The position numbers were made by a program, and so were the translations under genes. Of a stretch of 64,000 nucleotides of DNA, positions 1 through 64,000 are shown one piece after another. Each line of letters opens with the position of its first letter. The first letter of the stretch is position 1. The DNA lies in assembly GCA_963556145.1 (NCBI GenBank), contig OY744471.1:1543590-1607589 (forward strand). The letters are read 5' to 3'. The DNA comes from Hygrocybe punicea. Taxonomy: Eukaryota > Basidiomycota > Agaricomycetes > Agaricales > Hygrophoraceae. The notes below the pieces were generated by a model. The model had not been told where the DNA came from. It made no database searches and saw only the letters and a list, made by a program, of their open reading frames with translations.

Positions 1-37
1 GTGGTACTCATATGCGTATCGAGAAACAAGTCGTGAA

Positions 38-629
38 CTACACCGTGATGCGTACATGAGGGAACAAATCGCATTTGCCGTTACATTCAATGTTGGGGGA
101 GTCACAAACACAATTTCGACCCTCCCGAATGAATGGGGAATTGCACTTGAAGCCGCAAACATCTCCAAGAGAACATATTGGTTTTGAATTGAAAGGATAC
201 GAGCATTTCTCCGAAGTAGGGTCCTCATTGATCTAACAGAATTCGAGAAAATTCGCACAAGGGTTCAAGTTGTTATACCGATAAAATGTTAAGACGCACG
301 AGAGCCTCGAGGATAGCAGTGACGTAATTTGACCCCAAGATGTCTATGATAGCCAGCACATTGACATCGGTTGTGAGGTAGAGTGGAAGGGCGGAGAGAC
401 AGAGGCAAATGTCGATATGCCCAAATCCGCCAAGAGGAAGACCGAGGATGGATGTTTTGGCGAGGAGATTGACATCGAGGTAGGCGCATACATCCAAGAG
501 AGCGCGGGGTTCGTGGTGTTGGTGGAGAGCGATTGGTGGAGAGAGATGGTTGACGCTGTGAGGGTGCAAGGCAGCGGCGAGACGGAACGCAGAGAGAGAA
601 AAAAGAACGAGCGTGGTTGCGAGACGCAT
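38..629 (-). CDS. PriA-like cysteine-rich secreted protein, 3' end short or cut by the window edge
   Basis: Paralogue of the gene at 1222-2425. Exon 1 is 300-629 and exon 2 runs from 232 towards the left edge; the 67-bp intron 233-299 begins GTGCGT and ends TTAG, in phase 0. The protein starts with a hydrophobic signal peptide (MRLATTLVLFSLSAFRLAAA), then DVCAYLDV and DICLCLSALP, then a Cys-rich segment containing EKCSYPF, DVCGFKC and ECNGKC. The Cys order matches the neighbouring PriA-like protein up to its CNGKC motif. The frame then meets TAG at 38-40, before the GCG/CGVPGG part seen in the neighbour. Either another intron starts at 55 (GTACGC) and the gene continues off the window, or this copy is truncated. 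PriA proteins are known as fruit-body-expressed secreted or wall proteins of mushrooms; the function here is inferred only from that likeness. Confidence 0.7.
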
Positions 630-690
630 TGATGAATAGTGGTGGCCAGGAGAGAGCGCAAAAATGGGGAGAAGTTGAAGAGGTGTGTCT

Positions 691-698
691 TTTATATA
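691..698 (-). promoter_or_regulatory. TATA box of the left PriA-like gene
   Basis: On the minus strand this reads TATATAAA, 62 bp upstream of the ATG at 629. It is the only clear core-promoter element in the stretch between the two PriA-like genes. The rest of 699-1140 shows no gene. Confidence 0.5.
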
Positions 699-1221
699 CG
701 GACAAAGTTCGATTGCATGTGAATCTCGGCATTATAACACTCGCCGACTGGGACGGAGGCCGAAGCGTTGAACGTTGAACACTTCTTTCCTTTTACGGTT
801 ACATTTATATCTTCTCTGGTATTCGAGCAGAGCCACGCCAGCCCATATTAATATTGTTGGCTCAAATATAAAGTTATCGTCCACGAAACCTGGCTAGGAG
901 AGTTTTCACAAGGAATTTCCGTCAAAGATGGTCACTGAAAAAGAATGGCTTGTTTTTCGACGTACAGAGTCTACGACGATTGGTCCGAGAAGTAAAAAAG
1001 TCGGGGCCAAGTGTGAAGTTAAAAAAAGGGAAAGCTATAGCTACAGCTATCTAGCGGGAAAAAAACATTGCATCACCGATTGAAAAAAAATTGCGAGCCA
1101 AAATAATAATCTCAGACGGAAGATAGACGGGGAGAAACTTAGACCGCAACTTCGAGTTTCTCGTGGACGTTAACGTCAATTCCAGCCACGTCGACCTTGA
1201 TGTTGCCAGCACCAACTTCCT

Positions 1222-2425
1222 TCAGACCACGTGCGGAATTTTATCATCGTGCGCGGTATGCCGGGCAACGGTCCGGTGACTATTCTTTTGGGTAGCATCG
1301 GTGTTATCGCGATTGACATGGCCGGCGAAGAAAGCTCCGTTCGCCTTCACGCCAATTACTTCTCCTCCCACAGCCGCTACGTCGCCCTCGCCCGAGAGGG
1401 CAACACGCAAGACACCGTTTCCGTGAGCATCGGATACTTGAATGCAAGCGTCGGCGGCCACATTGGGGATGAAACCAGCAAGGCATTTTTCAACACGACA
1501 TTTCCCCTTTTCGCAGGAGACGGTAGATACGTGAGGGATGGCGGAGCAATCTGTACCACGAGACGAGTCGCTTCCCAAGGTGAATGAACTGGTGCACCCG
1601 CCGCCTGTGAAAATATAATACTCAGTCAAGTAAGGCAAGTTGGATAAACCACGACGCAAGAGGGTGCCACCAACAAGATTCCAAGTTGGTTCTGGTATCA
1701 ACGCATTCCCAGGCTTTGTTTTTGCTACCGCCCGGAACGCCGCAAAGCTCTACGCCAGGTTCGCAGCTAGGCGTGTTCCTCCTAAACACAGGGAGGGATG
1801 TACCGCAGCCATTCGGGAAGCTCCCGCATTTGCCGTTACACACGGTGCTTGGCGGAGGACAATCGCATGAAATAGGCTTATCAGACGGAAACGGTTGGTA
1901 GCCATCAAGGCAATTGAATTTGCAAGGGTTGTGGACGTCGCAGATGGCTTCGGAGTGCGGAGGATAGCTGCAGGTTTGATGGCTGTCTGCATCGCGAATC
2001 TGGACGTTGAGAAAGTGTGTGTGTGTGTGAAAGATGAGATAGAGATCAATCGTGACCAGGAGAGTTGACTGACCAGTCCCTCGAGAATGGCGATAACCTT
2101 TGCTTCTCCCAGGAGGAGTACGGCTGCCTCCGCTATAACGTCGACCTTGACGAAGACGGGAACGGCGGAGATACAAAGACAGACATCAAGATGGCCTGTG
2201 ACGAGAGGCCCGGGGATAGTAGAGGCAAACACATTATGAATGGGAAGCAGACCACACACCTAGGAATATGATACCAAGTTCCAGATCGACGTCAAGTGCC
2301 GCACAGACGTCAACATTAAGCGGAGCGCGTCGGGGATGAGCTTGACGGGAGGATATGATTGGGTTGGATAGCGCGAAGACTGAGGACACAAAGGCAAAGA
2401 GCGGAAGGATAGTCGCGAACTTCAT
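1222..2425 (-). CDS. PriA-like cysteine-rich secreted protein
   Basis: Four exons join in frame: 2260-2425, 2074-2195, 1675-1999 and 1222-1604, giving about 331 residues. A signal peptide (MKFATILPLFAFVSSVFAL) is followed by DVCAALDVDL, GHLDVCLCISAVP, then a Cys-rich domain with QTCSYPP, CKFNCLDGY, ISCDCPPP, VCNGKCGSFPNGCG, CGVPGG, AWECVDT, LESCGGCTSSF, GTDCSAIP and SCEKGKCRVEKC. This order of motifs is that of PriA, the primordium-associated protein of Lentinula edodes and its many mushroom homologues. The splice across 1605-1674 exactly restores the family's SCGGC motif. The frame stops at 1222, but another frame at 1141-1220 encodes a similar Val/Gly-rich tail (GLKEVGAGNIKVDVAG) ending with a stop at about 1140. 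So the true C-terminus may use one more intron, or a frameshift is present. The protein is probably secreted; its biochemical role is unknown. Confidence 0.8.
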
Positions 2426-2547
2426 TGAAAGATATCAGCAAAAAAGAAATGACCGTGAAGTGTGGGGTGGGCGACAGTCAATATTGCGAGAGTAAAGTGA
2501 GAGAACGAAGAGGGACTCTTACAAGACGGGGTCTGTCCAAGGGCGAC

Positions 2548-2555
2548 TTATATAT
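2548..2555 (-). promoter_or_regulatory. TATA-like element of the right PriA-like gene
   Basis: The minus strand reads ATATATAA, 123 bp upstream of the ATG at 2425. From here to 3741 (about 1.2 kb) I see no convincing gene on either strand. The short frames there lack domains and splice logic. Confidence 0.4.
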
Positions 2556-3741
2556 GGATAGCGGGTGTGCATTCGGATATGTTGTATGTCCGTTCAGAGA
2601 AACTTCTGTACGTCAGACTTCGAGACAACCAAGATTGCAAAAAGAGAAAAAAAAAGTCGTGCAAAATTTGAAGTTGCCACTGTCAGTCAATACGACTTCT
2701 CTTGACATTCCTTCTCGTTCAAAAGCTTTGTTCATGTGTCAATGTGAATCACTGGCAGGGACACGAGATTATCCAGTATATGAGACGCCGTAGCGCTCGG
2801 GGAATATGTACTCACCGTCAGTGCCATTATGGACCTCGTTACCACAAACACAGGTGAGTTCTTCGAAGTTTCGATGCCGTACAGCGGCATACTAGCGGCG
2901 TCCTGGAGATTGCATTCGTTACGGTCCGCCTGCCAGTGGAAGAATTTGACTGTACCTTGCAGCACTCGGGTTACGAGAAAACAAAGGGTGTACCAGTACT
3001 GTACCGTCGAATCGAAAAATACCGTTCAGTCCGTGGGACGGAGAGTGCAAGATTAGCTTCTCCGATCACCCCGATGCCAACTGTTTTTCAAATTCAATTC
3101 AAATTCAGCCGGACGAAATTATTTCCTGTATTTATTGGCCTTTTAGAGCCTGGCCAGGACTAAATACAACGAGTGGGTCCTGTAACAATTTGAGTTAAAA
3201 AGCCTACTACGGATTCCATGCTCCACTTGGGGGGCTGCTTTTCTTCGCGATCTGCCTTGGCGTTTCCGAGTTTATACTTCTGATTGATGTCGCTACCCAC
3301 TGCCACCGCATTAATATTGTTCTTTTCACGTTCACCTGAGCCAAGGTATTTTATACTTCTTTTATGTACCAAGAGGAATGGACATTTTCTACGCAGAATA
3401 ATTCGATATTATCGAAGGATATCTGAAACGTATGGCTGTTTGGCTGGTAATATATCCCCGTGCCGGAGTAGGGCCTCGTGTAATACTCTGAAGACTCTGA
3501 AGGGACTGCAGAGTGTTCTGGTGCCAGGGCAGGGAGGTTTCTTCGAATTATTTAACCGTTGAAACGTTGTGCAGTTTTTTTACCTTTGTTCCAATTTCCA
3601 CGCCACCGTCGATTGTGCCACCAAAAGCCAAAGCCGTACCGTCGATCCCCTTCACCGTTACGCCTTGTAATACGCCTTCCAGGGGCCCAAGCGCCTGCGC
3701 CATTCCTTTTTTATTTTTTTTAACTATCTGTATACACCACT

Positions 3742-6700
3742 ATGTCATCCGCTCACGGGCACAAACACACCGGTTCTATGAGCCAGAACCACAAAGCTCA
3801 GCTTGCTAATGCTTATAACGAACTCGGAAAGGAACTCTCGTCTACGAAAGTAAAAGTTGTTGGAAATTATACCCTGGGAAAGGTCATCGGAGAAGGTTGG
3901 GTTCATTCATCCTATTCATTCCCCACCGGGGCGTGCAAAAATAAAACTTGATCTTCCCTCATAATGCCAGGCACTTACGGAAAGGTGCGACTGGGAACAC
4001 ACCGTTTAACATCCACTCGCGTCGCCGTCAAGCAAATACCTAAAGCAGTCTCTTCCTCCTTGACCCGCGAGATTCACCATCACCGCCAACTCCATCACCC
4101 TCACGTCACACAAATGTATGAAGTCCTCGCCACAGAATCTTCCATCTGGATAGTCACCGAACTCTGTTGTGGTGGAGAACTGTTCGACTATCTCGCCGAA
4201 AAAGGCCGTCTCGGGGAGGAGGAAACCAGAATCCTCTTTGGTCAGTTGTGCCTTGCTGTTGCCTATCTTCACGAAATGGGTATAGTCCATCGTGATTTGA
4301 AACTGGAGAACATCTTGCTGGACGAACGATGTCGAATCAAACTTGGAGATTTTGGCTTTACGCGCGAATTCGAGCGAGGCTCTTTCATGGAAACCTTCTG
4401 CGGAACCACCGGCTATGCGTCACCTGAAATGCTTCAAGGCAAGAAGTACCAGGGCCCAGGTATGTGGATACTCTTGTTGTACACGTTTCCTATCCCTAAA
4501 TCATTCATCCAGAGGTCGACGTCTGGTCTCTGGGCGTTATTTTATATTGTCTACTTACTGGAACACTACCTTTCGACGATGACGATGAAGGTGTTATGCG
4601 CAACAAAATCATCAAAGGAGACTTCGAAGATCCAGAGTGGCTGTCGGCCGGTACCCATGATCAGTCCTTATTCTCGAATGTAAAACTTATAATTTCTTTT
4701 TGTCCAGATTCTCGTGACTTGATACAGAAAATTCTTCAAAAAGATCCTGCTAGTCGCCTCACCATCCGACAAATCCTTTCTCATGCCTGGTTTGTTACTC
4801 CTCCCAATCCCCCAACCCAACAATCCACTCCACCTCAGCATGTTTCTCTAGCACCTTCACCCGAACCTTTCCAGCTACCTTCCTTGGAGCGTTCCTCTGA
4901 TATATCTCCCTTATCTCCATCCACCTCCTCTATCGTCCCTGCTTTCTCGGAGTTTAATGTCTCGACCCCAGCCGCTATGGACGATATCACTCATACCACA
5001 AAGCCAAACGGCGTTGCTGCACACTGCAATTCGAGCGAGGCCACTCTTACCAAGACAGAAGAAACATACGAAGAGATTCAAAGTTGGATTGGTCAACCCA
5101 TAGCCGAGAAGCCGTCTTCCCAACTGCCAGATGCATCAGACGAGGACCTTACTCTGGATGGCTCGTCTTTGTCTCATCTGCATTCCCGCCCTACCTCCGG
5201 GCCGAAGCCACCACCACCATACTCGGTCCGAACGCCTGTTCGAACAAAGCGTCGTTCAGTCTCCTCCAACCTCTCCGACCCCGCTTCTCCCACAGCTGAA
5301 AAATTTCTCCCGCCTCTTCCTTATCAAGACTTTGCATCTCTGCTCAGCACCCCTGCTCCTATCATATTTTCCACACCCCTCGAACGTAATCTACTCACCA
5401 GTCTCAGCACGCTTGGGTTTGACACAGCTCAGATCGTCCATTCTGTGCTCACCGACGCATGCGATGCGTCTGGTGCAGTATGGTGGATGTTAAAACGGAA
5501 GGCGGAGAAAAAGTCTCTCGAAGCTGGAGAGAGCAAGGTGACCCAAGAGACGTCCGACCAGGTTCCTTCACACAAGGATAGTAGTAGTCACTCGGAATGG
5601 GGCAGGCGTGGAGTATCGGTGCAAACCGATGTTGCGTCTTTACATTCCCAGGTCTTGAGTGCGACTCGCTCTGCCCCCCAACTCGCCTTCCTCCCTCCCA
5701 CTCCGACTCTTCCCCGTCCTGAGACTCCTCCGAAATCTCGATCATCTACCCAGCCGTTGTTGTCACCGTCACCGGGTTCTTCGTCTCGCTCTCATCCATC
5801 CACGCCAGCTGGGAGTTTAAGGGACAAAGACGGATCGAAGGGTAGGCGAGACGGCAAGGTGAGGTCGGGCAGTGTAAGCATTATGCAACGGGCAACTACC
5901 GCATTAGAGGCAGCAGGTCTCGTTAGAAAGCGGTCGACAGAGGCAGTACGCGACGATAGAGAGAAGGAGAAGGAGCGGGAGAGGGAGAGGGAGAAATCCA
6001 AAGAGAGCGAGAGGAGGGTTACAAGTGGCGAAGAACCAAGAAGTTCCCATGGTAGTGGTTCTTCTAGACTGACTAAATCTACATATTCAAGGTCTGCCAG
6101 GGACCATGCAGCGCCTTCTACACCCCCCTCGGAGCTACAGCACTCGCAAACTCAAGTTGGTTCTCCGTGGGTTATGACTGAAGCCCATCATTCGCCACCA
6201 AATGCACCCGCCCCGACGCCCGCCAATTCCCCTATTCCTTCTCGTTCCGGTCTTAGGGACAATGCTGGCAAGACAACAGGCACCCGTCATCGGGCGAGTC
6301 TGCTGACGGCATTTCGTTTGTGGTTCAACGATGACCGAAAAGGGAAGCGTAAAGAAACCAGCCAGCCTCCTGCAAGCGGTAGTGCGCGGGGTCCGGTTCA
6401 CGGTCGTCCGAATTCTGGTATTGGGACGGCCAAGCGGAGAATCAGTGGTTCCGCCAGCCACTTTGCTTCACGAAAAGTCGGGCATAAAGCGCATCGGGCA
6501 TCGGTATCGTCTCGTCGCTCGAGCAGCGCCAACTCAAAGCGCTCCTCGGCGGCATCTGCTCAGATAATCCTACTCGATCCTCCTCATATAATCGAACAGT
6601 TACCGACACGACGATCAATCGGAAGTCATACCCCAAACTCTGAGCGAGGGGAATTTTCGTCTCGACCTTCTTCAGTACGGAGCTTCTCCATGCAACGTCA

Positions 6701-7619
6701 TCGGAAGTCACCTTCTGCTAGCTCTGCCGGGTCTGCACATTTTCGCACGGCATCCCCAATGCACAAGTATCATAAAAGGACCGGATCTGGCTCGTCGACC
6801 AGGGTGGTGCGTCAAATACAGCCGGCACACAATTCTAGTGCAAAACACACCCGGTCGAATTCTACTTCGTCGTCGATTCACACACCGGCTTCCTCACGGC
6901 CCGCATCCTTCTACGAACCTTCTGAAAGTGATGTACCAAGAACCGTTTCGCCTTTCAAGACGCCCACGAGACGTTCGTTTGATGAGAGCCGTAAGCCAAC
7001 CCATGGGAGCAATACAACTTTTGTGGCCCAGAAGAGGCAGGCGCCGTTCATGAGCCCCGGAAGTCATCTCCACGGCAACTCGGTTGGGCGATCAAGCTGG
7101 AAGAAGTCTTGGGGCCTGGAGCCCCCCGGTTGGCAATCAAGGACTGCCCATGTACCCATCGAGGTCCTTGCCATTTCCCCCGCTGTAGATGCGCAGAGTG
7201 GGATACGAGACGTCTTCTCGGGGAGACCATCCCTCAATCTAGGCGACGAGAGCGATTGGGTAGATGAAGACGACGATATCCCAGCATTTGCGGGAGGGTT
7301 GGGGCAGGTGGCTGCATCGGTTCCTCATTCTTCCTCATTTGGACACCAGGTTCCAGAACCCACGATTTCGCTATCTCCTGCGCCTAGAGGACATCGCGCC
7401 GGAAAGCGCATCAACAGGAACGTTGGAATTGTGCCTGCGATCAGTACAAGCAGGCAAAAGTCAGCTCACCCCATTGTTGACCGAGTCTCGCCTATTCTAG
7501 CAGAAAATAATTATGAAACTTCTGAATTACGGGGAGGAAGGAGACAACTTCCATCTGGTCGTTCTGGTCCTGCTTTTCGACACGCTATTCAAGAAGAAGA
7601 TGAAGGGGAGGAGGAGTGA
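3742..7619 (+). CDS. CAMK-type serine/threonine kinase (Kin4/Hsl1-like) with long Ser-rich tail
   Basis: Four exons (3742-3895, 3971-4459, 4513-4650, 4708-7619) join to 3693 bp, 1230 residues. The third intron (57 bp) is a multiple of three and would be read through by a naive ORF call. Kinase motifs appear in order: Gly loop GEGTYGKV (split by intron 1), ATP-site Lys in VAVKQI, catalytic loop HRDLKLEN, DFG, the activation segment ending GYASPEML, then VDVWSLGVILYCLLTGTLPF. After the kinase domain (about residues 40-300) a segment NLLTSLSTLGFDTAQIV resembles the UBA-like domain of the MARK/CAMKL group. The remaining roughly 700 residues are Ser/Pro/Arg-rich and probably disordered, ending in an acidic stretch (EEDEGEEE). 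The size and layout suit a cell-cycle or polarity kinase such as Kin4 or Hsl1/Gin4; the exact subfamily is an inference. Confidence 0.85.
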
Positions 7620-7925
7620 CGGAATCTTCGCCGTTGCCACATCTTCCTCCCTGGTTGTAACTTCCTTTTTCACGTTTCGCGGACACTTTATTTTACCCAC
7701 TGTACATCTACTGTACACCTACTTATTATTCGCTCGAATTTGTTGTCTACTGTTGGATCTAAAATAGGCGGAGATTTCGTTCGTAACACTATTATTACTG
7801 GTTACTGACCTCCATCCAATACTGCTGGGGAGGCAGATATTAAAAATATCACATTTCACCAATTGTCAAGCATAGTCTGTGCACACTCCTGCAGACGACA
7901 TTGGTTAATAACATAAATGTGACGT

Positions 7926-10900
7926 TTATGAATTACTCACTCTCAAACGACCCAGGTTGTGAACAATGGCGACATTGACGACAGTCCTGAGCTTTCGCCT
8001 GATGTTTGTTTTATTCATCGTTAATTGATAACTCCCGGAGCAGTGGCAGTATCGCGAGACGTTATCCGACTGGATTTGTTTACACTTTGCACATTTTAGA
8101 TCTTGCTGTGCGAATGTACGTTCCAGACCGTGTAGCATCTCGATCAAGGTCAACTCAATGACCAGACGGTCGTACTCTCCGCCGCAGGATGAGCAAAGCC
8201 ATCGAGGAGTCATCTCAATATTATTCGGGAGGAGTTCCGGGTCTCGGCAAAAATCGAAGTCCCGAAGGCCATCGCAATGGCGACATGGTACGTTGGAGAG
8301 TTTGAGTGGTTCGCAGGGATTGCGGAACACTGCGTCACTCGCGAATTCCTTGATGCCTACAAGCTCTAGCAGGTTTCGTTTTAGAAGGCCAATTTCGACT
8401 TGGTATTCCTTCGCCAAGACGAAAACAGCACAGACGAATTTCACAAATTCGAGAGCCGGGTTAGAGAGGTGTAGATAGGAACCAGGTAGGAGTGGGAAGT
8501 CGAAGTCCGCGACTATCTCATCGTGCATGATTGCATCCTTGTGTCCTTCCTGGATCTTGGCAACGATTTTTAAAAGTTTTCTGGTAAGGCGACGAGCAAT
8601 GAAATCTTGGATTGCCTCTATTTCCTTTGTCTTTCCTGTGTCACGTTGTGTGGCGTCTGGAGTACTTCTCTGGAGAACTCGTAGAGGGATGCGCGAAACC
8701 TGGTTGGATTTCTGTCTCGTTGTGAAAAGTTCAACGATGAAGAACTGAACCACGGCGTGGAACTCGCCCTGAATAGATTGAGGAAGGAAACGTTGAATAT
8801 TCCAGTTCATTTCCATAGATAGGACATTGGGTGGTTCAATTGCTAGAGCGTCCTCGCACACGATTGCACCCATATTGGTTTGGTCCATGAAAAGAAGGAA
8901 ATCATAGAATCGATCGGTATTCAAGTAAATGTGTTGAAAGAGTTCATGGGATGTGACGGCAGTGGTAATATAGGTCGCATATGCATGTGCCGTACCGGGA
9001 GGCTTCGACGTAGCTAGCAATATTCGACTGAAGTCGGCGTATACCACATGGGATCCCAGTCGTTTGAACTCAGCCAATAGCTGAATGAAGGTCTTGCGCA
9101 TAAGGCCATGGATGAAGCGGTGAATACTTGGGTCGTACAAGTGCGATGCGCTCGAGCTGATCCACCGCCAAAAGTGATCAATTGCCAGAGTCGCCGGACT
9201 TGTAAAGTTTCCTCGAATTTTGTCAAGGAGCCAAACCTTGACCATGGTCTTCAAAATTCCAAAAGTCTGAGCGGAAACGTTTGACTCCCCCAATGTGACA
9301 TCCCGTTGAATGTCAGCGTTTTTATACTCGTCCAAAGTACGAGAGACAGAATCGAAAGCTGTAGCCCCTCCGCTCCCCTCCAGCTCATTTACCATTGCAG
9401 AGTGCAGGACAGAGTTAACAGAAAGATTGCGAACAGCAATTTCCAGACAAACGTTAGGATAACAGCCTGGGGAGATAAATTCGGTGTTAGGAAAGTCGTC
9501 TGCAAGGCCTCTGTCATTTTCGGCGCCACCCAGGTCTGGACGCTCTCCAGGAGACCACCATAGTATCATGTCCTGTTGAACCAAACGGCGGGCGAAGCTG
9601 ATATCGGATAGGACTAGTGGTTGATCGCCATCAACATGTCCCACCGGTACATCATAATAATCCGCAAGGGAAATCAAACGATCGAGCCAGGCGCCCATGG
9701 ATAAGTAACGGTTAAGCATTTTTTGTGCAACGTGCGACTGCCATGGAAAGACATCTAATGTGTGAGGTGTCTTTAGTTTAGACATTGACAGGACCGGAAA
9801 TTTTGCAAGGTTTGGAACAAGTGCTTCGAAATAGTTCTGCTCCCTGCACGATGATAACACGAGTGTGTATGACATATTTTCGACCAAACCGAGCTCCCGT
9901 GAAATAGCCTTTAGCGCTGTCGCAACGCTACCGTGGTATGCTGGATGAGCGAATTCACGGGACTTTGGATAGCTGACCGATGTGTATGATCCATATGTTG
10001 CCAATCGTTGTTGTCGGAGGTCAGCGTAGAGCTCTGAAAGTCGAGTAATGGCTTGGCGCCTTGGCGCTGGATCTACCTGATGGAGCTTTACTGGACCATT
10101 TGGGAAGAAGAGGGCAAAGACATGGAGTGGTGCGTTCCCAGAGCAGGCGTGATATAAGAAAATGTATTTGCCAGCTTTGCCGCCGTCTAGGTACCGTTGA
10201 CGCGACAAAGCTGTGCCAGTGCGGTCGAGTTGGTTCAAATCCAAACCCGAGGTCTGAGCCCGGTTCAAGGTCATACTGGAATCCTCGGCGTTGCATGTCT
10301 TCCCTAGCTTGAGCAAACCTCGAACAACCAAAGGAACCTGATTACAATTAATGAGAATGTGGGGAATCTACTTAAATAAGCCCGAACCTGTAGCTCAAAT
10401 ACACCATCAACATTCGGATCGTTCGTTAGGTCAATGAAATGTTCTTGAATTTCTTGATACGTGTCTTCGCGGACAATAATCCTATACAAGTTAGCGCAAT
10501 GACGGTCTCGTGGAAGATTTCTGACAACTTTATCACAAGAATAAATGTCAGTCCGAAAAAGGTCCTCACGAGGCGTTCTTGTATGGATATAAAATTCTCG
10601 AGGAATACGGAGGGTGACGGAGACAAGTTCCGACTCGACCGAGAGCCAAAGCGTAAAACGTCCCGCAATCTTACTGGGGCGTATTTGTACAACGTCCCAG
10701 CGATGATGAGTTCGCAACCGCGCCTCCCGAAACATGGCTGGAACAAGTCCAGATGAAGACCCAGAACGGGCGGCTCTTCTCAGCTTCCAACGTGGTCTGA
10801 TCGCTTTTATCCAAGCCGAATAGTTAACAGAGGGATCTGGCAATGGCGTAAGTGTGTCAACTATAGGTTCTTTCGTAGTCGCATCTTTCGAATGGGATAT

Positions 10901-13900
10901 TCGATTGGATACGGTGATGCGGTGGCGGCCTTTGTTCGTTGGTGCGGCCAGATCCTCCATATCCGGTTGTTCAGCACCATGTTGCTCCTCCAGACTCATA
11001 CGATTGAAGAAATCTGTGACTTTGTTCTGCTTGAATTTGTCAACTGCTCCTGCCACGCGTCGGTGAAGCCAGTCGGGATGGCGAATTCGCGGGACAGGGT
11101 TGGGGACTTTCTGCATTGCGGCAGGGATGGTAATAAGCTTTTGAATAACTGATCCCAAACGTTCGATGTAATAATCCCAATCAAGAATAGACCGCAATTC
11201 AAAGTTGGTCAGGCTGCTGTCTTTCAACCATTTCCGAAGGTACATCCGTTTAACGGTCTCTTCGGCCGAGAAAATAGCGACAGGAACAGCCCGTTCCGTA
11301 ACGGGAGCACCACTAGGCCGGGAAGAAATAATGAATTTGCAGGCCAGGCCTTTGTCTTTGACCATCTGGTCACCGAGGAATTCAGCCAAGCGTTTAGCCG
11401 TACTGATGGACGTCGACTTCTGTGAGCCATATTCAGCCAAGGTCCTCGACATGCTCCTGTTTTCCGCGATCAGCTCTACCAATTCGTCGTCTGCCAAACT
11501 GTCCGCCTTGGAGAACAGCACGTCAAGCCACTGGTCTGCGACTTGAGCCACGGCAGCATAGCATTCTTCCGTTGTAGAGCCAAGCAAGAACTTTTCGAAA
11601 ATTTGCGATTGGAAAATTTTGATGAGCTGCAGTTCACCCCTACGCTTAACCTCGAAGCCTTTCAACTCCGCCAGTGACCCATCATCGTTGAAGACCGCGT
11701 AACGTTTCTTGAGCAGCTTGTCTTCCTCTTTTGAGGATGGAAGAATCATAGCCCGATATGGACCGTCGAGCTCGAAAAATATGGAATTCTCGCTATGCAC
11801 AGTGTACTCCCCAGTCTCCGGGTTCAAATCATGGTATTGGTGATTGGTGAATTGTGCGTGCACCAGATGATTGAGCATAGTGCATGGATATGAGAACGCA
11901 ATCGTTTTCCCGTTGTCCAGCTTGAACTTGAAATTCTCCGGAAATACGCCTGGAAGCATACACCAAATACCGTCCGTATCCAATTCCAGTGGTCGGCCAA
12001 TTTGTTCAACGAGAGCCCTTGCCATCTGGATAATGGTGGCGCCTGTCAGACACGTTATGCCCGCCATTTCCATTGAATGCCACCTTGCACCCTTGCGCAT
12101 GACATATCCGTAAAAAGAGTTCAAAATGCACTTGTGGGCGAGCTGAAGGGAGTCGTAAATGACGATCATTTTCTTCGCCTCATCAATTTCCGCGATGGAG
12201 CGTCCTTCGCTCACGACCGTTTCGAAGGTTTTCTTCCACGTCTTGAGTAATCCCTTGTATTCATATCGTCGATCTCTAAAGGTACGAACGGTGTCGACAT
12301 AGAAGGGATTTTCTCGTTGACAAACGATGGCCTCGCGGTTCTCAACTTTGGTGTCCTTGGTTTTCTTGTACACTTTGCGTGAGTAATCGCCCAGTCGTTT
12401 GTGCAACAGTGCCGTTTGCTCGGCTTCCGATAAGTCCTGGAACCGTCTTTTTGGGCCATCAACCCACTTGGGGGGAAATGTCTCCTGATTTAAGGCGTGC
12501 TTGATCATATTGTATTCGTCCCTATGTGCAGGGAAGAACTCTCCCCTCCAGGCCCAATTTAACCGCCTGTCACAAGTTTTACCAGGTCGGTTGTAGTCGC
12601 AAACCGCGCACGTAGATTCATCCACCATTGAGTCTGGCTGCAAGCGGTTGGACAGCATGATGTTCGGATACATGGCCGCGACATCTAGATGGTAGATAAG
12701 TGGCTTATCCGTTCGCTTGGGATTATCACGCATCAACTCCAGAGAGGTTTGAATTTCAGCCTTAATCTCGTCATAGTTCGTGACGTTTTCCAAGGAGGTC
12801 TGAGATTCCTCGACGATGCAGAACGTCAAGGCGGCGTCAAGATCATTAATTAACTACGAAGAATGGGTGAGACACAAGACATCTTCCAGACACAAGAAAC
12901 GAACCTGTTGCACGGCGGTCGGTTCTATCTTGAAATCTGTAGGAATGTCGCTCCGGAACACACCAGCCTCCAGAGCCTCCACATGACCGCCAACATATGT
13001 CTCGGAAGCTAATAAATGACCATCATACATGTTTCCGTGAGTTTCATCGTGTCTGTTTGGCATGATGATTTGGCCTCGATAAGCTTCAACCTAACCGAGA
13101 ACATGTTTCAGTGGGAGTGTTGACGTTGAAAATATGCGACATGCACCATAAGAAGTGTTTCGCATAATGTCCCACTTCCCTTGCGCAACACCTCATCAGG
13201 ATTCAAAGGAATGATGTTGCACAATGAGAAGATGAACGGATGGACATATTTCATGTAAAGATAATATGTAGCAACAGCATCAGAAACGGAGTACTGGGCC
13301 AAAGTTTGGGGCTGCTCAACCGCGTATCTGGGGTGAAAGTGTTTTAACTTATCGCTGTGCACTAGTTATGTGTCCAGACTCACGGGGTCATGAGCTCAGG
13401 GTCAAGCTCTATAGGATTGTAGCCAAGTTTTGCGGTGGTCACCGCTTTCAAACCCTGGCTTCCTTGAGGTAAGTAGGAATCGCGCTTGACCCAACGAAAA
13501 CAGTCCATGTGAACACATGTTTTACTCTTGTATTCGTCTTCCAAATCCTTCGCGAACCCCGTTTCCAGGAACATGTCGATGCCGTTGATTTTGGCACGAG
13601 CAAAGAGGAAAGGGAAATCAAAGAAATCGCCGTTAAAAGTGGCAATTACAGTCGGTTTAACGTCTTGAATATGCGAAAAGAATCGAGAAATGACCGCGGC
13701 CTGAGTAATTTTTTAGCATTGGACTATCTGGATATTTAATACTCACCTCGTCCGGTTCATTAAAGACAATAAAAGGACCTTCATAACCCTCCTTGGGTGT
13801 ATATTCAAAATCCTCAATATCTTCACTCACAATGTCACGATTCGTGATCAGATATCCTTGCCCATCAACCATATACGAAATCATCATGACCTGGTCGATT

Positions 13901-15003
13901 TCTTGATCGGGAAACTTCAGAGGGGCTTTGGTAGTTTCGATATCGTATGCCATTACGACAGGATCCGCACGCTTGACGCGTTCAGCAATATGCTTGAATG
14001 CTGGCTGACCTGCAGTAAAGGTGACAGAGTACCATAAACCAACACGGATATCATTGTCGATGGCCACACGCAAGTAATACGGCACGTCGTATTCGCGCAC
14101 GTCGATGATGCATTCTTGTGGGTCTATGTCGGAAGATGTAGCTCCTTTGCCCGGCCATCCTCCTTCTGCTTCCAATTCTCCATGAAGTTCTATGCCCAAC
14201 GTCGCGCCAGCAGCAGCGCTGACAGCCTCAGCGTAGACATCGACTGCGTCTCGCTTAGCGCTGTTGGCGAGCGCAAGAGGGACGATATCGCGCCGTACGG
14301 CAAGGAGATCTGAAACGTTTCGGAAACAGAGTTGGAGGAAAAGGCGACGGTGGCCCATTAAATGGTTGGGGAGCTTAAGGTCCTCCTTCCGTTCGCGGAC
14401 GATACGACAAATGAACCCTTCGTATTTTTTCTTCAACCATTCTTCAACGATAGCTTCCATACCAGTCTTCGAGGCACATCAGTGTGATCCCAGTAGTATA
14501 TTGATCAAAACTTACCTTGCAGGCGATGCAAAAATATGGTTCGTATTGAAACGTACATTTGAACATTCCACCATCGTCTTGAATAAAACAGAAATCAACG
14601 GCAGCCTTTCCCGAAGGCCAGTCCGAGTCCTTTACCAGTGTCTAACCGTTCGAAGGGTTGAGGAGCCGATTAGGGCGCAGGGCATGAGTGATCAATGAAT
14701 GCTTACTGGATGCATATTGACTAACCAACCTTCCCTCCTAGCGCCTTCCTGCAACCTTGAAAAACCTAGTTTCTCGTCAATCTGGTCATTCAGGGCAACC
14801 CTATCGAATCTCTCCGCTAGTTGTGTTCCGTCATCTTCTCTCTGAGGGCCAGCTGCTGAATCTCCTGCTGGTCGGGAGCCACCACGACCTCTGCCTCGAC
14901 CACGAAAGGAGCCGCTTCCACGATAACCAGAACGAAAAGATCCGCGACCACGACCCCGCGAAGATGCCAGTCCAAAAGCTCCACGACCGTCACCTCTGGC
15001 CAT
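7926..15003 (-). CDS. POL2: DNA polymerase epsilon, catalytic subunit A
   Basis: Eight exons join in frame: 14707-15003, 14516-14641, 13747-14466, 13384-13700, 13147-13327, 12905-13090, 10388-12853 and 7926-10337, totalling 6705 bp and 2234 residues, close to the roughly 2200 of the family. The leading-strand replicase signature is clear: exonuclease motif [19 protein letters not shown], then polymerase motif A in [11 protein letters not shown] and the epsilon-type motif C LDTDGIW. The inactive C-terminal polymerase half follows. The C-terminus has two Cys pairs-of-pairs (CRHC...CSSC and CAKC...CHC), the zinc/Fe-S modules that bind the second subunit. The N-terminus is an RG-rich tail typical of basidiomycete homologues. 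The start at MARGDGRG (15003) was preferred; an in-frame ATG at 15048 would add 15 residues. Introns are 46-65 bp. No disrupting change was seen. Confidence 0.97.
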
Positions 15004-15226
15004 GTTCTGAGTTCTGGTGTGTTTATAGGCCAATAAGGCAACTGTCACGCGTTTTGTGACCTACGCGTAGTAGGCAACAAAATTATGTACATGTACATAC
15101 AAACCCGAATCTTGTCATACACAGTAAGATACTAGTTGCACAACAAAGACATTTAGATGTCGAACTCCCAAGCAGTGGCCACTCGGAGGGAAAAATGAAG
15201 GAAAATAATAATCTCGAAACAAGGAA

Positions 15227-17810
15227 TCAATACCCTTCGTCCTCCTCCTTGACTGACCCTGCAATCTCTCCCCACCTACCACATCCCATCCCAAAACCCA
15301 TCCCTCCTCCGATCTCAGGCCCATCCATGCTTGGTCTCGGCTTAAAACTCTCTCTCCGAGCCCTCGAAGCCTTCCTCGCGATACCCTGCTGGTACATGCT
15401 CGATCCTGAAGATCCCACACGCAGACTCGAACCCATACTGGACGTGGCAGACAAGCTCCGCAATTGCTGCGACGGTTGGTGGTACCCGGAACTATACCCG
15501 ACTACATTCCCCGATGGGACTCTCCCGTGACCCAAGCCATGGTGCTGCGTCCCCGGCCTTGGTATCGGCATTGCTATGGGTCGCGGTAGCGATGACCCGT
15601 TCGTTGGAGTCTTGCCGGTCTTCGTGGGGGAGGGGGGACGTTCTTGGGTCATGTTCAGTACTTGACCCCGATGGGCACCAAGGGGAGCCCGCGGCTGCCC
15701 ACCAATAGTTACATGATATCCCGAAGTAGTTTGTTCGGCCACCCTCTGTCGCTTATTGGGCGCAGAACTCGAACCCATAGTCGATGCTGGACGGACGGCA
15801 GGCGTTACTACGCCAGTTTTCCCGTTGACACCATTGCTGGCCGACCCAGGGACGTAATGATTCCAGGAATTAATTGGTGTAGTCGCCCGAGGGGGGACAG
15901 ACCCAGCGCGCGGTAATTTACGTCTGTTTTCCTGATCGGCAGCGCTAACAGTTTCCATGAGAATTTGCATTATGCTTTCTCCTTGCACAAGAAATGGCCG
16001 TCCTGCAACTTCCTCCCATGAGGGAATGGATGCTAGAAGATCTTGTTCTAGCTATAAACCCTGCCGTCAATTCGGAGATCAACTATGATGATAGCAGCTC
16101 TGACCCGTGGCTTCTCTTTACAAACTCTCTTTCGCATCTTCTCTTCTCTCAGCAGTCTGCCTGGATCCCTAGAACCTCGACCGAGTAACCGACTTTGATC
16201 CGAAGCCGCAGCAGCAAGGTCTTTCTCCTCCTGGCAGATCTCGAAGTACTTTTTGATGCTTGCCAAAAGCGGCGCCTTCATTCGCCTCTCCTCCTTGAGT
16301 CGTTTAATCTCTTCTTCGTGAACCAGAAGAAGTTCCTCGGTGTATTCGTCTAGATTGACATCAGACGGTGACCAATCATAATCGAAACATCACTTACCAT
16401 CCGCGAGCGGCGCGAAATCTGCTCTTTCCTCCTCTCCAACCATCAAGTCTTCCCAAAGTCTCTCGATCTCCTCTCTTGCGCTGGCCACGAAAACACTCAT
16501 CCGTTCCCTTTTCAACTCCAACATCCTCTCCAATTCCATTTCATACTCCTTCACGGTCTCCTCCGTGCTCCCACGATGCGCTTCTACAAAAGCATCCATG
16601 TCGCAATCTGCCACGCCAAGCCGGCGCCAGAGCGCTTCTAGTTGGTCATACATTGCCTGAATATGTGCTTCACGACGCTTTTTGGTGTCTTCGAGAGAGG
16701 CACGCGTAGAAGACGCCCAGGCAAGGAGAGCAGGGGTCGGATCGACATGTTCCAACCCAATTGGGATGGCGTTGCCATCTGGCAGATTCTCTGCCTCCGC
16801 TTCCTCGATCCTGGCTACAAAACGCGCAAAGATACGTTGGTATTCTTCTTCAGAGTTTTCTGGTGGGTAATCGGCGGAGAAAAGAAAGGGAACGGATGTT
16901 TTGTTTCCGGAAGAAGGCGTTGGGGTTGAGTAGCATGTCGATACGGAAAGGAAAAGATCAGCGTTGCTGTGGCTGTGGCTGCTACTCCTGGATGCACTTG
17001 ACAAGGGTAACTGCTGCAGCGTCAATGGTGACGGCAGCTCTTCTAGAGTAGGGTGAGGAATTCCGAGCTCGGTATAAAGCCAATCAATTTGAATCATTGT
17101 CGCAGAGAGTTGCGTGAGACGCTTTGCCTGCAGATGTTGAGTCAGTCTCTCAAGAAATAAATGGGGATGAGGGGTAACAGACCACTTCGGCTTTTCCTCG
17201 AACCAACTCTTTCTCCAACTTCGAAAACCGCTCTGGTGTGACGTCGCGATGTGCGGTGAGATCGTGTGGATTCTCTCCGTTAGCCGACCTCGATTCGGTG
17301 ATGTCAGATGAAAAGAAGTCCTGTCCTAATGTGCGGCATAGCGTGCTGAGCCGATTCGTTAATGTTGATAGTTGCTCGAGTTTGCTGTGATACAGCTGTG
17401 GGATGCACTACTAGTAAGGAACAGATGATGATGGAGCCTTTCCTTCTCACCTGTCTAAGTTTCTCTCGGTATTCAGAAACTGTTTGATATCTCTGCGGCA
17501 GAACCTTCTCCTTCCTCAACTCGCCCACGCTACTCCCGGTGACTTTGACATTCCCGCCCAACGCCTTTGCGTACCGCACACACTCATTCTCTACTGCCTC
17601 GCACTTTCCAACCCATTCTTCAACCTCCTTCCGCCTCGCGTCAATACTCGCGTCGACGCTCTGCATCAATTGTTGCTGAAGGTTCGTGAGTTCCTCTTCG
17701 AGGGTCGTTGGTGGCAGACCGAGCTGTGCATGTAGTTTTGGAAGCAGTTCTGTTTGAGATTGCAGATGGGAATGAAGAGAGTTGAGCAAAGAAGTCAGCG
17801 CGGGCGACAT
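15227..17810 (-). CDS. ASE1: Ase1/PRC1/MAP65 microtubule-bundling protein
   Basis: Five exons (17451-17810, 17183-17395, 16398-17127, 16105-16349, 15227-16051) join to 2373 bp, 790 residues. The N-terminus (SLLNSLHSHLQSQTELLPKL) and the helical stretch KRLTQLSATMIQIDWLYTEL match the dimerisation and rod regions of the anaphase spindle protein family. The conserved microtubule-binding core appears as ERMSVFVASAREEIERLWED, then EELLLVHEEEIKRLK, KKYFEICQEEKDL and SIPSWEEVAGRPFLVQGESI. The C-terminal 230 residues are basic, Ser/Pro/Gly-rich and contain RARRESFKPRPS, a likely Cdk-regulated tail. Ase1 cross-links antiparallel microtubules in the spindle midzone. An upstream in-frame ATG at 17876 would add 22 residues. 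That would bring it within 63 bp of the start of the divergent gene at 17940, so the two share a promoter region of roughly 60-130 bp. Confidence 0.93.
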
Positions 17811-17939
17811 ATTTGCTGAAGAAACTCTGTCGTGAAATGCAATTGGAAATGACAGACGCGTCCAGTTGAACGCCACGTGACCCAGAATTTGAGATAGTCA
17901 GTCTTAGTCAGCATTCATTCACCTTTAGCTCGAACTTGA

Positions 17940-19456
17940 ATGTCGACGTTGGCGGAAATCCTTGCATCGCAGGAAGACCTCATTAAACAGGCTTCGCTGG
18001 CTCTGCCCCACGATTTCAAGCATTGCACATACCTGCTCGGTCCACTTAGGCAAGCCGTTTACCTCTGCTTGACATGCGCAGAAAAGGAGCGTCGCGGCAT
18101 TTGCTCCGCTTGTTCCATCGCATGTCACACAAATCATGAACAAATCGAGCTGTTTCCCAAACGAAACTTCCGCTGTGACTGTCCTACCAATTCGTTAACC
18201 CACGCCTGTACCCTTCATTCCACTCTGGAGGAAGCAAATAGCTCGAATAAGTACGGCCAAAACTTCAAGGCGATGTTTTGTCGCTGTGGGAGACACTACG
18301 ACGCAACGAAAGAAAGGGAGACCATGATGCAATGTCTTGCCTGCGAGGTCCGTTTCTCATGGTTTGCAAAACCAAACATACTTCATCCGACTTTCAGGAT
18401 TGGTTTCATGAATCGTGTCTGAACCTACGGGAACGGCCCCCATCTCGTGGATCCACACCGACGGCTGACTCGCATCCTGTGGCGCCACCAGCAGACGCTA
18501 TTCAGTCGGAAGAACATGATGATGATGATGATGCCGTATCTGAAGCTTCTTCTTCTGGCCTACCCCCTCCTCTGATCTCGGGCTATGAGTACGAGTCATT
18601 CGTGTGTGGGTCATGTGTATCAGGGATTGCCACACTAAGACGGTGGGCCGGTACCAAAGGCGTTATGATGGTCGTCAGAGAAGATAGCTCTGCTCACTGG
18701 AAAATATTGGGCAGTACCCTCGAAGAAGACGAAACACCTGATTTGGAAGCTGCCACTACGGCTGGGGTGAAACGGCAACGAGCAGTCTCCCCTAACGATA
18801 CTCCAGAAGCGAAGAGACTTCGTCCATCGCCCGGATCATCAAATCCTTGTATCGCGCCTTCTCCAAATCTCGTTGCTCAAAACATTCTCGCTCTCCGCAA
18901 TTCCGTTGACGCAGACACATCGCTTGGAATGGGAGATATTTTCCTGACAGAGGGATGGCGTGAACGATGGTGTCGGTGTGGATCGGTGAGTTTCGGCCCT
19001 GTGCGCATACGTCCACCAGACCTCTAGACTGCAATTTCAGTGTCTACCGTCTCTTGAGGCAAATCCATTTCTGTTGGAGGAAGAGGAAACCTATGAACCA
19101 CCGAAGGATCCTGACTCTGGTGAATATATTTCATGTTTTTCGTGCTCGTCCTCAGCCTTTGACGTCTGTGTCATGTCAGGTTTGTCGCTGGAAGAGTTGG
19201 GCATGCGTGCACTACAGCGTCTTCCCCGTGACAAAGCGATTGATGGAATACTTGCTTTTAATGCCATGCGGTGGGTCCCGTTTTTTTGACGGCCATCCCT
19301 GTTATAGTACAAGGCTTACAAACTTTTCATAGTGATAATCTTGTAAAGTATCTACGACCTTTCGCGCAGACCGGACAGGTTGTGAAAGAAGCGGATGTCA
19401 GGTCGTTTTTCGAATCTTTGACGGAGTTGGCAAAACGAGGTCGCCAAAATGTGTAA
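17940..19456 (+). CDS. UBR7-like E3 ubiquitin ligase (UBR box plus PHD-type finger)
   Basis: Four exons (17940-18347, 18398-18985, 19041-19270, 19333-19456) join to 1350 bp, 449 residues. The N-terminal half carries the UBR-box pattern of Cys/His residues (CTYLLGPLRQAVYLCLTC, GICSACSIACHTNHE, FRCDC), which in this family binds N-degrons or histone tails. A PHD-like segment follows (MFCRCGRHYD, MMQCLACEDWFHESCL); the splice at 18348-18397 is needed to create the DWFHESC part. Downstream are an acidic stretch, a Lys/Arg nuclear-type segment (GVKRQRAVSPN) and the family's C-terminal motif RWCRCGSCLPSL. The protein ends with a helical GILAFNAMR / VRSFFESL segment. Domain order and length fit fungal UBR7 homologues. 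It is transcribed divergently from the Ase1 gene. Confidence 0.88.
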
Positions 19457-20130
19457 CGGTACCCAAGCCCATTCCTCTTTCAAAAGAAATCCGTGGTTGA
19501 ATTATGTCGTGTATATTGAATGTATTCAGTTTTCTCGGTCTATGGAGAATTCAGGCCCTCCAGTAAAAACTTCAAGATATGAGTCCCACCAAATGTACCC
19601 GTCGCAGCCTCTTTCCAGCTTGCGTGAATGTCAGTCATAGTTATAAGTGCTCGTTTTCCCAACTGCCTGAATAAAGAGATGAAGAGCATTGAACGATATA
19701 TGCAAACGAGGCTCTACTACTGTTGACGAACCTGTGTGGACCTGCTATCACGAATCGTGTTGTGTCGAATAGGCAATTCGAGACGAGGAAGCAGGGACTC
19801 AGGCCTGAATTGAGCAGTAATACTTCATTCGGTTCGCCGGGTCATACACCACAGTATCATACACAGCAGAGTAACAAGAAAGGTAGTTTGAGATACAATA
19901 TCACCGCCTACGCAGCGTCAGAGACCACGACCAGCTTCCACCTTGTATTCTATTCACGAGTTGACGAGAGAACAACCTGTAATACATAGACATTAGGTCT
20001 AGAGCAAAATCATATATAACACGATTATTGTTGTTGGGAAGGGAAGCATAAAGCGTCGAGGCATCACTATCGGCCTCGACGGTGAGGCCACGGGTATAAA
20101 AAACATTTCATCGATTTTTATACTGCGTGG
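19457..20130. other. Intergenic stretch without a recognised gene
   Basis: Between the UBR7-like gene and the possible small gene near 20.2 kb I see only short frames with no domain or splice logic. A TATAAAA-like string occurs at about 20095 on the plus strand with no coding frame attached. Confidence 0.4.
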
Positions 20131-20133
20131 AGA

Positions 20134-20640
20134 ACATGCTAATATTCCGAGGTAGATCCCTCAGCAACCAGAGTCCAGTTGAAGGCATTATCTCCCAGGG
20201 AGAGAGGGGTTCCCTTGAGTCGGGAGATTAAGTGAGTATAGATTTGAACAGAAATGCGATGGAGTCTCACACAATGCAATTGTCACTGACACTTGACGAG
20301 TTTCTTGCACTGGATCGTCGCTATACCTTTGGCTTTGTCGACGTATACGAGTGAGTACTGCATGAATGGTTAGGCAACTAGATTTTGAAACTAGAAGAAA
20401 CAAAAACAAACCTTCTCACTCGTCAGCAGATTGACCTTTGATAGTGTCCCCAGAGTCAGAATCTGCACCGTTGGCGGGCTTCATGTATCTTGTCGTAAAA
20501 CTAGCATTCTTGACGTGGTACTTTGTGTTCTTATCCGTAGCGTCGGTCAAAGGTTTGATCCCAGTGAGAGAAGATAAATCATCGGTCGGTGGCTCGAGGT
20601 CGGGAGCTTCGTTGCAGATGAAAAGGCATTCTTAATGTCA
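20134..20640 (-). CDS. Possible small multi-exon protein, unidentified
   Basis: On the minus strand an open stretch from about 20640 to 20430 reads EAPDLEPPTDDLSSL, KYHVKNASFTTRYMKP and SGDTIKGQSADE. It meets a GTGAGA donor near 20425, with an acceptor-like CATGCAG near 20362 followed by a second coding-like piece (DKAKGIATIQCKKL). A last piece (GTPLSLGDNAFNWTLVAEG) precedes a stop near 20134. The minus strand also reads GGTATAAATCAG about 20 bp above the first piece. The start codon and the phase of the joins are not settled, so this could be a real short gene or a decayed one. No family is recognised. Confidence 0.25.
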
Positions 20641-20829
20641 AAGCAATGCAGATGTCTGATTTATACCACCAGAGACGTGCCCAGACCCTAGCTCACTTCT
20701 GGTGTGGATATCCTAAGCTTCCGTATCTACCGCAGCCACGGATTGACCAGTCAGGATCCTTGAAGACCTCGCAGCAAACGCTATCGAAAAAGATAACTTT
20801 GTGAAGGGTCGGTGCCTCTAGAAAAGACT

Positions 20830-21330
20830 TTAAGCAATGTCAAAGGGAAGCCCAAGCGCTTGCAACTTACACTGGACTCGGAGTTCAGTCGCTTCGGCTG
20901 CTATTTTAAATAATTTTGCTGATGCATGACTGTCTTGTTCAGTACTCTGGTAAGCTCTGAGTCGACAAATTGTGGGATTTTCAGGGTATCCCGTATAAAT
21001 ATTCCGTTCCGAAAATGGGCCAGCAACGATTTGCCCCGCGTTTGCATCCCAAATCCTGATTGTTTCGTCCTCTGATCCCGAGACGACGCGTTTGCCGTCC
21101 TGCCAGAAAACAGATGTGACTGGACCAGTATGCCCTTTAAATGGGCCAGCAGCGATTTGTCCCGTCTCTGCATCCCAGATCCTGATCGTCTTGTCCGATG
21201 ATCCTGAGACGATGCGTTTGCCATCATGCGAGAACGAAAAGGATACGAAGAAACCCTCATGTCCTGTCAAGACATTCAAAATAGGTGGCCAGTGAGCTAA
21301 CTCGTTTCTGGGAATTGCAGTAAGAATTGC
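20830..21330 (-). pseudogene. Relic of a NACHT/WD40-type (NWD) gene, two WD40 repeats
   Basis: The minus strand encodes two WD40 repeats (KRIVSGSSDKTIRIWDAETG and KRVVSGSEDETIRIWDANAG), preceded by RNELAHWPPILNVLTGHEG. That lead-in resembles the linker before the propeller in mushroom NACHT-WD40 proteins. There are no NACHT domain or further repeats nearby, and the frame ends soon after in unrelated residues. Family members usually have seven or more repeats behind a NTPase of several hundred residues, so this is a 3'-truncated and 5'-truncated remnant. NWD genes are a large, fast-changing family in Agaricomycetes thought to act in non-self recognition. Confidence 0.7.
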
Positions 21331-21339
21331 GTAAATACT

Positions 21340-22210
21340 AGTGATTGTTTTGGAGCAAAAGGCAACGCTGACAGGTAAAGGTGAGGAGCGTACGCAACCT
21401 TCTTATACAGCACCCCTCCTAAACCCTGCCCGTTCATCTGCACCGGCGACCATTCCATTCACAAGTCAGCATAAAGACCAGCCACAAGAACAACCGTCAT
21501 CATCATCACATACTTTTTCTCGTTCTCCAGCTGGCACTTCTCATCGTTCAGTGCAACAAACCTCCACACGATCACTTTCATCGCATCCGTCAAGCGATAC
21601 CACTGTGGGGGCGGATGTGGCTCCACCGCAGTGTTACTCGGTATACTGCATGGGAAGAGGGTAGGCACGAGGTTGAAAAAAATGCTCACCAAGAATGACA
21701 AGCTCTGTGGTTTGACAGCGACGGCAAGTGGGAACATGTCCTCGACCTTCCATGACTCTGCATGACAATCAGTGGCAATAGCATGCTACGAAAGAACCAG
21801 GAGGTGATGAGCTTGAGCATGTCGATGGTGGCCTGGAGATGGTGATGGTGAAGGTTTGCGCTGCGACCTCGCTAAGCGACTCGGACGGGGGCCATATATA
21901 TAGCCATGGGACGCAGAGACCTTGAATTGACCGTAGAACTTTCAGCCTGAGATATTCTTCAGATACGCCATTGTTAACCGGGAAACTCATCGACGAGGGC
22001 TGCAAATTGTTCGATTCGTAGCTTTGTCCAGTGAGAATGGGAAGAAATAGCAACCATAGAAAGAAGTCGGCAGTCCTCGCTTCAAGTTGGTTCCACAGCG
22101 AACGTAAACATCCCTCCACTCTCGCATCGTTTGCTCGCTTTCCCCTTCTGTCCTCTCCCTCGTCCTGTCCCTTGTCCGTGTTCCTGTCTGCTCACACTCG
22201 TACAGGACGA
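21340..22210. other. Gene-poor stretch
   Basis: No frame here has a recognisable domain. The plus-strand frame at 21341-21664 and the minus-strand frames at 21459-22119 are Ser/Pro-rich translations without supporting features. Confidence 0.4.
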
Positions 22211-22213
22211 CTC

Positions 22214-22330
22214 ACGTTGAGAGGCTTGTTCCACCAGAGAACGTACGTTCAACATACGCTCTACGTACGTTCGATGTACGTTCTACATACGTTCAACGTA
22301 TGTTCTCTGGTGGAACAAGCCTCTCAACGT
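22214..22330. repeat. 117-bp near-perfect inverted repeat with an internal CGTACGTTC-type repeat
   Basis: The outer arms (from ACGTTGAGAGGCTTGTTCCA at 22214 and its complement ending at 22330) pair over about 38 bp with few mismatches. The loop side is built from five or six imperfect 11-12-bp units of the form ACRTACGTTC. A smaller palindrome (AACCTTGCAA with its complement) lies just right, at 22350-22372. The structure could be a fold-back MITE or a hairpin left by a transposon; no target duplication was found. Confidence 0.7.
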
Positions 22331-22339
22331 ACGTTCTAC

Positions 22340-22960
22340 ATACTGGTCCTCAACCTTGCAAGTTGCAAGGTTAAGCACAGCGAATGCACCTGTAGCAACC
22401 TCCAACTTCAATTGCCTGTGCTGTGCGATACACTGGAGAAACCACTCCGTTTGGAGTAATGCGAATGATTTCGATAGTACGTCCCCTTTACTCCTGTCCT
22501 GGATCTCTTCCTCATAGACTCCTTTTCTGCTTCTCAGGGAGGTCATTAACATCGCAGATTGTCTGGATCGGTACGCCATTTTCATCACGCTGCATGTAAC
22601 CGCCGATTCCAACAAAGAACCCATGCGTCTTGGTCCATCCATTCTCTGAAACGTATCACCATCAAGCTCGCACATTCTTCCAGGACATGTCATGGCCCTC
22701 ACTCTTGTTATCCTTGGCAATCTTGCATGCCACCGTCAACTGTCGTGTCGCCCATCCACAATCAATTCAGGCGCAAGCAATGCCAGCAACATCATCCACA
22801 CACGACATGCTGCTCTCCTACCCCAGCTATCTTCTGGCGCTGGGATATTCGGGTAGATACAGGTGAGTAATGACAAGACAACTCTAGATGATATTCCAGA
22901 TCGTTCGGCATTTATCCAAATCATGACAAGAGGATGGTGCGAGGTTGATGATCGCAGAAG
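22340..22960 (-). pseudogene. Decayed multi-pass membrane protein of a mushroom-expanded family
   Basis: Minus-strand pieces in different frames follow the order I associate with a large unnamed membrane-protein family of Agaricomycetes. They are VLSLLTCIYPNIPAPED, WMMLLALLAPELIV (compare the family's IAPE motif), WKNVR, ENGWTKTHGFFVGIGGY, then EIQDRSKGDVLSKSFALLQT and EWFLQCIAQHRQLKLEVATG. Stops and frame changes separate the pieces (for example after KNVRA and after LPEKQKRSL). The N-terminal signal peptide and the C-terminal part are missing; the C-terminal side runs into the inverted repeat at 22214-22330. Family membership is from memory of the motif order and was not checked by search. 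Confidence 0.6.
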
Positions 22961-23509
22961 TGTTGACTAGCGTCTCCAATATGGGGATGAACATGGTGTA
23001 CGGTCAAGTTCTGCCCTGTGCTCTCACTGAGGTATTAGGCTAAAATCGACCTTACACGAGGCGTCAACGTTGCGACGTCATGGTAAATGTCAGGTTGGTG
23101 TCATTAATGAATCGAGATAGTGTTAATGCATTCTGTATTTCTTCCTCATGCCATCCCCATGCCGCCCTCTCCTGAACCTATCCCTGTCGCCGTCGAACAA
23201 TGCCCGCTCATCGCCGGTGATGGGATACAGAACAGTCAATACCAGAGTCTTGAACGGAGGTGAGGCCCGTTGGGCTGGAGAATGCCGCCTGGGTGACCGA
23301 GATGGCACATTCGGACATGAAGATTGCATCAGAACGGGACATACCTTTGCGTCGTGGCTTCTTTTGTATTGTGCAACAATGGCAGGTGTGTGTAAAATTA
23401 CATCGAGCACAGTAATTTAGCGCCGACTACCCGCCTCGGTCTAGATGTTTAAGCGACAAGTAGCCTGGAGAGAATACAAGGTAGTTTTGAGGAGGTCGCC
23501 ATCACGTCC

Positions 23510-23860
23510 TTGTTCCCCACCACTAGCAGAGTCACATCACAATACACGAGGGTGTTGGCATCTTCCAAGGACGGTCGGTTTGGGGTCAGATTCGGCTGCT
23601 GCACGATTCTGCCTTTGTACATCGCGCAATACCTTGCCGCCATTCCTTGCCCAATCACCGACGAAGAGCGCCACGCGGATACACAGTGGTGCGAGTTGCA
23701 AGGCATTGGCCGCACGAACGAACGGGGAGAGCAGGCATTGAGTGAGATGATCGCACGAACTGTACAGTTACTTGTGACAAGACAACGTGTTGCAAGGGTT
23801 ACCGGTCGTGGTCTAATAGCTTCAAGTTTGAAGGATGTCTTCCATGTGGATAATCTGTAA
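23510..23860 (+). CDS. Hypothetical ORF, low support
   Basis: An open frame of 116 codons ends in a coding-like stretch (ITDEERHADTQWCELQGIG, then QALSEMIARTVQLLVTRQ). No family is recognised and no upstream exon was found. The opposite strand is also open for 185 codons over the same DNA, which weakens both. The surrounding 22.96-24.16 kb shows nothing else. Confidence 0.2.
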   Translation: MFPTTSRVTSQYTRVLASSKDGRFGVRFGCCTILPLYIAQYLAAIPCPITDEERHADTQWCELQGIGRTNERGEQALSEMIARTVQLLVTRQRVARVTGRGLIASSLKDVFHVDNL

Positions 23861-24165
23861 ATTGTTGAAATGCAAATCGGTAGATTTTGAACTATGGCGG
23901 CCCAACCCGGGCACAAATCCGAGGTTCTCCCCCAATATGCATTCGAAAGATGAGTGGGAATGGCGTCCCGCTTGGGGCCGCAGGATGATTCATGATGCAT
24001 ACCCAAATGAATAGACCGCTTGAAGACGGCGTCAAAACTGGATCTTCTCTAAGCCAGACCAACGAAGATAATAGACTGTTTTTTCATTCTTATTGCGCTT
24101 ATATCCCACGAGCAAGGCCTGCAATCAAAGGGATGACGTGCGAGTAAAAGTCCTCCACGATAAGG

Positions 24166-25869
24166 TCACAATTCCTCAATCCTGTCATCTTCGTCCTCCG
24201 AAACTGATCTCATGTCATGAACAACCTCCATCGAAGGCGATTCTTCACGTTTCAGCAAATTTACGAGCCGTTCAATGTGTTCTGATATCTGAGGGATTAC
24301 AATCAATTCTCTCACTCTAACATGAAAGAAACAGCAAGTGGAATCGGCTCGCCTTGTCAACCTTCTCCGATTCATGCGCTGCTCGAACAATTTCGTAGAC
24401 GCCGTTGAGTCTTTCGATATCTCGTCCCAATCGGGTGGTGCATAATAAAAGCAGTGTTTCGATGTGAATGAACCGCAACACAGAATCAGGCTCTCGTTTC
24501 TTTGTTGGTGGCAAAAACTGAAGTGCAGGAGGCAGATGTTCCTGATTCTGGAGAATATATTACGGATGATTAGAGTTGGCTTGAAAATGCACAGATGGAT
24601 ACGAACTTCGAGGTCCAACTCTTCCGGTCCCGCCAGTGGGAGTAGTATATAAGGAAGAACGTCAATTCCGCGGCCTTCGAGCTCTGAAGGAGGCACGGAA
24701 ACTTTGTCGGAATCAGGGCTGAGAAGCGCACGATGTGCAGGAGTGTGAAAGGCACAATTCCTGAACAACGCGGAAAGGTGAAGTTGAATTTGCGTTTGAG
24801 AGAAGCTCCAGTTATACGCACTTTATTGTAGAAGCGACGCCTCCTCTCCGGATAGTATCGTGGTGCTCTGTAAATGAGATGATCTTCGCCAGCGGGTACT
24901 CGAGGTCAGATTCTGGCTGCAAGACGTCTACTGGCTGAGGTGACAGGAAATAATCACGGCCAGCTGGCACCTGAAATACGGTACATGTGGTAAGTAAGAC
25001 CCCAGGAAATCCAAAAAGATCATGCAGGTAAACGGCATACCGCACTGAGGTTGGCAAATACGCTTGCCAGGAAATGCAAATCACCTTTCCTTGATTGCTT
25101 CAGGTTTCTTGTCGAGTTCGCTGGGGCTCCTTGAACAAAAGCGTTGACGAGAAACGGCAATGCCAAAACATCACGAGAATCTCCAGAAGGATATGGCACA
25201 GGTGCAGTGCATGTTCCACAGCGAGATTGTGGTGCATAGTATCCGTGTGGTAATGAAATATCTGAAATGGCAGGAATTTGAAGGGTAAGGATGGCAGAAC
25301 AGGCGGTAGAGGAGGCGGTCAGATTAGACAAAAGCATGGAGGCCAGATCGGCTAGGATTGCATCGGGGTTCTGACGAATGACCATCAGAAGGGCTACATC
25401 GTAGACCCAAATTACTCACGATAATGTACGATACAAGGAAAGTCAGAAATGACGGCTCTGATAGAGGTGCGACGAGCAGAGGCGAATCGGAGAGATTGAC
25501 CAAGGCACGAAACGCATCGTGAGCAACAGACTGTAAGCTTTATCAGGGCAATCAACTTGGTGTGGGCAAATTATTCACGAGTTGGTCTCTACACAACAGC
25601 TTGAGATCCCTGATGACATCGCTCTCCTGTGGTTTCTTCAGCCCACCGGCTTGAAAGCCACTAAAGAAGATATTCCTGTGTGGCGAGTCTTTGGGCGTCT
25701 GCGAGATGAGATTGGACAGCGCGAGGTGTCGAACTTGCGGATTTCGGTCGCGAAGAAAGGGAACGAGCTACTAGCATTTGCCGCATCAGACAAGTACGCT
25801 TGAACATCTAATGTTGTCGCTGACCTCTCTGAGCTCGGCTTCCTTACAGTCGTGTCCTGTGTTTCCCAT
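24166..25869 (-). CDS. HGH1: HGH1 (FAM203) family armadillo-repeat protein, eEF2 folding factor
   Basis: Eight exons (25825-25869, 25579-25767, 25420-25530, 25041-25370, 24822-24970, 24607-24760, 24353-24547, 24166-24288) join to 1296 bp, 431 residues. The start ATG at 25869 was chosen because it alone keeps the frame through the first 15 codons into ELVPFLRDRNPQVRHLALSN. Family landmarks follow: AHDAFRALVNLSD, ILADLASMLLSNLT, the Cys-rich loop SRCGTCTAPVPYPSGD, KGDLHFLASVFANLS, TIRRGGVASTIKNCAFH, VLPYILLPLAGPEE and PPTKKREPDSVLRF. The end is ISEHIERLVNLLKRE. Hgh1 is known in yeast as a cytosolic chaperone for elongation factor 2. Intron 7 (24289-24352) uses a GC donor (AAG|GCGAGC) with a normal AG acceptor; no GT donor fits the frame. 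Confidence 0.95.
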
Positions 25870-26053
25870 AGCTTGATGAGCGCGTCGGAGACTCTGAAAG
25901 TGTTGCTCGGCATTGAAACCAAGGCCCGACACTCCTAATTAGACGAAATTCCACAACTATAGCTAGTGACAAGAGAAGGGAATAATATAATTTGTATAGA
26001 ATTAACGTCGACTGGGCACGCAGCTCCCAAGCCAACTAACTGTTGAGTCAATC

Positions 26054-26821
26054 CTAGCCCCAATCAGTCACGTTCCACCGATGGAGGGCGTTTAGGGCCA
26101 TGCACTCGCTCTTATGTTTGGGCCAATCCCTCCTTTGGCATTCCTGGCATTCCACTAGATCAGTCCTTCCATACACAATGGCAGCCTGTTGACCTCACGA
26201 ACCTGAGAGCAGTACCGACTCTTACAACTTGCACAACCCGACTTAGTCCCCTCGTCACAGGAATTACACTTTCTGAGGTTGCCCCTGTTGCTGCGTTCCC
26301 GAAGTTCTGCGTTGAGTTCCCAGAGCTTTGCTAACGACACGGGTAGAACCTAGATCATACTTGTTTTAGCCTTGTCACACAACAAGGTCTGTGTGTGTAT
26401 GCCCGTTTGCACGTACCTCCACCGTGTTAGGGTCCTCGATCCGGAAACCAAACTGTCCGTCTAGGAACTGTTTAGGTCGCATGCTTGTTATGCACAACGT
26501 ATGCCCGACTTTGAAGTTCTTTGCGTCTGCTGGTGGGTCGGAAGTGTATAACGCCACGACAAACCGTGTTTCTGTGGTGTCTTTCACTGCAAAGACTGGG
26601 CGAAAAATTGATTCGTCTGCTGTAATCTATGGGGCAAGTATTGTAAGTACCGTTTCATATATCCGGCAGTCACTGAGAACGAGGATGAGTTTACATACCT
26701 CCAAGAGCAAGATCCAGCTTTCCCCGACATTCGGTGCGAAAACAGGCATGTGCCCAGCATCGGGAAACGCGATAATGTCGTTGAGGTCTAGGGCGTATTT
26801 CTTCCTGGAGCCCGCTGCCAT
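26054..26821 (-). CDS. Small MYND-type zinc-finger protein
   Basis: Four exons (26699-26821, 26417-26626, 26203-26349, 26054-26143) join to 570 bp, 189 residues. The N-terminal 120 residues (ALDLNDIIAFPDAGHMPVFA, RFVVALYTSDPP) have no recognised domain. The C-terminus is a MYND finger: RKCNSCDEG, SGCASCKSRYCSQ, then ECQRRDWPKHKSEC after the last intron, giving the Cys/His ladder and the DWxxHKxxC ending of the family. The acceptor at 26143 was chosen because it alone restores YCSQECQRRDW. MYND fingers bind proline-containing peptides; the partner is unknown. The gene lies tail to head with HGH1 in the same direction. Confidence 0.85.
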
Positions 26822-27201
26822 ACTGGATCAGAGACAACAATTCACGTGGGAATCTGAATATTTCATTTTCACAGTTCTCGTCGCGCTCAAAGGGCTTGCG
26901 CCCTGTGTAGTTTTCAGAGGTTACCACCTTTTCGGGTTCTCAAAATTCTTGACTTCTACCCCGTGGTACCTACCGTAAAGCGAACGTCTAGGATCGAGAC
27001 AACGAGCTCACTACCTTCTTCGCCCACTGACGGCCAACTTGACACGATCCGCGAAGCTGGCAGTGAGTGAACTGAGAGCGAACTTGTTGCCTATCATCTT
27101 GCACTCCCATCGGTCAAGTCCGGTGACGGGTGAACAGGCGTAATCCAGAGGGAGTGGTGGAGCGCAAAACTAATGTCGCTCCAATGTCGCTCCAAAGGAT
27201 G

Positions 27202-27429
27202 AAGTCAGACCAGCGCTTGTCAAGACTTCGCACCAACGAATCAGCGGCTTGGTCCGCGCAGAATTGCAGCTCTCAAGAGTAGAGCAACTGGATCGGCGGG
27301 AGCGCATTCGACAGCACCATTACGCAGAGCTGAGAGAAAGGCTGGTAGTGAGATTACTGCTCGCTACATACTCCATCAGATCTGAAGTTAGAGAGTACCG
27401 AATATGCAGTGAATAATAACGACGGCTAG
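27202..27429 (+). CDS. Possible 3' end of a small unidentified plus-strand gene
   Basis: The frame reads DEVRPALVKTSHQRISGL, RAELQLSRVEQLDRRERI and RQHHYAELRERL, an amphipathic, coiled-coil-like stretch. A GTAGTG donor at 27345 and an AG acceptor at 27386-27387 lead to LESTEYAVNNNDG and a stop at 27427-27429. The 5' end is missing: an in-frame stop lies just above and no ATG fits, so an upstream exon must exist if this is real. The stop overlaps the last codons of the convergent MIC19 gene by four bases. No family is recognised. Confidence 0.33.
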
Positions 27430-28128
27430 CGCAAAGAGTTGAAATATCCCTGATCCGAGAAGCGATGAGCTCCCATAACTCGTAACACTATACCTATTAT
27501 TACTCGCACCTGTTCTAATTGCGCGACAGACGCCTTGAAATCGCTGACTTGATGTCGGCAGTTCAACGGTGTCGACAAGTTGGTTCTGAAACTAAATATG
27601 AGTAGGAGAGGAGGCAAAGATTTTCGCCATACCTGTAGCATGACACTAAAGCCTCGCCACTGCTCTTCAAGCCCAGGGACTCACCAACGGCAGGTTTGCC
27701 TTGAAATCTTCCGACCTGTCGACGTATGTCGTCCAAATCACCAAATAATGCAACGCTGTTTTTTGTCCCTCCCAGAGTAACATCGCCCTGCTGGTCCGAA
27801 GCGTCACTGACAAGAGACTTTTCCCTATCCAAGTTCTCCTGTTCTAATGCTTGTTCTATTTTCTTCCGCACTTGCTCGTCTTCTTCGCGTAACTGTTCTA
27901 ACTCGCTCTGAATGCGAGCCCGGATGTGAGCATCGAGGGTTGCTTGATGTTGAGGTGTTGTCTCTGACGATGCCTGGCGATCGGATAGGTGGTCAACAAA
28001 TTCCTTAGAAAACTGGAATTTGAACGTTACAACCGTTAGTTTCCACGGATCCATCCTATGCTCACCTGTACTGGAGTTTCTTTATAAACGATGTAGTTGT
28101 TGTCAGACTTGGAGGGTGCACTACCCAT
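27426..28128 (-). CDS. MIC19: MICOS subunit MIC19-like CHCH protein
   Basis: Four exons (28066-28128, 27633-28012, 27510-27591, 27426-27449) join to 549 bp, 182 residues. The N-terminus MGSAPSK is a myristoylation signal, as in animal CHCHD3. EFVDHLSDRQASSE and a long charged coiled coil (HIRARIQSELEQLREEDE) follow, the fungal MIC19/Aim13 layout. The C-terminus carries the CHCH-type twin-Cys region ALVSCY, PLNCRHQVSDFKASVAQLEQ, ending GYFNSLR. The 60-bp last intron is a multiple of three and would be read through without splicing. The last coding exon is only 24 bp. The protein belongs to the inner-membrane complex that shapes cristae junctions. Confidence 0.88.
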
Positions 28129-28368
28129 GGTCAGAATTCACTCCGCGTGCACGTGACTGCCTCTCACGAAGCGACGGTCACCCCGAAAATTGGCTATTAC
28201 CGGGATTCAGGAGATCGAAGGCTCAAGCCTCATACTCAAGGTGCTGTAGTCGTACAAGGCAATCCATACGAAATATTTATAATAACATCCCAGTGAATGC
28301 CGATGCGGTGAAACTGAAAAGACAGGACCGATGCTCGCGATACCGACCGCCGATCGGGTCGCTCAACC

Positions 28369-28740
28369 CTACGGACTTAACGTCGGATCTGACGGCTCAG
28401 TGCAAGCGTGAGTTGCAACGATGTCCTTATGCAAGTGGCCACCCGACCACGATACCCCCTTGATGCCGCAATCCTCGCAAGTGAGGCTGACCATGATCCC
28501 GGATACATTGGTGGAGATGAGGTTGTGCTGGAAGGTACGAGTGAGATCCACCCTCGATTATTGCTCCGTCCGTAGTGTTAGTTATAATAATGGTTGTTGA
28601 AATTCGGTCCGTTTCCTCTAAGAAACCGTTGATGGTGGTCAGCTCGCACCGAGGAAAGGAAGGGTCAGATTGAAAGAACATACGATTGGGCTGAGGAAGT
28701 GTTACAATGATGGGGAGTACATGATCTGTCAGACTAAGGG
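28369..28740 (-). CDS. Possible small minus-strand gene, unidentified
   Basis: Two coding-like pieces appear on the minus strand: HVLPIIVTLPQPNRMFFQSD, and DLTRTFQHNLISTNVSGI followed by TCEDCGIKGVSWSGGHLHKD with a stop at 28369. They are in different frames. A plausible GTGCGA donor near 28647 and a GAG acceptor near 28556 would join them as PR|VDLTRTF. The CxxC and His residues hint at a small metal-binding protein, but no family is recognised. The rest of 28130-28970 shows nothing more. Confidence 0.25.
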
Positions 28741-28977
28741 CGAGTGGCTTGTACCATGATCGATTTCAAGTTACAGAGCCCACTGGCACGCTCGGGAGTC
28801 TTGGACTGTAATACTGGCAGACAACTTTAACTCGACGGCGTCGACAATCAAATCATTTTCCGTCCGCGTTCCGAGAGGACCGAAACGGGACGGGTTCGGG
28901 AAGCTATTGGAAAACCGATAAAAGCAAAGCTGGGATCTACTACAACGTTAACACCATCTTCTTCGCGCCTGTCCACG

Positions 28978-31240
28978 ATGTCTAATCCAACGGCAAAGGG
29001 TCTATCCAACGGCCCAGATCCTATCATCCTGACACTCTTTGCTAACCGATTCATGAGTGTGGCAGATGCCATGGGTCGCTCCCTGCAGCAAACTGCCATC
29101 AGCACAAATATCAAGGAACGACTCGACTTTTCCTGCGCGTTGTTTGCTCCGGAAGGCGATTTAGTGGCCAATGCGCCATTCATTCCGATTCACTTGGGAT
29201 CTATGAGTTTGTGAGCAGACTCGGCTGACACACTAGTACCCGCTAAACCTCATTCGAATCAGCGCCGTGAAATACCAGCTGAATCTATACGGTAAAACAC
29301 TAAAAGAAGGCGACGTGTTAATGACCAACTCCCCACATGCTGGCGGCTCGTGTGTGCTTTGATATCTGGTTGATAACCACACCTTTGACATGGCTTCACC
29401 AGTCATCTGCCCGACATTACCATCATCACGCCTGTCTTCGACACCAAGTCAAAGGAAATCATATTCTTCACTGCCTCGCGTGGCCATCATGCAGATATCG
29501 GAGGTATTTTGCCGGGGTCTATGCCACCCACCTCCGTCAGCATCTTTGAAGAGGGCGCTGAAATCGTCAGCTTCAAGATTGTCAATGGTGGTATCTTCGA
29601 CCGGGAGGGATTGATGGAGTACATGATAAACAAGCCTAGTCAGTATCCCGGAAGCTCGGGGTGTCGGAATATCAAAGACGTCGAAAGTGATTTGAAAGCG
29701 GTGCGTATGATATTACATTTTGTTGATGTCACCATCTGCTCAAAAGCCGAACATGTGAGTCTAGCAAATCGCTGCAAACCATAAGGGAATCCAGCTTATT
29801 CATGCAAGTACGTTTTCTTCTTCTTTCACTAAGGCAAACTATAACGGTTTACCTCAGTCGTGGATGACTACGGTCTCGAGACAGTGCAAGAATACATGTG
29901 TCATATTCGGAACAACGCTGAAACTTGCGTTCGCAATCTCCTCCGTGAAGTGGCCAAACGTGCAGCAACCAACACTCTGACCGCAATCGACTATCTCGAC
30001 GACGGATCACCTGTGAGCCCAAAATATATTTCCTCGTTCACTTCATTTACCGTAATCCATCATTTAGATTCAGCTGAAAGTAGAGATAGATGAACAACAA
30101 GGATCGGCTGTGCTGGACTTTGCAGGCACAGGTTGCGAAATACGGGGGAACCTCAATTCACCAATATCTGTCGTACATGCCGCCGTCATTTACTGCATGC
30201 GGTCTATGTTGGATGTTGACATCCCCTTAAACGCAGGCTGCCTAGTTCCACTAGAAAGTAGGATTTATCGTCTGCCTTTGCGCTAATTCCTGATGGTTGA
30301 CATTATCGGGTAAAAGTCAAGATTCCTGAAAAGTCTCTACTTTCGCCCTCGCGCACAGCAGCCGTGTGCGGAGGGAATGTGCTGACATCCCAACGGATCG
30401 TTGATGTTGTCTTAAAAGCTTTTCATGCTTGTGCGGCGAGTCAGGGGTGCACGAAGTAAGCTCAAATGCAGTTTTGATTGTTATATATTTACCTAGGAAT
30501 ATTCTCAGCAACCTGACATTCGGAGCAGGCGGTAAAGATAAGGACGGTAAAAACATTGCGGGATGGGGATACTATGAAGTGCGCTTCTTGGTTTTGCATA
30601 AACACTTTCCTGACGTATCCTTGATCGTCGCAGACAATTGCCGGTGGTTCTGGTGCTGGGCCCCATTGGCATGGTACTTCTGGAGTACATACTCATATCA
30701 CCAACACACGTATCGGAGACGTAGAAATCCTTGAACGTCGTTATCCTGTATTAATACACCGATTCGCCTTGCGGGACGGATCAGCGGGCTGTGGACGATG
30801 GAAAGGCGGGGAAGGAGTCGTACGAGAAGTCGAATTTCTCCAACCGTTGCAGGTGTCCATTTTGTCGGAGGTAGGTGTCTTGGCAGTACATCCTTCCTGG
30901 TGATTAATAGCACACTTTTTAGAGGAGAACACGGCAACCTTACGGGATGGAAGGCGGGGGACCTGGTGGGCTTGGGCGGAACACCTGGATCAAGCAGCCG
31001 AGAGAAGAGGATGGTGATATGCCTGAGAACGGTCAGACAGGGCCAAGAAACATTAATATTGGTGGCAAGGCTACAGTTTGGATGGGTAAAGGAGATAGAC
31101 TCCTGATCGAAACTCCTGGAGGGGGTGGATGGGGTGCGCCTGCTGGTGACGCTGAAGATGTCACCGATGTCTTGCATATGAATGAATGGGCTGTGAGGGG
31201 CAGTGTGGCAGAGAGGGCTGCGGCACAGGCTGGATTTTGA
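28978..31240 (+). CDS. Hydantoinase-B half of a 5-oxoprolinase, stand-alone
   Basis: Ten exons (28978-29210, 29263-29349, 29403-29700, 29765-29807, 29858-30012, 30068-30257, 30317-30455, 30497-30578, 30634-30870, 30923-31240) join perfectly to 1782 bp, 593 residues. The whole is a HyuB/HydB domain: [68 protein letters not shown] near the end. In eukaryotic 5-oxoprolinase (OPLAH, about 1290 residues), which opens 5-oxoproline to glutamate with ATP, this half follows a HyuA half. No HyuA-like frame is found upstream in the window; the 800 bp before the ATG hold other sequence. The gene is therefore either a 5'-truncated copy or a genuine HyuB-only protein. All ten exons remain open with good splice sites, so decay is recent or absent. 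Confidence 0.88.
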
Positions 31241-31339
31241 CTAAGAATGTATGGTCTGAACCCAATTCCCACGGAAAGGCCACCATTGTACTTGGATTTA
31301 TTAGCTGAACAGTTACGCCCCACTTGGACTGCACTAAAG

Positions 31340-33102
31340 ATGCCTACCCAATCCACTCTCAGCACCGACGACACAGCCAAGCTCAGATCAGCCATTCCGA
31401 AGACTTCCAAGAAGATCCTGTATGCGACACTTGCTCGCATATATTTCGCTTATCCACTGCCTAACCGTTGGTCTTATGGAGGTCTTCAGGGTGCTTTGGC
31501 CTTTGTGAAAGATACTGTGACGAATCAATTCAGCTTCAGGCTAGTAGATCTGGATGGCACTAGAGGTGTCATCTGGGAACATGAGTTATATGAGGGATTT
31601 GAGTATTTCACAGATCGCCCGTTCTTTCATTCTTTCGCCGGAGATGTGAGTGCTTTCTTCGTTCTGGAATGTCTTGAAATTTATACATATCACAGGAGTG
31701 CATGATTGGTTTTGTTTTCGCAGATGAAAAGGAGGCGAAAGCTTTTCACAAGAAGGTTACAACTAAGAAGGAAAAATGTGTGTTGATCCATTATTTCTTC
31801 GGGAGCGAATGGACTTCTAATTACGGTTCTCCAGCCAAGGTTTCTGAGAAGAAGAAGAAAGTCACCAAACCAGGCAAGATCGACAAGTCGATGATATCTG
31901 GCCCTAAAGAAGGATCATTTGTCCATGTCGCCCACATGGGATACGATTCGGAGAGGGGATTTACATCTAATAATATCGATCCAAATTGGACGGCCTTTCT
32001 CGGTGAACTGGAAGGACGGGGTGTCGCCAAAGAAATTCTTGTCAAGGACATGGACTTTATCAAAAAATTCGTGCGGGATGCCCAGCAGGATCCTCACCCG
32101 GTAAAGAAAAAACCGCCTCCACCTCCTGTCCCGAAGAGGGCATCCCACGTGCAACAAGACAGTGTCTCTTCAATCCCGCCATCCCGTGTTGCACCCTCTC
32201 GTCCCATCCAACCTCCCCCTCCTTCTCGTACCCCTGAACCGCCACAGCCATCTCGCTTTCAACCACCTCAGCCAACTCGCTCCCCTCAACCACCCCCAAC
32301 TTGCCCTCCTCAACCACCCCCAACTCGCCCTCCTCAACCACCCCCAACTCGCCCCCCTCAACCACCCCCAACTCGCCCCCCTCAACCACCTCCAACTCGC
32401 CCCCCTCAACCCCCCTCACCTACCCGCAACCTACAGCCACCCCAGGTACCTCCGCCACCGCCGCAACGCAGCACAATGGCCCCACCCCCACCCCCACCGC
32501 CGTCCTCGGTCCGGCCTGGGAGTACAGCACCACCAGTACCACCGGCACGCAACTCTGCACTTCCGTCGCGGCCCAGTGTTGCACCACCACCACCACCACC
32601 ATCAGCCCAGTCACCCTCTGGAGTCCCACCCGCCCCTCCACCGCCTGCTCCCTCTGGAGCCCCACCTGCCCCTCCACCGCCACCTCCCTCTGGCGCCCCA
32701 CCTGCCCCTCCACCGCCTCCTCCCTCTGGCGCCCCACCTGCCCCGCCACCGCCACCGCCCTCTGGAGCTCCACCTGCCCCGCCGCCGCCGCCGCCGCCAC
32801 CACCTGGAGGATCACCGGCACCCCCTCCGCCTGGAAGGCCACCTGCTCCTCCATCTGTTGCTGCATCTTTACCTCCTCCACAGCCTGGACGGAATGACCT
32901 TCTGGCGTCCATCGCTGGCAAAGGTGTGCATTCGCTACGCAAGACGGATCCAAATTCCACCCCATCACCTGCAACGGAAGATACGGGATCAGTCTCGGGT
33001 GGGGCCGGAGATCTCACGGCCGCGCTGGCTGCGGCGCTTTTGGAGAGGAACAAGAAGTTGGGTGACAGTGACGAGGAGGAAGAGGAAGACGATTGGGATT
33101 GA
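31340..33102 (+). CDS. LAS17: WASP/Las17 actin-nucleation promoting factor
   Basis: Three exons (31340-31645, 31696-31777, 31835-33102) join to 1656 bp, 551 residues. The start MPTQSTLSTDD was preferred over an upstream in-frame ATG at 31247, because homologues begin there. The WH1/EVH1 domain (residues 1-130) shows ILYATLARIYFAYP, WSYGGLQGALAFV and FHSFAGDECMIGFVFADE. The 57-bp second intron (31778-31834) has GT-AG ends and divides by three; unspliced it would insert 19 odd residues before a Lys cluster. A CRIB-like segment follows (SFVHVAHMGYDSERGF), then about 250 residues of proline-rich repeats of the form PPAPPPPPPSGA, a WH2 motif (NDLLASIAGKGVHSLRK) and an acidic Arp2/3-binding end (EEEEEDDWD). 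It should activate Arp2/3 at endocytic actin patches. Confidence 0.93.
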
Positions 33103-33325
33103 TGTGGTGGGACATTCGAATGATGTGCATTGGGCTTATTCAAACTGCCCTCAGCGTAGTGTAACCTACCAAGTTATACTTTGCTTGAACGACTGTATCA
33201 GTGTATGTTTTCTGTATGTTTTCTGTATGTATAATATTGACGTCACGCGTCGCGGGTTATTTGAAATAAAACACTTCGTCTTATTCGGTTTCTGTAGTGT
33301 GTGCCTTTTTCTCTAGCGCGCAACC

Positions 33326-36300
33326 ATGTTCACTCGTTTACTGGTCGTCGTTAGCATAGTTCTAGTTTCCGCCGTGGACCCGTCATTTGCTTGGACCGCT
33401 CCACTTGGACCCGGCACCGCCGCCCCGGGAGATCCATACTGGCTACAAAACATCAAACACCAGGGCAAGGCGGCGCATAACCCGAAATCGAGCACGTATC
33501 AGGTCTTCCGTAACGTCAAGGACTTCGGCGCGAAGGGTGATGGTGTGACGGATGATACTGCGGCGATCAAGTGAAGCCTCCTCTTATCCAGCGCTATTTG
33601 AAAAGTGACCAATATATGTTGCTATAGCGCGGCCATCTCTTCGGGGAATCGCTGTGGAGGGGGTTCATGCGGATCATCTACGTATGAGTGGTCTCGGTGT
33701 CAACGTTTAACGTTTATCTGTCCTTACTCCCGGTGGTTATCAGGATCACTCCTGCTCTAGTATTTTTCCCTCAAGGGTATGTCGACGTTTCTCGCGTCTG
33801 GATACGTGTCTTACCATGAACTTGTGTTTCGAAAGAACATACCTCGTGTCTTCTCCCATAATCGCGTATTATTACACTCAACTCATCGGCGACGCCAGGG
33901 TACCTCCAACGCTTCTTACAACCCCTGGATTTAGCGGCATCGCTGTCATCGGTCAGTTTTATCAGACCGTACAGTACAAGTTTTTATGTAACGGCCCATC
34001 ATAGATGCCGATCCGTACATCCCGGGTGGGGGAGGTGCGCAGTGGTATACGAACCAGAATAATTTGTTGGGTTCCTCCCTGTTTTTCCCCTGATTGTTTA
34101 TGCCTGACTGCAAAAAAAAACCAAGTTTCCGCTCTGTGAGAAACATGATTATAGATCTTCGACCCCAACCCGCATCCAACACTGCGACGGGTTTGCATTG
34201 GCAAGTTTCGCAAGGAACTTCGCTGAGAAACGTGGTCGTACAAATGTCCACACAATCTGGCAATAATCATCAAGGTGGGTTCTTGGAATTTATTCGTACA
34301 AAATAATGTCATTAATCGGTCATATAGGTATTTTCATGGAAAACGGAAGGTTCGTTGAATCTTGCTGCCGTCTTTAGTTCACTACTGAGTCGATATCGGG
34401 TGTAGCGGTGGTTATATGGGTGGTAAGTATGCAGTCAACTATATTGTGGAGAGGATATTGATTGACATTCCAGACATTGTCTTTCATGGTGGAAAATATG
34501 GCATATGGGTCGGCAATCAGCAGTGAGTTGGACATTCGATAGTACCGCCATTCATATTCATAGGTTGTTCAAGATTCACTGTTCGGAATATCACTGTCAA
34601 CAACGCTGCTACAGGTGGGGTTCTTTTTCGATTGTATCCGATGCACAACTGATATCATTCTCAAATAGCCATTTTCGGGTCATGGAACTGGGGTTAGTGA
34701 ATATGTATTGTGTGTGTGTGCGTATGTTCTCTGCAACATAATCTCCATTTTTCACCCTCAGGATGGACATTTCAAGACGTCACCATCAATAATTGCCAAG
34801 TTGGATTTGATTTGATATCGGGCGGCACAACTTCAGCTCATCAGGTGGGATAAATCTCTCATTGTTCGTTTCGTTCATGTTACCGACGTTGATTTGTCAG
34901 ACTGTTGGGGCTGAGGCTATTATCGATGCTGTTGTGATAAACACGCCTATATTCGTCCGGTCTTCGGTTGCCAGCAATGGCACATTGGCTGGTTCACTCG
35001 TTCTCAACAACATTAGGCTCATAAATGTGAAGACAGCTGTTGGAGTGGTAGGTGGCGGAGTCGTTCTGGCCGGGGGCGCTAAAGTGTATATTGCCTCCTG
35101 GGGACAAGGAAATGTGTATTCTAGCACGAATACTTCGGGTACTTTTACGCAGGGAAATATTGCAGCTCCCGTCAAGCCACCGGTTTTGCTTGATAGCTCT
35201 GGCAATATTTTTGGCAAAGGGCTTCCTCAGTATGCTGATTATGCCGTCAGCCAATTCGTTAGCGTGAAAGACCATGGCGCGAAAGGTGACGGGTTGACGG
35301 ATGACACGGCTGCATTGCAGTCTATTTTTTTCAAGGTCTGTTTTCATTTCCTGCAATGTCGCCATTGCCGGGGTTGATTTCCGGGTGTACGATTTAGTAT
35401 TCCGGCCACAAAATCATTTTCTTCGACGCTGGCACGTATATCGTTACCTCGACACTCTGTATTCCAGCGGGAACTCAGATGATCGGGGAGGCTTGGTCTG
35501 TCATCGCCGGAAGCGGCGGGGTCTTTCAGGACGTAAATAATCCCAAAGTGGTTGTTCGAGTCGGCAAACCCGGCTTAGCTGGCATCATTGAGATCTCGGA
35601 CATCATATTCACCACCGTAGGACCCGGTTGAGTGGTTTCTTCATGTTAGTTGCGAGAAATGCGTTAACAGGAGTCGATTAGCTGCGGGCGCCATCGTCCT
35701 CGAATGGAATATTATGCAGTCTTCGCAAGGTGCTGCTGGCATGTGGGACTCACACATCAGGTGGGTCAATGTAAAAAATTGTTTGAAAATCGAATACTGA
35801 GCAAATGCTATATGCTATACTCAGGCTCGGAGGAGGTCTGTTGCAATGTTTCGAATTCTTGACATGGACCTGCCTGATTTCTTGAATAGCTCTTGGCACA
35901 AAACTTGGAGATAATTGCTATAGGAGCCACTCGGCCGATGACTGTTATGCCGCTTATCTCGCTTTGCACCTCACGGCTCAATCCACTGCGTATCTCGAGG
36001 TTCGTGGTGAACTTTCTTTATAAAGCCCATGTTGATTTATCCACAGGCCACTTGGGTGTGGCTCGCCGATCATGATCTCGATGGGAATGGGAATCTGCAA
36101 TTGACCGTCTTCAGTGGTAGAGGCATTTTGTCGGAGTCCGTTGGTCCAGTATGGATGATTGGCACTGGTACGCGGATTGCCAGGTTTCCGATCCCATGGC
36201 TAATTCTCTCTTTTGACAGCTTGTAAGTTGACTGTACTTTGAAAATTCAGGATAATCGTTCGACGAAGTCTTGTCGCATAGCGGAACATCATACGCTTTA

Positions 36301-36957
36301 TCAATACAACCTCGTTAATGCGAAAAATCATTATATGGGTCTCATCCAAACCGAGTCGGTGAGACACAGTGGTTGAACTTAGTGTTTAGGCATAGTTGGC
36401 TAATATTTCCAGCAAAGCCTTATTACCAGCCGACTCCCGCCGCTCCGGCACCGTTTAGCCTGAACAGAAAGTTTTTCGATCCATCTTTCAGTGGCACGAG
36501 TTCTGCGTGGGGGCTTTGGGTGCAAAACTCGCAAAACATAATTATATTTGGTACGTTTCAAATTTGTCGATCACCCATGGCGATATTTATTTTTCTTCAT
36601 AGGTGCCGGCCTCTACAGCTTTTTCCAGGTTTGCTGAGTGAAGGTTATCAAAACCAAACAAAACCTTATTGACCATTTATGCAGACCTTTAGTACGAATT
36701 GCCTAAGCGACAGCCATTGTCAGGAGGAGATATTGAACGTCGACTCTACGTCAATGATCTACATTTACAGCCTCTCCACAGTTGGAACCACATATCAAAT
36801 TGCCCTCAATCAGGTTGGTGTTGTCAACCAAGACCAGAACCGGAATGGATTTGCATCGACGGTTACATTGTGGAGTCAACATCTCCCCAACCTCCATCAT
36901 GACACACTTTTGGAGCAACCCGACTTCAGTGGATCTATACAGGATGTGAAAATTTGA
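33326..36957 (+). CDS. GH55 exo-beta-1,3-glucanase, secreted, very intron-rich
   Basis: The frame begins MFTRLLVVVSIVLVSAVDPS (signal peptide) and NVKDFGAKGDGVTDDTAAI, the first of two pectate-lyase-like right-handed helix domains. The second opens at about 35250 with VSVKDHGAKGDGLTDDTAAL. In between and after, about 15 or more short exons carry family landmarks in order: SGNRCGGGSCGSST, IIAYYYTQLIGDARVPP, TGLHWQVSQGTSL, YGIWVGNQQ, WTFQDVTINNCQVGFDL, VGAEAIIDAVVINTPIFVRS, PQYADYAVSQF, IIFFDAGTYIVTSTLCIPAG, GPVWMIGTAEHHTLYQYNLV, YYQPTPAAPAPFSLN and QIALNQVGVVNQDQNRNGFA. Each join I checked restores the family sequence, including the junction across 34046-34128, so the gene looks intact. The enzyme releases glucose from the non-reducing ends of beta-1,3-glucan in walls. 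Codon stop at 36955-36957. Confidence 0.9.
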
Positions 36958-37045
36958 TTGGATACAAACTATTCTGAAGTACAACATCTTTGTCCGTTTC
37001 CTGTGATTCAAACATGACGAGCACATATTCAGAGTTTCAAATGTT

Positions 37046-37422
37046 CTACTTGTTCAACTCTGCAGCTCTTGCTCTTAATTCCTCCCGAGTCTGAATAACG
37101 GTGAGGACGTGGCGTGGCAGTCTACAGATCGCACTCACTGCTGGCTGTTCAATGCCTTGAAGAATATCCTGACTGGGTATATACGGATCACGGGCATGGT
37201 GAGCCTGAACCGCCGGGTTGCTCCTTAATCCGCCACCCATCGCAGGTGTCTCCATGAGATCGGCAGGATCATTTGTTTTCTGAAATGAAAAGTTCAAATT
37301 TGACCAACAAATTTTGGAGGAGCATCATGTACCGCAGGATGGGGTTGGATTGAGAAGGTTTGCTCGTCAGGCTTGGATTTAGGAGACGATTTCTTGAGGA
37401 TCTTGTTGAAGAAACTGGACAT
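37046..37422 (-). CDS. Conserved-looking 91-residue protein of unknown function
   Basis: Three exons (37333-37422, 37139-37279, 37046-37090) join to 276 bp. The protein begins MSSFFNKILKKSSPKSKPDE and contains DPADLMETPAMGGGLRSNPA and HARDPYIPSQDILQGIE, ending TREELRARAAELNK. It is hydrophilic, with neither signal peptide nor membrane segment. The clean splice sites (GTACAT/TTCAG and GTGAGT/TTCAG), the phase-0 joins and the conserved-looking composition support a real gene, convergent with the GH55 gene 88 bp away. No family name is offered. Confidence 0.65.
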
Positions 37423-38095
37423 GGATGACAGTGAAGGAGCCTCACAGAGAGTGTCATCGGAACTATAAGCATAGCTGCGGATATGACGTCACCATGGGGT
37501 GAAATGCGTGACTCTGCCCGTGACGCGTGACATTAGATTCTGTTGGCCCGGGCGTGCCTGCGCCTCGGAGTATGGCTTACACCTTGTGCGACGGTGTTCA
37601 AGGGCTTATTAGCATTTTGGTTGGCTCAACGGAAGTTATCCCTCTCGCTTCATCCGATCGTGCACTCGGGCCTCATCAAGGTCTTGCAATCCCAACATGA
37701 TGATTGACCCCCGGGATCAGCTCAGGCCTCACCGCCGATTATGCTCCCTTGATAGAACGGCCCGGGGTACTCTAAAGTGTGTGGATAAAACCAATCAACT
37801 CTCTTTGAGCAATCATGATGTTTTCGCAGCGCATATGTTGTGGAGACATCAATTACGGATGGATTTTGTGACAGCGTTCGAATGGACACCACATATGTAC
37901 GATGCACCTGTGCGCAACTCAGTACCCAGTACCCCAGATCACCTTTGACTGCGGCACCTTGAAATGTCCATGCAGACTTCTGAATTCAGACAATGTTGCA
38001 CAACTGAAGAAGCGGAAGGAATTGTTCGTAAATCCCAGGTTTGCATGTATTTTCTTCCATATGGAGGGACTACAAGCGTGCTGTCAACAGCACGG
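37423..38095. other. Intergenic stretch without a recognised gene
   Basis: Short frames only. The plus-strand frames at 37697-38330 overlap the 3' end of the calmodulin-like gene in antisense and show no domain. Confidence 0.4.
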
Positions 38096-38971
38096 TCACT
38101 TGTTGAGCATTATCTGGTTCATGTTAGAATTTTATGGGATAAAGGGACAAAATTATAGGTCACATACCCTCTCGAATTCTGGGCAGGAATCGTGTGTTCA
38201 AGAGCGTTTGAAAACTTTTGAAAGAAATAGACAACCGACCAGTGTAATTGATCTGATGATCGCCGTCGATATCGGCGTCACGTATCATCTCATCCAGCTC
38301 GACGTCGGTCAAATGCTCCCCTGTTGGTAAGGATTAGTTTGCAAAAGTCTTCGAGTTCACTCAGGAACACACCTAGACTGGTCATGACTTCCCGCAACTC
38401 AGTAGCACTGATATACCCGTCACCATTCTTGTCAAACAGCTTGAATGCCTGCAGAAGATCGTCCTCGGCGCCACCACTCGTACGTATATTCTTCACCATC
38501 ATTTGGAGGAACTCAGGAAAATCGATCGTGCCTGATCCATCGGCGTCAACTTCATGAATCATGTGTTGTAGTTGGCGATCTGTGGGGTTGTAGCCCAGTG
38601 AACGCATGACGATGCCAAGCTCGATTATTGTGATGGCACCATCATTATCTGAACGGAGCCAGTCCACCGCACAGCAGTAAGAAGTCTCATACCGCAGATT
38701 CGGAAGAACAACCTACCCTTGTCGAAGATGGAAAAGGTATCTCTGAATTCTAAGACCAAGTCATTTCTTTTATTTTCGGTCGACAGTCAACGTTTTTCGC
38801 ACCAGCGATTTGTTCTGTGACGGGCGTTCGTCAGTGGAGTTGGAGACAACTGTGCTACAGGTAAATTTGGTGAGGTTTGAGGGACAACTCCTCACCATTA
38901 GTCTTGCACGCAACTTCTGTTAGTGATCTCACGATCGGATGCAATGTAAAACGTACCAATTGGTTCGACAT
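38096..38971 (-). CDS. Calmodulin-like EF-hand protein, tandem duplicate of calmodulin
   Basis: The exon plan copies that of the calmodulin gene at 39252-40097: MSNQL start exon (38957-38971), a short exon ending at 38803, 33-bp exon 38717-38749, 276-bp exon 38373-38648, 81-bp exon 38240-38320, an 11-bp microexon 38168-38178 and an 18-bp last exon 38096-38113. The protein has four EF hands: [39 protein letters not shown] and [13 protein letters not shown]. In the fourth loop the invariant Gly at loop position 6 is His, so calcium binding there is probably weakened. One residue is inserted in the central linker (TSGGAEDD). It ends EFERIMLNK. The join between exon 1 and exon 2 is unclear, as in calmodulin itself. 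Probably an expressed, diverged paralogue. Confidence 0.85.
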
Positions 38972-39251
38972 AGCGGGGATCAATTCACACTTGACGGGGC
39001 AAATCCTTTATAGGACCGCTCGTATAAGGCACTGCTGCCTGAGCGCCTTCCAGGATTTATTAATAACACAGCGAAAGCGCTGAGGGTTCTGGCTGGGTCC
39101 CGGCTGTTTTTTGACAAGCCTCTTTCCACATGGCCAATGTGCAACACACATGAATAAGATGAGATACACTACATAAACTTATTTCATTTCCCATCCAGTA
39201 AAATACACCTGTCGCCACGGGGTATGGCCTGCATGATGAAATAGGTAGTGA

Positions 39252-40097
<846 letters not shown>

Positions 40098-40214
40098 TTA
40101 CGTCAAGGGCGGTTGTTGTTTGAGGTTCAAGTCGTGGAACAAACAAGTACTTACGAAAAAGGATATGTGGATCGCGGCAATCGCCGTTACAGTCTACTAT
40201 CACATGCCCACCTT

Positions 40215-40688
40215 TTAACAATTGAACAATCTAGTAATACTATGAGAAAATATGAGACAAGGAAAGGAAGATGCACAAGACAGGCTCTTACAAACATGCG
40301 ATATAAAGCTTGTACTGCTGAAGATATTGTATTTCTACAGTCACGTACTGGTCGTTCATCAGTGAAACATAAAGATTTTAGACAAGTATCAATAATTACT
40401 GCTTTAAATATTCACAAAGATGAGATCAATCACTTGGGGTCATTGAGAATTTCTAAAGAGACTGGTCAACCTCTGGTTGATTTTTATTCTGATGATTCAG
40501 TAGTTTCCAAAGATAGAAAAAAGGGAAAGTCTCAAACTGCAACTCGCAAGCACCACACTGGTCCACACATTATCAGATAATATTCATAAAGTTCTGTGGA
40601 ATCAACCTCATAGTTCAAACTCAAAATGCATCCCTGGGAAGCTTTCTTTGTATATTGGAATGCTTGTCATGATCCAGAATAATAGTGC
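40215..40688 (+). pseudogene. Pif1-like helicase of a basidiomycete transposon, piece 1 of 3
   Basis: Pieces 1 (40215-40688), 2 (45809-46471) and 3 (48995-49808) are one interrupted gene. Piece 1 has YKACTAEDIVFLQSRTGR, SIITALNIHKDEINHLGS, ETGQPLVDFYSDDS and, after a frameshift near 40575, IPGKLSLYIGMLVMIQNN. These are the C-terminal helicase motifs of a Pif1-related helicase family common in mushroom genomes. The N-terminal ATPase part with Walker A and B is absent, so the relic is 5'-truncated. It is interrupted at 40688 by the hAT element, with an 8-bp target duplication. Confidence 0.8.
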
Positions 40689-40843
40689 TAGTGTTGCCAC
40701 GGCTCGGTCCGGCTCGGCTCGGCTACGGCTAACAACGGCTAACCCATATATGGGTTGTTAGCCGGACCGGACCGTTGTGGAACGGCTAAACCATGGTTAG
40801 CCGTCCAAAAAAGGAAATTAATAGCGGACAACCACCAAGCACA

Positions 40844-42835
40844 TCAGGACTTTCCACATTTAGTCGGGATCTAAAGTGATTTCTAAAGTTAGCACCAAAA
40901 TATAATCTTTAGATTTACATTTAGGCCTAGCCTAAATATTGAATTTAAGTCACAAATAAATGTATATCTAAATTATTTATTTATTTTCATCTTTAGGTTA
41001 TTCTTGTAATCAAAATAATTATCAGATCTATATTGTAAGGGGAAAGTATAATTTAGTTCCAAGTTTACTCAAATTTCTAGTCCAAATTTAGGCATCACCT
41101 AAAGGCAGGCCAAAATTAAAACTTTCGGTAGCATTAAAATAATAAATTTAATAATTATCAAAATGTAAGATTTTCGGCAGCTATTTAAATTCAAAGTTGT
41201 TGTTAGATCTAAAGCTATTGCCCGCGCCATTGCCCGCTCGTCGCCCGCCCGTCGCCCACCCATTGCCCACCCATCTCCCAATCTTACCTCACGAGCCCAG
41301 CTCCAACGTCAATTGACATGGTGGTGGGGTTCGTGAGGTGATGACAGAGGTAGGGGGAGAGGCAGGTGGGGGAGATGGCAGGGGCGACAAGGGTGTACGG
41401 GGGCACGACAGAATGAGAGCGAGATGGCGGGGGCACGATAGGATGGGTGGGTGACGAGCGTGGGTGATGAGGGTGTGGGAGATGGCGGGGGCACGATAGG
41501 ATGGGAGGGCGACGAGGGTGTAGGTGATGAGGTGTGGGAGATGGCGTGGGGGACGAGGGAGTGGGAGGGTGAGGAGATGGCGTGGGCGTGGGTGACAAGG
41601 GTGTGGCGTGGGCGACAAGGGTGTGGATGACGAGGGTGTGGGAGATGGCGTGGGGTGTGGGCGAGGGAGGTGATGGCGGAGGTGGCTTGGCGGGAGATGG
41701 CGTTGGCGATGAGGGTGAGGGAGATGGCGTGGACATGGGTGAGGGAGATGGCGGGGGCACGATGGGAGGGCGACGAGAGGGTGTGGGAGATTGCGTGGTG
41801 ATGGGATGGGATGGTGGGGAGATGGCGTGGGTGTGGACGAGGGAGATGGCGCGGGCATGGCCATGGGGGATCCAATTTTGGATGGGTTAGATGTGGGCGA
41901 CGAGAGCGTGGGCGACGAGAGTGTGGCGATGAGAGCGTGGGCGATGAGAGCGTGGCGATGGGAGCGTGGGCGATGAGAGTGTCGCGTGTGCGACGAGGGT
42001 GCGGCGTGGGCGACAAGGGTGTGGGAGATGGCGAGTGTGAGGAGAGATGGCGACGACGACGAGGGAGATGGGAGATGGCGTGGGTGTGGACGAGGGAGAT
42101 GATGGGGAGGGCGGAGGTGTGGGCGACGGCTTGGCAGGAAATCGAGGGTGGGAAATGGCGGCGAGGGCGAGGGAGATGGCGTGGGGTGTGGGAGATCGTC
42201 ATACTTGGGCAGGGGAGATGCCGGGGATGGGATGAGCGGGAGCGGGAGAGATGGCGAGATGGCGTCACGGTGGGTGTGAGGTCGAAAAAAAAAAATTGAT
42301 TGGTTTTGTCGACGTCGGAGCTGGGTTCAGGTCATGATTGGGAGGTGGGCGACGGGTGGGCGATGGGTGGGTGATGGGTGGGCGATGGGTGGACGACGGG
42401 TGGGCGATGGGTGGACGACGGGTGGGCGATGGGTGGACGACGGGTGGGCGATTGCGCGGGCAATAGCTTTAGTTCTGATTGAAATTTGGAATGTTGATAA
42501 CCGCCGAAATTTTTTTTTTGATAACTATTAAATCCATTATTTTAGTCACACTGAAAGTTTAAATTTTGGCCTGCCTTTGGATGATACCTAAATTTAGACT
42601 AGCAAATTTGAGTAAACTTGTAGCGAAATTCTGTTTTCCTTCCACAATCTAGAACAGGTCATCATTTTAATTGTAAAACTAGTCTAAAGATGAAACTAAA
42701 TAATACTTTAGATGTACATTTATTTGTGACTTAAATTCAATATTTAGGCTAGGCCTAAATGTAAATCTAAAAATTATATTTTTCCGCTCACTTTAGAAAC
42801 CACTTTAGACCCCAACTAAATGTTGGAACTCCTGA
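40844..42835. repeat. 2-kb fold-back element nested in the hAT, arms of about 400 bp
   Basis: The AT-rich left arm (40844-about 41250) is matched in inverted orientation by the right arm (about 42450-42835) over nearly its whole length. Shared strings include ACATTTAGGCCTAGCCTAAA, CAAATAAATGTA, AAGTTTACTCAAATTT and AAAGGCAGGCCAAAATT, with scattered mismatches of perhaps 15-20 percent. The ends share TCAGGA..TTCC. Between the arms lies G-rich tandem DNA on the plus strand (41284-42450), with units such as GTGGGCGATGAGAGCGTGG and a clear 22-bp array (GGGCGATGGGTGGACGACGG) at 42350-42450. No coding capacity is credible. The layout resembles Foldback-type elements; a target duplication was not found. 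Confidence 0.8.
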
Positions 42836-43214
42836 GGTGAAGGTCACCAATCTCACCACACAAACATGCGGAGCACACCAGTGACACCACGCCAACAGCC
42901 ACAGCCACACCAGCTTGCGACAACGCAGGCCAACCCAAAACAAAGGCCAACGGCGACCAGCAGAGGGGCGAGGAATGAAGCGGCAACGTGCCCACTCCCG
43001 CTATGTCTTTTCTTGAATCTTTGTTTTTTTTTTACTACCAACTTATTTCTGATTACAGCACAAATTATCTTGAGGCAACAGCCGCCCGGACAGCAGCAGC
43101 AATGACCAATGACCACGGCGACGGCAAACAGCAGCAGTGGCAACGACGGCAACAGCACTACATCAAATGAGGTGACTGTCATTTTGCTGTGATTTACTTC
43201 CCCAGTTCATTGGG

Positions 43215-45070
43215 CGGCTTCTGTTGTCTCCACCCATCGCTTTCGACTGCCCACTGCATGCCGCACCTCATTTGGACTGATAACTTCTGGCCGGGGCTGC
43301 CCAATCGCGCGTCCCTTCACTTTGCACCCCCCCACCTCCTCCAAGCTTTGTTCGGCGGTTCCTGCTGCTGCCTCCCACTGATATCGAGCACACAAGGCAT
43401 CTTTGAACCCCCCGCACCTCGTTTCACATCAAAATGATAGGCCGGTGCCAGCCAATCGCGCGCGCCATCACTTTGCCCCCCCCACCTCCTCCAAGTTTTT
43501 TTGGGCGGTTCCTGCTGCTTCCCCCTAGCAATTTCGACTGCCCATAGCACCTCTTAATCCCCTGCACCTCGTTTGGCTCGAAAATGACAGGCTGGGGCTG
43601 CCCAATCGCCCATGCCATCACATTGTCCCCCCCAGCACCCCCAAGTTGTTTTCGGCGGTTCCTGCACCTTCCACCCGACGATTTCTACCACCCACGAGAT
43701 GGCACAATGCCCCGCACCTCGTTTGGCCGGAAATCGACTGGCTGGGGCTTCCAAATCGCCCGTGTCATCACATTGTCCCCCACAGCAGCCCCCAGTTGTT
43801 TTCGGCGGTTCCTGCACCTTCCACCCGCCGATTTCGACCACCCACGACATGTTACAATCCCCTGCACCTCGTATGGGCCGAAAACGACAGTCTGGGGCTA
43901 CCCAATAACCCACGCCATCATATTGTCCCCCTCACCCCCCCAAGTTTTTTTTGGTGATTCCTGCACCTTCCACCCGCCGATTTCAACCATCCATGGCACC
44001 TTTCAAGCCCCCGCACCTCGCTTGGCCCGAAAACGACAGGCTGGGGCCTCCCAATCGCCCACGCCATCAATGTGTCCCACACCCACCCCCCAATTTTTTT
44101 TCGGTGGTTCCTGCTCCTTCCACTGGCCGATTTCGACCACCCACGACATGGCACAACCCCCCGCACCTCGTTCGGCCGGAAATTGACAGGCTGGGGCTAC
44201 CCAATCGCCCATGCCATCACGTTGTCCACCCCACCCACCCCCAAATTTCTTTCGGCGGTTCCTGCTGTTTCCACCCACCGATTTCGACCACCCACTGCAT
44301 GGTACAACCCCCCACTCCTCCTTCGGCCTGAAAATGACAGCCCGGGGCTGCCCAATCACTTGCGCCGTCACTTTGCCCCCCAACCTCAACCACCTTTTTT
44401 GCATTCGTTCCTGCTGCTTCCACCCGCCAATTTCGACCACCCATGGCATGGCACAGGCCCCTGCACCTCGTTCGGCATGAAAACGACAGCCCGGGGCTGC
44501 CCAGCCACCTGCGCCATCACTTTGCCCATCCACCCCTCCAAGTTTTCTTTGGCGGTTCCTGGTGCTTCCACCTGCCGATTTCGACCACCCATGACATGAT
44601 CCAACCCCCCGCACCTCGTTTAGCCCGAAAATGACAGGTTGGAGCTTCCCAATCGCCCACGCCATCAATTTGTCCCCCACCCCCCCCCCCAAGTTTTTTC
44701 AGTGGTTCCTGCACCTTCCACCCGCTGATTTCGACCACCCACGACATGGTACAACCCTGCGCACCTCGTTTAGCCCGCAAACGACAGGTTGGGGCTTCCC
44801 AATCGCGTGCACCATCAATTTGTCCCCCACCCCCCTGCTAAGTTTTTTCGGCAGTTCCTGCACCTTCCACCTGCCGATTTCGACCACCCATGGCATGGTA
44901 CAACCCTGCGCACCTCGTTTAGCCCACAAACGACAGGCTGGCGCTTCCCAATCGCCCGTGCCATCAATTTGTCCCCCCACCCCCCCCCCAAGTTTTTTCG
45001 GTGGTTCCTGCACCTTCCAGCCGCTGATTTCGACCACCCACGACATGATCCAACCCCCCACACCTCATAT
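43215..45070. repeat. Satellite array, about 12-13 units of roughly 149 bp
   Basis: Units recur with landmarks GCACCTCGTTTGG, CTGGGGCTGCCCAATCGCC, a pyrimidine tract of C and T, TTCGGCGGTTCCTGC and CGATTTCGACCACCCA. The first landmark falls near 43263, 43413, 43563, 43713, 43862, 44012, 44162, 44312, 44462, 44610, 44760, 44908 and 45058, giving a period of about 149-150 bp. Units differ by a few substitutions. The long frames on both strands here are translations of the repeat and not genes. The unit has no known function; it lies inside the hAT. Confidence 0.9.
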
Positions 45071-45204
45071 GACAACACCGACACTGACAACTGCTGTCAT
45101 GACGACAACGACCATGACGACAATCGTTCTGCAAATTTACTACCATGTCTCGCCTCCCTCGACGTCTGCGCATCCGACCCCGGCGCATGGCGGCTTCTCC
45201 CTCC

Positions 45205-45464
45205 TTTGCTCATCTTGGAGGCGAGGACTTTTACAACCGCGTTATCGACCATCTTGTCAAGGCGTACAAGAAGAAGACTGATGTGTCGCTGAACTTGAGC
45301 GCAATGGGCAAGCTCAAGCGCGAGGTCGAGAAGGCTAAGCGGATGTTGTCAGCAGTCGACGAGGATCGAAATCGAGTCGTTCAAGGACGGCAATGACTTT
45401 TCGGAAATTCTTACACGGGCCAAGTTTGAGGCTTAATATGGATCTATTCAGGAAGACAATGAAA
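45205..45464 (+). pseudogene. Captured HSP70 fragment inside the hAT
   Basis: The frame reads [38 protein letters not shown], then after a frameshift near 45362 [20 protein letters not shown] and NMDLFRKTMK, interrupted by a stop. This is the end of the ATPase domain and the start of the substrate-binding region of an HSP70, as judged from the LGGEDF and [11 protein letters not shown] motifs. Only about 85 codons are present, without introns in the piece seen. It sits between the satellite array and the right end of the hAT, and was probably picked up from the host genome. Confidence 0.85.
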
Positions 45465-45808
45465 TAGGAATTTTTCATATTTTTCATATACATGTACATG
45501 TACATAGGTAGGCTATGTGGAGATACGCAAAAAGAAAAAGAAACACCTGAAAACCTTGTGAACTGTGGCTGTACATGTTCGTGAGGTATGGGAGGCAGCA
45601 GAGGGTTATCCAAGTGAAGTTGAAGCCAGCAAAAAGGCTGGAAACCTAAATTTCCTAATTTGGATATTTGGTAACGGCTAATAACGGCTAGCCGTGGCTA
45701 AGCCGAGGTTTAACCGTTAGCTGAGTGAATGGCTCGGCTCGGCTAATTATCGGTCCGGCTCCAACGGCTAACGGTTCCGGACCGAGCTGTAGCAACACTA
45801 AATAGTGC

Positions 45809-46471
45809 AACTGAGCTATGCATTAGTAAGCAGCATTACCAAGGTCAAGAAGGCACCATGCATAGCTGGCAGTCAGCAAAAGGTCTACAAGGTCAGAGAG
45901 TGTTGGATACATTGTTTTTAATGTTACTTAACCCTCCACAATAGTGTTGCCTGAACTCAGCTGGTCAGGAAAAGCTGAGTTGAGGCAACACTACTCCACA
46001 AGCTGTGAAATTAAATAGACTTCCTGAGAATGTTGTGCCAATATCAAAAACAAGTGTTGCTGTAGACTGTTCACTACCAGATGATTCATCTATTACAATA
46101 TCACACACTCAGGTGGAGGTACTTCCCAATTCTTCAATGACAGATTATTCTTCACAAGGGAAGACAAGGCCCAATAATCCAGTTGATCTAAATAATAGCC
46201 AATCTCATCAATCATATTACAAAGCATTATCACATAGTGCTTCTGCACTAGGTACTGTCATTTTGCAAGGATTTGATGCCAGAAAGATAACAGGTGGTGC
46301 ATCTGGTGCTTTACATCAGGAATTCCATGAACTGGAAATTGTAGATGAAATACTCAGATTGAGATATAAAGGCAAGTTACCAAGTTCTGTTCCTGGTGAT
46401 TGCAGAAATTCTCTGATAGATTCCTTTAGATTGTGGAAAGGCAAGCATTATGTTCCAGAAAATGTGCACAA
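45809..46471 (+). pseudogene. Pif1-like helicase relic, piece 2 of 3
   Basis: The frame resumes after the hAT as TELCISKQHYQGQEGTM and SAKGLQGQRVLDTLFLMLL, is cut by the 52-bp MITE, then runs on as RLPENVVPISKT, TDYSSQGKTRPNNPVDLN, SYYKALSHSASALGTVILQG and FDARKITGGASGALHQEFHE. YSSQGKT is the late Pif1/RecD-type motif, here SQGKT. The piece stays open to 46471, where the 2.5-kb TIR element begins. Confidence 0.85.
45942..45993. mobile_element. 52-bp hAT-type micro-MITE with 8-bp target duplication
   Basis: Two 21-bp arms, one starting TAGTGTTGCCTGAACTCAGC and its complement with a single mismatch, flank a 10-bp loop. The 8 bp CTCCACAA precedes (45934-45941) and follows (45994-46001) the element exactly. 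The end TAGTGTTGCC is shared with the 5.1-kb hAT 150 bp to the left, so the same transposase could mobilise both. Removal of the element and one duplication rejoins the helicase frame (NPPQ to AVKLN). Confidence 0.92.
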
Positions 46472-46703
46472 CATCAGCAAAACCCGGTTCGGGCCATAGC
46501 ATTTGCCCAAATTCCATAGTAGGCATAGCAAAGTCATAGCAGCCATAGCAAACCTTTGATTACATAGCACTTGATAGCACTATGCAGCTCTGTGTGCCCA
46601 CTACATATTCCTCTAAAAATCACACTGATACTACACAGGTCTCCAAATCCTAGGCTCAATACATCTCACATTCGAGTTCACGAAATTCTTGTAAGTCCTA
46701 TCT

Positions 46704-47890
46704 TTGTTCATGTTTGGCACAGTTCACTTTTTTTCCGTTTTATTTCGCGATGTTGCCCCCACTTTACCTTTCCCCACCGTTTTAGACCTTTGCTATAAAC
46801 TTGGGTCCAAATCCTACTTTCTCTCCCTCTTCCACACTCTACCCCTCTCTAAAGGTGTCTGCAGGAGACTGTCCATATTCGGCAACAATGACCCAGTCCT
46901 CCCCCCTCCCCCACCCTCGGCGGATCTGCGAGCCCTCAAAGTTTACGCAAGCAGTTGGCGACGCACCTTGCAAAGCTCCGGATCAACCTCAGACGACGAC
47001 TTTTCCAAATCCCTTCCGCTTCCATGCCGGAGATTCGCATTATCCCACCTCTCCAGCGATTCCTCGCTCAGCTCCCCACCCTTCTTCCCTTACAACAACA
47101 ACAACAACACTGGCTCGCTAATCACGCGCAGCCGGTCCGCACCATCCCTACGATCTTCACCGCACGACTTGCAAATGGCAACATCTCGTAACCGCGCACC
47201 CGTCCTCCGCGTGTTCGTCCCATGCTCGGAGCTCACCGAGCACGCCATCTTAGAGTGCGAGGAGCAGCTCCTGGACGCCAGTCTGTGGGACACCTTTCCA
47301 CCGGGGACCTCATCTGCAACCTCGGATTTCTCCCACCCCCTTCCTCTCAGTCCTCCGACGATCTGACCGAGCCAGGACAGTGGAAGACGTGCCAGCAACA
47401 GCAACAACAACGTGGGTGGTGGAGACGGTGGCTCGTCTTCAATGGGTACGGCCTCGTGCCATTCTCCCCACCCGAACCACCTCCCTTCGAAGAACCGTTG
47501 ACACTCCCCTCTCCATTCTACTATGCCCACGTTCTCCTGTTATCCGCGAACCCGCGATACACCCTTCGCATTCCTGCCGCCTACCAGTGCGGCGGCAGCG
47601 GCAGCAGTGTCCCCCGGCTAACCCTTGCACACGCCTCAACAAAAATCTACAGTCCAAACTCCTCCACCAGGTATGCGTTGGTGAAAAAGTACGTGTGGAC
47701 CAGGCAGGTGTACAGGTATCGCCGTGAGGCCGGGTTGGGCGTGGGATGGATGGGGGAATGGATATTGGAGGGTGAGGGCACGAGAGAGGGGGGGCAGGTC
47801 TTGTTGGACTATTTTGGTGGATCCGAGATGCGGAGGGAATGGGAGCTCATGTGGGAGAAGAGTGGTGGGGGTCGTATTTGGTTAAGGTGA
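46704..47890 (+). pseudogene. Captured fragment of an unidentified host gene
   Basis: Two long frames belong together. Frame one contains ASSWRRTLQSSGSTSDDDF and APVLRVFVPCSELTEHAILE, then CEEQLLDASLWD; a one-base shift near 47290 leads into HLSTGDLICNLGFLPPP, WLVFNGYGLVPFSPPEPPPF, TLPSPFYYAHVLL and GEWILEGEGTREGGQVLLDY. The second frame runs open to 47890. The high coding quality and the one-base break suggest a recently captured and then disabled piece of a fungal gene. I recall similar proteins in mushrooms but cannot name the family. Confidence 0.6.
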
Positions 47891-47897
47891 GGAGGCT

Positions 47898-48709
47898 TTG
47901 CTTTTTTTTACTGCTGGGTACTCGGATTACTCAAGTAGTATGCCTGGCACCGTCCCGAGTCCTCCTGCGAGCATTCCGGAGGAGCCACCAGCACAGGGCC
48001 AGGGCCACCCGCATACTCAGGCGGTTGCCGTAAAACTCCAGGGCGGGAGTGATCTGACAAGCCAATACACGGGTTGCATCCCCCCAGCGCTGCTCTTCTC
48101 TAGCACAGGTTCGACGCCTGTGAGCATGCCGACGACGTCCCGCGTGCCCTCTCCCGCAGCCCACTCTTCCACCCAAGATGCAAACACGCACACATGCACA
48201 TCCGCCATCTGGGACTTCGCGGGCAAGCACCACGCTGTCTCGTCCTGTGTCCTCCTGAACAAGCCTTTCCGCTGCCCTAAGCCGAACTGCAGCAAGAGCT
48301 ACAAGCAAGCGAACGGCCCCATTTTACCGTAATTACCCGCTGCCAGTGGGCACAGTGACGCCGGTACGGAAGGGAACGTGGATGCGACTGGGTTCACAGA
48401 GCACGAGCTGCGAGAGGTGGCGCGTGAGGCGGAACGCCGGTTGCGCCCATTTGCTTGTGGCGTAGGTGACTGTCAGCGACGGTACAAGAATATGAACGGA
48501 TTGCGGTACCATTATCAGCATTCGAGCGAACATGGCGCTCACGGGCTTGCCCTGCTTGCGAGCGGATTGCACGACTGTCTGAGTGGGGGAAAGAGCGGTG
48601 TCCTGGTTGGGGGGAGCACGCAGAGTTCCCAGCATGCGAGCAGGCAGGGAAGTCACGATCATATGGGGTGGAAGGTTGTTACTGTTTCGGCGCTCAATAC
48701 GATGCTATA
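47898..48709 (+). pseudogene. Captured Sfp1-like C2H2 zinc-finger gene fragment
   Basis: The plus-strand frame contains a Ser/Pro-rich region, then KPFRCPKPNCSKSYKQANG, the start of the split zinc finger of fungal Sfp1-like transcription factors. It breaks before the zinc-binding histidines and meets a stop at 48332. A second frame resumes with ELREVAREAERRLRPFACG, then CQRRYKNMNGLRYHYQHSSE and HGLALLASG, an intact C2H2 finger in the family's second position. So finger 1 is missing its His pair through a deletion or frame change, while finger 2 is whole. The piece lies inside the TIR element, same strand as the fragment before it. Confidence 0.8.
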
Positions 48710-48994
48710 GTATCTGTTGTCGCTATACAAATCTATTACCTTTTTGAGTTTTCAACATTGCTGAATGTGAGAAAGTATCAATGAACCAGCAGTGGTATGG
48801 CAGGGATTCCAGTACATTCTGGGCCATCTATAAAGTACTCTATAGAGGCCAGCCAAACTATGTAGTAATTCATAGGAGCGTGCAAAGCTAGGTAGTGCTG
48901 TAAATTATAAGACCTTGCTATGGCTGCTATGGGTGCTATGACATCTATGGAATTGCTATATATGGCTTGGTAGCGGAACCGGGTTTTGCTGATG

Positions 48995-49808
48995 AATGCC
49001 ACTCAATGGAATATGTCTGATCCACATATTCCTGGTCAAGAGGATAATATTCAATGGCAAGTTCTAGGGAAAAGTCAAAAAGTCCAAAAAGATGTTACTT
49101 TCAAGTCAAAATATGTCCCTGCTTGTGGAAGTTCACTAGCATTGTTTTGTCAAAATTCTACTATTAAGAGGAAAATAAGTAGATCTTCAGTTGCCCCTCA
49201 AAGGAAGAAATTGAAAATAAAACATATCATTAATGATGCTTTATTGACCTCTATGAACATTCCTGTTGATACACTCTGGAGCAACAATAGCTGTGCATAT
49301 GACTCTATAATATCCATTTTATTTAACATCTGACAGGATAATAACATTGCTTCGTCTAATTATTTTGGAATTTTAAATTCTAAATTTCTTGGTGTCTTGG
49401 TAGCTGGATTTTCAAGATATTCTGATGGTGAATGCTCTTTAGAAGAAGTGCATGATCATCTAAGGTACTTTCTGTGTCAGCAGCATTCACTGAATAACTT
49501 CCCATGGGGAGCATTTACAAGTGTTAATACTTTATTGGATACACTACTACAAACAGAAATCCCCATTCTTTCATCTTGTATTTCTTGCCCTCAACATCAT
49601 CCTGTGCCCAGACAGTGGGAAGCAGCATACAATTGCCTTATAGATGTTGGAAGAATTGACTTTGAATCTATTCAAGATGAAATTGATCTCTTTGTAATTT
49701 CTCTTGCTTCAAAGTGTACTATCTGTAATGACTTCCTACTTTGAAAATTCACTTTTGTAAATGCCCCTCAGTTACTTGCCTTTGCCACATCTGCTTCCAC
49801 AACTTGTG
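48995..49808 (+). pseudogene. Pif1-like helicase relic, piece 3 of 3, C-terminal domain
   Basis: After the 2.5-kb insertion the frame continues as NATQWNMSDPHIPGQEDNIQ, then LWSNNSCAYDSIISILFNI, SRYSDGECSLEEVHDHLRY, FPWGAFTSVNTLLDTLLQT and SKCTICNDFLL. The NSCAYDS segment corresponds to the WSCAYDA-like motif of the extra C-terminal domain attached to this helicase family, which resembles a cysteine-protease-like fold by motif only. In-frame stops at 49331 and 49742 show decay. The relic ends near 49808, where a short repeat begins. Confidence 0.75.
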
Positions 49809-49824
49809 CTAGAGGGCTGTTGTA

Positions 49825-49972
49825 GTAGTGGGTAGTGCCCCACTACGACTAGTAGATCATGTGACTGTTCCGTAGGATTACCTTTTGTGTAGATAGCTTA
49901 TGAGACTTCAGCTTGTCACACCACCTGAGACCACTGAGGCACCCAGTAGGGACCCTAGTCCCTACTACACCA
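49825..49972. repeat. Possible MITE, about 148 bp
   Basis: The ends are similar inverted sequences, TGTAGTAGTGGG on the left and the complement of CCCTACTACA on the right. Inside are ATCATGTGAC and CCGTAGGATTAC. Closely related strings (TCACGTGA, CGTAGGACTAC, CTACTACACC) recur in inverted order at 54900-54990 inside the second hAT, suggesting two members of one small family. No target duplication was identified. Confidence 0.45.
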
Positions 49973-50520
49973 TTGCATTGCATGGCATATCTGAGTCCCT
50001 CAACCCCTCAACACTCTTATTTACCAAACAACTTCTAGTTGCAATATTGAATTAAAACTTGTACTACATATGAGATAATAAGTAGTACAATAGGGAGAAA
50101 AGGGGTAGGACCAGGAAAAGAATTGTTTTCTGACCTACATTCAAATTCCAAGGGTAATTCAGACAAACTAGTAAATCGGCTTTGTCTTGTTCAAGTATAG
50201 GCTCACTGGTGCTGCACCCCTTGAGCCAGACAAATAATTGTGCTGTATTTTATCCAGTATTATCAGAGCTTGAGATGCAATGCCAGCTCAGAAAGTCAGG
50301 ATGGTGGTCAGAGTATGACCAGCAGATGCAAGGTTACTAAAACCAGGGCCAGTGAGAAAATTGACAAGCTGCCATGACTTCTTGCATGTGCTCAGCACTC
50401 AGTGGTATCCACTGCTGTATCACCACTAGACTGTCCATGGTTTGGTTTGGTGAAGGTTCCTACAGGATTGGGTCAGACCTGATTGCACCAGGTTTGTTAC
50501 GAATCGCTTCTGCAGCGGGC
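49973..50520. other. Non-coding stretch in the transposon region
   Basis: No open frame of interest and no terminal repeat could be recognised here. Confidence 0.4.
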
Positions 50521-50529
50521 TCCAGCAAC

Positions 50530-50960
50530 AATCAACTTAACTAGGGGGCGGTTTCCAGAGGAGAGAAGAGCAGTTTTCACTGTTGCTTACAACTAAGACA
50601 ACACTGCTACAAGTGGGGGGGTCATGGTCTAATGTCATTGTGAGCCGTGGGGGTTACCCAAAACAAGGGGGTCTGCCCCAAGAACCAGACTAAACGTAAG
50701 GAAAGGAAAGAAGAAAAAGTCCGAACCAACAACAAGAACAGTATATATAGTGACTGGTCTTGAGGGGAGGTAAATAGAAATACAACCATGAAGCCACAAC
50801 ATGTCCAACTATACCATGTGTTCACCATGAGGCATACATGAGGCGTCCTCATGTCGATGTTCTCACGATCCAACTGGAGGCCCGGGTGTCATTGAGGATA
50901 GGAGAGGTCCGGATGACTCGGATGATTTGTCATCAGATCATGTGACATGCAGAATTGCCA
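50530..50960 (-). repeat. LTR-like segment
   Basis: Read on the minus strand this has promoter-like features: a TATATATACTG string at about 50740-50750, then a pyrimidine-rich stretch, then GGGTAACCCCCACGGCTCAC. The density of such signals and the lack of any frame are what one sees in a solo or 3' LTR of a Gypsy-type element. Exact borders and a second copy were not found in the window, so this call is tentative. Confidence 0.3.
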
Positions 50961-51165
50961 ATTCGGGGTCCATACTTGCTGTAACAGGCAAGTGTGCAGT
51001 CTGGCAAGTGCAATGCACAGTCGGGTCAAAGATGGGTATCGTCCAGTGTGGGGTTGGTGATGAGAATGTCTTGAGGTAGCATGGATATAGCGGCAAGGTT
51101 GGTATGAAAGAAAATGAAGGAATGTATAGAGGAAAAAACCAACTAGGACAGGGGGCTAGTCGAGG

Positions 51166-51840
51166 TCAGACATGTGAACAGCATAAGCTGTACCAGATGA
51201 CGATGTCTGTGTCAATGACGTATCGAGGGGCAGTGTCTTGTCCTATGTGTGGAACAATGCGGTCCACCTGATGTCGGTATTTGTCCAAGAAAGGGTATCA
51301 TTGTAAACGAGTGTGGGAGGTATCAAGATTATAGATGGAAAAGGATAAATGAACGTGGGTCCAAGTTTCGAGTCATGGCATGAGTGACAAGCTGTGGGAA
51401 CAAGTCGTTGGGTACTGCATTGAAGCGGTGTCATGCGAACAATATACGATAGGGGTTGGTTCACTGTTTGGGAAGTCGCATGGTCTGTGGTCGAAGTCCA
51501 AAAGAATATGCTTTGGCGATGGTCAGATTAGACAGAACAGTGAAATGTCCTGTGATCGAGGATTGTCCAGGGCATGCGTACAGGTGAGGAATGTCGTCGG
51601 ATCATCAGGGAGGATAATGGTAGGCACGGAATATGAAAGTGAAAACCATATATCCAAGAATGGCAATTGTCAATTACGTGGTGAGATATTGTTGAGGTGG
51701 AAGTCAGAAGTATCAATGGTGGAAGGGTTTCGGTGCCGATGCCAAAGATAGATCATAACGAAGTAGAAACCGATCAGGAAGGTGATGGCAATGCTGCCAA
51801 TAACAATTACGGTAATGAGCTATGTCGGGAGTACAGCCAT
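51166..51840 (-). pseudogene. Decayed 224-codon ORF with one membrane segment and five internal stops
   Basis: A single minus-strand frame runs from ATG at 51840 to TGA at 51166 with only five internal stops (one TAG, four TGA). It contains one strong membrane segment (TVIVIGSIAITFLIGFYFVM) followed by the basic stop-transfer IYLWHRHR, then a polar domain (STIDTSDFHLNNISP, CDFPNSEPTPIVYCSHDTA, RYVIDTDIVIWY). The low stop density over 224 codons argues for a once-coding frame. TGA stops are what C-to-T change makes of CGA codons. It lies upstream of the LTR-like segment in the same orientation and might be an accessory gene of a retroelement; no family is recognised. Confidence 0.5.
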
Positions 51841-53540
51841 TGTGAATCGGTTTGTCGTGGGATGAAGTCAACAATATGTCAGGAGGGAAAAGACAATATC
51901 AATGATGTCCGTTGGCAAGGAGACTATTCGGGTACAACAAGGTCACGTGGAAGATGTCCATGGTTGGTCTGGATTGTTCTAGAAGAAGGGACAAAAAGAG
52001 AACAAGAATAAGAAAATACAAGGATGTCCAAAAGAATAAACAATGACATTGAAAAGAAGACAAAGGACAAAATGAAATGAAAAAGGAAGGTGTGTAGTGC
52101 AGAATCGTCATGGTGGGTATCGGAATGGGCATCAGGGTTGGAAGCGGAGTTGGAAACGTAACAGGGTTCAAGGTTGCAACTTGGCCTGGCACCTTGCAAA
52201 CACATCCAATACATGCTGAGACGTGTGTCAGACATGTTCCCAGATGCATTCTGTACATGTTCAGCACATTCCTAGATATGTTCAACATGACAGGGGGGTT
52301 AGGCATGGTGCATGGTGCAAGGGGCTTCCAGTACCTCACAAATGCCATGTACACATCAATTGACGTGATGGGGTATGTTGCAAGGTGTGAGGGGGGCTCG
52401 TGGCACCTTGAAAACACCATGTACATGTCAAATTGATGGGACAGGTTGTTGTGTGGTGCAGTTTCCTCCCATGGTCATTTTCAGAGGTGTTCAATATGTC
52501 ATCACATCATTCCTGGATGCGTTTGATGTGCCATGGGACATGTTGTTACATGATGGGCAGCATTGCATCATTTGAAGATGTGCAGGTTGAATTCTGGGTT
52601 CTGGTGCCTTGTTGACTCTGTCAGCTAGGCACTTGGGTGAAACACGATGATGCACCTGGAAGCCTGGGTTGTGGAAGCATCACCACCCAAGCTTCATTTC
52701 CTCCTATCCATCCATTCAAGTCGGCATCCCCATGTTCATCAGTGTCTTCAAGTAGTGGTGGGTTGTGGTGTTGGCCTGGAGCTACCTCTCTCAGCCCCAT
52801 GGAAGAAGAAACTGCCCACCAGTTGACCATGTGTGGCATACATGTGCAAAATAGCATACACAGTTGAACTCAGGGGTGGGAGCACCACCCCTGTGCATTC
52901 TGCCCTGTTGACCCTGCTAAACCTTCTCATTCGAGTCAGTCTGTAATAATAATAAAATCAATAGTAAAAATGAATGAAAAACATACAATAAAGCAGCAGC
53001 CTCTGTGCATTCTGCTTTATCAACCCCTACAACCATCCCCATAGCGTTGCTGGTGCTGCTAGCCCCATTGGTCCTGTTGGTGGCAGCTGTGGCAGCTGGG
53101 GCTGGTCTTGGTACTGGCATCATTGCTATGCCCTACTGCTGGTGGTGGTGTCACACTAGATCTGCTGGTGCTGGTGTTGTTGATCGGTGTGGGTGTTCTT
53201 GCTGTCCAGGAGCAAGACTTGGAAGACCTTCAATGGTGAGCGTGGGATGAGGGTGAGGAGGCTGTAACTGACTTTCCAGCAGTACAGCACAAGAGCTTCT
53301 TCATCCCAGTGAGCACAAGGAGGTGCAGCATGCATTTGACATTGTCTAGAGGGAGAATGCACACATAGTTGCACTTTCAGTGTGGGAAGTGGTTCACTGA
53401 GATGGGCATGAATGGCAGCAGGTTGTCGTCTTCTATTTCTGCCGATGGGATGATGGGGATGCAAGGATCAGGTGAGGTGAAAACATGTTGTGGGCACATT
53501 GATGCACCACAGGTGGACGTTTGGGGTTGCTGTGTTGCTG
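51841..53540. other. Repeat-derived DNA without a recognised gene
   Basis: Imperfect direct repeats occur at 52250-52440, for example CCATGTACACATCAATTGA against CCATGTACATGTCAAATTGA, and CAAGGTGTGAGGGG-like strings. Frames on both strands are short and compositionally biased. Confidence 0.4.
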
Positions 53541-53545
53541 CATCT

Positions 53546-55060
53546 AGTGATGGACAGGTTTGGTTCAGAACCATGGTTCAAACCTGAACCAATGAGAACT
53601 GAACCGTGGTTCAGGTTCAGGTTTGAGGTAAAGTGTGAACCGAATCTGAAGTTTGGTTCCACGTTTGGCCTTTGTTTTATGGTCCCGAACCTGTTCGGAC
53701 CGGTCTGAACCAGTAGGTAACCAGTGTCCAAACAACTTACTGTGACATGTCATGTCACACCCAACAACAACTTCAACAATGGCAACATTGTCGGAGATGA
53801 GCAGAACAGTTCACCGCAAACTGTTCTGCTCAAGGTGAGTCCCATTTTTTGGGTATTTTGTGTACTGCAACTAAATTTGACTTTTAGTTCCTTCCTACTA
53901 CGCTAGGCATGAGTTAGCAATGATACATCCCACCGCCATGGCCACCACACCAGCAGCAGCAACCCCATGGTGCCAATGCTAATGCAAACATATGCTAACC
54001 GAATTGGCATTGGCATGGGCAAGACTCAACCTGCCAACACCAGCTGCAACTTGCAGACCCAAGGCCAACATGGCCATGGATCACAGCAACTACAGCACAA
54101 ACCACAATGGCTGCGGCTATGGTGGCAGTGGCAGCAGCAACAACAGCAACCGGCCCCTTCACTCAGGCACCAGTGGCCAGCACTCATGCCCAATGGTGGC
54201 AGGGCGAGTTGGTGATGTTGCCACAGTAACTCCTCTTTTTTGGTTATTAATAACTTATGTACTACTGATTCTAACTTTTTTCTAGTGGAAAGCAATGCCA
54301 ACAACCACCCACCACCATAGCACCAGCCACAATGCCAATGCCTCCAATGCTAATGGCAACAGAAACAGATATGGAAACAACACGTCAAGACCAACACGAC
54401 CACGGCACAAAACCCAATGGGTATGGCTATGGTGGCAACAACAGCAGCAGCAACAACCATGACAGCAGCAACAACCACAGCAGCGACCCCCCCCTCACTC
54501 AAGCACCAGTGGCCAGCACCCATGCCCAATGGCATGAACGGACAGCGAATGGCGGCAGATGGGGGTGGCAGGTTACAACAGCAGGTAGTGCGAATGGCAG
54601 AGGTGTCTGGGACCCTGTGGGACGAAGCAGGGGCAGGGGGGCACTCTGTCCCGCCCTCTTTTTTTTCTTTAAGAATATATTAATACTGCCTAAAATACTA
54701 CCTGCAACATACCTGAGTGTAAGCTGAAAAACAAAAAATGTGAAAATATCCACGCTGTAAAATCTTAAGGTTCAGTTCTGGGTTCTAGGAAGCCTGAACC
54801 AGAACCGGAACTGATGGTTCAGTCCGAGGTTCTGGACTTAAGTAGAACTGGTGGAGTGGGCAGGGGGTGCCCACTCAGGGTGTCATGGGTGCATCATGGT
54901 GGGATAAGCTGAGTCTCTACTACAGTGTGATCTCTACTAAGTAGTCCTACGAACCGTGGGATCCTATCACGTGACCTCCTACTACACCGGACCTAAGGTT
55001 CAGTCCAGGGTTCACCAAATTTGGCTAAGAACTGGACCAAACCGGACCTGTCCATCACTA
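53546..55060. mobile_element. Second hAT-type element, 1.5 kb, with 8-bp target duplication
   Basis: The ends are inverted copies of TAGTGATGGACAGGT, and the flanking 8 bp GCTGCATC is present on both sides (53538-53545 and 55061-55068). Subterminal regions are filled with GGTTCAG/CTGAACC-type repeats (53570-53710 and 54765-55030). Inside, 53760-54650 encodes low-complexity Gln/Asn/His-rich frames interrupted by intron-like sequences (GTGAGT at 53833 to TTTTAG, and GTAACT near 54229 to TTTCTAG). Two related segments around 54130-54200 and 54440-54540 share CACCAGTGGCCAGCAC. A 13-bp-stem hairpin (GAGCAGAACAGTT) lies at 53800-53833. No transposase is recognisable. Confidence 0.88.
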
Positions 55061-55068
55061 GCTGCATC

Positions 55069-55330
55069 AGCAGTGTTGCTGTCGTTAATGTTGTGGTTGT
55101 GGTTGTAGTTGGGATCCAGGTATTGGCGGTTGGTAGTTAGATTCAATACAAAAAATAAAAGAAGACTTACATGGGTGGCTCGGAGTATGTACCCAGCCGA
55201 CATTTATATTATATCTGGACATTGAGGGGAGAAATTAAATAAATAAAATCGAAAAAGGAAGGAGATAAATAAATAAATAAACAAATAATAATGTTATTAA
55301 TAATACCCTCGTTTGTCGACTCAACATCTC
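55069..55330. other. Flank of the second hAT, A/T-rich, no gene
   Basis: Contains an AAATAAATAAATAAACAAAT simple repeat near 55265 and no credible frame. Confidence 0.4.
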
Positions 55331-55439
55331 GAACCCATCAACAATCAAAATTGACCACAGGTACACAGGTAAGAATCATTCAGCAATGTTAATATGCCAA
55401 TTACATGAAACAGCATTGTATCTTAGTTCACAGCTCCTG

Positions 55440-56530
55440 CGAAAAATGAGTTCAACGGAGCTTTTGGATGACCACCATTTCCACCATCACTTTGCTGATG
55501 GGATGTCAACAACACCTCGAATATCCAGAAGATTGGAAACTTACACCATTCAACAAACACAGCCTGCCTTTGAATGCTCCGGGACAATCGGATCAGTGAC
55601 ATTGTATGCATGTCCATGGTTTCCTTCGTTTTGGTGCAGATTCTATGGCAGCATTGGACTCACTCGGTATGCGGTGCTTTTTTCGTTAATTCACCGGTGC
55701 GCTGGCATTGGACAAGTGCTAACCAGCATACATGAACTCAAGTGTCGACTGTGCTAATTGCTGGCGGCCGAGTAACTGCACCACTTGCCAGTCTGTAGCA
55801 TCCAGAAATGTTGGTACATTTTGGCTGTGATTGGAAAATTTTGAATGAGTAAGCACAAAGAGATTTCATGGGGTTACATACTAGTGCTACGATCCAATAC
55901 ATCAACCAACGGCTCATTTTGACAATCTAGACATGAACATGAGACAGATTATTTGGTCCAAAAAAAAGAGAGCCTACCATTCGGAAAGGGGAAGGTGGCA
56001 TCATCGCGATCGACATCTTCTGCATCGCAACCAGAACCAGTCCCCTGAAAATCAACACCGTCACACTTGTCGAATCCTTCCACGGTTCCCTCTACTCCAT
56101 CAAAGGTGGCTGAAACTTGTGTGTCCATGTTGGCTTGTGGAGGGTTTCCTACACTGAAAGTTGGTTGCACTGGATTGACTCATTGATTAGCAGCAGTAGG
56201 CCAATGCAACCGAAACTTACACGAAGATGCGATCCTCATACTTGAACTCGTGTGCCATGTGATAGAACTATTTTCAACTGTATCGGTAATTAAGTCATTC
56301 ACATGAAAAGAAGAATCATTAGAATAGAAACAGAACATACCTGCACCTGCCCCCACATGGTTTGTTGGTTGCGGGGACCCTTATGACTGGACCAGCCTTT
56401 GATCCATTTTTTGAGCCTCTTGGATGGCCACGAGGTTGTTTTATTGGCACATTGGGTCCCAACGTAGATTCCATAATTTGGATTGGTAAAAAAAGCAGCA
56501 GGAAGTTGGGGATATACAATGCTGAGCACT
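55440..56530 (-). CDS. Unidentified minus-strand locus, intron-rich or decayed
   Basis: Coding-like pieces follow one another on the minus strand. They are MLSIVYPQLPAAFFTNPNYG with KTTSWPSKRLKKWIKGW (56529-56340, then a GTATGT donor), NSSITWHTSSSMRIASS, FSVGNPPQANMDTQVSATFD with EGFDKCDGVDFQGTGSGCDA, DCQNEPLVDVLDRST, and RKPWTCIQC with SDCPGAFKGRLCLL. GT-AG borders exist between several pieces, but phases do not all agree and the CxxC...DCPG..C segment is broken by a TGA. The Cys pattern resembles small zinc-binding domains found in transposases and other DNA-binding proteins. It may be a real gene with unusual splicing or a relic. Confidence 0.3.
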
Positions 56531-56956
56531 GAGCATTTGTCCTTGTTTTTCGAGGCTCAAAGTTATCGCTACTCTCACAATTAAAACCCAGTTATATTTC
56601 AAACTCAGTTATATCGCTTCGGCTGTCCAGGCGTAGTATAACTGCCACCCAGCCGCCAATTTTCTTTCATTTGATTAAGCAAACAGAGCCAAATCCGGCA
56701 TTTGCCGCAGCAATAATAGAGTGGAATTTGGATTTGGTCATATAAGACCGAGCCTAAATAAATTTAGGACTCGGAACCAAAGTAACATATGCAACGGTCC
56801 TATGGTGTTTAAGTTGAAGGTGTGCCATTGCCCGTAACTATCACCCTGTGATGCATATGTCTGTCTCAATTCTCATGGAAATATGTTTTGTGAGAAGGTC
56901 AAAAATTTGTATGATACATATTTACAAAACCAGAATATATGTTGAGACTTAATGTA

Positions 56957-58580
56957 CTAGAGAAAATCAACCCCAAATGCAGGCCCAGCTCCAATGAACA
57001 AGACCACATCCACAAGGCCCTCAAGGGCAAAGAAAGAGGCGACGAACATAGACCAGCCTGGTGCAATGTGGAGATTAGGTTGACGAAACGTGATGAATCT
57101 CACAATTGAAAGGGGAGCTATTAGCACAAGGTACGCTGTTTCCTGCCATGTCAGAACTGTAAAACCACACAACGACTAAAAGGCAGCTTACAAACAGGGA
57201 ATCTAGAACGAGCAAAGAATGAGTTTACAATGTTTCACTTGAAATGTACAAAGACCTACAACAGCAGCCGAAGGGCAAATCTTTTGTTAGCGCGGCGATC
57301 ATCGCTGTTTTGACTTTTCGTGTCAGAATGCGTCTCATCGGCCAGATCGGTTGTCGCACGAGGGGATGTCGCACCACTGGAGGAGGCCATGATCTCTATG
57401 GCCTGGTGGGGTTGAATCCCACTAGAATGGACGTCGCCAGCCTCGGGGGCCACACCATCAGCATCTACATGCATGTTGACGTTCGTCAGATCCGTTGTGT
57501 AATGTTCGAAATATTGAATTGGGATTGGAAGCATGAGACTGAGGATGCGTCCGGGAATTGTTGCATACAAAGAAAAGCTCCACTTGGGAAGGCCACGATC
57601 GCTCGGGTCGGAGGAGAAAAGACCAAGCCGGAGAAGCTTGTCTCCTTGTATCGGGAACCCGATCCATAAGAAGCCTGCTGGTAGACGTACATCGTACTGC
57701 ACAGCATAGAGATAGGCCATGGCCGTTAAGAATGAAAAGAGCCAAGCCACCCAGAACCATAGATATTCTGTGACAATTTTTGTGGTAAAGTGTTGACTCG
57801 ATATCCAGCACTATCACGGACATCCTTAAAATATGCGATTGGCTATGAAACAAAGAAGATCGTACCCAATAGCTTCAACGAACAGCTATCAGCATGGCGA
57901 TACAAGAAGAGGCAGACTTACGTACCCGGCAACACCATAGTAATTGCGAGCACCATGAAAAATGACATTTGGGATCAGAATGTCCAAAGCCTGGCAGAGG
58001 GATAAGATCCCCAATCCCACAACGCCAGCCCACTGATACATAATCGGGGACGAATCGATGACGTAGTCGTGTAGAATACACCAGGACATGCCGACAATAG
58101 ATATGGCCGTACCAGTGGAACCAAGTTGTTGTATAATAGCTGGAATGTCGAATTATCTCAATGTGAGTGACAATTTGTCGTTTCAGTACGAGGAAATGCC
58201 ATCAGCATCATACCTTGAGGCAAACAAATCTGATCATCCGCGACAATGTGGCCAAGATGAACCCATCGAATATTGACGATCCAGCCGATAGCCTGAACTA
58301 TGTCCCAGAAGAGAAGGGAAAGATAAAAAACTGTGATCGGGGAAATGGTCCTCCCTCGTTTCCACATTCGAGAAACATAATACTGAAAATGAATAAATAT
58401 GGCGAAGCAGAGGGAATGGCTAAGGCTTGAACTGACCAGCAGGAAAAGCAGGAGAAATAATGCTGGGATCGCGGAGATAAACCCAGTAATAGCAGTTGCC
58501 TTCGATTCAATGACTGTCAGTATGTATAGAAAAAACCCGCTGCTGCACACGTACTATAAGCCCTCTGGGGGCAACCGATG
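56957..58580 (-). CDS. Seven-transmembrane receptor, fungal Git3/cAMP-receptor-like
   Basis: At least six exons. From the 5' side: AITGFISAIPALFLLLFLLV (helix 1), then ISPITVFYLSLLFWDIVQAI, HIVADDQICLPQG, IISP-type segment QQLGSTGTAISIVGMSWCIL, YVIDSSPIMYQWAGVVGLGI, IVTEYLWFWVAWLFSFLTAM, RILSLMLPIPIQYFEHY, a polar loop rich in Ser/Thr/Asp, and TAYLVLIAPLSIVRFITFRQ with SMFVASFFALEGLVDVVLFI (helices 6 and 7). The loop between helices 5 and 6 (about 75 residues) is typical of fungal GPCRs. Exon pieces are joined by GT-AG introns at about 58158-58085, 57917-57839 and 57258-57150. The start codon is unresolved because the first exon near 58560-58580 can be read in more than one frame. Ligand unknown. 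Confidence 0.75.
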
Positions 58581-58624
58581 GTTGCATCAGTGCTGCAAAG
58601 GGCGATGATCCAATGGTCGAAGCC

Positions 58625-59180
58625 CCCTCGAGGTTTATAAAAGTTGCCTCCAGACTCTGGCCAGGTTCAGCTGACAGTACTGAGCGTGTTACACTGCAAT
58701 CCGCATATCGCTCAAACAGAGTGACATATCCTGAATATGCTCAGGCCCCTACATCGCCTTGCCATTGTCACGGAAATGGTGGAAACAGGCGCTAGACTGA
58801 CCAAACTGAGTCGAGTTACCCTTTCTGACCAACTGCCCTACTATGTGCCTGGTCTCACGCAACCTTGCCCTGGCCGTCTCAATTTGAACCTCAATTGTGC
58901 GAAAACAATCCAAAATTTCCATCCAAAGTCTTTGTTGGGAGCTTGCACGCTGGCGCATTAAATTTGTATGCCTCAAATACTCCTTCAAAAATAACTAATT
59001 CGTACGATCGACGCTCACCTGCTTAATGGCACCTCAAAGCTACCGAGGCTGTGGGGGTGAGTAGATCCAGCCTCATTCAGGGACCACAGATAAGGACTCT
59101 TCAAGTTGTCCAAGCACTGTGAGAGAGCATCACACTGAGCTTCGACGTCAAGTTCCTACAGACGAAACCCCAAAATATTC
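58625..59180. other. Intergenic region between divergent receptor and phospholipase genes
   Basis: About 550 bp without a convincing frame; it presumably holds both promoters. Confidence 0.4.
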
Positions 59181-59195
59181 CGGTTGCTGCTCCCC

Positions 59196-60656
59196 ATGAA
59201 TGGTCACATTGCAGTTGGTAAGGTGGTCTTGTGGATCACAGGTCTTCAAAAAAAAAAGTTGATGCAATTCCCCATAGATACAGGTACTGAAGTTGTCACT
59301 GATGGTCTTCGAATCTTGTGCTTCGATGGTGGAGGTGTCCGGGGCAAAGCCAGCCTTTTCTTGTTGAAGGAAATAATGGGCAATATCGGTCAAGGAGCCA
59401 AGCCCTGCGACTTTTTCGACCTCATCGCCGGCACGTCCACAGGTGCTTTGATAGCAATCATGCTTGCAAGGCTCGAGTATACCGTCGAAGAGGCTATCCA
59501 GAAATACGATACGTTTGGGCGGCGGATATTCTCCAAACGGGCATCCGACGACGCGCAGTGGGTTATGCGTGGCATTCCTCTTGTCCCGGAAGGCCCTGCG
59601 GAAGAAGTATTTCAGGAAGTTGGACGTGTAGATGGCGAAGATGCGTTCATGGATACTGGACACAATAGTCGTTGTAAGGTATCGCTTCATCTCATTTTTA
59701 ATATATATTTTGCTTATTCCTCAATTACATACAGTGCTTGGTAACTACTGTGTTGCAAGATTGCCCAGGAGTCCTCGTGCCCATACGTTCATATCATATC
59801 CCTGACGGAGCGGATCCTGTCGTTAGCTCAGGCAGGCAATGGAAAATATGGGAGGCGGCACGTGCGGCCACAGCCGCTCCTGTGTACTTCAAGCCATTTG
59901 AACTCGCGACGATCCCTGGAAGGATATTTATTGACGCAGGTACAGGCTACAACAATCCGTCAATCGAGGTATATCATGAAATCACCAGAAATATCACCGA
60001 GTATAAGGATAAGCCCATTGCTTGCTTCGTCAGCATTGGAACGGGTGTCAGGTCTCGGCCAGCTCCAGACGTCCGAGGAAGAAAATTCTCGACTAGTCTT
60101 CTAGGACCCGCGAGAGACAGAGCAGCCGACCTCATCAACTACCTTGCCGACATTGCCTCCAATACCACAAGGACTCACAACGAAATGACGCGTCTCCAAG
60201 GGGCAGACGAGTAAGTTGCACTCTCGACTATCATTGGCGAGGTAATACCACTTTCTTAGGTATTATTTTCGCTTTGATCCAGGGAGCCAAGTTGGCTTAA
60301 TTGATCTCGCTGACGTTTCTATGCTTTGGAGAATGGGAAATCTCGTGTGGGACCATATACGAGATGAACCTGCCATCACCGTGCAACTTCGGAGATGTTC
60401 TAATAGACTCAGAGCTGCTTCTTTCATAGAAAGCCAACTTGTCGTATTCTCAGAACCTAATCCCAACATTGAACCGCCACGTCTTTTCCCACATTCTATA
60501 TCGAATCGTCAAAGCCAGGATTCTGGAGGGGCGCGCACCTTACCCCCTCTTGAAATCCAACACGACTGGTTTAGCATAACAGAATTGGTGGATATCGCCA
60601 TCGACGACCCTGGTATTGTTCTTCGCATAAATGCTCTCCCTCATCTGACTCGATGA
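59196..60656 (+). CDS. Patatin-like phospholipase
   Basis: Three exons (59196-59678, 59735-60210, 60260-60656) join to 1356 bp, 451 residues. The patatin signature is complete: oxyanion loop DGGGVRGKASL, nucleophile elbow GTSTG (Ser), and the catalytic Asp in FIDAGTGYNNPS. WEAARAATAAPVYFKP and CFVSIGTGVRS are further family landmarks. Such enzymes hydrolyse acyl ester bonds of membrane or storage lipids. Start choice is uncertain (59196 or 59262; an earlier exon is possible, as an AG precedes GTACTGAAG at 59281). The 3' end is also uncertain: the stop at 60654 overlaps the ATG of the next frame by four bases. An intron from 60612 to about 60657 would instead lead into LLAIFSLSNNFEHVLEAFNA. 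Confidence 0.85.
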
Positions 60657-61908
60657 AGGTGCTGGCTCAGCGTTGCTCGCGATATTTTCTCTCTCAAACA
60701 ACTTTGAGCATGTGTTGGAAGCCTTCAATGCTAAATATTACTCTTCAACTAACACATCCGACACTCAAGTCTGGTTTGTTTTATTTATCTTACCCCTCAA
60801 TGCTTGTCTTGGTTGATTGCGCGGAACTCAGTATCTTGATGCTGGTGACCAAGTTTGTGTCCAATCTATGGCTTACTGATCGACAAATCTCCAAAATCTC
60901 CGAGTTGTTCGTCACGCAGCCACGCCTCCTACCGATTCCTCTTGCTGCTTCTATGGCCCTTCAACAGCATTCGTTAATGGAGAATTTGCAAATCGCAGGG
61001 AGTAGGAATGCGCCTGACCTAGATGACCTATTTTCCACACCCACTGACTTGAAGACTTTTGCAAAAGAATTAGCGGAGGCTCTGGCGGTTCTGGAAGATG
61101 GACTACGACGAACAGACCCTGTCTGTGAGTGTATTCGTTGGCTGGCTAGGAGATGTGCGCATGATTTCTTGGCATTTCCTGAGCGGGTAAGATCAATCTA
61201 TCTGTCGTCCCTGCAGAAAGCTGAAGTTACTGCAAAGGTAAAAAATTGGGTTTTACAATCAATACTACTCGCAGAAGGCAAGACTATAAAACAACGCTAT
61301 CAGTTGTTCTACAAAGTCGCGAAGGTCCGTTTCTTAACCCTGAATTTTTTTGCTATAGTTTCACATCTAGCCAAAGCGGTCGAAGGAAATTTATAACTGT
61401 TCGGCCATGCAGGCAATCTTGTCAGCATTGCACTTTCTCGAAAAACTTCGTATCGGAATGGGAGTCGAAACTTCGGATCTTCGGAATATGTTGCGTCTTG
61501 ATCGTACACAGCGGGCACAACAGGCGAAACTTAGCAATAAGCCTTATCTCCATTACATTCGTACGCCAATCATGAACTGTACACTCGGCAGCTCACATTT
61601 TCAATCTTTACATAGAGGACATTCTACCCTCGAGACTCGTCAACATTTCCATGGTGGCAGACACCCGACACCAAATCAACTGGCTTGAGTGTCGGAATCT
61701 TCTTTTCGAACTAGAAAAGTTCACGTCACCAGAAAACACTCGGTTCACCTCTACTTCAAAATATGTCTTCAGTCAAGACAGGGTGACGAATTTTGTGCAG
61801 AAGAGCCTCATCAATGTTACCATCGTTGACAATATAGAGGGCAAGGTCCAAACTGCTCTCCGGAGATACAAGAGAGCACAGCCGAAGCCTGCTAACCTGC
61901 GGCGGTAG
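60653..61908 (+). CDS. Unidentified helical ORF, possibly the C-terminal part of the patatin gene
   Basis: Exons 60653-61324, 61371-61503 and 61616-61908 join in phase to 1098 bp, 365 residues. The protein is rich in helices (DLKTFAKELAEALAVLEDGL, CIRWLARRCAHDFLAFPERV, SLQKAEVTAKVKNWVLQSIL, ALHFLEKLRIGMGVE, WLECRNLLFELEKFTSPENT) and basic at the end (RYKRAQPKPANLRR). No catalytic motif is recognised. The ATG lies inside the stop of the patatin frame, which is unusual for a separate eukaryotic gene. The two may therefore be one longer gene whose connecting intron I have not resolved. Confidence 0.5.
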
Positions 61909-62729
61909 CTAACTGAAGAAGTATTAATGCCTGCATGTATGTCTCTTTATTTGGCGCCAGTTATTGTAATAATATGGGTACCGAGAAAAAAATATTAACA
62001 GTAACCAAGAACGACTTTGGACTTGGAGGGCGACATGATAACTCACTGGCGATCGATCAGGCACGACTCTCAAGTTGTATAGTTCATGGAATATTCATCA
62101 GAGGCATAGCCATGAAGGTCATCTGATAATGCGCATGGTGTCAATCGTAGGGGCCAGTCCCAAACTGCAGTATCGAGTTAGTCATGAGGGTGGTCAGGGG
62201 TTGGGGGTTCGCTATCGTTCCGACTTCGTGGGAGGGTATTTGCGAGGGCTGTGGATGTTGTCGGTGCGATTTCCAGGCTTCGGTGATGCTACGCCAAGGG
62301 CCGGGTGCCACAGAGATGGCCCTCGATCCAACCCCGTGGGGTGAATGCCTGCCTTCGCCGTCTTGGAGGGCGGTGCAGCGGTGCCGGCAGTGCCTGGAGA
62401 AGGAATCTAAGAAACCCGTCATTTTGAATCTAATCCATCCCTTTAAATTTGGGTATGTACCTGAGTGGTAGGGTTGTTCTATGGGGGCAGGCGCCACTGG
62501 GAGACATTTCGACTAACATCATAATGGTACATGTGCAAGTTATCGCTTCATGGAAGCCGGCTATCAGCCTTGACCATTTGCAGTCCATTTGCTCCCATTT
62601 GGGCGGAAAAGGAAGGGATTCTTACCTACGACGTAGGCAAGAGACAGATGCACCACCAGTGTCTCTTTTACATTGTTGACTGCGATAACCAGCTGTGTTT
62701 TCCACCCATTTGTGTCATAGTAGTGTATA
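61909..62729. other. Intergenic stretch without a recognised gene
   Basis: Only short opposing frames (62141-62497 on the minus strand, 62184-62679 on the plus strand) with no domain. Confidence 0.4.
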
Positions 62730-64000
62730 CTAAGCGCAAAAAAGCCATTCGTTCATTGGCGACAACTGTTTCTGTTTCATTATATGGGCTTATAGACATG
62801 CTTGGGTCCAGTTTCAATTCCAAAACCATACTGCAATGGCAATGGCAACAGCAACCTTACCACATACTTGAATACGGATCGCCCCGCGTTGCATCACCGT
62901 AGGGAGGCACAACATCAGGGTCTGCGTCAACTTTGAAAGCGTAACGGACTGAATTGTGCATCGAGTCGGTAAGATGCCGAAGGAAGGCATATCATGCATC
63001 ATGACTCACAGATTCGGTGTTCGCCAGCATCAAATGTGTATCCAAAATAATCTTCGGCGTGATGCGCTTTAGAGGGCCAGTTTTTGGGATAGTCATCGTC
63101 GTCGTCGTCGTCGTAATCGTCGTCGTCATCGTCGTCAACTTCAGATGAACCCCCGTCCTCATCATCATCCACACCGTCATCTGTATCTATCATGTCATCA
63201 GCTTTCCCTTCCTTGCCTCCGCCTTTGTCCCCCACTCCAACACCTCCGCAAGCCTGTGGTATTTTCGCCTTCCTATAATCATGGTGGTAACCCAACCGAT
63301 CAACATATTCGCAAGTTGTTACAGCATACAAGGCCGCGCGCTTCGCATCCCACGCCATGCTGATGACAGCGTTGTTGCCTGTTGCAAGCTCATATACAGC
63401 CGCCCGCGCGCGGATGTCCCATGTCATTATCTTTTCCGTGCGTTCGCCTCCAGTAAATAACGCTGGGTGCACAAGAAAGAATGGTCACCTCAATTCGTAG
63501 ATGAAAGGGAAAATAATTCACTTGGTATACCGTCGGGGTGAATGAGCAGCGCTGCAGGGCAAGACTCTGACAGGGACCCGCTGTTGAAGCTTAGAACCGG
63601 CAACCGATGGCGGATATCGTACAACCTAGCATAGCCATCGCTGCAAGCGGTGACAAAGACGTTCGGGTCTGCTATGCTTGTAGAAAAGTCGTTGATCACA
63701 CCACCATGCCCAAGGTAATGCGTCGTAGTCTTGCCTGCGTGCCCCAAGTCAAGCGCTGCGCACGAGTGATCTTGCCTTCCATGATCAGACGTCGTGCTGC
63801 ATAGCATAATGGATGGGGAAGATGGGTGCGGGTGCCATTGTGCCGGGGAGAAGTTCACATCGAAGAATGGGATGCTACCAGTCGTCGTACTTCCAGACGA
63901 GGCCTCAATGCTCTCGGGATCGTCTCGCCAGGTATCTTCAGTGGAAAACCGTTTGCCGATGCGATCTTTACCTCGCGCTCCATACGTTTTCAGAGTGTCT
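62730..64000 (-). CDS. WD40-repeat protein, 5' part beyond the window
   Basis: Four exons of the 3' part are visible: 63522-64000 (open to the edge), 63010-63462, 62868-62930 and 62730-62830. Repeat-like segments are VNFSPAQWHPHPSSPSIMLC, VTACSDGYARLYDIRHRLPV, LFTGGERTEKIMTWDIRARA and AVISMAWDAKRAALYAVTTC. These are followed by a very acidic loop (about 20 Asp between 63090 and 63180) and WPSKAHHAEDYFGYTFDAGE. The protein ends VVANEWLFCA. The frame continues to base 64000 (TLKTYGARGKDRIGKRFSTE), so the N-terminal propeller blades lie outside. The family is not identified more closely. Confidence 0.8.

Follow-up and report, generated by a model that had tools for sequence, protein, structure and literature searches.

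A nest of transposons in Hygrocybe punicea is made up of a Helitron RepHel relic and three TIR-type inserts, which lie within 1.9 kb of relic sequence. The best explanation of the whole, with high confidence, is a truncated Helitron that received three independent cut-and-paste insertions, two of them from gene-capturing families of PlavakaB type and hAT type. The analysis shows the insertion sites with their target duplications and empty counterparts, the sister copies of the inserts, the donor genes and the borders of the captured pieces. An earlier note on this DNA had described a Pif1-helicase transposon relic later struck by a hAT, a MITE and a TIR element. Empty sites in relatives of the relic bear this out, the observation of nested insertions is confirmed, and the insert sizes of 5112, 52 and 2523 bp, their coordinates and the target duplications of 8, 8 and 2 bp are all correct. 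Pfam scans of the pieces of the nest gave no match, and an Rfam scan and a bacterial-code tRNA scan of the whole 64-kb stretch of DNA analysed (the window) were both empty.

The relic is oriented on the plus strand. Piece 1 (40232..40688) aligns with the latter portion of the helicase of the relative L004. Pieces 2a (45809..45933), placed by alignment with relatives, and 2b (46002..46471) follow, the last two bases of the latter (AA, 46470-46471) being the left duplication of the 2523-bp element. Piece 3 (48995..49803) begins with the right AA duplication and ends inside the C-terminal region of the family. The relic is doubly cut, since its start near 40232 and its stop at 49803 are both located inside the RepHel of relatives. 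On the left it is adjoined by a 36-base repeat (40194..40229, plus strand), also present at C36:1872046, C2:6231874 and C35:1395885 and with 26 of its bases near C36:1875270; on the right it is adjoined by an inverted Helitron 3' terminus (49802..49817), which reads GCCCTCTAGCACAAGT on the minus strand. The 443 bp missing beyond the right edge (L059:8237-8679) have no match on contig C39 among the 50 matches listed (40 of 126 candidates scored), and the relic is therefore taken to be really cut. That its edges adjoin other repeat ends counts against the best explanation, which leaves the truncation unaccounted for. A calmodulin gene is located near the truncated fragment.

Aligned with its family, the relic lacks 9, 4 and 15 bases in three deletions, has two additional stretches of 10 and 12 bases, and reads TGA where L004 has TGG; the 10- and 12-base extras could be excision footprints. 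Excision of the inserts, said in the earlier note to rejoin the helicase frame, restores the nucleotide order of the family in a DNA-level alignment, but these further frame lesions remain. A mosaic origin of the relic, considered on account of the identity of piece 1 (86% versus 95%), was rejected, the alignment showing that the lower identity is largely a matter of insertions and deletions. The window relic, which contains only the later part of RepHel, has no Pfam match; in the close relative L059, a single element contains DUF6570 (3e-41), Helitron_like_N (1.1e-28) and PIF1 (1.6e-10). A Helitron 3' end is expected to read CTRR, with a subterminal hairpin, and insertion to leave no target duplication; the common 3' end of the present family is ..CTCTAGCACAAGT, with CTAG 7 bases inside, and a hairpin is predicted. 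A fungal RepHel with Helitron-like and PIF1 domains is shared with the Pleurotus Helitrons, as far as these are described in the part of PMC4289320 used here, but the present family ends in GCCCTCTAGCACAAGT and not exactly in the CT(A/T)G given there.

Piece 1 is interrupted by a non-autonomous hAT-type element (40689..45800) of 5112 bp including a fold-back, with 24-nt ends that are 92% complementary. Its target duplication AATAGTGC (40681..40688 and 45801..45808, from the empty-site alignment) occurs only at 40681 and 45801 in the whole window, on either strand. Among the other two-ended hAT copies, five of six have an exact 8-bp duplication and one does not; two of these copies share flanks. 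Inspected by eye, the duplication is exact in L114 and has one mismatch in L113. The element contains a 12-copy tandem array of a 150-bp unit (43261..45066) and, on the plus strand, a captured piece of a BiP/Kar2 gene (45209..45463), 91.4% identical to C8:2505236-2505503 (locus L112). Two sister hATs carry other BiP pieces, one of them apparently with an intron. Host-gene pieces, which two of the inserts carry, had been missed in the earlier note. Ten longer frames of the hAT and its fold-back were scanned and gave no transposase family, only a sub-threshold match to TOM6p.

The fold-back claimed inside the hAT is borne out. It is an EnSpm-like element of 2000 bp with CAC..GTG ends (40840..42839), and 13 of the 14 hAT copies inspected are without an insert at this position, the fourteenth being unreadable there. 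The AAG on either side (40837..40839 and 42840..42842) is recognised as its target duplication because 13 other hAT copies have a single AAG; this duplication was absent from the earlier account. It can also be read from this that the hAT element, though not necessarily its jump here, is older than its fold-back. The complementary blocks of the fold-back are 76-88% identical, the longest being 147 nt, and near-full-length copies are found elsewhere at 88-97% identity. The 3-bp duplication of the other copies is exact in eight of ten by script and in the remaining two after a one-base shift of the edge made by eye, so that the window element and ten copies have the CAC..GTG termini and 3-bp duplication of EnSpm/CACTA elements. 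The termini also match those given for fungal EnSpm elements in PMC12730594.

The second insert in the relic is a palindromic MITE of 52 bp (45942..45993) with hAT-like ends TAGTGTTGCC..GGCAACACTA. Its target duplication CTCCACAA (45934..45941 and 45994..46001, from the empty-site alignment) occurs on the plus strand of the window only at 45934 and 45994, and four times on the minus strand. Eight further copies are present at three mismatches or fewer, six of them with an exact 8-bp duplication. MITE and hAT might be products of one event, the MITE being a deletion derivative from local movement of the hAT: both begin with TAGTGTTGCC, both give 8-bp duplications and only about 140 bp lie between them. 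However, sisters of the MITE are found at eight further places and its arms, past the first ten bases, are unlike the ends of the hAT, which makes a common event very improbable; separate insertions are preferred.

The third insert is a non-autonomous PlavakaB-type element of 2523 bp (46472..48994) with ends CATCAGCAAAACCCGG..CCGGGTTTTGCTGATG, and the AA duplication claimed for it is present on both sides. An exact 2-bp duplication is found in 12 of the 14 Plavaka-type elements with both ends in hand, the other two being without. The termini match the 5'-CATCA..TGATG-3' which, with a 2- or 3-bp target duplication, is given for PlavakaB in the part of PMC12730594 consulted; some PlavakaB described there carry an extra TET/JBP dioxygenase gene, whereas here the frames scanned hold no known domain and the interior derives from two host genes still resident in the genome. 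Scanning of the longer frames gave no transposase family. The Plavaka transposase domain PF18759 has 161 matches in the genome and none in 14 control genomes. The one intact Plavaka locus examined as a possible autonomous partner (L110) is without the ends of the 2523-bp element. The superfamily labels hAT, PlavakaB and EnSpm are putative assignments from termini and duplication length; the end sequences of the hAT, Plavaka-type and EnSpm-like elements are TAGTGTTGCCACGGCTCGG, CATCAGCAAAACC and CACCTCAGGAGTTC, in that order. Five other full-length copies of the 2523-bp element, 98.4-98.7% identical to the window copy, have different flanks. With six full-length copies in different surroundings, the element has moved together with its captured pieces.

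Inside, this element is pieced together from parts of two conserved host genes, to whose resident copies the parts are 94-96% identical, with all pieces on the plus strand. The F-box-type gene D1 (contig C34) contributes the DNA at 46788..46850 (93.7%) and 46844..47910 (94.1%), which overlap by 7 bases; the SFP1-like zinc-finger gene D2 (contig C41) contributes 47912..48321 (94.0%) and 48317..48668 (95.7%), with 148 donor bases absent between its two pieces. The names F-box-type and SFP1-like are taken from those of relatives and not from Pfam, a scan of which with both donors gave no match. The donors are open frames of 513 and 614 amino acids with 381 and 478 related proteins, respectively, at E <= 0.001, many of them in fungi that we take to be Agaricomycetes. 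Given the high identity of element and gene, the relation could be read in reverse, the host genes having been built from transposons whose gene-like stretches were the source. This is very improbable: D1 and D2 are open frames with hundreds of relatives, while the copies in the elements are truncated, frameshifted and assembled from pieces; of the 87 differences, read as changes of the donor sequence into that of the element, 55 are C>T or G>A, compared with 22 the other way round; and BiP is a general chaperone gene. Capture from the host genes is therefore the preferred direction. Two other loci (L038 and L061) have the same junction of SFP1-like piece and 3' terminus as the 2523-bp element, yet their piece at this junction has an identity of 83% and 82% to the donor, as against 95.7% in the 2523-bp element; such values do not fit well with a single capture and a single clock, and count against the best explanation.

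The sites of the three inserts were compared, using 160-bp probes of the joined flanks, with 20 distinct Helitron copies in the same genome. The probes span the junction in 18 of 20 copies for the hAT and in 19 of 20 each for the MITE and the 2523-bp element; at the last site the twentieth copy (on C41, rearranged) is empty in locus L011, giving 20 of 20. At the MITE site and at the 2523-bp site alike, 18 of 19 alignments are ungapped, while those at the hAT site have 12 gap positions, where the window has 12 extra bases. The hAT sites of L026 and L028 are unreadable, and the match of the MITE probe in L028 does not begin until base 54 of the probe. These two copies were considered as sharing the MITE and rejected: the other DNA that lies just left of their MITE sites, within about 5 and 30 bases of them, is without MITE ends and differs between both. 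Since the Helitron copies have empty sites, chance is excluded as the cause. The earlier note had named, as findings that would speak against it, helicase copies sharing the inserts at the same sites or a lack of other helicase copies; none of the copies with a readable site shares them, and the 20 other Helitron copies are empty at each site that can be read. Copies of every insert also occur elsewhere in other flanking sequence, and most of these copies have a target duplication of their own. That the nest is one fixed composite element moving as a unit, as the spacing of the inserts within 1.9 kb of relic and the multicopy nature of every insert family might suggest, has next to no probability, the inserts being absent at all readable sites (18, 19 and 20 of 20 Helitron copies) and their sister copies having unrelated flanks. 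Described before as four-layered, the nest has three levels (the Helitron, the hAT inside it and the fold-back inside the hAT), and of the event order thought readable, the Helitron does precede the three inserts, but the order among the hAT, the MITE and the 2523-bp element cannot be read.

In the preferred sequence of independent insertions, a truncated Helitron fragment would have received the hAT (8-bp duplication), the 52-bp hAT-type MITE (8-bp) and the PlavakaB-type element (2-bp), and the hAT would have acquired its EnSpm-like fold-back (3-bp), in the window copy alone among the copies examined. No transposase is recognised in any of the four inserts, which were therefore presumably mobilised by enzymes of relatives elsewhere in the genome. 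Earlier PlavakaB-type and hAT copies would have taken up host-gene pieces as DNA, joined with short overlaps or none, probably through a repair mechanism; copies with captured pieces would then have multiplied, and silencing and C-to-T decay may have followed. Against this account stand also the Plavaka locus L110, with its different ends, and the copies in which the duplication is not exact, namely two of 14 of Plavaka type, one of six of the hAT and two of eight of the MITE.

Nested transposon insertions have long been known in plants and fungi, likewise as successive insertions with target duplications readable in the older element. The present nest differs in that elements of three superfamily types have inserted within or about a single short piece of a Helitron, for which as many as 20 empty sites are available in the same genome. 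Nesting as such is nothing unusual, although its documentation is very good in this case; of greater interest are the gene pieces. As in Pack-TIR and Pack-TYPE elements, pieces of host genes lie between transposon ends while the donor genes are still resident. Plant Pack-TYPE elements (PMC8903248) are likewise non-autonomous, multicopy TIR elements containing host-gene pieces, which can stem from several loci, and animal Pack-TIRs (PMC8277862) are similarly non-autonomous TIR elements that spread host-gene pieces in many copies. Compared with what these sources describe, the host here is a mushroom-type fungus, the ends are of Plavaka type, and two genes form a patchwork with join overlaps of 0-7 bases. 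The hATs with histone H3 in Dothideomycetes (PMC6710886) likewise represent a fungal hAT multiplying a copy of a housekeeping gene; here, the fungus is a basidiomycete and different BiP pieces are present in sister elements. In the single literature collection covered, no prior description of Plavaka elements carrying pieces of resident host genes was found, and an element of Plavaka type that holds captured DNA of two host genes is new among Pack-TIR elements. The Plavaka lineage, related to CACTA, rather probably constitutes a serial gene-capturing system and a fungal counterpart of Pack-CACTA, in which several elements would have taken up the SFP1-like gene in scrambled pieces, one lineage would have joined a second gene to it, and this chimera would have multiplied as a unit, with a hAT family doing the same in parallel with BiP.

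With its internal controls, the nest is a clean record of four insertions against which annotation tools can be checked, as can the target-duplication rules of Plavaka-type (2 bp), fungal EnSpm-type (3 bp) and hAT-type (8 bp) elements. Two kinds of TIR elements in one basidiomycete carry and spread pieces of conserved host genes, for a chaperone, a transcription factor and an F-box-type protein. Such captured copies can mislead gene annotation and might feed small-RNA silencing of the donor, and the resident donors, together with many sister elements, allow ideas on how capture works to be put to the test in a fungus.

The window lies on contig C39 of a genome of 92.2 Mb in 42 contigs. A calmodulin gene occupies 39356–39985 on the minus strand (frame 39533–39826, best calmodulin match 4.8e-71); the first of its exon stretches that can be recognised reaches up to 39985, and the nest begins about 200–250 bp away from it. 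A Pfam scan picked up two ordinary host genes: the carboxy-terminal region of DNA polymerase epsilon, with DUF1744 and zinc fingers (7929–10367, minus strand), and a frame with a protein-kinase domain (4503–7616). Beyond the nest, a high-copy repeat has its edge at 50494 and reaches at least 51300, with at least 39 other matches of 94–95% identity (best 40 of 1171 candidates).

The host element extends from about 40232 to 49803. Its pieces by themselves gave no Pfam match. In a close relative (L059), DUF6570, Helitron_like_N and PIF1 domains follow each other in this order, so the "helicase" of the window is the later part of a Helitron RepHel. Two relic pieces used as queries each found at least 40 genome matches, window included. 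The relatives extend past the window copy on the left and right, meaning that this copy is a fragment; it contains small deletions, additions and one stop. The earlier note, which had described a four-layer transposon nest in a Pif1-like helicase relic, read the sequence correctly but misjudged its depth and completeness. At 49803 the relic stops at the 3' end of its own family, present in inverted orientation and matching at 16 of 16 bases; its missing right part was not found on C39 among the matches listed (best 40 of 126 candidates). The adjoining inverted terminus (49802–49870), with a predicted hairpin (GTAGTGGG..CCCACTAC), is a second Helitron end on the minus strand. On the left, the relic adjoins a 36-base repeat (40194–40229). 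Copies of this repeat on contig C36, at 1872046 (plus) and, for 26 bases, near 1875270 (minus), face each other like the ends of a 3.2-kb element. Additions of 10 bases (40545–40566) and 12 bases (45818–45840), with neighbouring bases repeated and filler between, are possible excision footprints of two further former inserts.

Three inserts interrupt the relic: a hAT (40689–45800), a MITE (45942–45993) and a 2523-bp element (46472–48994). When the window is aligned with sequences from seven other Helitron loci, AATAGTGC (or AATGGTGC), CTCCACAA and AA, respectively, are single in the other loci and doubled around the insert in the window. By script count, the empty junction is spanned in 18 of 20 distinct Helitron copies for the hAT and in 19 of 20 for both the MITE and the 2523-bp element; for the latter, L011 supplies the missing copy, which is also empty. 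As some copies are near-identical (L013–L015; L018 and L019, with identical or nearly identical values), the independent witnesses are fewer than the copies. Two copies, L026 and L028, have other DNA directly left of the MITE site. Among copies with a readable site, none shares an insert with the window. Target duplications and empty sites demonstrate that the non-autonomous elements entered by cut-and-paste.

The hAT is 5112 bp long and encloses a 2000-bp fold-back (40840–42839) with CAC..GTG ends and a 3-bp duplication, resembling fungal EnSpm as described in PMC12730594. Of 14 other hAT copies examined, 13 show the sequence ..CCACCAAGGTCACC.. with a single AAG and no fold-back (two of the 13 with the same flanks), so that the fold-back is private to the window hAT among copies seen; the fourteenth, L081, lacks the stretch holding the site. 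With up to 2 mismatches allowed, the genome has 274 ends of this hAT type, versus 0 for a control pattern. Ten scanned frames of hAT and fold-back revealed no transposase family. The MITE is a near-perfect 52-bp palindrome sharing its first ten bases with the hAT. Eight copies elsewhere lie within 3 mismatches, six of them with an exact 8-bp duplication; position 12 is G in the window copy versus C in all eight.

Within the hAT, positions 45209–45463 match the BiP/Kar2 locus resident on contig C8 at 91.4% identity, and the best solved-structure match of this frame is BiP (GRP78; 4.7e-12). As query, the piece found at least 41 genome matches, window and gene included (best 40 of 58 candidates). 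Other stretches of BiP occur in sister hATs whose ends are of this kind: two in L113 (95.2% and 87.9%) and one of 672 aligned bp in L114 (87.8%). Reading the alignment by eye, the L114 part appears to retain an intron of the BiP gene (GTAAGT..CAG), so uptake looks like that of DNA, not of a spliced copy.

The 2523-bp element has captured pieces of two host genes, an F-box-type gene (D1, contig C34, 513-aa open frame) and an SFP1-like zinc-finger gene (D2, contig C41, 614-aa open frame). Their best relatives share 55% and 59% identity, respectively, the best named relative of D2 being from Serpula (53%); the named relatives are of fungi we take to be Agaricomycetes, none close. After the 5' end (element bases up to 316) come two D1 pieces (317–379 and 373–1439), whose join leaves out 718 donor bases and has 7 in common, then a single base, and two D2 pieces (1441–1850 and 1846–2197), whose join leaves out 148 donor bases and has a 5-base overlap, 4 of the 5 agreeing with the first side of the donor. 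The 3' end overlaps the second D2 piece by 2 bases. The pieces differ from their donors at 56/1067 (D1, 373–1439), 16/410 and 15/352 positions (the D2 pieces, in order); C>T and G>A changes account for 34, 10 and 11 of these differences, and 21, 8 and 6 fall at CpG positions. Five further full-length copies are 98.4–98.7% identical to the window copy. Each of the six carries 11–17 private substitutions, suggesting that they arose in a burst at about the same time; the window copy has 11 in 2426 positions, of which C>T and G>A changes make up 10.

Both the termini and the 2-bp duplication agree with the description of PlavakaB in PMC12730594; of 14 elements for which both ends were available, 12 have an exact duplication. 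Five further elements with these ends share another interior of 921–976 bp. L038, also with these ends, has scrambled D2 pieces (1026–1403, 90.7%; 333–895, 88.8%; 1950–2415, 83.3%), and a 7.3-kb PlavakaB-type element (L061, C40:4511480–4518900) has similarly scrambled ones at 82–91%, besides several other long open frames. The join of D2 to the 3' terminus is common to L038, L061 and the window (48317–48994), where the D2 piece at the join has 83%, 82% and 95.7% identity to the donor, respectively. One capture and one clock would not explain a shared join of unequal divergence.

We infer the enzymes that would move the non-autonomous elements. For host-gene capture, joining of neighbouring elements, proposed for plant Pack-TYPE elements in PMC8903248 and PMC13317346, would fit, as would fork switching or gap filling, proposed for animal Pack-TIRs in PMC8277862. 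The short overlaps at the joins may point more towards fork switching or gap filling. Biologically the nest itself is ordinary, and the record of it is unusually good; what deserves following up is the gene-capturing Plavaka-type and hAT families.
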